Positions 1 to 36,992 of a DNA stretch of 36,992 bases are shown one piece after another. Origin of the DNA: Oscillospiraceae bacterium (lineage in GTDB: Bacteria; Bacillota; Clostridia; Oscillospirales; Oscillospiraceae); contig JAFTMI010000040.1 of the NCBI GenBank assembly GCA_017452505.1, positions 1-36,992 of the forward strand, read 5' to 3'. The notes under the pieces were generated by a model that was not told where the DNA came from, searched no databases, and worked only from the letters and a program-made list of their open reading frames with translations. Every line of letters starts with the position of its first letter. Position 1 is the stretch's first letter. A program made the translations under genes and the position numbers.

Positions 1-901
1 ACAGCCGGAGCACAAGACAAGAATCGTCACTGCATGGAAGGCCAACGGCGCCATCACCGCCATGACCGGCGACGGCGTGAACGATGCGCCTTCCATCAAG
101 TCCGCGGATATCGGTGTGGGCATGGGCATCACCGGTACGGATGTCACCAAGAATGTTGCCGATATGGTGCTGGCTGACGACAATTTCGCCACCATCGTTT
201 CCGCTGTGGGCGTGGGCCGTCGGATCTATGACAATATCCGTAAGGCGATCCAGTTCCTGCTTGCCTCCAATATGAGTGAGGTGCTGGGTGTGTTTGGCGC
301 AACGCTTATGGGCTTTGTGCTGCTGAATCCTGTCCACCTGCTGTTTATCAATTTGGTTACCGACTGCTTCCCCGCCCTGGCTTTGGGTATGGAAGAGGCA
401 GAGCCCGATACTATGAATCGTCCGCCCAGAAACTCCAAGGACGGCATCTTCTCCGGCGGTTTGGGTGTGGATGTGGTGTACCAGGGTGTGCTGGTTACCA
501 TCATTACCATTGCTGCTTATCTCATCGGCGCTTATAAGGAGTTCGCTCCGGTTGTGGTGGGCGGAAGCTGGTTCACCTATCTGACGCAGGTGGGCGAGTC
601 CGGTCACGGTATGACCATGGCGTTCCTGGCGATGAGTATGTGTGAGATCTTCCACTCCTTCAACCTGCGCTCTCAGCGCAAGTCCGTGTTCAGCCTCAAG
701 TCCCACAACAAGATCCTGTGGTGGGCTATGCTGGGCAGCCTGGCACTGACCACCCTGGTCATCGAGGTTCCCTTTATTGCAAAGGCCTTCGGCTTTACCA
801 CCATCGGTCTGACTGAGTATGCCATCGCAATGGCTTTGGCATTCCTGGTGATCCCCGTAGTGGAAATTGTCAAGCTGATCCAAAGAGCTGTCACAAAATA
901 A
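1..901 (+). CDS. Calcium-transporting P-type ATPase, C-terminal part (5' end outside window)
   Basis: This is the C-terminal third of a P-type cation pump that couples ATP hydrolysis to ion export across the membrane. The reading frame is open from base 2, so the gene begins before the window. Near the start is the P-domain hinge motif TGDGVNDAP, followed by the membrane segments. The segment with NLVTD followed by PALALG matches the M6 ion-binding helix of P2A (SERCA/PMCA-like) calcium pumps, where Asn, Thr and Asp bind Ca2+. At least four more hydrophobic helices follow, ending with the stop at 899-901. Family assignment is strong; calcium specificity is inferred from NLVTD. Confidence 0.9.
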   Translation, partial: QPEHKTRIVTAWKANGAITAMTGDGVNDAPSIKSADIGVGMGITGTDVTKNVADMVLADDNFATIVSAVGVGRRIYDNIRKAIQFLLASNMSEVLGVFGATLMGFVLLNPVHLLFINLVTDCFPALALGMEEAEPDTMNRPPRNSKDGIFSGGLGVDVVYQGVLVTIITIAAYLIGAYKEFAPVVVGGSWFTYLTQVGESGHGMTMAFLAMSMCEIFHSFNLRSQRKSVFSLKSHNKILWWAMLGSLALTTLVIEVPFIAKAFGFTTIGLTEYAIAMALAFLVIPVVEIVKLIQRAVTK

Positions 902-1081
902 AAAGGCTTCCCCTTGAGGGTGTTGCAGAGCGCAGCGAATCTTGCAATACCAATGCTTGCTGGGTGCAAGCATACAATAATTTATAAGCTGTCAGCAAAG
1001 CTGACTGATGAGGTGGAAAAGCAAGAACACCTCATCCGACCCGATTTCATCGGGCCACCTTCTCCTCGAGGAGAAGGCTTG
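902..1081. repeat. Small palindromic, MITE-like intergenic element
   Basis: Non-coding stretch after the ATPase gene whose two ends are imperfect inverted repeats: AAGGCTTCCCCTTGAGG at about 903-919 and CCTCGAGGAGAAGGCTT at about 1064-1080 (roughly 14 of 17 positions pair). Internal short hairpins are also present, for example CCCGATTTCATCGGG at about 1040-1054. No open reading frame with a ribosome site was seen. It resembles the non-autonomous palindromic elements common between genes in gut clostridia; mobility is inferred. Confidence 0.55.
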
Positions 1082-1113
1082 AAAAGAGCGTGTCGAAAGA
1101 CACGCTCTTTTTT
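1082..1113. terminator. Rho-independent terminator between convergent genes
   Basis: A 13-bp stem AAAAGAGCGTGTC (1082-1094) and GACACGCTCTTTT (1099-1111) with a GAAA tetraloop and flanking A and T runs, so it can act in both directions. It separates the rightward ATPase gene from the leftward AraC-type regulator. The same stem recurs at 3826-3855. Confidence 0.85.
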
Positions 1114-1118
1114 ATAGG

Positions 1119-1934
1119 TTACAATGGGGCGTTTTTTCTTCGGTATTGCAGGGGAGACAGGCCAAAGCGTTGTTTGAAAAGAAATATGAAATAGCTTGCA
1201 TCATGAAAGCCTACATCGAAGGCGATTTCTGTAACAGGGCTGTCTGTGTGCAAAAGCAGTTTCTTGGCATCCTCCAATTTCAGGTCATTGCAGTATGCCC
1301 GGATCGACATTCCGTTTTCTTTTTTGAATAAGTGGCTGATATGGGATGCACTTCTGTTAAAATGCTTTGTCAGATCGGTGAGGGTTATATTGGTGTGATA
1401 TTCATTTAAGTATTGCAGGATCAAATGATATTCGTCACAGCTTTCCCTTAAGTGCGCGGATAGCAGATGTTCGGTCATTGTGCATAGCGGGGGAATGACC
1501 GCTTCGCATAGCGCCAAAGGCAGCTGAGGATTCAAAGCGGTTTCCCAAAGCTCCCTATTTAAGATGGCTTCCGCAGTGGGGCTGGTTGGGCGGTATCCGC
1601 TCACTGCAATAAACCCCACTGCGGCATCGTTTTTGGAAACAGGATAAATGTATTCGTATACTTGGGCATGGCAGACAGAGCAAAAGGCATTCCCTTTTTG
1701 ACAAGCGGTCAAAAGCTGTTTTTGATTCAGCAGACATTTGTGATGGTTTAAGCTTTTGGCCATAATGCAGTATGCGTTGGTGTGGCTGTTGTAGGGCAAA
1801 AGCGCAGAAACAATTTGCCGGGGAAGTCGATGGAAAATATCCTGGTCAAAGTGTATGGAAACACGCAATTTACAATCGTTATTGAGATAATCCAAATAAG
1901 AGAGAATGTTGGAAAGGATGTCTTTCATAGGCAC
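1119..1934 (-). CDS. AraC-family transcriptional regulator with PocR-like sensor domain
   Basis: A 271-residue regulator. The C-terminal 100 residues carry two helix-turn-helix motifs typical of AraC/XylS proteins, with the signature DSPVTEIAFDVGFHDASYF followed by FKQRFGLSPLQYR. The N-terminal half has a Cys cluster (C67, C85, C88 in FCSVCHAQVYEYIYPV) like the PocR ligand-sensing domain. The start is a GTG at 1934 with a weak AGAAAG site; the ATG two codons later is possible. It is divergent from the FAD oxidoreductase at 2039 across about 100 bp, so it probably controls that gene (inference). The ligand is unknown. Confidence 0.85.
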   Translation of the reverse strand: MPMKDILSNILSYLDYLNNDCKLRVSIHFDQDIFHRLPRQIVSALLPYNSHTNAYCIMAKSLNHHKCLLNQKQLLTACQKGNAFCSVCHAQVYEYIYPVSKNDAAVGFIAVSGYRPTSPTAEAILNRELWETALNPQLPLALCEAVIPPLCTMTEHLLSAHLRESCDEYHLILQYLNEYHTNITLTDLTKHFNRSASHISHLFKKENGMSIRAYCNDLKLEDAKKLLLHTDSPVTEIAFDVGFHDASYFIFLFKQRFGLSPLQYRRKNAPL

Positions 1935-2038
1935 AATTGCACTTTCTTTATATTTTTGTGAAGTTTTCTGATAGAATAACTGCTAAAATATAATATAATG
2001 ATACATAGAAAGAAAGTCAAGCGAAGGAGGTTTTTCAT

Positions 2039-3823
2039 TTGCTGAAAACGAAAAAAATAGATTGCGATTTGTGCGTGGTCGGTGGCGGTATGGCCGGAAT
2101 GGTTGCAGCCATTTCCGCAGCCAGAGAGGGACTGAAGGTGGTGCTGATGCACGAACGTCCGGTTTTGGGCGGCAATGCATCCTCAGAGATCCGTATGTGG
2201 ATCTGCGGCGCCCAGGGCAGAGACAACCGGGAAACCGGCATCTTAGAAGAGATCGCCTTGGAAAACCTCTACCGCAATCCTACCAAAAGCTATGCTATAT
2301 GGGATACGGTGCTGTATGATTTTGTCCGCCGGGAAGAGAATATTACCCTGCTTTTGAACTGCACCTGTATGGATGCCGCTACGGAACAGGGGGATTTTGC
2401 TTATGGCCGCGATACCCGGATCTGTACGGTTACCGGCTATCAGATGACGACCCAATGTTTTTATGAGATCAAAGCAAAATTCTTCTGTGACAGCTCCGGC
2501 GACAGCATTCTTGCGCCCCTTTGCGGCGCCCAGTTTCGCATTGGGCGAGAGGCAAGCCATGAGTTTGGCGAGGACACAGTAACAAAGATTGCCGATGATA
2601 TGACCATGGGAATGTCCTGCCTGCTCCAAGGTCGTGAGACGGATCGGGCCGTAAAATATACGCCCCCGGCGTGGAGCAAGCAGCTTGGCGAAGAGGATTT
2701 TGAAAACAGAGACCCGGACCTATATAAGGATACGGAGAATTTCTGGTATTTGGAGCTGGGCGGGGACAGAAACACCATCGAGGACACGGAAATCCTCCGG
2801 GATGAGCTGGTCGCCCTTGCCACCGGCACCTGGGATTATATCAAAAACTCCGGAAAGTTCGATGCATCCAAGTGGGATCTGGACTTTTTGGGTTTCTTGC
2901 CGGGTAAGCGCGAATCCCGCAGACTGTGCGGTGAATATATGGTTACCCAAAAGGACATCACAGGCGGAACGGTTTTCCCCGATGAGATCGCTTTTGGCGG
3001 TTGGCCCCTTGACGACCATTTTCCCGGCGGATTTTATCACAAGGGCTGTCCCAATACCTATTATTCCACCCCTGCGCCCTATTCCATCCCCTACCGGGCG
3101 CTGTACTCTAAGAATGTGGAAAACCTTTTCTTCGCCGGCAAAAATATCAGCATGACCCATACCGCTATGAGCAGTATCCGCGTTATGGCGACCTGCGCGT
3201 TGCTGGGAGAGGCGGTGGGAAAAGCCGCATCCATCGCAGTAAAAAATGATTATACACCCCATGATGTGTACCTGAGCGAGTTGGAACAGCTCCAAAATCT
3301 GCTTATGAATGAGGACTGTTTCCTCCCGTCTAAAACGAGAGAGATTTCTTCCGTATGTCAGAATGCAAAGCTGAATATTGCCAAAGAGGTGATCCGCAAC
3401 GGCCAGGACAGAGCCCACCGCATTTACAATACCGACGAGCGCACCTGCGCTTATGAGGCTAAGGCAGGCGAGGAGATTAGCTATACCTTTGATGAAGCTA
3501 AGGTGTCGGCGGTGCATATCGTATTTTGCAGCGATTTGAACCGGGATACCCTTCCCGGAAGCCATTGCGAACGCTCTCATTCCACCCGCGCCAACCAACG
3601 CCTGGACAGTCCCCAGATGCATATGCCTAAGACCCTCTGCAAGGCATTCCGGGTGATCGGCGAGCGCAAGGGAGAAAAGCAGGTTCTTTTGGAGGTTACC
3701 AATAACCGAAAGCGCGCTCACCATCTGCAGGTGGATCAGGTGTTTGACAAACTTACCTTGATCCCCATAAGCGGCTGGGATGACAGCGAAAGCATTCCTG
3801 TAATTTCCTTTGATTTTACATAA
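2039..3823 (+). CDS. FAD-dependent oxidoreductase (FAD_oxidored family)
   Basis: A 594-residue flavoprotein. It starts at TTG 2039, placed 8 bases after AAGGAGG (2024-2030). The N-terminus holds the Rossmann dinucleotide motif VVGGGMAGMVAAISAA and then VLGGNASSEIRMW, characteristic of the PF12831-type FAD oxidoreductases, with a second conserved stretch (NLFFAGKNISMTHTAMSS) near residues 360-380 that closes over the flavin. No signal peptide is seen, so it is probably cytoplasmic. Substrate is unknown; relatives often sit with carbohydrate catabolism genes. It is a single gene with its own terminator and a divergent AraC regulator, suggesting substrate-inducible expression. Confidence 0.85.
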   Translation: MLKTKKIDCDLCVVGGGMAGMVAAISAAREGLKVVLMHERPVLGGNASSEIRMWICGAQGRDNRETGILEEIALENLYRNPTKSYAIWDTVLYDFVRREENITLLLNCTCMDAATEQGDFAYGRDTRICTVTGYQMTTQCFYEIKAKFFCDSSGDSILAPLCGAQFRIGREASHEFGEDTVTKIADDMTMGMSCLLQGRETDRAVKYTPPAWSKQLGEEDFENRDPDLYKDTENFWYLELGGDRNTIEDTEILRDELVALATGTWDYIKNSGKFDASKWDLDFLGFLPGKRESRRLCGEYMVTQKDITGGTVFPDEIAFGGWPLDDHFPGGFYHKGCPNTYYSTPAPYSIPYRALYSKNVENLFFAGKNISMTHTAMSSIRVMATCALLGEAVGKAASIAVKNDYTPHDVYLSELEQLQNLLMNEDCFLPSKTREISSVCQNAKLNIAKEVIRNGQDRAHRIYNTDERTCAYEAKAGEEISYTFDEAKVSAVHIVFCSDLNRDTLPGSHCERSHSTRANQRLDSPQMHMPKTLCKAFRVIGERKGEKQVLLEVTNNRKRAHHLQVDQVFDKLTLIPISGWDDSESIPVISFDFT

Positions 3824-3825
3824 AG

Positions 3826-3856
3826 AAAAGAGCGTGTCGCAAGACACGCTCTTTTT
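3826..3856. terminator. Rho-independent terminator, same stem as at 1082
   Basis: Stem AAAAGAGCGTGTC (3826-3838) and GACACGCTCTTTT (3843-3855) with GCAA loop, between the convergent oxidoreductase gene and hemW. The 13-bp arms are identical to those at 1082-1111; only the tetraloop differs by one base. Confidence 0.9.
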
Positions 3857-3857
3857 G

Positions 3858-5030
3858 TTAATGTTTTTCCTGGATCAGCAGAAGATCTGAGATAATGGAG
3901 TTGGAAACCAGGTAGCCGTTGGGAGTCAAATGCCAGCGGCCGTCAAAGGTCTTGGACGCTAAGTTTCGTTCCTTGCACTCCAGCAAATACTTTTCCAGGG
4001 GCGCAAAGGGTAGCAGGAACCGCTTTTCGTAGACCTTGGGGTCAATGCCGCCTACAGTACGGAGCTTCATCATCAGATACTCACCGGCCCGGTCACGGGA
4101 GCCGATCTCCTGCACCTCTTCCAACACCTGTCCACCGGTGCGAATGCCCTCAATATAGGCTGGCAAGTCTCTCACAATGGTGAACCGGCTGCCGCCGAAA
4201 TCGGAGCTGGCATTGGGACCAAAGCCCAGGTAGGGCTCGCCGTTCCAGTACTTGAGATTGTGCCGGGAGACATTGCCCTTGCGGCAGAAATTGGAAATCT
4301 CATACTGCCGATAGCCGTGCTGTCGGAGAATTTCCACTGCGGACAGGTACATTTCCGCCTGGGTGTCATCATCTGCTAAATTGCAGTAGTCCTTGTATTC
4401 ATAAAGGGGTGTGCCTTCTTCCACCTGTAAGCCATAGCAGCTGATATGCTCCGGCTGCAGCTTCAGCACATTTTTAAGCGTCCGCTCCCAGGCATCCAAA
4501 GTCTGGCCGGGCAGACCGTACATCAGATCCACAGACAGATTCTTAAAGCGGAACTTGCGGATTCGTCTTACCGCTGCAACCGCCTGCTCATAGGAATGGG
4601 GACGGCCGATCCTCTTCAGAATGTCGTTGTCGTCGCACTGAATGCCTAGGCTCACCCGGTTGAAGCCCTCGCTGTGCAGCCGCCGCAAAAGCCGGTCGGA
4701 CACGGAATCGGGGTTGGCTTCAAAGGTGATCTCCGCATTGTTGGATACCGTAAAGGCTTTCCGGATAGTGGCCAGGATCGCAGCCATACCGTCCGCACCG
4801 AAAAAGCTGGGCGTACCGCCGCCAAAGTAGATGGTATCTACAATGTAATCGGGGGCCAAAGGGCCTGCTTCCCGGATGTGCTGACAGACTGCCTCCTGGT
4901 AGCCGAAGATCCACTTATCTTCCTTGGTGGCCACGGAGTAGAAATCGCAGTACTGGCATTTGCTCCGGCAGAAGGGAACGTGAATATAGATACCCAAAGG
5001 GGTTTTGTTTTTACCGGTAAATAAAGGCAT
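3858..5030 (-). CDS. hemW: Radical SAM heme chaperone HemW
   Basis: A 390-residue radical SAM protein of the HemW/HemN family, historically called oxygen-independent coproporphyrinogen III oxidase-like; HemW is now regarded as a heme chaperone. The N-terminus has HVPFCRSKCQYCDFYS with the CxxxCxxC [4Fe-4S] cysteines at residues 21, 25 and 28, followed by the GGGTPS glycine motif. The lepA stop is four bases upstream and the ribosome site GAGGAT lies in the last lepA codons, so the two are co-transcribed and probably translationally coupled. The lepA-hemW order is conserved in Firmicutes, which supports HemW over true HemN. Confidence 0.92.
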   Translation of the reverse strand: MPLFTGKNKTPLGIYIHVPFCRSKCQYCDFYSVATKEDKWIFGYQEAVCQHIREAGPLAPDYIVDTIYFGGGTPSFFGADGMAAILATIRKAFTVSNNAEITFEANPDSVSDRLLRRLHSEGFNRVSLGIQCDDNDILKRIGRPHSYEQAVAAVRRIRKFRFKNLSVDLMYGLPGQTLDAWERTLKNVLKLQPEHISCYGLQVEEGTPLYEYKDYCNLADDDTQAEMYLSAVEILRQHGYRQYEISNFCRKGNVSRHNLKYWNGEPYLGFGPNASSDFGGSRFTIVRDLPAYIEGIRTGGQVLEEVQEIGSRDRAGEYLMMKLRTVGGIDPKVYEKRFLLPFAPLEKYLLECKERNLASKTFDGRWHLTPNGYLVSNSIISDLLLIQEKH

Positions 5031-5033
5031 ATT

Positions 5034-6842
5034 TTAATCCTCGTCAAGCTTCAGTACAGCCATAAAGGCCTCGGAGGGGACGGAAACTGTACCGAAGGTA
5101 CGCATCCGTTTCTTACCCTCTTTCTGCTTTTCCAGCAGCTTCTTCTTACGGGTGATATCACCGCCGTAGCACTTGGCAAGCACGTCCTTACGCAGAGCCT
5201 TGATGGTCTCCCGGGCGATGATCTTGCCGCCGATGGCTGCCTGGACGGGAATCTCAAACTGGGCGCGGGGGATATTGTCCTTCAGCCGTTCGCAGATCTT
5301 CCGGGCCCGGGGATAGGCATTGTCCGCAAAGAGAATGAAGCTCAATGCGTCCACAATGTCACCGTTGAGGAGAATATCCAGCTTTACCAGCCGGCTGGGC
5401 CGGTAGCCGATCAGTTCGTAGTCCAGTGAGCCGTAGCCACGGGTGCGGGACTTGAGGGCATCGAAGAAGTCATAAATGATTTCATTCAGAGGCATTTCGT
5501 AGTGCAGCTCCACCCGGTTGGCATCTAAGTAGACCATGTCCTTGAATTCGCCCCGGCGGGAAGTTGCCAAATCCATAATATTGCCCACATATTCCTGGGG
5601 CGCCATCAGATTGACCTTGACAAAAGGCTCTTCCGCCAGCTGAATGTCCATAGGATCGGGGTAGTCTAAGGGGTTATCCACCATATGCACCACGCCGTCG
5701 TTGGTGGTGACCCGGTAGGAAACGTTGGGGGCGGTGGTGATCAGGTCTAAGTTATATTCCCGTTCCAGCCGCTCCTGGATGATCTCCATATGGAGAAGCC
5801 CCAGGAAACCGCAGCGGAAACCAAAGCCCAGGGCAATGGAGTTTTCCAGTTCATAAACAAAGGATGCGTCGTTGAGCTTCAGCTTTTCCAAAGCTTCCCG
5901 CAGGTCCTGGTATTTTGCGCCGTCGGCGGGGTACACACCGGAGAAGACCATAGGCTGTACCTGCCGGTAGCCGGGCAGGGGGTCGGTAGCAGGGTTTTCA
6001 ACAGTTGTGATGGTATCGCCTACCTGGGTGTCGGAAACAGTCTTGATGGAGGCGGTGATGTAGCCAACCTCACCGGCACCCAAAGCATCCCGGGGAATGA
6101 GCCCCTTGGGACTCATTGTGCCCACTTCCACAACCTTGTAAACAGCGCCGGTAGCCATCATTTTAATGTCCATACCGGGGGTAACTGTACCTTCTTTGAT
6201 TCGGGTGTAGACGATAACGCCCCGGTAGGAATCGTACTGGCTGTCGAAAATCAGCGCCTGCAGGGGGGCATTCCGGTCACCCTTGGGAGCGGGAACATCT
6301 TTTACGATCATTTCCAGCACGGAATGGATATTGATGCCGTTCTTGGCAGAAATTTCGGGGGCATCCTCAGCGGGCACGCAGATAATATCCTCGATCTCCT
6401 GCTTCACTTCCTTGGGACGGGCAGAGGGCAGGTCGATCTTGTTGATAACAGGCAGCACTTCCAGGCCTGCATCCGTGGCCAGGAAGGTGTTTGCCAAGGT
6501 TTGGGCCTCCACGCCCTGGGAGGCGTCCACCACCAAAATTGCGCCCTCGCAGGCCGCCAAAGACCGGGATACCTCGTAGTTGAAGTCCACATGGCCCGGG
6601 GTGTCGATGAGGTTCAGCGCATAAGTCTCACCGTCATCGGCGGTGTAATTCAGGGTGGCGGCGGTGGCTTTGATGGTAATGCCACGCTCCCGCTCCAAGT
6701 CCATGGAGTCTAAGATCTGTTCCTCCATCTCCCGCTTGTCGATGGCAGAGCATTCCTCCAGCAGGCGGTCAGCCAGGGTGGATTTGCCGTGGTCGATGTG
6801 GGCGATGATGGAAAAATTACGAATTTTGGAAAGGTCTGTCAT
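5034..6842 (-). CDS. lepA: Elongation factor 4 (LepA), translational GTPase
   Basis: A 602-residue translation GTPase, the usual LepA length. The G-domain motifs are visible: AHIDHGKST (G1), DTPGHVDF (G3) and NKIDLP (G4). The C-terminus carries the LepA-specific positively charged domain ([21 protein letters not shown] region). EF4 acts on the ribosome to rescue or remodel stalled complexes. The start is ATG 6842 after GAGGTGTATCT. A promoter lies at 6899-6927 and hemW follows directly. Confidence 0.96.
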
Positions 6843-6898
6843 AGATACACCTCAGTTATCAAGTACAGGCGGATACACCGCCATTTTACACTGTTCTT

Positions 6899-6927
6899 AT
6901 TATAATGTGTTTTTGCGCAGTTGTAAA
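6899..6927 (-). promoter_or_regulatory. SigA-type promoter for lepA-hemW
   Basis: On the minus strand, TTTACA (6922-6927) and TATAAT (6899-6904) are separated by exactly 17 bp, about 57 bp upstream of the lepA start. Read by eye; not experimentally defined. Confidence 0.7.
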
Positions 6928-7019
6928 CAGTATGTTTTGCAGAAAGCCGGGGAATACTGAGTTTTGCAGCGACAAAAACCGCCCAAAGCTGCTTTTTTAG
7001 AAAAATTTTTGCAAAACCC

Positions 7020-7048
7020 TTGTCAAAAAACCGGATTCAAGGTATAGT
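7020..7048 (+). promoter_or_regulatory. SigA-type promoter for rpoD
   Basis: TTGTCA (7020-7025) and TATAGT (7043-7048) with a 17-bp spacer, 37 bp upstream of the rpoD start codon. A housekeeping-type promoter in front of the housekeeping sigma gene implies autoregulation. Confidence 0.8.
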
Positions 7049-7085
7049 CTAACAGAAAACTCGAAAAACAGAGAGGGATGGAAGT

Positions 7086-8234
<1,149 letters not shown>

Positions 8235-8237
8235 AAA

Positions 8238-8268
8238 ATACCGCCGGTACAATGTACCGGCGGTTTTC
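8238..8268. terminator. Bidirectional rho-independent terminator
   Basis: Perfect 10-bp stem CCGCCGGTAC (8241-8250) / GTACCGGCGG (8254-8263), loop AAT, with a T run on the plus side and AAAAAATA on the other side. It ends rpoD and, from the opposite direction, the CooT-like gene. Confidence 0.9.
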
Positions 8269-8269
8269 T

Positions 8270-8461
8270 TTAAGCGTTTTCTTTGACGATCACAAAACCG
8301 TCCACTAAGTTGGCGCATTCCAAAGTGCCCTCGATGGCAACGGTGCGCTCCATCAGATCGGTGCACAGCACGCAGCCGTCCTTGCATTCGATCCGCATAA
8401 CATTCTTCAGAACCACATTTTCCTGGCTCTGGGTGTTTTTATAAACAGTGGAAAGACACAT
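8270..8461 (-). CDS. CooT-family small nickel-binding protein
   Basis: A 63-residue protein starting MCLSTVY, with a conserved cysteine at position 2, and composed mostly of beta strands. This pattern matches the CooT family (PF10133), whose founding member binds Ni2+ through Cys2 and helps mature carbon monoxide dehydrogenase. No CO dehydrogenase is in the window, so the client here is unknown. It starts at ATG 8461 after AAGGAG and lies 10 bp downstream of the His-rich protein gene, forming a two-gene metal-handling operon. The family call is from memory of the motif and fairly confident. Confidence 0.75.
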   Translation of the reverse strand: MCLSTVYKNTQSQENVVLKNVMRIECKDGCVLCTDLMERTVAIEGTLECANLVDGFVIVKENA

Positions 8462-8471
8462 AATTTTCTCC

Positions 8472-8933
8472 TTATTTGATATCCAGGGCAGACAGCACGG
8501 CGGTCAGCCGCATATTGCCCTTTTCAAAATCGCACACAGCGGCCATTACCTGCTCGAAAGCGGCATGGCTGCCGGCCTTGTCCAGCTGTTCAGCAAGCTC
8601 CGCCAGCTCCTGTGCGTGGGCGGCATTGTGGCCAACCATATACTTCATCAGCGCAACCAGTTCTTCCATGGGCGTGTGCTCGCACTTGGAAGCGCAGCTG
8701 CTGCAGGAACCGGCGCAATCATGGCTGTGATCGTGAGCCTCGTGGGCGTGGTCGTGGCTGTGCAGGTGCTCGTGGTCGTGGGGATGGGTGTGATCGTGAT
8801 CGTGGATGTGATCGTGGGTGTGGCTGTGGGTCACACCATCGTGGGTGTGCTCATGGGTGTGGGTATGCTCGTGCTCGTGCTCGTGATTGTGATCACCGCA
8901 GTCGCAGCCAATATGATCGTGATGAATATGCAT
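8472..8933 (-). CDS. Histidine-rich metal-binding protein
   Basis: A 153-residue protein. Residues 1-75 are a low-complexity run of His alternating with Asp, Glu and Thr (for example HEHEHEHTHTHEHTHD), then a Cys cluster CAGSCSSCASKC, and a helical C-terminal domain of about 65 residues. His/Cys tails like this store or deliver Ni2+, Co2+ or Zn2+. The start is ATG 8933 after AAAGGAG. It lies 10 bp upstream of the CooT-like gene, which favours nickel or cobalt (inference). Such proteins are sometimes labelled cobalt transporter, but no membrane segment is present, so a soluble metallochaperone or store is more likely. Confidence 0.8.
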   Translation of the reverse strand: MHIHHDHIGCDCGDHNHEHEHEHTHTHEHTHDGVTHSHTHDHIHDHDHTHPHDHEHLHSHDHAHEAHDHSHDCAGSCSSCASKCEHTPMEELVALMKYMVGHNAAHAQELAELAEQLDKAGSHAAFEQVMAAVCDFEKGNMRLTAVLSALDIK

Positions 8934-8965
8934 AAGCGTTACTCCTTTGAATAGTGGTTTTCGTA

Positions 8966-9029
8966 GGGGAGGGATATTATCCCTCCCGTGTTTGAATGGT
9001 CGGCGGGAGGCATACTATGCCTCCCCTAC
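8966..9029. repeat. Short palindromic intergenic repeat (GTAGGGGAGGG type)
   Basis: A 64-bp stretch whose ends are inverted repeats: GTAGGGGAGGG at the left and CCTCCCCTAC at the right, with internal GGGATATTATCCC and GGAGGCATACTATGCCTCC hairpins. It lies between the folC stop and the His-rich protein gene and could also serve as an mRNA end. Confidence 0.6.
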
Positions 9030-9031
9030 AT

Positions 9032-10300
9032 TTACATTTCCAGCAATGCATTGCGAATGTCGCCGATGGTGTAAAGAGAGCCAAAGCACAGCACTGCGCC
9101 GTCCTTGCCGCACAGTTCGAGTGCCTTGCGGACACCTTCTGCGACGGTCTCGCAGGCGGTGGCTTTAGCACCGGCATTCGTTAAGTGCGTTGCCAGCTCC
9201 GCGGCGGGCAGGCGGCGGGGGTTGGGAGGTGTGACACATACAAACTGCTCGATGAGCGGCATAACCGGGCGGTACATATCGCCGTAGTCCTTGTCGGCCA
9301 GTACACCGGTGAGGGCGATGACCCGACGGCCTTTGAGGTAATCTTCAATGTTCTTAACCAGTGCTTCCAAACACTGGGGGTTGTGACCGCCGTCAATGAT
9401 GAACAGGGGGTCACGGCTGACGATATCAAACCGGCCGGGCCAGGAAACATCCCGGATGCCGTCATAGATATTCTCCTTGTTGATTTTCCAGCCCTTTTCC
9501 ATAAGGGTTTCTGCCACGGCAAGCACCACCGCTGCATTGTGGAGCTGATGGTCGCCAAGCAGGGGCAGGTGGAGGTCCTTATATTCACCGCAGTCGAAGA
9601 CCTGCTCGAACAGGTCGTGTTGTTTCAGCTGAAGGCCTGCAAAGTTGGCCTTTTTCAGCTTGACATTCCGCTCTGCGCAGGTTTTCTCGAAAACAGCTTC
9701 CACGGAGGGAACACCCCGGTAAATAACAGCATTGCCGTTCTCTTTGATGATGCCGGCCTTGTTGAAGGCGATCTCTTCCAAGGTGTTGCCCAAAATATCC
9801 GTGTGGTCTAAGCCAATATTGGTAATGACCGCCACTTCGGGGCAGGGGATCACATTGGTGGCATCCAGCAGGCCGCCCAGGCCTACCTCCAGCACCACAA
9901 TGTCGCAGTTCCGGCGCTTGAAAAACTCAAAGCCGATGGCGGTGGTCAGCTCAAATTCCGTGGGGGACTCTTCCATGGAGTCAGCCAGGGGCTTTACATA
10001 TTCGGTGATCTCCACCAGTTCCTCATCGGAGATCATTTCACCGTTTACCTGCATCCGCTCACCGAACTGATAAATGAAGGGGGAGGTGTAAAGGCCGGTG
10101 CAGTAGCCTGCTTTCCGCAGAATGGATGCGGTCATAGCGGCGGTAGAGCCTTTGCCGTTGGTGCCGGCGATGTGGACATATTTCATGGTGTTCTGGGGAT
10201 TGCCCATTTTGTCCAGCAGGTCAGTAATACGGCTGAGACCGGGCATCATACCCTTCCAGCATACGGAGTGGATATAGTCAAGCGCTTGCTCGACAGTCAT
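9032..10300 (-). CDS. folC: Bifunctional folylpolyglutamate synthase / dihydrofolate synthase
   Basis: A 422-residue Mur-ligase-like ATP enzyme that adds glutamate to dihydropteroate and to folates, retaining them in the cell. The P-loop is in HIAGTNGKGSTAAM near residues 42-55, and the FolC-type sequence GLGGLLDATNVI follows at about 140. DGGHNP in the C-terminal half marks the glutamate ligase domain. ATG 10300 follows AAAGGATGATGAACT. folT ends 6 bp upstream, so folT-folC is an operon and folate uptake is directly coupled to polyglutamylation under THF riboswitch control. Confidence 0.95.
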   Translation of the reverse strand: MTVEQALDYIHSVCWKGMMPGLSRITDLLDKMGNPQNTMKYVHIAGTNGKGSTAAMTASILRKAGYCTGLYTSPFIYQFGERMQVNGEMISDEELVEITEYVKPLADSMEESPTEFELTTAIGFEFFKRRNCDIVVLEVGLGGLLDATNVIPCPEVAVITNIGLDHTDILGNTLEEIAFNKAGIIKENGNAVIYRGVPSVEAVFEKTCAERNVKLKKANFAGLQLKQHDLFEQVFDCGEYKDLHLPLLGDHQLHNAAVVLAVAETLMEKGWKINKENIYDGIRDVSWPGRFDIVSRDPLFIIDGGHNPQCLEALVKNIEDYLKGRRVIALTGVLADKDYGDMYRPVMPLIEQFVCVTPPNPRRLPAAELATHLTNAGAKATACETVAEGVRKALELCGKDGAVLCFGSLYTIGDIRNALLEM

Positions 10301-10306
10301 AGTTCA

Positions 10307-10864
10307 TCATCCTTTTTTGAATTTGATAGGGGGCCATACGCCCAGGCGGGTAAAGATACTGCTTCTCATCAGCAGATAAACGATGAGGACTTCCAGCACC
10401 ATCACGATGGCAAACTGGATGCTGCGTGTACTCAGATAGTAGATAATGCTTTCTCCAAAGGGGCCTTTGGGAAAAGTGTAGGACAGGGCGAAGCTTTGGA
10501 GCAAAACCGAACCTACCGCGGTGGGCAGCAGGTAGCTTAGCGACAGCCGAAAAACAGAGAGATTTTTCAACAGGAAACGGCGCAGCAAGCCACCGCACAA
10601 ACCGTATAAAATGGCGGGAAGACACAGCAGGGGGTTGAAGCCGAACTGCATCAGACTTCCGGTGAAGTCGGCAACAAAGCCGGTAAGGGCACCCATGACC
10701 GGGCCAAAGAACATACCGGCCAAAAACAGCGGGAATTTATCCAATGACCAGCGGACACCCCCGGCCACGGAAAAAGAGAGAAGACGGGCCATGACCACAC
10801 TGATGGCGGCCAACATTGCACTGAACACAAGGGCCTTGATGGCCTGGGTACGTTTGGTTTGCAT
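10307..10864 (-). CDS. folT: Folate ECF transporter S component FolT
   Basis: A 185-residue integral membrane protein with about six hydrophobic segments. It contains the ECF S-component feature FPLFLAGMFFGPVMGALTG and the positively charged MQTKRTQAIKAL start that interacts with the EcfT scaffold. The start is ATG 10864, 6 bases after AAGGAGGA; a longer in-frame reading to 10963 runs into the riboswitch terminator and is not used. Its substrate is assigned as folate because a THF riboswitch precedes it and folC follows. The energising EcfA/EcfA'/EcfT genes are not here, as is normal for group II ECF systems. Confidence 0.9.
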   Translation of the reverse strand: MQTKRTQAIKALVFSAMLAAISVVMARLLSFSVAGGVRWSLDKFPLFLAGMFFGPVMGALTGFVADFTGSLMQFGFNPLLCLPAILYGLCGGLLRRFLLKNLSVFRLSLSYLLPTAVGSVLLQSFALSYTFPKGPFGESIIYYLSTRSIQFAIVMVLEVLIVYLLMRSSIFTRLGVWPPIKFKKG

Positions 10865-10914
10865 AAAAAATCCTCCTTCTATGCAGGCAAAAAATGGTAT
10901 CCGGGCAATGGGTA

Positions 10915-10947
10915 CAAAAAAGCCCCAAACGCCAAAGCGTCCGGGGG
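10915..10947 (-). terminator. Riboswitch-controlled terminator upstream of folT
   Basis: On the minus strand CCCCCGGACGC, loop TTTG, GCGTTTGGGG and then TTTTTTT form a stable hairpin with a T run, about 50 bases before the folT start. It is the likely OFF state of the THF riboswitch expression platform. Confidence 0.8.
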
Positions 10948-11027
10948 AGTGATCGTACAGCATTACCCTCGGGGCGTTTGCCCCACCGAGTATCGTTGCT
11001 TACATATAAGGAGTTTTTCCTATATGT

Positions 11028-11125
11028 GCAGCGGGTGCGGAAATCTCATCGCGGACAAAAAGTCCTTCGTCTGCCACTCAACTCCCCATTTTGGCAGCAC
11101 TTCACGCGAGGTCTCCTACTCTGTT
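11028..11125 (-). ncRNA. Tetrahydrofolate (THF) riboswitch aptamer
   Basis: Read on the minus strand, the segment contains the conserved THF-I elements in order: AGAGTAG, CGCGTGAAGTG, a P3 stem CTGCC/GGCAG enclosing TGGGGAGTTGAGT, ACGAAGGAC with a short P4 (GGAC/GTCC), then CCGCGATGAG and a closing strand near CCGC. This matches the known folT-associated motif in Firmicutes and sits directly upstream of folT-folC. Between aptamer and terminator are two further hairpins (ACATATA-rich and GGGGCAAACGCCCC) that may form the antiterminator. Confidence 0.9.
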
Positions 11126-11132
11126 CGAACCT

Positions 11133-11161
11133 ATCATACACTATTCTATAAAAAAAGTAAA
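11133..11161 (-). promoter_or_regulatory. Promoter for the THF riboswitch-folT-folC transcript
   Basis: Minus-strand TTTACT (11156-11161) and TATGAT (11133-11138) with a 17-bp spacer, ending just before the aptamer begins at about 11125. Confidence 0.6.
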
Positions 11162-11235
11162 TCCCCAATTTACAAAAACACCCCCTGTTTTATGAAAATT
11201 AAATACATCTGCTATGTTTTTCCTAGGAAAAATCC

Positions 11236-11264
11236 TTGATTTTTGTGCATATTTGATTTATAAT
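11236..11264 (+). promoter_or_regulatory. SigA-type promoter for minD-mgsA
   Basis: TTGATT (11236-11241) and TATAAT (11259-11264) separated by 17 bp, about 31 bp upstream of the minD start. Confidence 0.75.
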
Positions 11265-11295
11265 TACTGATATCTTAGGATAGGAGGAGCAGAAT

Positions 11296-12033
11296 TTGGG
11301 CGAATTGATAGCCATTCTGTCCGGCAAGGGCGGAACGGGTAAGACCTCGGTGTGCGCCGGGCTTGCGGAAGCGCTGGCTTTGCAGGACAAAACCGTCCTT
11401 TGCGTTGACTGCGATGTGGGGCTGCGCAACTTGGATATTGCCCTGGGTCTGAGCCAAATCGGCGCTCTGTCCTTCCAAGATGTTTGCTCCGGAAATTACA
11501 CCTTAGACCAGGCTACCCGCCATAGCGTGTATCCCGGCCTTTCTTTTCTTACCGCGCCGGTGAACTGTACCCCGGATGAGGTGGATAAGGAGGCCTTTGG
11601 AGAAATGCTCCAGCAGGCCCGGCAGCTGTTTGACTATGTGCTGCTGGATGCCCCCGCCGGTATCGAAGTGGGCTTTCAGCTGTCCGCTGCTTATGCCGAC
11701 CGGGTGATCCTGGTGACAAGCGCCGACCCTGCTGCCATTCGGGATGCATCCCGGGCCTCCGATGTGCTGGAGGCTATGGGCAAGAAGAATGTGCGTATGG
11801 TCCTCAACCGGGTCAATGAAAAAATGATCTCTGCCATGGGCATTACCGTGGATGATATTATGGATCAGTCCGGTCTGCCCCTCTTAGGCCTTGTGCCGGA
11901 GGATGAAAATGTGCCTTTGGCTGCTGCGTTCCGTCAGCCCCTTTTGGGCTATGAGAAGAAGGGCGCAGCCGCTGCCTGCAAGCGTATTGCTAAACGAATC
12001 CAGGGCAATTTTGTTCCTGTGAAACTAAAATAA
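11296..12033 (+). CDS. minD: MinD-like septum-site P-loop ATPase
   Basis: A 245-residue deviant Walker A ATPase of the MinD/ParA family. The sequence SGKGGTGKTS (about residues 9-18) is the deviant P-loop, DCDVGLRNLDIALG is the MinD signature and VLLDAPAGIE is Walker B. MinD positions the division inhibitor MinC at cell poles. The start is TTG 11296, 8 bases after AGGAGG. The end (RIAKRIQGNFVPVKLK) only weakly resembles the amphipathic membrane-targeting helix of MinD. No minC or minE is adjacent, although mgsA follows, as it often does in clostridial min loci. Confidence 0.85.
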   Translation: MGELIAILSGKGGTGKTSVCAGLAEALALQDKTVLCVDCDVGLRNLDIALGLSQIGALSFQDVCSGNYTLDQATRHSVYPGLSFLTAPVNCTPDEVDKEAFGEMLQQARQLFDYVLLDAPAGIEVGFQLSAAYADRVILVTSADPAAIRDASRASDVLEAMGKKNVRMVLNRVNEKMISAMGITVDDIMDQSGLPLLGLVPEDENVPLAAAFRQPLLGYEKKGAAAACKRIAKRIQGNFVPVKLK

Positions 12034-12049
12034 CAAAAGGAGGGTATCT

Positions 12050-12463
12050 ATGAATATTGCATTTTTGGCCCACGATAAGAAAAAAGAACTGATGGTACAG
12101 TTCTGTACCGCATATAAAAGTGTGCTGAGCAAGCATAATCTGTACGCTACCGCTACTACCGGCCGTCTGATCTCGGACAATACCGGCTTGCCTGTTACCC
12201 TGCTTTTGGCTCACAAGCAGGGCGGACATCAGCAGATCAATGCCCGCATTGCGTATAATGAAATCGATCTGGTGCTGCTGTTCTCCGACCCCAACACTGT
12301 GGATGCCTGGGATGACAGCCAAATGCTGGATACCATCCGTCATTGCGACCGGCACAATGTGCCCATTGCCACCAATTTAGGCAGCGCTGAGATGTTCATT
12401 ATGGGTCTGCAGCGGGGCGACCTGGATTGGCGCGAGATGTACCACACCAAGCCCAAGTATTAA
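12050..12463 (+). CDS. mgsA: Methylglyoxal synthase-fold protein with altered active site
   Basis: A 137-residue MGS-domain protein. MgsA normally converts dihydroxyacetone phosphate to methylglyoxal and phosphate. The overall match to bacterial MgsA is clear (IAFLAHDKKKELM, ATTGRLIS, IATNLGSAE). By comparison with recalled E. coli MgsA, catalytic Asp71 in GGDQQ is His here (GGHQQ), His98 aligns with Trp, and Asp101 is not conserved (DPNTVDAWDDSQ). The phosphate-binding SG before GGDQQ is also absent. His19, Asp20 and Asp91 equivalents remain. Normal activity is therefore doubtful. ATG 12050 follows AAGGAGG, 16 bp after minD, so they form an operon. Confidence 0.8.
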   Translation: MNIAFLAHDKKKELMVQFCTAYKSVLSKHNLYATATTGRLISDNTGLPVTLLLAHKQGGHQQINARIAYNEIDLVLLFSDPNTVDAWDDSQMLDTIRHCDRHNVPIATNLGSAEMFIMGLQRGDLDWREMYHTKPKY

Positions 12464-12474
12464 ATAAAATTTTC

Positions 12475-12576
12475 ATTGTCATTCCGAGCCAGTGCTCACA
12501 CTGGCGTGGGAATCTCCGGGGTTGTTTCTTTGAGATTGCCACACCAGTGACACGGTCACTGGTTCGCAATGACAAT
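12475..12576. repeat. 102-bp imperfect palindrome (ATTGTCATTGCGAA type repeat)
   Basis: The left arm begins ATTGTCATTCCGAGCCAGTG and the right arm ends CACTGGTTCGCAATGACAAT. The arms pair over about 42 bases with few mismatches and enclose GAGATTGCCAC/GTGGGAATCTC. It lies between mgsA and hisS and would form one long RNA hairpin. This family is recalled as abundant in gut Firmicutes. An open frame running through it into hisS is not a real N-terminus. Confidence 0.7.
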
Positions 12577-12600
12577 TTATTTCGTGAAAGGATAAGAAAG

Positions 12601-13956
12601 ATGGAGAAAATTACCCCCCGGACGTTGTCCGGTTTTATGGAGCTGCTTCCCGGCAAGCAGGCAAAATTAGAAAAGATGATGCAGGTGCTTCGGAACACCT
12701 ATTCCCTGTACGGCTTTGCGGCTTTGGATACCCCGGTGATCGAGGATGCCAAGATTCTTTTGGCCAAGGGCGGCGGTGAGACCGAAAAGCAGATCTACCG
12801 TTTTCAAAAGGGCGACAGCGACCTGGCTTTGCGGTTTGACTTAACAGTACCCCTTGCCAAGTATGTGGCACTGCATTATAACGAGCTGGCATTTCCTTTC
12901 CGCCGTTTCCAGATCGGTAAGGTTTACCGGGGCGAAAGAGCCCAGAGAGGCCGTTTCCGTGAGTTCTACCAGGCGGATATTGATATCATCGGCGACGGCA
13001 AGCTGGATATTCTCAATGAGGCGGAGATCCCCGCTATCATTTACCGGGTATTCCGGGGCTTTGGCCTGACCCGGTTCCAGATCCGCGTGAATAACCGGAA
13101 GATTCTGAACGGTTTCTACGCTATGCTGGGTTTGTCGGAAAAGAGCGGTGACATTATGCGCACCGTGGACAAGTTAGATAAGATCGGCGCCGAGAAGGTG
13201 GCTTTGATTTTGAAGGACGATTGCGGCCTTTCCGACGAGCAGGCCGGCGAGATTCTGAAGTTTATCGCCATTCGTGGCAGCAATGCCGAGGTTTTGGCTG
13301 CGCTGGAGGGCTATGCAGGCCGGAGTGACTTGTTTGACCTGGGCCTTGCTGAACTGAAGGCTGTGGCGGCAAACCTGTCTGCTTTTGGTGTTCCCGAGGC
13401 CAATTTTGCTGTGGATCTGACCATTGCAAGAGGTCTTGACTACTACACCGGTACTGTCTATGAAACCACCTTGCTGGACCACCCGGAGATCGGTTCTGTC
13501 TGCTCCGGCGGTCGGTACGATAATTTGGCTGAGTACTACACCGATAAGGCTTTGCCCGGTGTGGGTATCTCCATTGGTTTGACCCGCTTGTTCTATGTTT
13601 TGGACGAGCAGGGTCTGCTGAATGATGCTCTTCCCAGCGCACCGGCGGATGCTTTGGTGCTGCCCATGACCGAGGATGTTTCCAAGGCAGTGGAGCTGGC
13701 TGAGGCTCTGCGCAGCGCAGGTGTCAGGGTGCAGCTTTACGGCGAGCAGAAAAAGTTCAAGCAGAAGATGAGCTATGCGGACAAGCTGGGTGTACCCTAT
13801 GCTGTGCTGCTGGGTGAGGATGAGATCGCCGAGGGCAAATGCTCTGTGAAGAATATGACAACCGGTGAGCAGCAGAAGCTGACTGCCCAGGAGGCAGCCG
13901 AGCATATTCTGAAAGGCTTGGCAGAGGCAAACGGCCCGCTGATTCTTGAAAAATAA
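12601..13956 (+). CDS. hisS: Histidyl-tRNA synthetase
   Basis: A 451-residue class II aminoacyl-tRNA synthetase that charges tRNA-His. Motif 2 is in FRRFQIGKVYRGERAQRGRFREFYQ, and LTIARGLDYYTGTVYE is the HisRS-specific histidine-binding sequence. Motif 3 is near VGISIGLTRL, and the C-terminal anticodon-binding domain follows from about residue 345. The start is ATG 12601 after GAAAGGAT; an upstream in-frame GTG/ATG extension traverses a palindromic repeat and is rejected. No T-box precedes it. The unusual use of IGDGK in the middle is normal for the shorter clostridial HisRS forms. Confidence 0.95.
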   Translation: MEKITPRTLSGFMELLPGKQAKLEKMMQVLRNTYSLYGFAALDTPVIEDAKILLAKGGGETEKQIYRFQKGDSDLALRFDLTVPLAKYVALHYNELAFPFRRFQIGKVYRGERAQRGRFREFYQADIDIIGDGKLDILNEAEIPAIIYRVFRGFGLTRFQIRVNNRKILNGFYAMLGLSEKSGDIMRTVDKLDKIGAEKVALILKDDCGLSDEQAGEILKFIAIRGSNAEVLAALEGYAGRSDLFDLGLAELKAVAANLSAFGVPEANFAVDLTIARGLDYYTGTVYETTLLDHPEIGSVCSGGRYDNLAEYYTDKALPGVGISIGLTRLFYVLDEQGLLNDALPSAPADALVLPMTEDVSKAVELAEALRSAGVRVQLYGEQKKFKQKMSYADKLGVPYAVLLGEDEIAEGKCSVKNMTTGEQQKLTAQEAAEHILKGLAEANGPLILEK

Positions 13957-13958
13957 GC

Positions 13959-13991
13959 ATATCGGAGGTGCCCCACACCTCCGATATTTTA
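13959..13991 (+). terminator. Rho-independent terminator of hisS
   Basis: 12-bp perfect stem ATATCGGAGGTG (13959-13970) / CACCTCCGATAT (13976-13987) followed by TTTT, directly after the hisS stop. Confidence 0.85.
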
Positions 13992-13993
13992 CA

Positions 13994-14136
13994 AAAAGCC
14001 TCCCTTGCCTAAAGGGAGGTGGATTCGCAGGAGGCGAAGACGGAGGGATAATTGCCCCAAGGGCAATATGCCGCACTGCGGCATCATATCCCCCAGTCAC
14101 CTGCGGTGACAGCCCCCTTTAGGCAAGGGGGCCTTT
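13994..14136. repeat. MITE-like element (CTCCCTTGCCTAAAGGGAGG termini)
   Basis: A 143-bp non-coding element with terminal inverted repeats: left CCTCCCTTGCCTAAAGGGAGG and right CCCCCTTTAGGCAAGGGGG. Internal perfect hairpins are ATTGCCCCAAGGGCAAT and ATGCCGCACTGCGGCAT, plus TCACCTGCGGTGA. It closely resembles repeat families recalled from Ruminococcaceae genomes. It sits immediately upstream of the RluA gene and contributes nothing coding. Confidence 0.65.
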
Positions 14137-14149
14137 AGAGGGAGTATCT

Positions 14150-15016
14150 ATGGAGCTGACGCATATTGCCACAAGGGAGGGGCGGTTGTCCTCTTTTTTG
14201 CGGGAAGAAATGAAAATGTCTGCCGGGCTGATGAACAGGCTCAAGTGGCAGCAATTGCTTTTTGTCAACGGTCAATCGGTGCATACGGATTATCCTGTAA
14301 AGCCCGGGGATATTATTACTGTTCCTTTGGACGAGCCGGTGCCGGATTATCCGGCAGAGGACGGAGAGCTGACGATTTTATATGAGGATGAACACATTTT
14401 GGCGGTGGATAAGCCGGCGGGTATGCTGATCCATCCATCCCGTTCCCGGCTCACGGGGACACTGGCAAATGTCGTGCTGGGCTATTATGAAAAAACCGGG
14501 CAGAAAAGCGCCTTTCACCCTCTTACCCGGTTGGACCGGGACACCTTTGGGGTGGTACTGCTGGCGAAAAATGCCCATATTCACAGCTTGCTTAACGAAT
14601 TGCATTTGCAGGGCGGATTTGAAAAGATCTATGAAGCGTTGGTTTTTGGCGGTCCGGAAGCAGAATCCGGTGTGATCGATGCCCCCATTGCCCGGCTGCC
14701 TCTGCCCAGTTTGCTCCGGGAGGTCAGTCCCGGGGGAAAACCCTCGGTGACGGAGTTTAAGGTGCTGGAGCGGAAAGAGAATTTTACCAAGCTATCGTTG
14801 CGGCCCGTCACCGGACGCACCCATCAGCTGCGTGTTCACTGCTCCTATATGGGCTGGCCCATTTTGGGTGACCCCCAATACGGAAGTGAAGAATCTCAGG
14901 CTTTTTCCAAAGAGATGGGTTTCCATAGCCAAAGGCTTTGCGCTAAGGCATTGACCTTTGCCCATCCCGTTACCGGAGAAAAAATTACGGTGACTTCCAA
15001 ATTTACTGCGGATTGA
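14150..15016 (+). CDS. RluA-family 23S rRNA/tRNA pseudouridine synthase
   Basis: A 288-residue enzyme that isomerises uridine to pseudouridine in structured RNA. An S4-like RNA-binding region occupies about residues 15-60 (MNRLKWQQLLFVNGQSVHTDYPVKPGD). The catalytic motif is HPLTRLDRDTFG, with the invariant Asp in RLD at residue 129. GRTHQLRVHCSYMGWPILGDPQYG is the conserved C-terminal RluA block. ATG 14150 follows GAGGGAG. The exact target position cannot be read from sequence; RluD-like large subunit modification is the most common role. Confidence 0.9.
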   Translation: MELTHIATREGRLSSFLREEMKMSAGLMNRLKWQQLLFVNGQSVHTDYPVKPGDIITVPLDEPVPDYPAEDGELTILYEDEHILAVDKPAGMLIHPSRSRLTGTLANVVLGYYEKTGQKSAFHPLTRLDRDTFGVVLLAKNAHIHSLLNELHLQGGFEKIYEALVFGGPEAESGVIDAPIARLPLPSLLREVSPGGKPSVTEFKVLERKENFTKLSLRPVTGRTHQLRVHCSYMGWPILGDPQYGSEESQAFSKEMGFHSQRLCAKALTFAHPVTGEKITVTSKFTAD

Positions 15017-15026
15017 ATTCGGCATC

Positions 15027-15055
15027 TTGCTTTTGCCGAATAGCTATGATAAAAT
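15027..15055 (+). promoter_or_regulatory. Candidate promoter for the DUF2207 gene
   Basis: TTGCTT (15027-15032) and TAAAAT (15050-15055) with a 17-bp spacer, 31 bp before the ATG. A second imperfect -10, TATGAT, overlaps at 15045. Confidence 0.45.
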
Positions 15056-15086
15056 TATAAAAACATTTGTGAAAGGAGGCGGCATT

Positions 15087-16796
15087 ATGCGGAAATTTGC
15101 GGTTTTTGTTTCCCTTTTGTGCCTTTTGTGTACGCTGTTTGTGGGCGCCAGTGCCGCCACCGGAGCGAAAAGCGTCAGCAGCCACGCAACCGTGACCGCT
15201 GACGGCAGATGCCAAATTACCCTCACCGCCGCCATCCACTTGGATGCACCGGTGGAAAAGCTGCGGTTTCCCCTGCCCAAAAATGCGGATAATATTACTG
15301 TCAACGGCTCTCACGCCCGAGTCAAAAGAGAAAATGGCTTGAAGCAGGTGGATGTGTCCAAGTTTGTGGGCAAGACCGCCGGTGATTTTACACTGACTTT
15401 TAACTATTCTCTGCCGGATCTGGTGCGTACCAATGAGGCGGATCTTTTGGAACTGACGTTACCGCTGCTGTCCGGATTTGCCTATCCGGTGCAGACCATG
15501 GAATTTACTGTTACTTTGCCCGGTGAGATCACGGCCAAGCCGGCATTCTCCAGCGGCTACCACCAGGCCAATATTGAAAAAGATATTACCTGCACCACGG
15601 AAGGGCCTACGGTTACCGGTACTTCTCAGGTGGAACTGAAGGATCACGAGACCCTGGTGATGACCTTGATCGTTGACGATCAGATGTTCCCCCGGACCAT
15701 CATCACACCGCCGGATTTGGAAACGGTGAATGTGATCGCGATTGTTTGCTTTGCGTTGGCGCTGCTGTACTGGATTTTGTTCCTGCGGAATCTGCCCTGG
15801 TGGCCCGGCAAACAGCCCACACCCCCCGAGGGCTACGGCCCCGGTGAAATGGGCAGCGTTCTGCATCTGCAGGGCGGAAACTTAAATATGATGGTCTTTT
15901 CCTGGGCGCAGCTGGGTTATTTGCAGATCCGTACGGAGAAGAACGGCCCTGTGCGTCTTGTAAAGCAAATGGAAATGGGCAACGAGCGCAGCAGCTTTGA
16001 GCAGCGGTGCTTTAAGCTGCTCTTTGGCAGCCGGGATGTGGCCAACGCATCCAGCCGCCGTTATGGCGCGGTGTACTGCGCCGTGGAAAAGCTCAGACCC
16101 AATCTCACCGCGCTCATCCACCCCAAGTCCGGAAATCTGACAGTATTCCGCATTTTAACGGCGCTGACAGGCCTGTTCTGCGGTGTTGGACTGGCGTTGC
16201 TGCTTACCGATGGCGCAGCGCTGCAATGGTTTTGGATCGTTGTTTTGGGCGTAGCCGCATGGCTCAGCAGTTGGCAGATCCAGCTTTGGGCCCGGCATTT
16301 GTTTGCGCCCCAGCAACGAAAGCTGTGGGTCGGCCTGGGCTGGTGCGGATTTTGGCTGCTGCTGGGTCTGATTGCCGGACAGGTAAGTACCGCTGCGGCA
16401 CTGGTGTTCAGCCAGCTGTTTGCCGGCTTGCTGCTGGCTTTTGGCGGTCGGCGCACCTATGCAGGCAAGCAGGCTATGGAGCAGGCTATGAGTATGCGGC
16501 GGTATTTTAAGACCGTGTCTGCCGAAGATCTGCGGAGAATCAAACAAAACAATCCGGAGTATTTCCACCAAATGATGCCCTTGGCCATAGCCCTGGGCGC
16601 AGATAAAGCCTTTGCTAAAAGCTTTGGCAAAGAGCTTGTGGGTCAGTGCCCCTACATTTCCGACGGCATCAATGTTGAGATGCGGGCCGGTCAGTGGCGG
16701 GTGCAAATGCGGCAGATTTTGGAAAGAATGAATACCCTGCCGGAACAGACCCGGACGGAAAAGGTCATTGCGTTTGTGGAAAGTCTGCGGAAATAA
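15087..16796 (+). CDS. DUF2207-family secreted/membrane protein
   Basis: A 569-residue membrane protein of unknown function. A signal peptide (MRKFAVFVSLLCLLCTLFVG...ASA) is followed by an extracellular beta-rich domain to about residue 215, which resembles the DUF2207 N-terminal domain. A membrane segment at about 218-236 is followed by a cytoplasmic linker. Three or four more hydrophobic segments lie near 360-470, and a cytoplasmic C-terminal tail ends the protein. This is the YciQ-like layout. The start is ATG 15087 with AAAGGAGGC 7 bases upstream; an extension to 15027 would erase the signal peptide. Confidence 0.8.
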   Translation: MRKFAVFVSLLCLLCTLFVGASAATGAKSVSSHATVTADGRCQITLTAAIHLDAPVEKLRFPLPKNADNITVNGSHARVKRENGLKQVDVSKFVGKTAGDFTLTFNYSLPDLVRTNEADLLELTLPLLSGFAYPVQTMEFTVTLPGEITAKPAFSSGYHQANIEKDITCTTEGPTVTGTSQVELKDHETLVMTLIVDDQMFPRTIITPPDLETVNVIAIVCFALALLYWILFLRNLPWWPGKQPTPPEGYGPGEMGSVLHLQGGNLNMMVFSWAQLGYLQIRTEKNGPVRLVKQMEMGNERSSFEQRCFKLLFGSRDVANASSRRYGAVYCAVEKLRPNLTALIHPKSGNLTVFRILTALTGLFCGVGLALLLTDGAALQWFWIVVLGVAAWLSSWQIQLWARHLFAPQQRKLWVGLGWCGFWLLLGLIAGQVSTAAALVFSQLFAGLLLAFGGRRTYAGKQAMEQAMSMRRYFKTVSAEDLRRIKQNNPEYFHQMMPLAIALGADKAFAKSFGKELVGQCPYISDGINVEMRAGQWRVQMRQILERMNTLPEQTRTEKVIAFVESLRK

Positions 16797-16825
16797 AACA
16801 ATAAATTTGAAAAGAGGTTTCTATT

Positions 16826-17944
16826 ATGATCATTGGTATTCCTAAGGAAATTAAGAAAAACGAGTTCCGTGTAGCGGCGACTCCGAATGCTGTTGCCGAT
16901 CTGGTGCGCAGAGGCAATACTGTGCTGTTTGAGACCGACTGCGGTGTTGGCAGCGGTTTCTCCAATGCCGATTATATCGCCGCCGGCGGTAAAGAGTGTG
17001 CCCACGAAGAGGTTTATAAGAGCTGCGATATGCTCTACAAGGTCAAGGAGATCGAGACATCTGAGTACGACCTGCTCCACGAAGGTCAGATCGTCTTTAC
17101 CTATCTGCACTCCAATGCCCACCCGGATATGGCCAAGGAGCTGATGGCCCGGGGCGTGACCGGTATCGCTTACGAGGATATTACCGATGAAAACGGCGGC
17201 TTTCCTGCGCTGGCACCTATGAGCGTGCTGGCCGGCAAGGGCGGTTTCTTAGCTGCACTGTACTTTGCTCAGTCCGTCCATGGCGGCAACGGTATGCTGC
17301 TGAGCCGCATTCCCGGAGTTCCCACCCCCGAAGTCACCATCATTGGCTGCGGCAATTCCGGTATGGGCGCTGCTGAGCTGGCTGCTGCTTTCGGCAACAA
17401 GGTCACCATTTTGGATGTGAACTGGAAGGCTATGGAGGCTGCTAAGGATAAGCTGCCCGCCAATGTAGAGTTCCTGTACTCTAACCGGGAGAACCTGGTT
17501 GCCTGCCTGAAGCGCACCGATGTGCTGATCAACTGCATTCTGTGGCCCAAGACCCGGAAGGATCACCTGGTAAACCGTGAGGACTTGAAGATGATGAAGT
17601 CCGGCGCGCTCATTATCGATGTGGCCTGCGACGATGCCGGTGCTATTGAGACCTGTGTCAGCACCACCCACGACGATCCTGTCTACTACGAAGAGGGTAT
17701 CCTCCACTACTGCGTGGACAATATCCCCTCCGCCTTCTCCTGCACTGCTTCTCAGACTCTGTCTGCTGCAACGCTGCCCCATGCCATCGCCATCGCACAG
17801 AAGGGTGTGGAGCAGGCTCTGCTGGATAATGCGCATCTGCGCCGGGGTCTGACCACCTACAAGGGCAAGCTGACCCTGTTGGAGACCGCCGAAAAGCACA
17901 ATATGGCATACACCGACCCCAAGGACGCCATCCTGGGCAAGTAA
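16826..17944 (+). CDS. ald: Alanine dehydrogenase
   Basis: A 372-residue NAD-dependent enzyme interconverting L-alanine and pyruvate plus ammonia. MIIGIPKEIKKNEFRVAATP carries Arg15, YKVKE has the Lys74/75 equivalent, FTYLH the His95/96 equivalent, and IGCGNSGMGAA is the Rossmann NAD-binding loop. DVACDDAGAIET replaces the usual DVAIDQGG, keeping the catalytic Asp but changing its neighbours, so substrate preference may differ. Start ATG 16826 follows AAGAGG. A terminator follows at 17951. A diverged copy of the last 16 codons occurs at 19051. Confidence 0.88.
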   Translation: MIIGIPKEIKKNEFRVAATPNAVADLVRRGNTVLFETDCGVGSGFSNADYIAAGGKECAHEEVYKSCDMLYKVKEIETSEYDLLHEGQIVFTYLHSNAHPDMAKELMARGVTGIAYEDITDENGGFPALAPMSVLAGKGGFLAALYFAQSVHGGNGMLLSRIPGVPTPEVTIIGCGNSGMGAAELAAAFGNKVTILDVNWKAMEAAKDKLPANVEFLYSNRENLVACLKRTDVLINCILWPKTRKDHLVNREDLKMMKSGALIIDVACDDAGAIETCVSTTHDDPVYYEEGILHYCVDNIPSAFSCTASQTLSAATLPHAIAIAQKGVEQALLDNAHLRRGLTTYKGKLTLLETAEKHNMAYTDPKDAILGK

Positions 17945-17950
17945 AAATGA

Positions 17951-17983
17951 AACCTCCCGCCGATCATCGGCGGGAGGTTTTTG
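17951..17983. terminator. Rho-independent terminator of alanine dehydrogenase
   Basis: Perfect 13-bp stem AACCTCCCGCCGA (17951-17963) / TCGGCGGGAGGTT (17967-17979), loop TCA, followed by TTTTT. It lies between convergent genes and has AAAAAT on the other side, so it may serve both. Confidence 0.9.
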
Positions 17984-17994
17984 TAGAAATAAGC

Positions 17995-18942
17995 TTAATC
18001 GCAGCAGGGGTCAGGCTTTTTTGGGGGTGCAGCCTTCTCCTCTGCGGGAGTGGTCACATCGCCAAGGCCGGAGGATTCAGCGAAGAGGACATTTGCTTTG
18101 GTCATATCCACAGCATCGGTGGGGACGATGATCTTGGCAGCTCTGCCGTCGGACATAGCGACCAGCGCCTCATACTTTTTGATTTCCAGCACAGCGGCAT
18201 CCACACCGGCGTTCTTCAGCTCACGCAGACCGTCGGCCTCTGCTTTCTTGGAAAGGAAGATCGCTTTGGCTTCGCCTTCGGCACGGGCAATGCGGGCATC
18301 CCGCTCGCCCTCGGCAGCCAGGATCATGGCCTGCTTATCACCTTCAGCACGGGTAATGGCTGCGGCCTTGTGACCTTCTGCCTGCAGCAGGGTCTCACGG
18401 CGATCACGCTCTGCCTTCATCTGCTTTTCCATTGCGTTCTGGATCTCAGCAGGGGGGATGATGTTCTTCAGCTCAACACGGTGAACCTTGATGCCCCATT
18501 TGTCGGTAGCTTCGTCCAGAATAGAGGTCATCTTTGCGTTGATGGTGTCACGGGATGTAAGGGTTCCGTCCAGCTCCAGTTCGCCGACGATATTACGAAG
18601 GGTGGTAGCGGCCAGATTGGAAAGGGCAGAAATGGGATTGACAGCGCCGTAAGCATAAAGCTTTGCATCGTAAACAGCGTAGTAAATGACGGTGTCGATC
18701 TGCATGGTAACATTATCCTTGGTGATGACCGGCTGGGGAGGGGAATCCAAAACCTGCTCTTTGAGGGTCACCTTTTTGGCGATCTTCTCTACAACCGGGA
18801 TCTTTACATGGAAACCGGCAGACCAGGTAGTCTTGTACTTTCCGAGAAACTCGATCACATATTCGTGGGCTTGGGGAACGATCTTTGCGTTTGCCAAAAT
18901 AAAGGCTAAGACAACGATAGCTATAATAATGATTGCGGGCAT
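17995..18942 (-). CDS. SPFH/stomatin-like membrane protein (QmcA-like)
   Basis: A 315-residue protein with one N-terminal membrane segment (PAIIIIAIVVLAFILANA). An SPFH/Band 7 domain runs from about residue 20 to 190 and includes VTKDNVTMQIDTVIYY-like core sequence, followed by a long Ala/Glu-rich helix (about 175-245), as in stomatin and QmcA. It ends in a Pro/Lys-rich tail with PCCD. Such proteins organise membrane microdomains and often modulate proteases. Start ATG 18942 follows AAAAAGGAGATATAAAA. No NfeD partner is adjacent. Confidence 0.88.
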   Translation of the reverse strand: MPAIIIIAIVVLAFILANAKIVPQAHEYVIEFLGKYKTTWSAGFHVKIPVVEKIAKKVTLKEQVLDSPPQPVITKDNVTMQIDTVIYYAVYDAKLYAYGAVNPISALSNLAATTLRNIVGELELDGTLTSRDTINAKMTSILDEATDKWGIKVHRVELKNIIPPAEIQNAMEKQMKAERDRRETLLQAEGHKAAAITRAEGDKQAMILAAEGERDARIARAEGEAKAIFLSKKAEADGLRELKNAGVDAAVLEIKKYEALVAMSDGRAAKIIVPTDAVDMTKANVLFAESSGLGDVTTPAEEKAAPPKKPDPCCD

Positions 18943-19050
18943 TTTTATATCTCCTTTTTATAAATTGGCCGGTGAGGAATTCTCCTGCCTACTTTTATTA
19001 TATAGGGCGAAGGCCCAAATGTAAAGTGGATGAAAAAGCAAATACTGCAA

Positions 19051-19105
19051 AAAAAGCAATATGGCATACACCGTCCCCAAGGATGCGATCCCGGGCAAAT
19101 AAAAA
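19051..19105 (+). pseudogene. Remnant of an alanine dehydrogenase 3' end
   Basis: Bases 19058-19102 read NMAYTVPKDAIPGK-stop in frame. The end of the alanine dehydrogenase at 17900-17944 reads NMAYTDPKDAILGK-stop. At DNA level about 41 of 46 bases agree, continuing into the TAAAAA after the stop. No start, ribosome site or upstream homology is left, so this is a decayed duplication or the scar of a recombination, about 1.15 kb from the intact gene. Confidence 0.75.
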
Positions 19106-19142
19106 ATACCCCGCTGCTGATCAGAAAAAATCAGCGGCGGGG
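19099..19142 (-). terminator. Rho-independent terminator of trpB
   Basis: Minus-strand stem CCCCGCCGCTGA / TCAGCAGCGGGG with one mismatch, followed by TATTTTTTA, starting 16 bp after the trpB stop. Confidence 0.85.
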
Positions 19143-19157
19143 CTATTCTTTGATAAA

Positions 19158-20381
19158 TTATTCCCGGATACCGTAGTTTTCGATGATGTAGTCCATATCT
19201 TTGTCGCCACGGCCGGAAAGGTTGATCAGGACAGAACCTCTGCCCATGGTCTTAGCCAACTTTATACCGTAGGCAACGGCATGAGCGCTTTCAATGGCGG
19301 GGATAATGCCTTCCATTCTGGACAGCTCAAAGAAAGCATCGATGGTCTCGTCATCGGAAATGACATCGTATTGTACCCGACCGAGGTCGTGGAGGAATGC
19401 GTGCTCCGGGCCGGAGGAGGGGTAATCCAGACCGCTTGCCACAGAGTAGACGGGCGCGGGCTCGCCGTTTTCGTCCTTGAGCATAATGCTGTTGAAACCG
19501 TGCATAATGCCCTCAGTACCGTATTTCAGACTGGCAGCGTGGTCGCCCAGGGCAGGACCTCTGCCAAGGGGCTCAATACCGTAGATATCCACGGGGTCAT
19601 TCAGGAAGCCGGAGAAAATACCCATTGCGTTGGAACCGCCGCCTACACAAGCGACCACTGCATCGGGCAGTTCACCGGTCATATCTAAAAATTGCTCTCT
19701 TGCTTCGATACCCACAACACTCTGGAAATCCCGCACCATCATAGGGAAGGGATGGGGGCCCAACACGGAACCGATGCAGTAGATAGCGGTGTCGTATTCC
19801 TTGCAATATGCGGCAAAGGCGGCATCAACCGCTTCTTTCAGGGTCTGCAGGCCTTCGGTCACTTCCACGACCCGGGCGCCCAGGATCTTCATACGGGCCA
19901 CATTGGGAGCTTGCTTTTTAATGTCCACAGAACCCATATAAATATCACATTCCAGACCAAAGTAGGCTGCGGCAGTGGCGAGAGCAACGCCGTGCTGACC
20001 GGCGCCGGTCTCTGCGATGACCTTCTTTTTGCCCATAAACTTGGCAAGCAGAGCTTCGCCCATACAGTGGTTGAGCTTGTGGGCGCCGGTGTGGTTCAGA
20101 TCCTCTCGCTTGGCATACAGCTGTACGCCTGTACCCAGCTTGTCAGAAAGTCTTTCCAAATGGGAGATGGGCGTGGGTCTGCCCTGGAATTCTTTGCGAA
20201 TACGGCGCAGCTCGCTGATGAATTTACGGGATTTGCAGATGGTCTGATAGGCTTCGGTGATCTCCGCCATAGCTTTCTGAAGCTCCGGGGATACATAGGT
20301 TCCACCGTATTTGCCGAAAAAGCCATTGGCATCGGGGTAGTGCTTGAAGTATGTATCAAAATCAACATTGTTAAATTGCAT
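19158..20381 (-). CDS. trpB: Tryptophan synthase beta chain
   Basis: A 407-residue PLP enzyme that condenses indole with L-serine to tryptophan. The PLP lysine is K102 in [15 protein letters not shown], the glycine-rich phosphate loop is [12 protein letters not shown], and [11 protein letters not shown] ends the C-terminal part. The sequence has the canonical TrpB1 layout. ATG 20381 follows AGGAGG. No trpA or other trp gene is adjacent, so it is a stand-alone gene, either working with a distant TrpA or salvaging free indole (inference). It is controlled by the T-box leader at 20498-20786. Confidence 0.95.
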
Positions 20382-20418
20382 TTGTTGTTCCTCCTGTTTT
20401 TATATCTCGATATTGGGA

Positions 20419-20463
20419 TTATGTATGTATTTGCGGCGCGGAGCGCCATCGTTTGGTCTGCAT
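20419..20463 (-). CDS. Candidate 14-codon leader peptide between T-box and trpB
   Basis: An ATG at 20463 lies 5 bases after a strong GAGGAGG site and opens a 14-codon frame reading MQTKRWRSAPQIHT, ending at TAA 20419-20421. It includes one Trp codon and sits after the T-box terminator and 37 bp before trpB. A ribosome site this good before so short a frame suggests translation; function, if any, is unknown. It could be chance. Confidence 0.35.
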   Translation of the reverse strand: MQTKRWRSAPQIHT

Positions 20464-20497
20464 ATGTACCTCCTCGCAAATCCGGTCGAGGGCGCGG

Positions 20498-20786
20498 TAA
20501 AAAAATATCCTCGACAGAAAATCCGCTTTCTGCCAAGGACGAATAATGCAAACACTATCCGCGGTGCCACCTTGCTTGATGCGCCCTTGCGGTGCATCCC
20601 CTTATGCGTATCAACATACGCTGACCTTTGGTAACGGAGTGTCCGGCTCCGGCGCACATACTAAGCAGACCCGTTCTGATTGCCCTCGGAAGTCCATTCA
20701 GCGTTCCGGTGTCTGCCGCAATTCCACCACCTGCGGCTCTCTGAGAGAAACCTTGGAAAGCCTACTTACACTTCCTCAACAGTTTG
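20498..20786 (-). ncRNA. Tryptophan-specific T-box riboswitch leader
   Basis: On the minus strand the T-box sequence AAGGTGGCACCGCG (20560-20573) is followed by a terminator hairpin (arms at about 20507-20538) and a run of seven T (20498-20505). UGGC in the T-box pairs with the GCCA end of a tRNA with G discriminator, as in tRNA-Trp. In stem I the specifier region reads GAATGGACTTCC (near 20688-20699), giving codon UGG for Trp. Uncharged tRNA-Trp is thus expected to relieve termination and switch on trpB. Confidence 0.93.
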
Positions 20787-20790
20787 CAAT

Positions 20791-20819
20791 ATTATACGCC
20801 CTGTTTCCGGTCTTGTCAA
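20791..20819 (-). promoter_or_regulatory. Consensus SigA promoter of the trpB T-box transcript
   Basis: Minus-strand TTGACA (20814-20819) and TATAAT (20791-20796), both perfect consensus with 17-bp spacing. The start point would fall at about 20784. Confidence 0.9.
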
Positions 20820-20844
20820 GCATAAAACAGCAAAAAACGAAGTA

Positions 20845-21285
20845 TTACAGTGGTTTTGAGAATTCCAAAACCGGGTGGCCGTTCTTGTTTGTATAGGAAC
20901 GGCAGAGGGCAAAGCCTAACTTTTGGTGGAGGGAAATGCTGGCGGTATTGTCTTGGCGGATTTGCGCAATAGCCATGGTGTAACCCATCAGAGTTGCCTG
21001 TTCCAAGGCTGCTCTTACCGCAAGATAACCATAGCCTTGCTGCCGGTATTGGGGCTTGATTTCCGGGCCGCAGCTGATTTCTCCGGGGGCTGTTTCGTAC
21101 AGGCTCACAAAGCCCACACACAGAGTATCGTCCATCACAGCAAACAGCTGGAAATACTTTCCCTCGTGATTTTTGGCAAGGGACTCTTGTAGCATTTTGG
21201 CCATCGCATCCGGGAGCATGGAACTGTAAGAGGTGTTGTCAAACAGGTCTGCATCGTTGAGAGTGATGGGATGCAAGATAATCAT
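20845..21285 (-). CDS. GNAT-family N-acetyltransferase
   Basis: A 146-residue acetyltransferase-fold protein. The acetyl-CoA binding motif A is visible as EIKPQYRQQGYGYLAVRAAL, and the C-terminal part has NTASISLHQKLGFALCRSY, the standard GNAT end. The start chosen is ATG 21285, after AAGGAG and overlapping the upstream stop as ATGA, rather than the earlier in-frame codon at 21345 inside the upstream gene. Substrate is unknown (small molecule or peptide amine). The overlap implies translational coupling with the four-helix-bundle gene. Confidence 0.85.
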   Translation of the reverse strand: MIILHPITLNDADLFDNTSYSSMLPDAMAKMLQESLAKNHEGKYFQLFAVMDDTLCVGFVSLYETAPGEISCGPEIKPQYRQQGYGYLAVRAALEQATLMGYTMAIAQIRQDNTASISLHQKLGFALCRSYTNKNGHPVLEFSKPL

Positions 21286-21635
21286 TTCATATTCTCCTTG
21301 GCTGTGTTGCAGGAGGCAATCAAAAGACGGCGAATGTTTCCGCAAAGATTTTCTGCAGATTGATAGGTTTCTAAATCGATTCTATGGGTTTTATACAATA
21401 ATTTCAGCCAATAACTGGCTTCGTTGGATTCCTTTAGCGCGATTTCTAATTTGGCAATAAAGTCTTTCTTGCTTTGCGCATACTGAGCTTCGTGAATATT
21501 TGCACCAACAGATGTACCTGACCGTGCGAGCTGATCAGTCATATAGGAACTTTTAGCAACCTTAACATTGTCAGCAAGATTAACGATGACAACGGCGAAG
21601 TCAAAGGATAAGGCAAGTAATTTGTTCTCGGCCAT
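21282..21635 (-). CDS. Four-helix-bundle protein (23S rRNA intervening-sequence protein family)
   Basis: A 117-residue helical protein. The central sequence SYMTDQLARSGTSVGANIHEA and then SKKDFIAKLEIALKESNEASYW is the signature of the S23/IVP four-helix-bundle family (TIGR02436). Members are found inside 23S rRNA insertions or near mobile DNA, and their function is not settled. ATG 21635 follows AAGAAGG; a longer reading to 21815 would run into the palindrome array. It overlaps the GNAT gene by 4 bp and lies next to the element junction. Confidence 0.85.
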   Translation of the reverse strand: MAENKLLALSFDFAVVIVNLADNVKVAKSSYMTDQLARSGTSVGANIHEAQYAQSKKDFIAKLEIALKESNEASYWLKLLYKTHRIDLETYQSAENLCGNIRRLLIASCNTAKENMK

Positions 21636-21687
21636 AAAAGCACCTTCTTTCGACGAAATTATAGCATAATTTGTTGCAATTAGCAAT

Positions 21688-21850
21688 GATATATCGCTAT
21701 GCGATATGATATACGGCTTATGCCGTGTGATATATTTGCGTTGCAAATATGATATAATATCCGTTCCATACATACGCGAAGCGTATATCATCTGCGGAGC
21801 AGATATCATAGCCACAGCTATATCATCCGTGACCGAAGGGAACGGATATC
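21688..21850. repeat. Array of short palindromes with GATAT spacers
   Basis: Non-coding run of about seven consecutive hairpins separated by ATAT/GATAT: ATATCGC/GCGATAT, ACGGC/GCCGT, ATATTTGC/GCAAATAT, ATACGC/GCGTAT, ATCTGC/GCAGAT and ATAGC/GCTAT. Three-base loops are common. An outer pair ATATCCGTTCC (about 21758) and GGAACGGATAT (about 21839) encloses the last several. Stems differ in sequence, so it is not a CRISPR. It resembles palindromic arrays recalled from other Ruminococcaceae genomes. Confidence 0.7.
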
Positions 21851-21854
21851 ATTG

Positions 21855-21888
21855 AAAAAGCTCCAAGCCTTTTGGCTTGGAGCTTTTT
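21855..21888 (-). terminator. Terminator of the tRNA gene (host side of the junction)
   Basis: Perfect 15-bp stem AAAAAGCTCCAAGCC / GGCTTGGAGCTTTTT with loop TTTT. On the minus strand it starts 2 bases after the CCA end of the tRNA fragment and ends in a T run. Confidence 0.85.
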
Positions 21889-21889
21889 C

Positions 21890-21918
21890 TGGTGACCCGT
21901 ACGGGAATCGAACCCTTG
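21890..21918 (-). other. Attachment site: 3' fragment of a tRNA gene
   Basis: On the minus strand this reads as a T-arm (GGGTTCGATTCCCGT), the acceptor 3' strand ACGGGTC, discriminator A and CCA. The rest of the tRNA (anticodon and D arms) is absent upstream; instead there is element DNA with integrase. This is the expected product of tyrosine-integrase insertion into a tRNA 3' end. The intact tRNA, with acceptor 5' strand GACCCGT, should lie at the far end of the element, beyond the window. Isotype cannot be read here. Confidence 0.85.
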
Positions 21919-21964
21919 CAGAAAAGACCTAAAACTGTTGGTATTACTTGGTTTTTGTAAAATT

Positions 21965-22024
21965 CGTGTGCAATTCCGTGTGCAATTTTGCGCCATTTTT
22001 TGCGTGCAAATCGAATTTGCACAC
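21965..22024. promoter_or_regulatory. Candidate integrase arm-binding repeats
   Basis: Between the tRNA fragment and integrase are two direct copies of GTGTGCAATT (about 21967 and 21978), then GTGCAAAT and an inverted ATTTGCACAC. Together GTGCAAATCGAATTTGCAC (about 22003-22021) is a perfect palindrome. Repeats of this kind next to att sites are typical integrase arm sites; function is inferred. Confidence 0.45.
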
Positions 22025-22027
22025 GGG

Positions 22028-23065
22028 TTAATCATTGCTCAAAAAGAAGTTGCTAAAGTCCTTTGCGCGATCTGCGATGTCCTTTTGGGCTAAGTGTGTG
22101 TAGATCTTCCGCATCGTTCCATCATCAGACCAACCACCTATCTCCATGGCAATCTTTTCCGGAATCTGCAGGTGGTATGCCAGAGAAGCAAAGCTGTGGC
22201 GCAGGCCGTGCACACCGACTTTTGGCAGGTCGTGAGCCTTGCAGATCTCATTGATGTGCTGATATATCCATGACCCGTTATAGGGCACTACATATTCGTT
22301 CTTTCGCTCTGCGGCGCTCAGTGCCTCCAGGAGGGGCGGTATAATTGGCACGATGCGATTTGAAGATGCTGTTTTGTTTTGCTTCTTGTGGACCATACCA
22401 CCATCAGCATAGACCATTGCACCAGCCACACGGATGTGCTGCTTGGCAAAGTCGATGTTTTCCCATTTAAGCGCCTTGATCTCTGACCGGCGCAGGGAGG
22501 ATAGCGCAAGCAATGCAGCGATCTCTACGGTGTCGCCCTTTACGGCATCAACGAAGATCTTCACTTGATCCGGCTCCAGGTATGGGCGCTCGTTCTTTTC
22601 CTTGGCGGGGAGGTTGACCCGGGGTGTGCGGCCGGTGGCTTCCAGTATGGCAGCACGGACAAGACCCCACACATTTGCAATATACTTGGGTGATTTGCCT
22701 TTTGATTCTCTGCGGATGGCGGATTGCCACTGTTCGTCGGTGGCGGTGTAGACGTCAGCTGACATCATCGATTGGAAGCAGTTTACCTTATACCGCTCAT
22801 AGGCATATATGGTTGCCGGTGATGCAGATCCACGTCGAGCGTCAATGTAGGCGTCGATGGCATCTGATAAGGTTAGTGCTTTTACTTTTTCTTTTTTCTT
22901 CGCCTGTTTGGCTCTGTATTTTATGGCTGTGGCCTCCGCAGCACATTCCTCAGCTGTTTCTTTGGTGATGGTATGTCTAATACCGTCCACCATAACTTTG
23001 GTGCTGTAAGAACCGGAGGGGAGCTGGACGATCTTGGGGATGTTTAAGTCTACGTTCTTCTTCAT
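22028..23065 (-). CDS. int: Tyrosine-type site-specific integrase
   Basis: A 345-residue phage integrase that inserts and excises the element at the adjacent tRNA. An N-terminal AP2-like arm-binding region lies at residues 1-55, the core-binding SAM-like domain is at about 65-150, and the catalytic domain follows. The catalytic set is complete: Arg in LRRSEIKAL (about 192), Lys in NKTASS (231), HGLRH (286-290), the Trp of GGW (312) and Tyr322 in KIYTHL. ATG 23065 follows GGAAGGAAAG. It points toward the attachment site 110 bp away. Confidence 0.95.
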   Translation of the reverse strand: MKKNVDLNIPKIVQLPSGSYSTKVMVDGIRHTITKETAEECAAEATAIKYRAKQAKKKEKVKALTLSDAIDAYIDARRGSASPATIYAYERYKVNCFQSMMSADVYTATDEQWQSAIRRESKGKSPKYIANVWGLVRAAILEATGRTPRVNLPAKEKNERPYLEPDQVKIFVDAVKGDTVEIAALLALSSLRRSEIKALKWENIDFAKQHIRVAGAMVYADGGMVHKKQNKTASSNRIVPIIPPLLEALSAAERKNEYVVPYNGSWIYQHINEICKAHDLPKVGVHGLRHSFASLAYHLQIPEKIAMEIGGWSDDGTMRKIYTHLAQKDIADRAKDFSNFFLSND

Positions 23066-23140
23066 TGACTTTCCTTCCAGGGTATGCTACCATAAAAAGT
23101 AGATTACCCCTATCGTGGTTGGTGGGTGGTGTTCTATCTT

Positions 23141-23176
23141 ACCGCTTTGGTGTTGGCGCACCGGGGCGGTTTTTTA
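23141..23176 (+). terminator. Plus-strand terminator overlapping the end of the small regulator gene
   Basis: ACCGCTTTGGTG (23141-23152) pairs with CACCGGGGCGGT (23159-23170) using three U-G wobbles, followed by TTTTTT. On the minus strand the wobbles become mismatches, so it works mainly rightward, against the annotated genes. It may block readthrough from the attachment-site side. Confidence 0.5.
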
Positions 23177-23383
23177 TTTATCCTCAAACCCCAGCAGATA
23201 TCCCACCGAAACACCAAAGTACTTGGCAATCTTATAAGCGGTAGTTGCTGCCAGGTCTTTCTTGCGGCCGGCCTTAAGGTCGGTGATGGTGCTCCGACTA
23301 ATTCCTATCTCGGAGCACATCTTGCAAGGAGTGATGTTGCTTTGGGTGCAGAGGGTTGAGATGCGATCATATAAAATAGACAT
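23174..23383 (-). CDS. Small Cro/C1-type DNA-binding regulator
   Basis: A 69-residue helix-turn-helix protein: MCSEIGISRSTITDLKAGR is the helix-turn-helix and KIAKYFGVSVGYLLG the end of the domain. It has almost no sequence outside the DNA-binding domain. The start may be ATG 23383 or GTG 23398, the latter overlapping the upstream stop; neither has a good ribosome site, so translational coupling to the metallo-beta-lactamase gene is likely. It is clearly paralogous to the repressor at 25704. Confidence 0.8.
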   Translation of the reverse strand: MSILYDRISTLCTQSNITPCKMCSEIGISRSTITDLKAGRKKDLAATTAYKIAKYFGVSVGYLLGFEDK

Positions 23384-23388
23384 AGTAA

Positions 23389-24723
23389 TCAATAGCACTT
23401 TTTGCAGGGTTCATAACCCAAATTGATAGCCTCAGATTTGGTAACCTTGGATGGGTTCTTCATATTGCTGCAGCTGGAGCTGGAATGATACTTTGATCCG
23501 GTCTTGGGAATCCAAACCATATCCGCTACCGGTTCAACTACTGGTGCGGTAGTAGGCTTGGTCGTGGGCTTGGTGGCTGGAACAGTAGAAGGCTTGATCT
23601 GAGTGCTGTTTTGACCAATACCACCGAACACATCTGCGCCGGCATTCCTGGTAACGGAGAAGGTGACTTCATTTCCGTCGCTGGTGCAGAAGATATCGCC
23701 CTGCATATCCGTCCGGAACACTTTCACATCAGCGTCACGCAAGCGGCTCAAAGTATCTTCTGTCGGATGTCCGTAGCTGTTGCCGGTGCCAACGGAGATC
23801 ACGGCATACTTTGGCATAATCTCACGCAGGAAGGGGTAAGATGTGCTGGTGTCGCTGCCGTGGTGTCCAACTTTCAAAACAGTAGCGGACAGATCTTCGC
23901 CGGTGCTCAGAATAGCCTGCTCTGCTTCACGCTCAGCATCGCCGGTAAACAGGAAGGACGTCTTGCCGTATTCGATCCGGAGGACAATTGAGGTATCGTT
24001 AGTATCGCTGCCGCCATTTACGCCAAGGATCTTTACGGTTGCGCTTCCCAGAGAATAGGTATCGCCCTTCTTGGGAACGGTAATGCCGCCGCCTTTTTGC
24101 GTTGCATACTTGGCAAAATCCTCAAAGGCATTGCTGTCATAGTTCTTAACCGGGCAAAGGGTGAGGTCTGCCGTTGTGTAATTGAAAGCACCGGGCAAGC
24201 CACCGATATGATCCTCGTGTGCGTGGGTACCAACCACAATGTCCAGCTTAGGCACGGCAACCTTCTTCAGCACAGAGTAGATGACATTAGAGTCAGCCTT
24301 GTTGCCGCCATCGATCAGCATATAATGGCCGTCACATTCAACCAATGCTGCATCCGCTTGGCCTACATCAATGAAATGAACGGTAAAGACAGACTTTGCC
24401 AGGGGAGTAGGAGTTGTGGGAACTGTGGCAACGACAGCCTCCGTCTGCTTCGTGCCGGTAGTTGCAACGGTTGCTTTCGTCGGGGCAGAGGTAGCCTTGG
24501 TGGAAGGAGCTTCAGTAACTGGTGCTGTAGTGGAAAGTGTTTCAGCAGAGGCCGTGGGTTCCGGATCGTCCGGCTTCGGCGCAATAGATGCTGCGGTACT
24601 TGCCTGTGTTTCTGTAATTGATGGGCTGAGTGTATCGGTATCTTCTGTGTCGGAAGGGAAGATCATACCGATAACAATCAATGCGGCAAAGATAATTCCA
24701 ATCCATTTTAATAGTTTTTTCAT
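23389..24723 (-). CDS. Secreted ComEC-like metallo-beta-lactamase-fold hydrolase
   Basis: A 444-residue exported protein. One N-terminal membrane helix (residues 4-22) is followed by a Thr/Pro/Ser-rich wall-spanning linker to about 110. The MBL domain (about 112-355) has THAHEDHIGG with the metal ligands H167, H169, D171 and H172, FTGDAE, and VGHHGS, as in the C-terminal domain of the DNA-uptake protein ComEC. A second Thr-rich linker leads to a small Cys module at 410-444 (YHSSSSCSNM ... CKKC) seen on many extracellular nucleases. An extracellular nuclease or phosphodiesterase role is inferred. Start ATG 24723 follows AGAAGGAAA. Confidence 0.85.
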   Translation of the reverse strand: MKKLLKWIGIIFAALIVIGMIFPSDTEDTDTLSPSITETQASTAASIAPKPDDPEPTASAETLSTTAPVTEAPSTKATSAPTKATVATTGTKQTEAVVATVPTTPTPLAKSVFTVHFIDVGQADAALVECDGHYMLIDGGNKADSNVIYSVLKKVAVPKLDIVVGTHAHEDHIGGLPGAFNYTTADLTLCPVKNYDSNAFEDFAKYATQKGGGITVPKKGDTYSLGSATVKILGVNGGSDTNDTSIVLRIEYGKTSFLFTGDAEREAEQAILSTGEDLSATVLKVGHHGSDTSTSYPFLREIMPKYAVISVGTGNSYGHPTEDTLSRLRDADVKVFRTDMQGDIFCTSDGNEVTFSVTRNAGADVFGGIGQNSTQIKPSTVPATKPTTKPTTAPVVEPVADMVWIPKTGSKYHSSSSCSNMKNPSKVTKSEAINLGYEPCKKCY

Positions 24724-24761
24724 ATTATCATTTCCTTCTGCGTAGCTTTAGCTTTTATCGA

Positions 24762-25640
24762 TTAACTATTAAAGGCATCAGGGAAGGTGATGGAATCGAT
24801 CTTTGCGCCAGTTGCTGCATCGACAATGGAAACTTCTACATAGTATTCGGCTTCGGTAAAGGCTTGGTACATAGCAACGGAGAAAGCAATTGAAAGAGGA
24901 GTAAAATCAAAGGCGCTTTCATACGCGGCATTGTCAACCTTCATAGTAACGGCGGTAAAGTGGTCATTGTGGCTGATCTCCTTAATGTAGGGGGTGTCTT
25001 CACCGTTTACAAATTCTGCAAAGTCTTTATCAAGAGAGTTGGCCATTTCATCGAGGAGTTCCTTGTGCTTGGCTTTTGTCATAGTAACAGTAACAGATCC
25101 GTCTGCATTTACCTTTGCTGATTTAAAGCCCTGTTCGTTTGCGTATGCATCCGCATCAAATTTCGTCATATCCTCACCTTCAAACAAAGAGGCAGGGAGT
25201 GTAATATCCACAGAGAAAAGTTTTTCGTCGGTTTCGATTCCATCTGTTGTGCTTTCGGTAGGTGAGCTAACAGTTGCCGCGGTGGTCGCTTTGGTAGCTG
25301 CCTGGGTTGCTTTGGTGGCAGTAGTAACCTTAGTAGCCGTGGCCTTGGTAGCTGCTTGGGTCGCTTTAGTTGCAATGGTAGGCTTGACAGTGGCCTTAGT
25401 CGTGGATTGGGTGGCAGTAGTGGTAGCCTTAGCGGTAGTAGCCTTTGTTGCTTTATTACCGGAAGTAGCCTTAGCGGTAGTGGACTTAGTAGCAACCTCA
25501 GTCTCATCGGGAGCTTCGGTAGCCTGTGTGGCCTGGGTTACATTGGAAGCGGGGGTGGGACCATTGACAGGGCGCGAACAGCCTGCAAATGACAAAATCA
25601 AAAGGATAGCAAGAATGATAGATGTGATTTTTTTGAACAT
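24762..25640 (-). CDS. Lipoprotein with Thr/Ala/Lys-rich repeat stalk
   Basis: A 292-residue predicted lipoprotein. The signal peptide ends in the lipobox LSFAGC (Cys21). Residues 25-135 are a low-complexity stalk built from ATKAT/TTAKAT-like units, and the remainder (about 140-292) is a globular domain I do not recognise. The stalk resembles that of the neighbouring MBL protein, so both probably sit at the cell surface. ATG 25640 follows AGAGGT. It lies 38 bp upstream of the MBL gene, in the same operon, and 63 bp downstream of the repressor gene. Confidence 0.75.
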   Translation of the reverse strand: MFKKITSIILAILLILSFAGCSRPVNGPTPASNVTQATQATEAPDETEVATKSTTAKATSGNKATKATTAKATTTATQSTTKATVKPTIATKATQAATKATATKVTTATKATQAATKATTAATVSSPTESTTDGIETDEKLFSVDITLPASLFEGEDMTKFDADAYANEQGFKSAKVNADGSVTVTMTKAKHKELLDEMANSLDKDFAEFVNGEDTPYIKEISHNDHFTAVTMKVDNAAYESAFDFTPLSIAFSVAMYQAFTEAEYYVEVSIVDAATGAKIDSITFPDAFNS

Positions 25641-25667
25641 AGTTAGTACCTCTTTTCTTAAGTTCGC

Positions 25668-25680
25668 CCGGACTGTCCGG
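25668..25680. promoter_or_regulatory. Perfect 13-bp palindrome before the lipoprotein gene
   Basis: CCGGACTGTCCGG, centred between the repressor stop and the lipoprotein start. It could be an operator or a weak hairpin that attenuates readthrough from the repressor gene. No convincing -35/-10 pair was found beside it. Confidence 0.35.
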
Positions 25681-25703
25681 AGAATTACAATATAACAGAT
25701 TGA

Positions 25704-26063
25704 TTATTTGTTTCGGCTTGCCCGCCGTTCACGCATAACCCGGACCATATCCCGCAGGACTTCCTTATCAGCCTCGTCCAGCTCCTTAAAGCCTTGGTAA
25801 AATCCAATATCGACCTCGTCCAGGATATCGCGCTCACCGTTTTCGGTGGGCGCTTTTTCGGTTTCATTGCCAAGTAAATAGTCAGATGTAACGCCAAAGT
25901 ATGCAGACACCTTGGCTATGTTTTCTGCGGACAGTCGTTTTGTGCGGCCTGCCTTCAAATCACCAATAATGCCGCGACTAATTCCTAGATCCGCACACAT
26001 TTTTCCAGGTTTTATGCCACGATCCTGGCAAAGACTTTCGATAATTCCGTACATTTTGCACAT
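25704..26063 (-). CDS. C1-type phage repressor
   Basis: A 119-residue regulator. The helix-turn-helix lies at about residues 15-65 (KMCADLGISRGIIGDLKAGR, then KVSAYFGVTSDYLLG), followed by an acidic C-terminal region of about 55 residues for oligomerisation. No peptidase-type self-cleavage domain is present, so induction must use another route. The start is ATG 26063 after GAGGTG. It is transcribed leftward from the TTGACA/TATACT promoter at 26201-26229 and flanked by TACGG-type operators, which it presumably binds. It resembles the small regulator at 23174. Confidence 0.85.
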   Translation of the reverse strand: MCKMYGIIESLCQDRGIKPGKMCADLGISRGIIGDLKAGRTKRLSAENIAKVSAYFGVTSDYLLGNETEKAPTENGERDILDEVDIGFYQGFKELDEADKEVLRDMVRVMRERRASRNK

Positions 26064-26121
26064 TGTAAGCACCTCAAATTTGTACGGAATGCCGAATAAT
26101 CGGAATGCCGTACTTTTTGTG

Positions 26122-26150
26122 TTGACTTGTACGGAAAACGGTGCTATTAT
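26122..26150 (+). promoter_or_regulatory. Rightward early promoter of the element
   Basis: TTGACT (26122-26127) and TATTAT (26145-26150), 17-bp spacer containing operator TACGGAAAACGG. It drives the Cro-like gene and the long rightward operon. Confidence 0.85.
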
Positions 26151-26200
26151 ACACATGCAAGCACGGAATGCCGTACATTACTAAATTGGTTGGCACCTAT

Positions 26201-26229
26201 AGTATAGTACAGCTATCCGTACTTGTCAA
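26201..26229 (-). promoter_or_regulatory. Leftward repressor promoter of the element
   Basis: Minus-strand TTGACA (26224-26229) and TATACT (26201-26206) with 17-bp spacer containing operator half-site GTACGGA. It faces the rightward promoter, so the two transcripts overlap by about 40 bases. Confidence 0.85.
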
Positions 26230-26258
26230 TATAAAAATGTACGGAAGGAGGTCCTTTT

Positions 26259-26498
26259 TTGGAAGGGTGTAAGTTTACTGATTTCGGGCTGCTTGTAAAA
26301 ACAGAGCTTTTGAAATGCGGAAGAAGCCAGACTTGGCTTGAAAAGACCGTTACAGAAAAGACGGGGCTGTTTGTGGACAGCAGTTATATGTACAAGATCC
26401 TCACGGGTGAGCGTAACGCCCCCAAGATCGTGGATGCAATTCGCAAGATACTGGATATCCCGGATTCGCCCACAGAGCAGAAAACTACGCAGAACTGA
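26259..26498 (+). CDS. Cro-like helix-turn-helix protein, first gene of the early operon
   Basis: A 79-residue protein with a predicted helix-turn-helix (FGLLVKTELLKCGRSQTWLE, then SYMYKILTGERNAPKIVDAIRKILDIP), similar in layout to small XRE regulators opening the early operons of Firmicutes phages. The start is TTG 26259, 7 bases after GGAAGGAGG; no ATG is available. The half-operator at 26238 overlaps its ribosome region. It probably antagonises the repressor gene (inference). Confidence 0.75.
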   Translation: MEGCKFTDFGLLVKTELLKCGRSQTWLEKTVTEKTGLFVDSSYMYKILTGERNAPKIVDAIRKILDIPDSPTEQKTTQN

Positions 26499-26512
26499 AT
26501 GGAGGTGAAGGA

Positions 26513-26794
26513 ATGTCCGCAATTTTTATCCCCCACGCGCTAAAAACCATCGAAGTTGATACGGAAAAGAAAATATTCCGCATAAACGGAGAGGATTTTG
26601 GCAAAGGTTGCACCGGATTCTCGATACTCTGTCATAAATACGATAGCTTCGATATCCGCGTGGAGATCGGAACAACCGTCAGGTATGTCACTATCAGAAA
26701 CGGCAAAGTAGCTGACGAGAAACAATACGAGACGGATGATCCGAGGTTTGGCAATTCAGCAGAACAGGCTGATCAGGTCGAACAGCCCGGCTAA
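26513..26794 (+). CDS. Hypothetical small early protein
   Basis: A 93-residue protein I do not recognise. It looks beta-rich (IEVDTEKKIFRINGEDF, VRYVTIRNGKV) with a polar, disordered tail. ATG 26513 follows GGAGGTGAAGG. It is 14 bp after the Cro-like gene and its last 39 bp overlap, tail to tail, the end of the leftward gene at 26756. Confidence 0.7.
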   Translation: MSAIFIPHALKTIEVDTEKKIFRINGEDFGKGCTGFSILCHKYDSFDIRVEIGTTVRYVTIRNGKVADEKQYETDDPRFGNSAEQADQVEQPG

Positions 26795-27070
26795 CTCCGA
26801 GAAGAAATCTTTAGGCTTGCTTTCCATAAAATCAAGACCGGTTTCGGTGAGCTCACAATCTCCAGTTATAAAGTATTTTACATAGTTAGCGGTTTTGAGT
26901 TCTTGCAGAGCATAGTCGATATCTTCTGGAAGCCATTTTTGAAAAGCATTTAGATTCTGTATTCCTTGTGCATCAAATTCCATTGCAGCGGGCTTAGATG
27001 CTCCGGACTTTCTGCGTCGCTTAAATTCGCAGTAAAGAATCTTGAAGGCTTTTTCTGTTTCTTTGGTCAT
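26756..27070 (-). CDS. Leftward hypothetical protein, winged-helix-like
   Basis: A 104-residue protein with no family I can name. The middle and end (WLPEDIDYALQELKTANYVKYF followed by ELTETGLDFM) look like a winged-helix fold, as in small phage regulators. ATG 27070 follows AAAGGAGGTGATTGC, and a near-consensus promoter lies at 27093-27121. It is the only leftward gene inside the rightward early operon, so it can be expressed in the lysogen independently. A lysogeny, immunity or regulatory role is inferred from position only. Confidence 0.75.
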   Translation of the reverse strand: MTKETEKAFKILYCEFKRRRKSGASKPAAMEFDAQGIQNLNAFQKWLPEDIDYALQELKTANYVKYFITGDCELTETGLDFMESKPKDFFSELAGLFDLISLFC

Positions 27071-27092
27071 GCAATCACCTCCTTTCGAGGCG

Positions 27093-27121
27093 ATTGTACC
27101 ACAGCAAAAACTAATATTCAA
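27093..27121 (-). promoter_or_regulatory. Promoter for the leftward gene inside the early operon
   Basis: Minus-strand TTGAAT (27116-27121) and TACAAT (27093-27098) with a 17-bp spacer, 22 bp before the ATG at 27070. Confidence 0.75.
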
Positions 27122-27187
27122 CGAAAGAATAGCAATCAATCAGTCCCATAAAACGGGAACAAAGCATTGAGCAGAAAGGAGGTAGGT

Positions 27188-27481
27188 ATGCCCAGGGTTG
27201 CAATCAATGCAAAGAAGTACGCAATGAGCGACTTCGGCAAGTACTTAGCATATTGTAGGTCGCTGCGTGGTATGACCCAATCCGCAATGGCGGAGAAGAT
27301 GGGAACCGTGCAGCAGAAGATCAGCGGAATTGAGAACAAGCCCGGTCGGATCACGATGGAGGAACTGTATGAGATCAATCAGACATTGGATTTGGATATG
27401 ATTCAGCTCTTGAAGGCTGCTGGCTTCTCTCTTCCTGCAATCCGGGATTATTTCCGGGAGTATTTCAAAGACCACAATTGA
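27188..27481 (+). CDS. XRE-family helix-turn-helix regulator
   Basis: A 97-residue protein with a clear Cro/C1 domain at about residues 14-70 (FGKYLAYCRSLRGMTQSAMA, then QQKISGIENKPGRITMEEL). The start is ATG 27188 after AAAGGAGGTAGG; an upstream in-frame start at 27167 precedes the ribosome site and is rejected. It probably regulates early or late transcription of the element. It is 12 bp upstream of the next small gene. Confidence 0.8.
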   Translation: MPRVAINAKKYAMSDFGKYLAYCRSLRGMTQSAMAEKMGTVQQKISGIENKPGRITMEELYEINQTLDLDMIQLLKAAGFSLPAIRDYFREYFKDHN

Positions 27482-27493
27482 GGAGGTGAAATA

Positions 27494-27661
27494 GTGGCAC
27501 GGAAGAATGCCACGCCCACGAGGGAGCAGGCGCAGGTGTTGGAAAAGCACGGGCTAAAGGCTCATTCGTGGGTAGTGGTAAAGGAATTCCAAAACAGTAT
27601 GATCGTAAGAAACCGGTTTTCCGGTGAATTTAAGCACATAGGAAAGGAAGAAAAACTATGA
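27494..27661 (+). CDS. Small basic early protein (GTG start)
   Basis: A 55-residue protein beginning at GTG 27494, 5 bases after AGGAGGTGAA, and stopping at TGA 27659-27661, overlapping the next ATG by 4 bp. The sequence starts MARKNATPTREQAQVLEKHG and then has a WVVVKEFQNSMIVRNRFSGE strand region. It resembles short phage proteins of the DUF6906 kind in size and layout, but this is a loose impression. Its overlap and ribosome site support a real gene. Confidence 0.7.
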   Translation: MARKNATPTREQAQVLEKHGLKAHSWVVVKEFQNSMIVRNRFSGEFKHIGKEEKL

Positions 27662-27963
27662 GTCAACCGGCACTATTAGAAATCCCCAACGAGTGGGAGA
27701 AAATCGTCAACAATGTGGAGCGCCACAATGCAAGGGCCCGCTTTGAAGCGAATTTATATCAGCGCAAATTGAAAAAGAAGGTCAGCAAAGTGGCTGAATT
27801 AGGTCTTGGCGCAATCCTTTCGGTTGGCTTGGGCGCGGCTGGACTGTTAGCTCCCTGGCTTGCCGGTGCTGTGGCTATCGTTTTCGTTTGCGCAGCCTGC
27901 TTCCACGGAGGCCGTCTTTGGGAAGGATTCCACAAGGGTGAAAGCCTAAATACACGCGAATAA
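27658..27963 (+). CDS. Small membrane protein
   Basis: A 101-residue protein with a basic, helical N-terminal half (residues 1-43, many Arg/Lys) and a hydrophobic hairpin of two segments (about 48-64 and 66-83: LGAILSVGLGAAGLLAPWLA, GAVAIVFVCAACF). ATG 27658 overlaps the previous stop and has GGAAAGGAAG upstream. Function is unknown; small membrane proteins in early operons include superinfection and holin-like proteins, but there is no specific evidence here. Confidence 0.7.
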   Translation: MSQPALLEIPNEWEKIVNNVERHNARARFEANLYQRKLKKKVSKVAELGLGAILSVGLGAAGLLAPWLAGAVAIVFVCAACFHGGRLWEGFHKGESLNTRE

Positions 27964-27999
27964 AAAATGCCGCCTCGGTTGTAGCAGAACCGAAGCGGC
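27963..27999 (-). terminator. Leftward terminator-like hairpin
   Basis: GCCGCCTCGGTT (27969-27980) pairs with AACCGAAGCGGC (27988-27999). The A run is on the left, so a T run follows the hairpin only on the minus strand. It would stop antisense transcription entering the operon and may otherwise be an mRNA processing or stability hairpin. Confidence 0.5.
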
Positions 28000-28051
28000 G
28001 CGTAGGGGTGTCCTAACACTCCTAATATATCAAATTTAGGAGGAAATGTCA

Positions 28052-28333
28052 ATGAGTTCAGGTTATGAATATGTGTATGCCCTTTTGCTTGAAAGCGAAG
28101 ACGGCAGTCAGTTCTTAGCAATCTCTCCCTGCGGGAGTGCGGATCCAAAGGATTTGGCGTTGCTGAATAACGATATTCTTTGCGAAGTGAAGGAATGTCT
28201 TTACGTCAATAGGCTGTCAACGGAGTTCCAGTTACTTGAAAAGGTGATGGATCTGAGCGAGGTAACAGCCGTCTATGCTCAAGTCTGGGAGAAACAGGAG
28301 GCCGACAATGTCACGGAACCCGGAGATTCCTAA
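28052..28333 (+). CDS. Hypothetical early protein
   Basis: A 93-residue acidic protein I do not recognise. Two ATG codons are possible: 28046 is only 2 bases from AGGAGG and 28052 is 8 bases away, so 28052 is chosen. It reads as alternating strands and helices (YEYVYALLLESEDGSQFLAI). It overlaps the next gene by 26 bp in the tightly packed operon. Confidence 0.65.
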   Translation: MSSGYEYVYALLLESEDGSQFLAISPCGSADPKDLALLNNDILCEVKECLYVNRLSTEFQLLEKVMDLSEVTAVYAQVWEKQEADNVTEPGDS

Positions 28334-28532
28334 TTGTTACGATCCCGCCCATCAGGCAGAGCAGCGGGAGGCAGAATGGGACAGATTTGTAGAGCAGCTT
28401 CCTGTCTGCACTCTTTGCAGAGAACGCATTTTCCCGGGCAGCAAAGTCCACACCGCCCATTTTATGGCTGTCTGCTCTTCCTGTGTAGAGATACTTAACG
28501 ACGATTATGAAATATTGGAGGATCCAAGTTGA
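28308..28532 (+). CDS. Small zinc-ribbon-like protein
   Basis: A 74-residue protein with two Cys pairs, CTLCRERIFPG and AVCSSCVEIL, spaced like a zinc ribbon or treble clef. ATG 28308 follows CAGGAGG by 6 bases, inside the end of the previous gene; an in-frame start at 28275 has no ribosome site. The function is unknown. The stop overlaps the TTG start of the next gene. Confidence 0.65.
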   Translation: MSRNPEIPNCYDPAHQAEQREAEWDRFVEQLPVCTLCRERIFPGSKVHTAHFMAVCSSCVEILNDDYEILEDPS

Positions 28533-28750
28533 ATACCGCAGATTATATCAAGCACGAGGCTGACGAAATTGCCAGCCGCACCGGACGATACATACCACCG
28601 TACCGGCTTGCAAACCTTATGAAAACCGCCCAGCGTATCACAGACCTGCTTGTTCGGTCTGATATTGCTATGACCTATGATGAAATTCAGTTGGTCCTTG
28701 GTATCGTACAAGGTGCCGTGGGCCGTGCAATCGGAAAGGAGACTGACTAA
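28529..28750 (+). CDS. Hypothetical small helical protein
   Basis: A 73-residue, mostly helical protein (MKTAQRITDLLVRSDIAMTY and IQLVLGIVQGAVGRAIGKE). It begins at TTG 28529, after TTGGAGG and overlapping the previous TGA. No known family is recognised. It sits directly before the recombination module. Confidence 0.6.
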   Translation: MNTADYIKHEADEIASRTGRYIPPYRLANLMKTAQRITDLLVRSDIAMTYDEIQLVLGIVQGAVGRAIGKETD

Positions 28751-28752
28751 CT

Positions 28753-29382
28753 ATGATGCCCAAAGATAAACTCCGCCAGCTTACTGGCGATGAACGGCTT
28801 GGCCAGATGCGAGAATCCGAATATCTGGGAGCTGAAGATATTGACGATGATGTAGAACCGATCCTTACCATCTCCGGTCTTTGGAACGGTACAGTCACCC
28901 TACAGAGGGGTAAAGAAAATAAGGATGTGTTGACCTTTGCGGAGGAACGGGTGCCCGGCATCCGGCAGGTGCGACCCCTGATCATTAACGCCACCAACAG
29001 AAAGACCCTGCGGAAACTGTTCGGCGATGTCAAGGCGTCCACCCTGGTCAGCAAGCAAATTCAGCTTTACATCGACCATAATGTCCGGGATCCCCAAGAC
29101 GGTGGCAAGACTGACGGCATCCGGATTCGACCGTTTAAGCCCCGTGTTCAGCAGGCCTCCCCTGTGCCGCCCTGCACTGACTGCAGTGGTGAGATCACGC
29201 CTGCCTTTGGCAAGGATGCCCGCTGGGTGGCCGCATACACCACGAAAAACTATTCCGTTCCTCTGTGTGCCGCTTGCGCTCAAAAGCGGAAAGAGGCTGA
29301 AGCGTCCGCCCCTGTGCCGCCCGCTGATGAAATCCCGGAGGTCCCCGCACCCGATATGCCTGAGGATGGTGGTCTTCTGTGA
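28753..29382 (+). CDS. Phage protein preceding the exonuclease, Cys-pair C-terminus
   Basis: A 209-residue protein. Residues 1-120 form an unrecognised domain (LTISGLWNGTVTLQRGKENK, then RPLIINATNRKTLRKLF). Two Cys pairs follow (CTDC and CAAC, about 144-180), suggesting a zinc ribbon, and the end is Pro/acid-rich and disordered. Proteins like it are commonly found just upstream of PD-(D/E)XK exonucleases in Firmicutes phages (recollection, not searched). Its stop overlaps the exonuclease GTG by 4 bp, implying coupled expression and a role in recombination. Confidence 0.7.
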   Translation: MMPKDKLRQLTGDERLGQMRESEYLGAEDIDDDVEPILTISGLWNGTVTLQRGKENKDVLTFAEERVPGIRQVRPLIINATNRKTLRKLFGDVKASTLVSKQIQLYIDHNVRDPQDGGKTDGIRIRPFKPRVQQASPVPPCTDCSGEITPAFGKDARWVAAYTTKNYSVPLCAACAQKRKEAEASAPVPPADEIPEVPAPDMPEDGGLL

Positions 29383-30221
29383 GCCTTCCAAAGGTTACAT
29401 CCAAAAACTATTACGATCCGCATATCCAAATGGCATATATGGGAGCTACCCAGTTCAAGGCATTCCAAAGATGTGAAGCAGCTGCACTCGCTACCCTGCG
29501 TGGCGAGTGGGCTGAGAAGAAAACTGTGGCTCTTTTGGTGGGCGGGTATGTTGACTCTTATTTTTCCGGAGAGCTGGATCAGTACAAGGAGGAACACCCG
29601 GAGATCTTCAGTTCTCGATATCCTTACGGTCTGAAGTCCGAATACAAGATGGCGGATCTGATTATCGAACGGATGAAGCGGGACAGGCTGTATATGCTGC
29701 TGATGTCCGGACGGAAACAAGTGATCCGCACAGGCTTCATTGCCGGTGTTCCCTTCAAGATAAAAATCGACTGTCTGTTAAACGCAGCTCAGAGCAAGCA
29801 AGTCGTGGAACAATTTCCCGAAACAGCAATTGCCATGGGCATGTGTGACGGCGCCATCGTAGATCAAAAATTGATGGCAAACTTTGACAGCGTATGGTCC
29901 CCGGAAGATCAAGCACGAATCCCCTTTGTTGAGTACTGGGGCTACGATACCCAAGGAGCGATTTACCAAGAGATTGAGGGCAATATGCTGCCATTCATCA
30001 TCAACGCAGGCACCAAGGAGGAAGAACCGAACCTGTGTGCTTTCTATGTCAGCGATGCCGATCTTGCAGCGAAGCTGGCAGAGGTTGAAGATTTGGCTCC
30101 ACGCTACCAAGCAATTAAAGAAGGTCGGGAAGAGCCCCGCCGCTGCGAACATTGCGCTTATTGCCGTGCTACCAAGCGTTTGCGGAGGATCATCGACTAT
30201 AAGGAGGTTGATTTCCTTTAA
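29379..30221 (+). CDS. PD-(D/E)XK exonuclease-like protein (DUF3799/RecE-type)
   Basis: A 280-residue nuclease-fold protein. LLVGGYVDSYF (about 52-62) fits the first helix motif. D131 in FKIKIDCLL and D162-x-K164 in AIVDQKLMANF form the PD-(D/E)XK catalytic set. A C-terminal Cys/His cluster CEHCAYC at about 260 could hold metal. Such exonucleases resect DNA ends for phage recombination with SSB or annealing proteins. Start GTG 29379 overlaps the previous stop, and the SSB start follows in the stop overlap. Confidence 0.85.
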   Translation: MSLPKVTSKNYYDPHIQMAYMGATQFKAFQRCEAAALATLRGEWAEKKTVALLVGGYVDSYFSGELDQYKEEHPEIFSSRYPYGLKSEYKMADLIIERMKRDRLYMLLMSGRKQVIRTGFIAGVPFKIKIDCLLNAAQSKQVVEQFPETAIAMGMCDGAIVDQKLMANFDSVWSPEDQARIPFVEYWGYDTQGAIYQEIEGNMLPFIINAGTKEEEPNLCAFYVSDADLAAKLAEVEDLAPRYQAIKEGREEPRRCEHCAYCRATKRLRRIIDYKEVDFL

Positions 30222-30658
30222 TGCTGAATCACATAACCATTATGGGCCGGTTAACCCGTGACCCTGAATTGCGCCGCACCGGCAGCGGCATTGCTGTGGC
30301 ATCCTTCACCCTTGCAGTGGACCGGGATTTCCCCAACAAGGAAAGCGGCGAAAAAGAAACAGATTTTATAGACTGTGTTGCCTGGAGACAAACCGGAGAG
30401 TTTGTTTCCAAGTATTTCACCAAGGGCCGAATGGCTGTGGTATCCGGTCGCCTGCAGATCCGCAAGTGGCAGAATGATCAGGGCGAAAACCGCTATTCTA
30501 CGGAAGTAGTAGCCGACAATGTATATATCGGCGACAGCAAGCGGGACGGAAATACCGGAAGTTCTCCCACCCCTGCACCTTCTTACACCCCTCCTGTTAC
30601 TCCGGATGCATCTGATTTTGCACTGCTTGACGATGATGATGCTCAACTGCCGCTTTAA
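30221..30658 (+). CDS. ssb: Single-stranded DNA-binding protein
   Basis: A 145-residue SSB. The OB-fold spans residues 1-105 (MLNHITIMGRLTRDPELR, TDFIDCVAWRQTGEF and EVVADNVYIG are typical). A Pro/Thr-rich linker leads to the acidic tail DDDDAQLPL, which normally docks replication and recombination partners. The final Phe of the bacterial tail is Leu here. The ATG overlaps the exonuclease stop (TAATG). Confidence 0.93.
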   Translation: MLNHITIMGRLTRDPELRRTGSGIAVASFTLAVDRDFPNKESGEKETDFIDCVAWRQTGEFVSKYFTKGRMAVVSGRLQIRKWQNDQGENRYSTEVVADNVYIGDSKRDGNTGSSPTPAPSYTPPVTPDASDFALLDDDDAQLPL

Positions 30659-30670
30659 GGATGTGATGAT

Positions 30671-32596
30671 ATGCTCCTGCCAAAGGACGAAAACAACGAA
30701 ATATCCCCCAATGCAGCGGAGCTGAGTATCATTCCGGACTATGACTATTCTGCGGCTGATTTCTGCACCCCGGAGCCTTATGAAAAGCTTTACGAGCTGC
30801 ATAAGACACCTTTCCTGTATGAAATTGCCAAGGTAAAGATGGAAGAGAATGCCAAAGCGGTAGGCTTCAAGAGTTTCAAGGGAATGCTCCAGAAGTACAA
30901 CAAGGCACAGCTGGACGCAAAACGGCGGAACATGATTCCAAACCAAACCGAGTTTGAGGATCAGGCAATCGAGCTGAACTGCGGCACATGGGAATCAATG
31001 GACTGGGGTATCTTCCGGGACCTGCCTAACGGCGGGCGGGAGTGTGCCTGTGCCCACCCTATTATGCCGATTAGCCGTCTGATCAACATCGATACCGGCG
31101 AAGTTAAGCTTACCCTTGCATTCAAACCTCCGGGCAGAGACAAGAAATGGCGTACTACGATCGTGGACAAGGCCACCGTCTCCACCTCCCGGAACATTAC
31201 CGCTCTATCCAGCCAAGGCATTTCCGTTACCAGTAACAGCGCATCAGCTCTCGTGGACTATATCAACGATATGGAAAACCTGAATTATGACATCATTCCG
31301 GAGCAAAAATCCATTGGTCGACTTGGATACATACCAGGCGAAGGCTTTTCTCCTTATGTGGAAGGTCTTGTGTTTGATGGTGATGCATCCTTCAGGAATC
31401 TGTATCAGTCTGTGGAATCTAGAGGATCCATCGGCACTTGGTTCGAAACCGCAATGGAATGCCGCCGGCAGTCACTTACTGCAAGGATCATGCTCGCTGC
31501 CTCGTTTGCATCTCCCATTCTGTCGCTGGTTGGCTCTCTGCCGTTCTTCGTGCATCTGTGGGGCGTGGATTCCGGTACCGGTAAAACCGTTGCCCTAATG
31601 CTTGCTGCGTCCGTGTGGGGCAATCCTGCGCTTGGCAGCTATGTTCAAACATTCAACGGTACACAGGTGGGACAGGAACGGACTGCCGCTTTCTTAAATC
31701 ACCTGCCTGTGTGTCTGGATGAACTCCAGCTCACTAAGGACAGCAGAGGAAAAACCAACTTTGACGTGTATCAGCTTGCGCAAGGCGTAGGCCGGTCTCG
31801 TGGTAAAAAAAGCGGCGGTGTGGAACTCACACCCACTTGGAGTTGCTGTTTCCTCACCACAGGAGAATCACCGCTTACAAGCATTTCAGCCGGCGCCGGC
31901 GCGGTCAACCGTGTCATTGACATTGAGTGTACTGCCGGTTCTGCCGTTCTGACAGATGGACAGCGGATCTCCGGCAACCTGAAACGCAATTACGGCTTTG
32001 CTGGACAGATTTTCGTTGATCGGCTTTACAAGGATGAAAAGACGCAGGATATTGTTCGGGAGCTTTACCAAAATAACTTCCGGGATCTGTGCGCCGGTGA
32101 TTCCACTGAAAAGCAAGCTATGGCTGCTGCTGCAATTATTACAGCTGATCTTTTGGCATCTCGGTGGGTATTCCACGACGATGATGAAACCGCAAGAAAA
32201 CTGGTTTTGGATGTAAATGATATCCAGGAATTCCTTGCATCCAAGGAGGCTGTATCGGCCGGCAGGCGCGCCTATGACTGGCTTTGCGACTGGGTTGGTT
32301 CCAATGTTAACCGTTTCTTTAATCCGGAACTGCCTGCGGTGGGCGACTGTTATGGCATCATTGAGAACAATACCGCCTATATCAACCGTGGTGTGTTCAA
32401 CAAGGTGATTCAAGAGGCAGGATATTCTTACGCCGCCACGCTCAGTTATTTGAAAGCCAATGGCCTGATTGAAACGCGAGGGCGCGCATTCACCAAGGGC
32501 AAACGCATCAATGGTGTTCTTTCTGAATGCGTAGTGCTGAAACTACAAACAGAATGGTTTGACCCTGCAGATACAAGCGATCTTCTGCCGATGTAG
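30671..32596 (+). CDS. DUF927-family phage replication ATPase
   Basis: A 641-residue protein with a central DUF927 P-loop NTPase domain. Walker A is GVDSGTGKT (298-306) and Walker B is LPVCLDELQ (345-353). These proteins serve as helicase or primase-helicase components in phage and plasmid replication. The first 110 residues look like a separate helical region, and the C-terminal 110 like a winged helix (GVFNKVIQEAGYSYAATLSY). ATG 30671 follows AAGGATGTGATGAT, 12 bp after ssb. Its stop lies within the first GTTCCACA repeat of the array. Confidence 0.85.
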   Translation: MLLPKDENNEISPNAAELSIIPDYDYSAADFCTPEPYEKLYELHKTPFLYEIAKVKMEENAKAVGFKSFKGMLQKYNKAQLDAKRRNMIPNQTEFEDQAIELNCGTWESMDWGIFRDLPNGGRECACAHPIMPISRLINIDTGEVKLTLAFKPPGRDKKWRTTIVDKATVSTSRNITALSSQGISVTSNSASALVDYINDMENLNYDIIPEQKSIGRLGYIPGEGFSPYVEGLVFDGDASFRNLYQSVESRGSIGTWFETAMECRRQSLTARIMLAASFASPILSLVGSLPFFVHLWGVDSGTGKTVALMLAASVWGNPALGSYVQTFNGTQVGQERTAAFLNHLPVCLDELQLTKDSRGKTNFDVYQLAQGVGRSRGKKSGGVELTPTWSCCFLTTGESPLTSISAGAGAVNRVIDIECTAGSAVLTDGQRISGNLKRNYGFAGQIFVDRLYKDEKTQDIVRELYQNNFRDLCAGDSTEKQAMAAAAIITADLLASRWVFHDDDETARKLVLDVNDIQEFLASKEAVSAGRRAYDWLCDWVGSNVNRFFNPELPAVGDCYGIIENNTAYINRGVFNKVIQEAGYSYAATLSYLKANGLIETRGRAFTKGKRINGVLSECVVLKLQTEWFDPADTSDLLPM

Positions 32597-32975
32597 TTCC
32601 ACAATTTGAGGAACATGTTCCACATTTGTTCCACAAGAAGTAAAGAAGAAAAGTTAAAATTTCTTCAACAACTTAAATTGATTTCTTTACTTTCGACTTA
32701 TAAAAATTGAGTTTTACAAAAGTGTGGAACTGTGGAACATGTGGAACACATACATCAATGTATATAAAACACTGTTATTTTACTCAGTGAAATAAGTAAA
32801 ACACACCCCTATAAGAAACTGTGCAAAACTGTTCCACAGTTCCACAGTTTCAAAAGTGCCAACAATTATTCCAAGTTTACTTTGAATTTTTGGCGCAAAA
32901 ATGAAAGTTTTTCAACAAATCGTTCGAATTCTCTGTGGAACAGAGTGTTCCACACTCGTTCCGCAGAGTTCCACA
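32596..32975. repeat. GTTCCACA iteron-like array: candidate replication origin
   Basis: A 380-bp non-coding region with twelve copies of GTTCCACA. Forward copies start at 32596, 32617, 32628, 32831, 32839, 32947, 32958 (GTTCCGCA) and 32968; reverse copies (TGTGGAAC) at 32723, 32731, 32740 and 32934. They form four clusters about 103-127 bp apart. Many extend into inverted repeats around TCC, such as GAGTGTTCCACACTC and CTCTGTTCCACAGAG. Between clusters the DNA is AT-rich, with an inverted repeat AGTAAAGAA/TTCTTTACT at about 32639-32697. Clustered repeats beside replication genes fit an origin. Confidence 0.7.
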
Positions 32976-32985
32976 AGGTGAAAAT

Positions 32986-34332
32986 ATGGAATTAAGAGAC
33001 TACCAGCAAGACCTATATCAAAAAACAAGGTTGTCTTTCATGAAAGGTCGCAAGAAGGTGCTCGCAGTGGCTCCCTGCGGTGCCGGCAAGTCTTACCTGT
33101 TCTCAGAGATGATCAAGAACACCAAGGGCGACGCGCTTGTTTTGGTACACCGTCAGGAACTGAAGGCACAGCATGAAAAGCTGTTTCGGAAACTGGGTAT
33201 TACCAATGTGCGGGTAGAAACCTACCAGACAGAGCGCAATCATCTGGAAGAGAACCCTACACCGCGTCTGTTGGTGGTGGATGAAGCACACCTGAGCCGT
33301 AGCAGGAGCTGGTCGGAAATTATTTCCTACTATGACACGCATACCGTTGGCGTGACCGCCACGCCGATCCGCCTCGATGGCAAGCCGTTGGGAGACATTT
33401 TCGACGATATGGTGCAGGGCATCACCACCAAGGAACTGATCCGCAGGAAGTGCCTTGCCCCGTATGAGTACTTTGCCCCCACCACCGTGGAAACTGACAA
33501 CCTGAAGATCCAGGCCGGTGACTTTTTGATCAAGGACCTGGAGACCATCATGTGCAACCGGACTATTTATTCCGATGTACTGAAGAGCTGGGAAAAACTG
33601 TCCGGCCGCAAGAAGACAATTGCTTACTGTGTATCTGTCGCCCACGCCCAGGAAACCGCCGGTATGTTTACGGCAGCCGGTTATCCCGCTGCTGTGATCG
33701 ACAGTAGCCTACCAGATAAGAAACGCTCCCAAATTATGCAGGACTTCCTGGATGGACGGATCCTCATTCTCTGTAATGTCGGGATCATCTCCGAAGGCGT
33801 GTCCATTGATGATGTGGAGTGTTGTCTTCTGCTCCGGCCTACGCAGTCCCACGCTCTGTACTGGCAGCAGGCAATGCGCTGTATGCGGTACCAGCCCGGG
33901 AAAATTGCAAAAATCATTGACTGTGTTGGCAACTACACCCGGAATCCGCTTCCGGATGCCGATGTGGAATGGAGCCTTACACAGTCTGCCCGCAAACCGA
34001 AAAGAATAGATTCTTCGGGAAATTTCTTTATCCGCACCTGTCCTAAGTGCTACAGGGTATTCAAGACCGCCCCGGTGTGTCCGTACTGTGGTGAGGTATA
34101 TCCACTGCATCCCATAGAAATCAAGACACAGCAGGAAATTGAACTTGCCCGGATCTCCGAGCAGGAAAAGCAAGCACTTGAGGAGCTGAATAAGCAGCGC
34201 CGCATGGAAGTTGGTATGTGTAAGACCTTTGAGGATCTGATTGCCATACAGAAAGACCGCGGCTATGCCAAAGGCTGGGTGTTCGCTATGGCACGGCTGA
34301 AGAAAATCCCCATTAGGAGGGATTGGTCATGA
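32986..34332 (+). CDS. SF2 DEAD/DEAH-box helicase with zinc module
   Basis: A 448-residue helicase. Motif I is APCGAGKS (29-36), motif II VVDEAH (97-102), motif III TATP (124-127), and motif VI is in SHALYWQQAMRCMRY. A Cys4 zinc module (CPKCYRVFKTAPVCPYCG) lies at about 349-366. ATG 32986 follows AAGGTGAAAAT; an in-frame start at 32935 falls in the repeat array and lacks a ribosome site. The last repeats end 10 bp before this start, so whatever binds there could also control the gene. Coupled by overlap to the VRR-NUC gene. Confidence 0.9.
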   Translation: MELRDYQQDLYQKTRLSFMKGRKKVLAVAPCGAGKSYLFSEMIKNTKGDALVLVHRQELKAQHEKLFRKLGITNVRVETYQTERNHLEENPTPRLLVVDEAHLSRSRSWSEIISYYDTHTVGVTATPIRLDGKPLGDIFDDMVQGITTKELIRRKCLAPYEYFAPTTVETDNLKIQAGDFLIKDLETIMCNRTIYSDVLKSWEKLSGRKKTIAYCVSVAHAQETAGMFTAAGYPAAVIDSSLPDKKRSQIMQDFLDGRILILCNVGIISEGVSIDDVECCLLLRPTQSHALYWQQAMRCMRYQPGKIAKIIDCVGNYTRNPLPDADVEWSLTQSARKPKRIDSSGNFFIRTCPKCYRVFKTAPVCPYCGEVYPLHPIEIKTQQEIELARISEQEKQALEELNKQRRMEVGMCKTFEDLIAIQKDRGYAKGWVFAMARLKKIPIRRDWS

Positions 34333-34649
34333 ACCATAAGGCAGAAACCGCCTTGCAAAATCAAATCATTGTAGCCCTCTGTGCGAATGGCTGTGTTGCC
34401 CGTAATCACACCGTTGGTGAGTTTTATACCAAATATGGTGCCATCGTCCGGGTAGGAACTCCCGGTGAAAGCGATATTATGGGCCACCGGATCGCGGATG
34501 GCAAAGCATTTTATTTGGAGGTAAAGCTTCCCGGCGAAGAACCCCGTCCTGATCAGTACGCTTTTTTAGAAGCAATGCGACAAGCTGGGGCAATAGCCGG
34601 GTGGTGTACCTCCGTAGAGGAGGCGCTGGCAATTGTCTTCGGCTCCTGA
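34329..34649 (+). CDS. VRR-NUC domain nuclease
   Basis: A 106-residue stand-alone VRR-NUC (PD-(D/E)XK type) protein. VGTPGESDIMG supplies Asp49, FYLEVKLPG the ExK pair (E64, K66), and the Gln of DQYAFL (Q76) completes the set. Stand-alone viral VRR-NUC proteins can be structure-specific nucleases. ATG 34329 follows TAGGAGG by 8 bases and overlaps the helicase stop (ATGA), so the two are translated together and may act as a pair. Confidence 0.87.
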   Translation: MNHKAETALQNQIIVALCANGCVARNHTVGEFYTKYGAIVRVGTPGESDIMGHRIADGKAFYLEVKLPGEEPRPDQYAFLEAMRQAGAIAGWCTSVEEALAIVFGS

Positions 34650-35001
34650 GACCAAAGCGGTCTTCCCCTACGAACGGCAGGCAGCCAACGGCGATGAAAT
34701 GCCCAGCGGACTGGATTACCCCGATAAGGTTACATACCTTCTCTTTCGGATGCTGTATGCGCAGCTCCGTATGGGCATCGTTGACCGTGAGACTGCTATT
34801 CGTGAAAAGCGCAAGATTATGCGCGAGTACGAACATTACAAATTTGTTGAGCAGATGGGAAAGCACCATGTAGATACTATCCGGCGGACAGAAATGGCAA
34901 GAGCTGCCTACCGGAAAAGCCGTACCCTTGAAAACGCTGATCTTCTGCTCATTGCCATCGATGGTGGCGATTATCGTAAGAAAGAAGGCGCGATACAATG
35001 A
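34633..35001 (+). CDS. Hypothetical early protein
   Basis: A 122-residue mostly helical, charged protein (VDRETAIREKRKIMREYEHY) I do not recognise. It starts at TTG 34633, 9 bases after GAGGAGG, inside the end of the VRR-NUC gene. Its last 4 bp overlap the following methyltransferase. Position suggests a replication or recombination accessory. Confidence 0.6.
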   Translation: MSSAPETKAVFPYERQAANGDEMPSGLDYPDKVTYLLFRMLYAQLRMGIVDRETAIREKRKIMREYEHYKFVEQMGKHHVDTIRRTEMARAAYRKSRTLENADLLLIAIDGGDYRKKEGAIQ

Positions 35002-35816
35002 AACCCCAGTTGTTTCATGATAATTTTCAAAATTACAAACGATATAACATCCCACGGAAAGCACAGCTGGTTATAGCTGACATTCCGTATAACATTGGTG
35101 CTGATGCCTATGCCAGTAACCCTATGTGGTACAACGGCGGCGACAATAGCAACGGCGAAAGCAAGCACGCAAAAGCCAGTTTCTTTAATGGCGATGGCCA
35201 GTTTAAGATTGCTGAGTATATGCACTTTTGTAGCAAACTCCTAGTTAAAGAGCCTAAGGAAAAAGGAAAAGCTCCCGCAATGATCGTGTTCTGTGCTTTT
35301 GAACAGATTCCCACTGTGGTTGAGTTTGGAAAGCAGTACGGTTTTATGAATTCGTATCCGCTTTTCTTCATCAAGAATTATTCCGCACAGGTACTGAAAG
35401 CCAATATGAAGATCGTTGGTGCAACGGAATTTGCTGTCGTTCTGTACCGTGATAAGCTGCCGAAATTCAACAATGGAAGACAGTATGACGATGACGGCAA
35501 GGTTATTCGCGGCAGCGGCAAGATGGTCTTTGACTGGTTTGAGTGGCGCAGAGATGGTAAGGAAATCCCCAAAATTCATCCTACGCAAAAGCCGGTTAAT
35601 GTACTTAAGCGACTGATTGAAGTGTTTACGGATCCGGGAGACGTTGTCATTGATCCTGTGGCTGGAAGCGGTACCACATTACAAGCTGCCTGGGAAACCG
35701 GCAGAAGAGCATACGGGTTTGAGGTAAACAAGCAGTTCTATTCTGCCGCAACAGCAGAAATGCCCTGTTTCCGTGAGGATGACGGCAACGAGAAAGCAGA
35801 GGTGTCCAATGGGTAA
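34998..35816 (+). CDS. DNA methyltransferase, N6-adenine/N4-cytosine type, beta class
   Basis: A 272-residue SAM-dependent methyltransferase. Motif IV DIPYNIG (residues 28-34, a DPPY variant) comes first and motif I DPVAGSGTTLQAAW near 220 comes later, the beta-class order. HPTQKPVNVLKRLIEVF is the typical linking sequence. No restriction endonuclease is adjacent, so it is an orphan enzyme that probably shields element DNA from host restriction or marks it. ATG 34998 overlaps the previous stop. Confidence 0.9.
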   Translation: MKPQLFHDNFQNYKRYNIPRKAQLVIADIPYNIGADAYASNPMWYNGGDNSNGESKHAKASFFNGDGQFKIAEYMHFCSKLLVKEPKEKGKAPAMIVFCAFEQIPTVVEFGKQYGFMNSYPLFFIKNYSAQVLKANMKIVGATEFAVVLYRDKLPKFNNGRQYDDDGKVIRGSGKMVFDWFEWRRDGKEIPKIHPTQKPVNVLKRLIEVFTDPGDVVIDPVAGSGTTLQAAWETGRRAYGFEVNKQFYSAATAEMPCFREDDGNEKAEVSNG

Positions 35817-36039
35817 GCCAAGAATGATGGGGATGATTAACCGATGCATCCCAAACAGCAAAGCAGATATGCGATACCGGCGTAAAGCATTTAAATGGGA
35901 TATGAAATCAGAAAGTGGCGGCGGTGGTGCTTCCACAGGTTTCGTTTTGATAGCCTCAGGAACAGTTGCAACAGATGTCAATTGCAAGCAAGGTGATATA
36001 ATCCTTCATTCACAAACTGAGGAAAGCAGCGAGGAATAA
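35809..36039 (+). CDS. Hypothetical protein between methyltransferases
   Basis: A 76-residue protein with a basic N-terminal half (MGKPRMMGMINRCIPNSKAD, then RYRRKAFKW), a Gly-rich turn and an acidic tail. ATG 35809 follows AGAGGTG and overlaps the methyltransferase end by 8 bp. No family is recognised; it might be a small nucleic-acid-binding protein, on composition only. Confidence 0.55.
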   Translation: MGKPRMMGMINRCIPNSKADMRYRRKAFKWDMKSESGGGGASTGFVLIASGTVATDVNCKQGDIILHSQTEESSEE

Positions 36040-36042
36040 AAT

Positions 36043-36992
36043 ATGGCAAAAAGAAGGCAAGAATATTCCCCAGCACAAACCAGTTTTATGGCGGAGATCT
36101 TCGTGGACGGATTCGCAGGTGGTGGCGGTACAAGTACTGGATACGAGCTTGCAACCGGTCGCCCGGCAGATATAGCCATCAACCACAATCCGGAAGCAAT
36201 CCGCTTACATAAGGCAAATCATCCATACACAGAGCATTATCAAACTTCTATCTGGGAAGTAGATCCCAGAGCTGCTTGCAAAGGACGGCCTGTCGGTTTA
36301 GCCTGGTTCTCCCCGGACTGCACCCACTTCTCGAAGGCACGCGGCGGTAAGCCTGTCAAAAAGGAAATCCGCAGCCTATCTTGGGTCGTCCTGAAATGGG
36401 CACTGGATGTCCGTCCCCGCGTTCTGATGATGGAAAATGTGGAAGAAATCCAGACTTGGGGACCGACAATCACCGTGATTATCAATGGTGAGGAAAAAGA
36501 AATACCGGATCCCGACAGAGTTGGTGAAACCTTCCAGGCATTTATTGGAGCCCTGACCACCGGTATTCCGGCTGATCACCCTGCCATTGAGGAAATTTGC
36601 GAGTATCTGCATCTAAAGCGAAACAGTCCGGAGCTGAAGAAAATCATTAACGGTCTGGGCTATGATGTGGAGTATCAATCTTTGATTGCTGCTGACTTCG
36701 GTGCACCTACCACCCGGAAACGCTTCGCATTAGTGGGCCGGTGTGATGGTAACCCCATTGTATGGCCAGAGCCTACCCACGCACCCAGAGACAGCGAGGC
36801 GGTCAAGTCCGGTAAGTGTAAGCCTTGGCGCTCTGCAGCGGAAATCATTGACTGGGCATTACCTAGCTACTCGATTTTTGCATCCAAGCAGGAGATTAAG
36901 GAGAAATACGGTGTTGATGCACGCAGACCATTGGCAGATAACACCTTGCGGCGTGTGATCAGTGGTGTGGATAAATTCACCATAAAAAGCGG
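36043..36992 (+). CDS. DNA cytosine-5 methyltransferase (3' end outside window)
   Basis: The first 316 codons of a C5-cytosine methyltransferase, open to the window end. Motif I is FAGGGGTSTGYE (24-35), motif IV SPDCTHFSKA with catalytic Cys93 (PDC instead of the usual PPC), motif VI MENVEE (130-135) and motif VIII APTTRKRF. A target-recognition region should follow. ATG 36043 is 9 bases after GAGG, 3 bp from the previous stop. It is the second orphan methyltransferase in a row, suggesting broad self-modification of the element. Confidence 0.92.
   Translation, partial: MAKRRQEYSPAQTSFMAEIFVDGFAGGGGTSTGYELATGRPADIAINHNPEAIRLHKANHPYTEHYQTSIWEVDPRAACKGRPVGLAWFSPDCTHFSKARGGKPVKKEIRSLSWVVLKWALDVRPRVLMMENVEEIQTWGPTITVIINGEEKEIPDPDRVGETFQAFIGALTTGIPADHPAIEEICEYLHLKRNSPELKKIINGLGYDVEYQSLIAADFGAPTTRKRFALVGRCDGNPIVWPEPTHAPRDSEAVKSGKCKPWRSAAEIIDWALPSYSIFASKQEIKEKYGVDARRPLADNTLRRVISGVDKFTIKS

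What the first reader, a model, noticed from the sequence alone, without database searches (positions are those of the whole stretch)
32596..32975. Twelve-copy GTTCCACA array between replication genes: candidate new origin or operator array
Seen directly: 12 copies (one with a mismatch) of an octamer in 380 bp, in four clusters at 32596, 32723, 32831 and 32934, the second cluster fully inverted. Several copies are nested in perfect palindromes around TCC (ATGTTCCACAT, TTGTTCCACAA, CTGTTCCACAG, GAGTGTTCCACACTC, CTCTGTTCCACAGAG), which suggests binding by a dimer. Only TCCACA is shared with the DnaA box TTATCCACA. AT-rich DNA with nested inverted repeats lies between clusters. The location, after the DUF927 ATPase and directly before the helicase ribosome site, fits a phage origin with an element-encoded initiator, or dense autoregulation of the helicase.
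Basis: partly seen in the sequence, partly recalled or inferred. Interest (0 to 1): 0.8.

Follow-up and report, generated by a model that had tools for sequence, protein, structure and literature searches.

The report
Phage replication origin matched to initiator
The repeat array is very probably the replication origin of a phage-like element, read by the tip of the replication-starter enzyme encoded next to it; comparing relatives suggests which amino acids of that tip go with which letters of the repeat, so origin specificity can be partly read from sequence.

Summary
In detail: 11 exact GTTCCACA plus one GTTCCGCA in 32596-32975. The preceding gene encodes an MCM-like helicase with a C-terminal winged helix (DUF927 + HTH_56 "Cch"), related to SaPI Rep and SCCmec Cch. 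SaPI origins are iterons directly downstream of such genes (PMC7581432). In 132 of 152 distinct loci a significant repeat array follows the gene, but its sequence differs between relatives. In 45 loci with a called core, most share the layout: inverted iterons, AT-rich core (median 89 bp), direct iterons. Array sequence tracks the winged helix, not the helicase domain. A scan of protein columns picks residue 606 for octamer base 3, and 610 and 617 for base 6. Two phage proteins 99% identical over 594 aa differ at these three residues, and their arrays differ at those two bases; the divergent block is about 430 bp, wing through origin. So: a SaPI-like iteron origin, known in kind, with a newly visible recognition code and apparent specificity swapping. 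Host-DnaA, operator and dimer readings are disfavoured. Binding and origin activity were not tested.

The parts
30671..32596 (+). MCM-like helicase/initiator (641 aa; DUF927 + C-terminal HTH_56 Cch winged helix), proposed origin-binding initiator
   Evidence: Pfam DUF927 1.2e-37, HTH_56 2.7e-15; PHROG DNA primase/helicase 6.4e-147; PDB 8tch 1.3e-46 and 5dgk 2.8e-25 with a profile of its relatives
32486..32488 (+). codon of residue A606 (wing), proposed reader of octamer base 3
   Evidence: top protein column for base 3, 0.64 vs next 0.28
32498..32500 (+). codon of residue G610 (wing), proposed reader of octamer base 6
   Evidence: top column for base 6, 0.76
32519..32521 (+). codon of residue L617 (wing), second column for base 6
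   Evidence: 0.60, next 0.30
32525..32527 (+). codon of residue E619, candidate reader of octamer base 4
   Evidence: by eye only: E/D/Q mostly with C4, H with G4 in three loci, S with A4 in L209 against H with G4 in L208
32596..32635 (+). iteron cluster 1: three exact + copies and one 1-mismatch inverted copy; first copy overlaps the stop codon
32723..32747 (-). iteron cluster 2: three inverted copies, spacers 0 and 1 bp
32748..32830 (.). AT-rich core (83 bp, 71% AT), candidate unwinding element
   Evidence: core AT exceeds gene AT in 44 of 45 loci with a called core
32831..32846 (+). iteron cluster 3: two abutting direct copies
32934..32975 (.). iteron cluster 4: one inverted copy, then + copies GTTCCACA, GTTCCGCA (32959), GTTCCACA
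32986..34332 (+). SF2 (DEAD/ResIII) helicase gene downstream of the origin
   Evidence: Pfam ResIII, Helicase_C
30221..30658 (+). single-strand DNA-binding protein of the same module
   Evidence: Pfam SSB 4.7e-34
29379..30221 (+). PDDEXK-like exonuclease (DUF3799) of the same module

Best explanation
The array is the iteron-type replication origin of a prophage-like element. The MCM-like initiator encoded just upstream binds one octamer per C-terminal winged helix. Copies in opposite orientation either side of an 83-bp AT-rich core would position two helicase rings facing each other; these would melt the core and start replication. Wing residues read single bases of the octamer (606 base 3; 610 and 617 base 6; perhaps 619 base 4). 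Because wing and origin are adjacent, specificity can change by exchange of one short wing-plus-origin stretch, or by co-mutation. Shown here by sequence: the array, its anatomy, its association with the initiator gene, and wing/octamer covariation. Inferred: physical binding, ring assembly, melting, origin firing and the exchange event.
For: Initiator related to SaPI Rep and Cch with HTH_56; SaPI origins are iterons directly downstream of rep, recognised by the Rep C-terminal domain (PMC7581432). Array after the gene in 100 of 113 distinct loci and 32 of 39 later distinct loci; mean maximal 7-mer count 8.1 versus 2.7-2.8 in control stretches. Largely shared layout in 45 loci. Partial Mantel, 120 loci: array similarity with winged-helix identity given helicase identity 0.30 (0 of 500 permutations as high); with helicase identity given winged helix 0.01 (164 of 500). 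49 loci: column scan picks 606 and 610/617; co-change on a helicase-domain tree 9 vs 2.15 expected (606/base 3, p=0.0002) and 6 vs 1.70 (610/base 6, p=0.0012); crossed controls 3 vs 2.15 and 2 vs 1.70. Rule written beforehand: 3 of 3 correct at each base in the 3 of 39 new loci it applied to. Near-isogenic natural pairs L183/L188, L149/L077, L208/L209.
Against: No binding or replication data. Of 152 loci, 20 did not reach the strictest threshold (none of 200 simulated sequences as high); 6 of these 20 have p 0.01 to 0.05 and 2 have p about 0.06 besides L030 (0.060), so some carry weak arrays, but L021, L088, L089, L230 and L286 show none although the listed C-termini look whole by eye. L019 breaks the 606 rule with a mixed array, and L097 breaks it by count. 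G606 does not predict base 3 (4 C, 3 T). The octamer template used for the code fixes T at 2, CC at 4-5 and C at 7, so divergent members are outside it. The array-first search mostly re-found known contigs: of its 3 new ones, one (L298) has the gene before the array, one (L302) is cut off, and one (L300) has no match to the gene in the 13.8 kb held. Core lengths show no helical period.
Confidence: 0.91

Rival explanations
1. DnaA-box cluster: host DnaA binds the octamers and loads the host helicase.
For: TCCACA is shared with the DnaA box; one TTTTGCACA lies at the right edge of the core (32820).
Against: Next to dnaA in the same genome lie TTATCCACA and TTTTCCACA boxes (four between the dnaA frame and the neighbouring frame), and GTTCCACA is absent from that 9-kb stretch. 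The octamer differs within the genus (window GTTCCACA; L017, same genus, GTCCCACA with one GTTCCACA).
Confidence: 0.03
2. Operator array: an HTH repressor or the initiator binds the copies mainly to control the downstream helicase gene.
For: The last cluster lies next to the helicase start; iteron initiators often autoregulate (general knowledge).
Against: 53 of 65 loci without the helicase within 700 bp keep the array, and 6 of 6 sampled phages with the helicase but no match to the MCM-like protein have no array before it. One sigma-70-like site in 32500-33100, on the minus strand, where shuffles give 1.2. Opposed iterons around an AT-rich core are origin-like.
Confidence: 0.05
3. Centromere-like partition site or packaging/recombination site.
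For: Repeat arrays also occur at such sites (general knowledge).
Against: The array co-varies with wing residues of the replication initiator; among 30 window proteins scanned against PHROGs none had a hit named as partition.
Confidence: 0.01

Closest known systems
SaPI (SaPIbov1-type) Rep and its downstream iteron origin
   Same: Homologous helicase (PDB 8tch, named Pathogenicity island protein, profile E 1.3e-46; that it is a SaPI Rep is my reading); iteron array directly after the gene; recognition by the C-terminal domain (PMC7581432, passages). Staphylococcus phage PT1028 (L044) has AGTTCCCG-like repeats after its homologous gene.
   Different: Iteron sequence; the element here is prophage-like rather than a known satellite; largely fixed opposed layout and partly readable wing code.
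SCCmec Cch (PDB 5dgk by my reading) and Cch2
   Same: Cch contains DUF927 and is related to SaPIbov1 Rep (PMC7581432); Cch2 binds direct repeats downstream of its own gene through its C-terminal domain (same paper, section 6).
   Different: Cch2 belongs to another helicase family with three short iterons; the paper says SCC replication remains to be shown in vivo.
PLE RepA/origin of Vibrio cholerae satellites
   Same: Replication modules have exchanged origin and origin-binding domain; an origin-directed nuclease is proposed to select for it (PMC8263062, passages).
   Different: Different initiator with three ~30-bp iterons; no per-residue code in the passages I saw.
Bacterial oriC with DnaA boxes
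   Same: Repeated short sites near AT-rich DNA (general knowledge).
   Different: Host boxes are TT(A/T)TCCACA and lie beside dnaA.

Membership tests
SaPI-type Rep/iteron origin | MCM-like AAA+ initiator homologous to SaPI Rep/Cch | tested here: met
SaPI-type Rep/iteron origin | C-terminal winged-helix DNA-binding domain | tested here: met
   HTH_56 at residues 530-626; no structure model was available
SaPI-type Rep/iteron origin | short repeats directly downstream of the initiator gene | tested here: met
SaPI-type Rep/iteron origin | iterons flank an AT-rich stretch (recalled for SaPIs, not seen in a paper here) | tested here: met
   core 71% AT in window
SaPI-type Rep/iteron origin | initiator binds its iterons specifically | not testable with these tools
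   covariation only
SaPI-type Rep/iteron origin | gene plus array support replication | not testable with these tools
   no culture data
SaPI-type Rep/iteron origin | element is a phage satellite induced by a helper | tested here: inconclusive
   integrase and repressor hits; contig ends at 36992, so structural genes beyond it could not be checked
DnaA-box origin (oriC) | sites match the host DnaA box | tested here: not met
   host boxes TTATCCACA/TTTTCCACA, no GTTCCACA in 9 kb around dnaA
Operator array for the helicase | array goes with the helicase gene | tested here: not met
   53 of 65 without helicase within 700 bp have it; 6 of 6 helicase-only phages lack it

The most novel reading that the evidence does not exclude
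MCM-like phage initiators read their origins through a small wing code (residue 606 base 3, 610/617 base 6, 619 base 4), and phages change origin identity by exchanging a wing-plus-origin cassette of under half a kilobase while the adjoining initiator gene stays almost identical, perhaps to escape incompatibility or origin-targeting rivals. L097, with two origins of different octamers in tandem, may be a fossil of such an exchange.
Probability: 0.6. Interest if true: 0.85.

Novelty: new variant of a known kind. Interest (0 to 1): 0.72.

Why it matters
Few phage origins in gut bacteria have been mapped (general knowledge). If the code holds, origins of this initiator family can be located, and part of their sequence predicted, from the protein. 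Near-isogenic natural pairs offer ready controls for how a replication initiator and its origin change specificity together without losing function, a long-standing question about linked protein-DNA evolution.

Tried and rejected
Dimer/palindrome reading: rejected because base 6 changes without a matching change at base 2. Helical phasing: outer cluster spacings fall mostly in classes (41-44, 52-55, 93-95; 50-52, 101-104) compatible with about 10.5 bp, but period 13 scored higher for one of the two and core lengths showed no period; not claimed. A first octamer table was put in register by hand and is not used for counts; counted tables use an automatic template. A single-sequence query with L183 found 3 loci. 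Literature: ten searches listed nothing whose title or abstract start describes this code or array; only listings were seen for all but PMC7581432 (section 6 and passages) and PMC8263062 (passages). The library holds open-licence papers only; two papers looked up by id were not held.

Full report
Observation. The array is as described: 11 exact GTTCCACA and one GTTCCGCA in 32596-32975, in four clusters, the second fully inverted; 0 of 100 shuffles reached the window count of 12. The genome of 1.99 Mb has 66 exact copies against 87 for the reversed control pattern, and the only dense cluster listed is this one. The first copy overlaps the stop codon of the upstream gene.

The neighbours. The upstream protein matches DUF927 and, at its C-terminus, HTH_56, the Cch helix-turn-helix. 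A profile of its relatives matches two solved helicases, 8tch (named Pathogenicity island protein, E 1.3e-46) and 5dgk (Active helicase, E 2.8e-25); that 8tch is a SaPI Rep and 5dgk Cch is my reading. Upstream are a DUF3799 exonuclease and SSB, downstream a DEAD/ResIII helicase, an endonuclease-like protein and two DNA methyltransferases. An integrase lies at 22031-23065. The contig ends at 36992, so structural genes beyond it could not be checked.

What is known of the family. [quoted passage not shown] Cch, containing DUF927, is related to SaPIbov1 Rep; Cch2 binds direct repeats downstream of its own gene through its C-terminal domain. The window has this anatomy.

Relatives. Of 136 loci, 134 had a profile hit; 16 duplicates and 5 loci without stop or with too little DNA downstream were dropped, leaving 113, the window included. 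In 100 of 113 the most frequent 7-mer in 550 bp around and after the stop beat all 200 simulated sequences; the mean maximal count was 8.1, against 2.84 upstream, 2.68 in the gene and 2.69 further downstream. A later set gave 32 of 39 (of the other later loci 94 were already seen, 12 duplicates, 1 too short). The repeats differ: GTTCCACA, GTTCCGCA, GTTCCTCA, GTTCCCCA, GTCCCACA, GTCCCGCA, GTGCCACA, GTCGTACA, GTCGCACA, TGGTTACA and more.

Layout. For loci of the [GCT]TNCCNCN class with at least 5 copies, a core was called as the largest gap of 40 bp or more between an inverted and a following direct copy; 45 loci qualified. Most show inverted copies, a core of median 89 bp with 68% AT (gene 49%), direct copies, then an outer group that usually begins with an inverted copy; L097, L107, L137 and a few others depart from it. 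The orientation either side of the core is partly set by how the core was called; the abutting pairs, the outer group and the AT content are not. Core AT exceeded gene AT in 44 of 45. Two rings facing each other on a melting zone is inference, by analogy to SaPI Rep.

Array sequence follows the winged helix. On 120 of 134 loci (profile score at least 600 and at least 5 copies), array similarity correlated with winged-helix identity after correction for helicase-domain identity (0.30; 0 of 500 permutations as high) but not the reverse (0.01; 164 of 500).

A code. Among 49 loci with a most frequent octamer of the form [GCT]TNCCNCN (4 or more copies) and E, D or Q at residue 619, the variable protein columns from residue 30 on were scored against bases 3 and 6. 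Residue 606 came first for base 3 (0.64, next 0.28); residues 610 and 617 came first for base 6 (0.76, 0.60, next 0.30). Counts: A606 with T3 12 of 12; N606 with C3 24 of 25; R606 with G3 2 of 3; K606 with T3 2 of 2; G606 undecided (4 C, 3 T). G610 with A6 31 of 31; S/C610 with G6 10 of 11 (the other T); N610 with C6 1 of 1; T610 with A6 4 of 4; A610 with A6 2 of 2. On a tree of the helicase domain, 606 and base 3 changed on the same branch 9 times (2.15 expected, p=0.0002) and 610 and base 6 6 times (1.70, p=0.0012); the crossed pairs gave 3 (2.15) and 2 (1.70), no more than chance. Related loci are not independent, which the tree test corrects and the plain counts do not. Two exceptions: L019 has a mixed array, and L097, with R606, has GTGCCACA copies in an origin next to its gene and a second origin with GTCCCACA copies beyond it. 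By eye, residue 619 goes with base 4: mostly E, D or Q with C; H with G in L018, L110 and L208; S with A in L209. This was not tested statistically, and other residues at 619 go with quite different repeats.

Holdout. Before fetching new loci I wrote down the rule. Of 39 new distinct loci, 3 met its conditions; all 3 were right at base 3 and at base 6. One more, L197, missed by the stated pattern, has N606 and C610 with GTCCCGCA, as the rule would say. The sample is small, and two of the three are the close pair L183/L188.

Natural swaps. L183 and L188 are 99% identical over 594 residues. In positions 25-641, 7 residues differ, 3 of them in 605-619: N/A at 606, G/C at 610, L/Q at 617. The most frequent octamer is GTCCCACA in one and GTTCCGCA in the other, 10 copies each. 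Within the initiator gene only 8 base differences lie in the first 1.7 kb; then a block from 158 bp before the stop to 271 bp after it holds 86; then 2 differences follow in about 245 bp. Further out the two contigs are mosaic, with other divergent blocks in both directions (93% identity over 5.4 kb). So the wing-origin block is one of several, which fits ordinary phage recombination. L149/L077 (GTCCCACA/GTGCCACA; 11 residue differences counted, two of them at 606-607) and L208/L209 (GTCGCACA/GTCACACA; 13 counted, one of them in 605-619, at 619) behave alike. The window and L039 differ at 28 counted residues, among them 610 (G/S) and 616-618 (VLS/IRT), with A6/G6. The window's single GTTCCGCA copy equals the octamer of L039 and may be a relic.

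Array-first test. A DNA pattern for three inverted iterons with bases 3 and 6 free hit 13 viral stretches. Ten have an MCM-like open frame ending 5-128 bp before the cluster. But 10 of the 13 contigs were already in my set (9 of the ten just named, and L293, a clipped stretch of the L188 contig). Of the 3 new contigs, L298 has the gene before the array, L302 is cut off 80 bp before it, and L300 has no match to the protein in the 13.8 kb held.

Rivals. Beside dnaA of the same genome lie TTATCCACA and TTTTCCACA boxes, with no GTTCCACA in that 9 kb. The array does not depend on the downstream helicase: of 139 loci with enough DNA, 72 of 74 with it within 700 bp and 53 of 65 without it have at least 5 copies; six phages with that helicase, which are not among the organisms with a match to the MCM-like protein, have no array before it. 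The dimer reading fails because base 6 varies in 12 of 49 loci without a matching change at base 2.

Limits. No binding or replication was measured; the structure tool was off. Twenty of 152 loci did not reach the strictest threshold, and several of them look whole. The wing exchange is inferred from end states. PLE satellites give a precedent for exchange of origin and origin-binding domain under attack by an origin-directed nuclease (PMC8263062, passages); whether anything similar drives the change here is unknown.

Noticed in passing
L097, 0-600 bp after the initiator stop: Two origins in tandem with different octamers (GTGCCACA next to the gene, GTCCCACA beyond); the initiator wing has R606, fitting the nearer one.
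   Followed up: partly
window 32791-32830 and the same place in relatives: A partly conserved stretch at the right edge of the core (consensus about ta..agaaAatgtgc.Aattt) abuts the direct iterons; in the window it contains a DnaA-box-like TTTTGCACA.
   Followed up: partly
L013 5700-5761: The initiator frame runs into unrelated sequence inside the winged helix, and no array follows. Could be rearrangement or misassembly.
   Followed up: partly
window 34998-36990: Two DNA methyltransferase genes (N6/N4 type and C5 type) follow the replication module; the second is cut by the contig end.
   Followed up: no
L021, L088, L089, L230, L286: Initiators whose C-termini look whole by eye but with no significant array in the 500 bp after the stop; their origins may lie elsewhere.
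   Followed up: no
L300: Viral contig stretch with the three-inverted-iteron pattern but no match to the MCM-like protein in the 13.8 kb held.
   Followed up: partly
outer iteron clusters in the loci: Spacings between clusters fall mostly in discrete classes compatible with whole helical turns; not statistically settled.
   Followed up: partly
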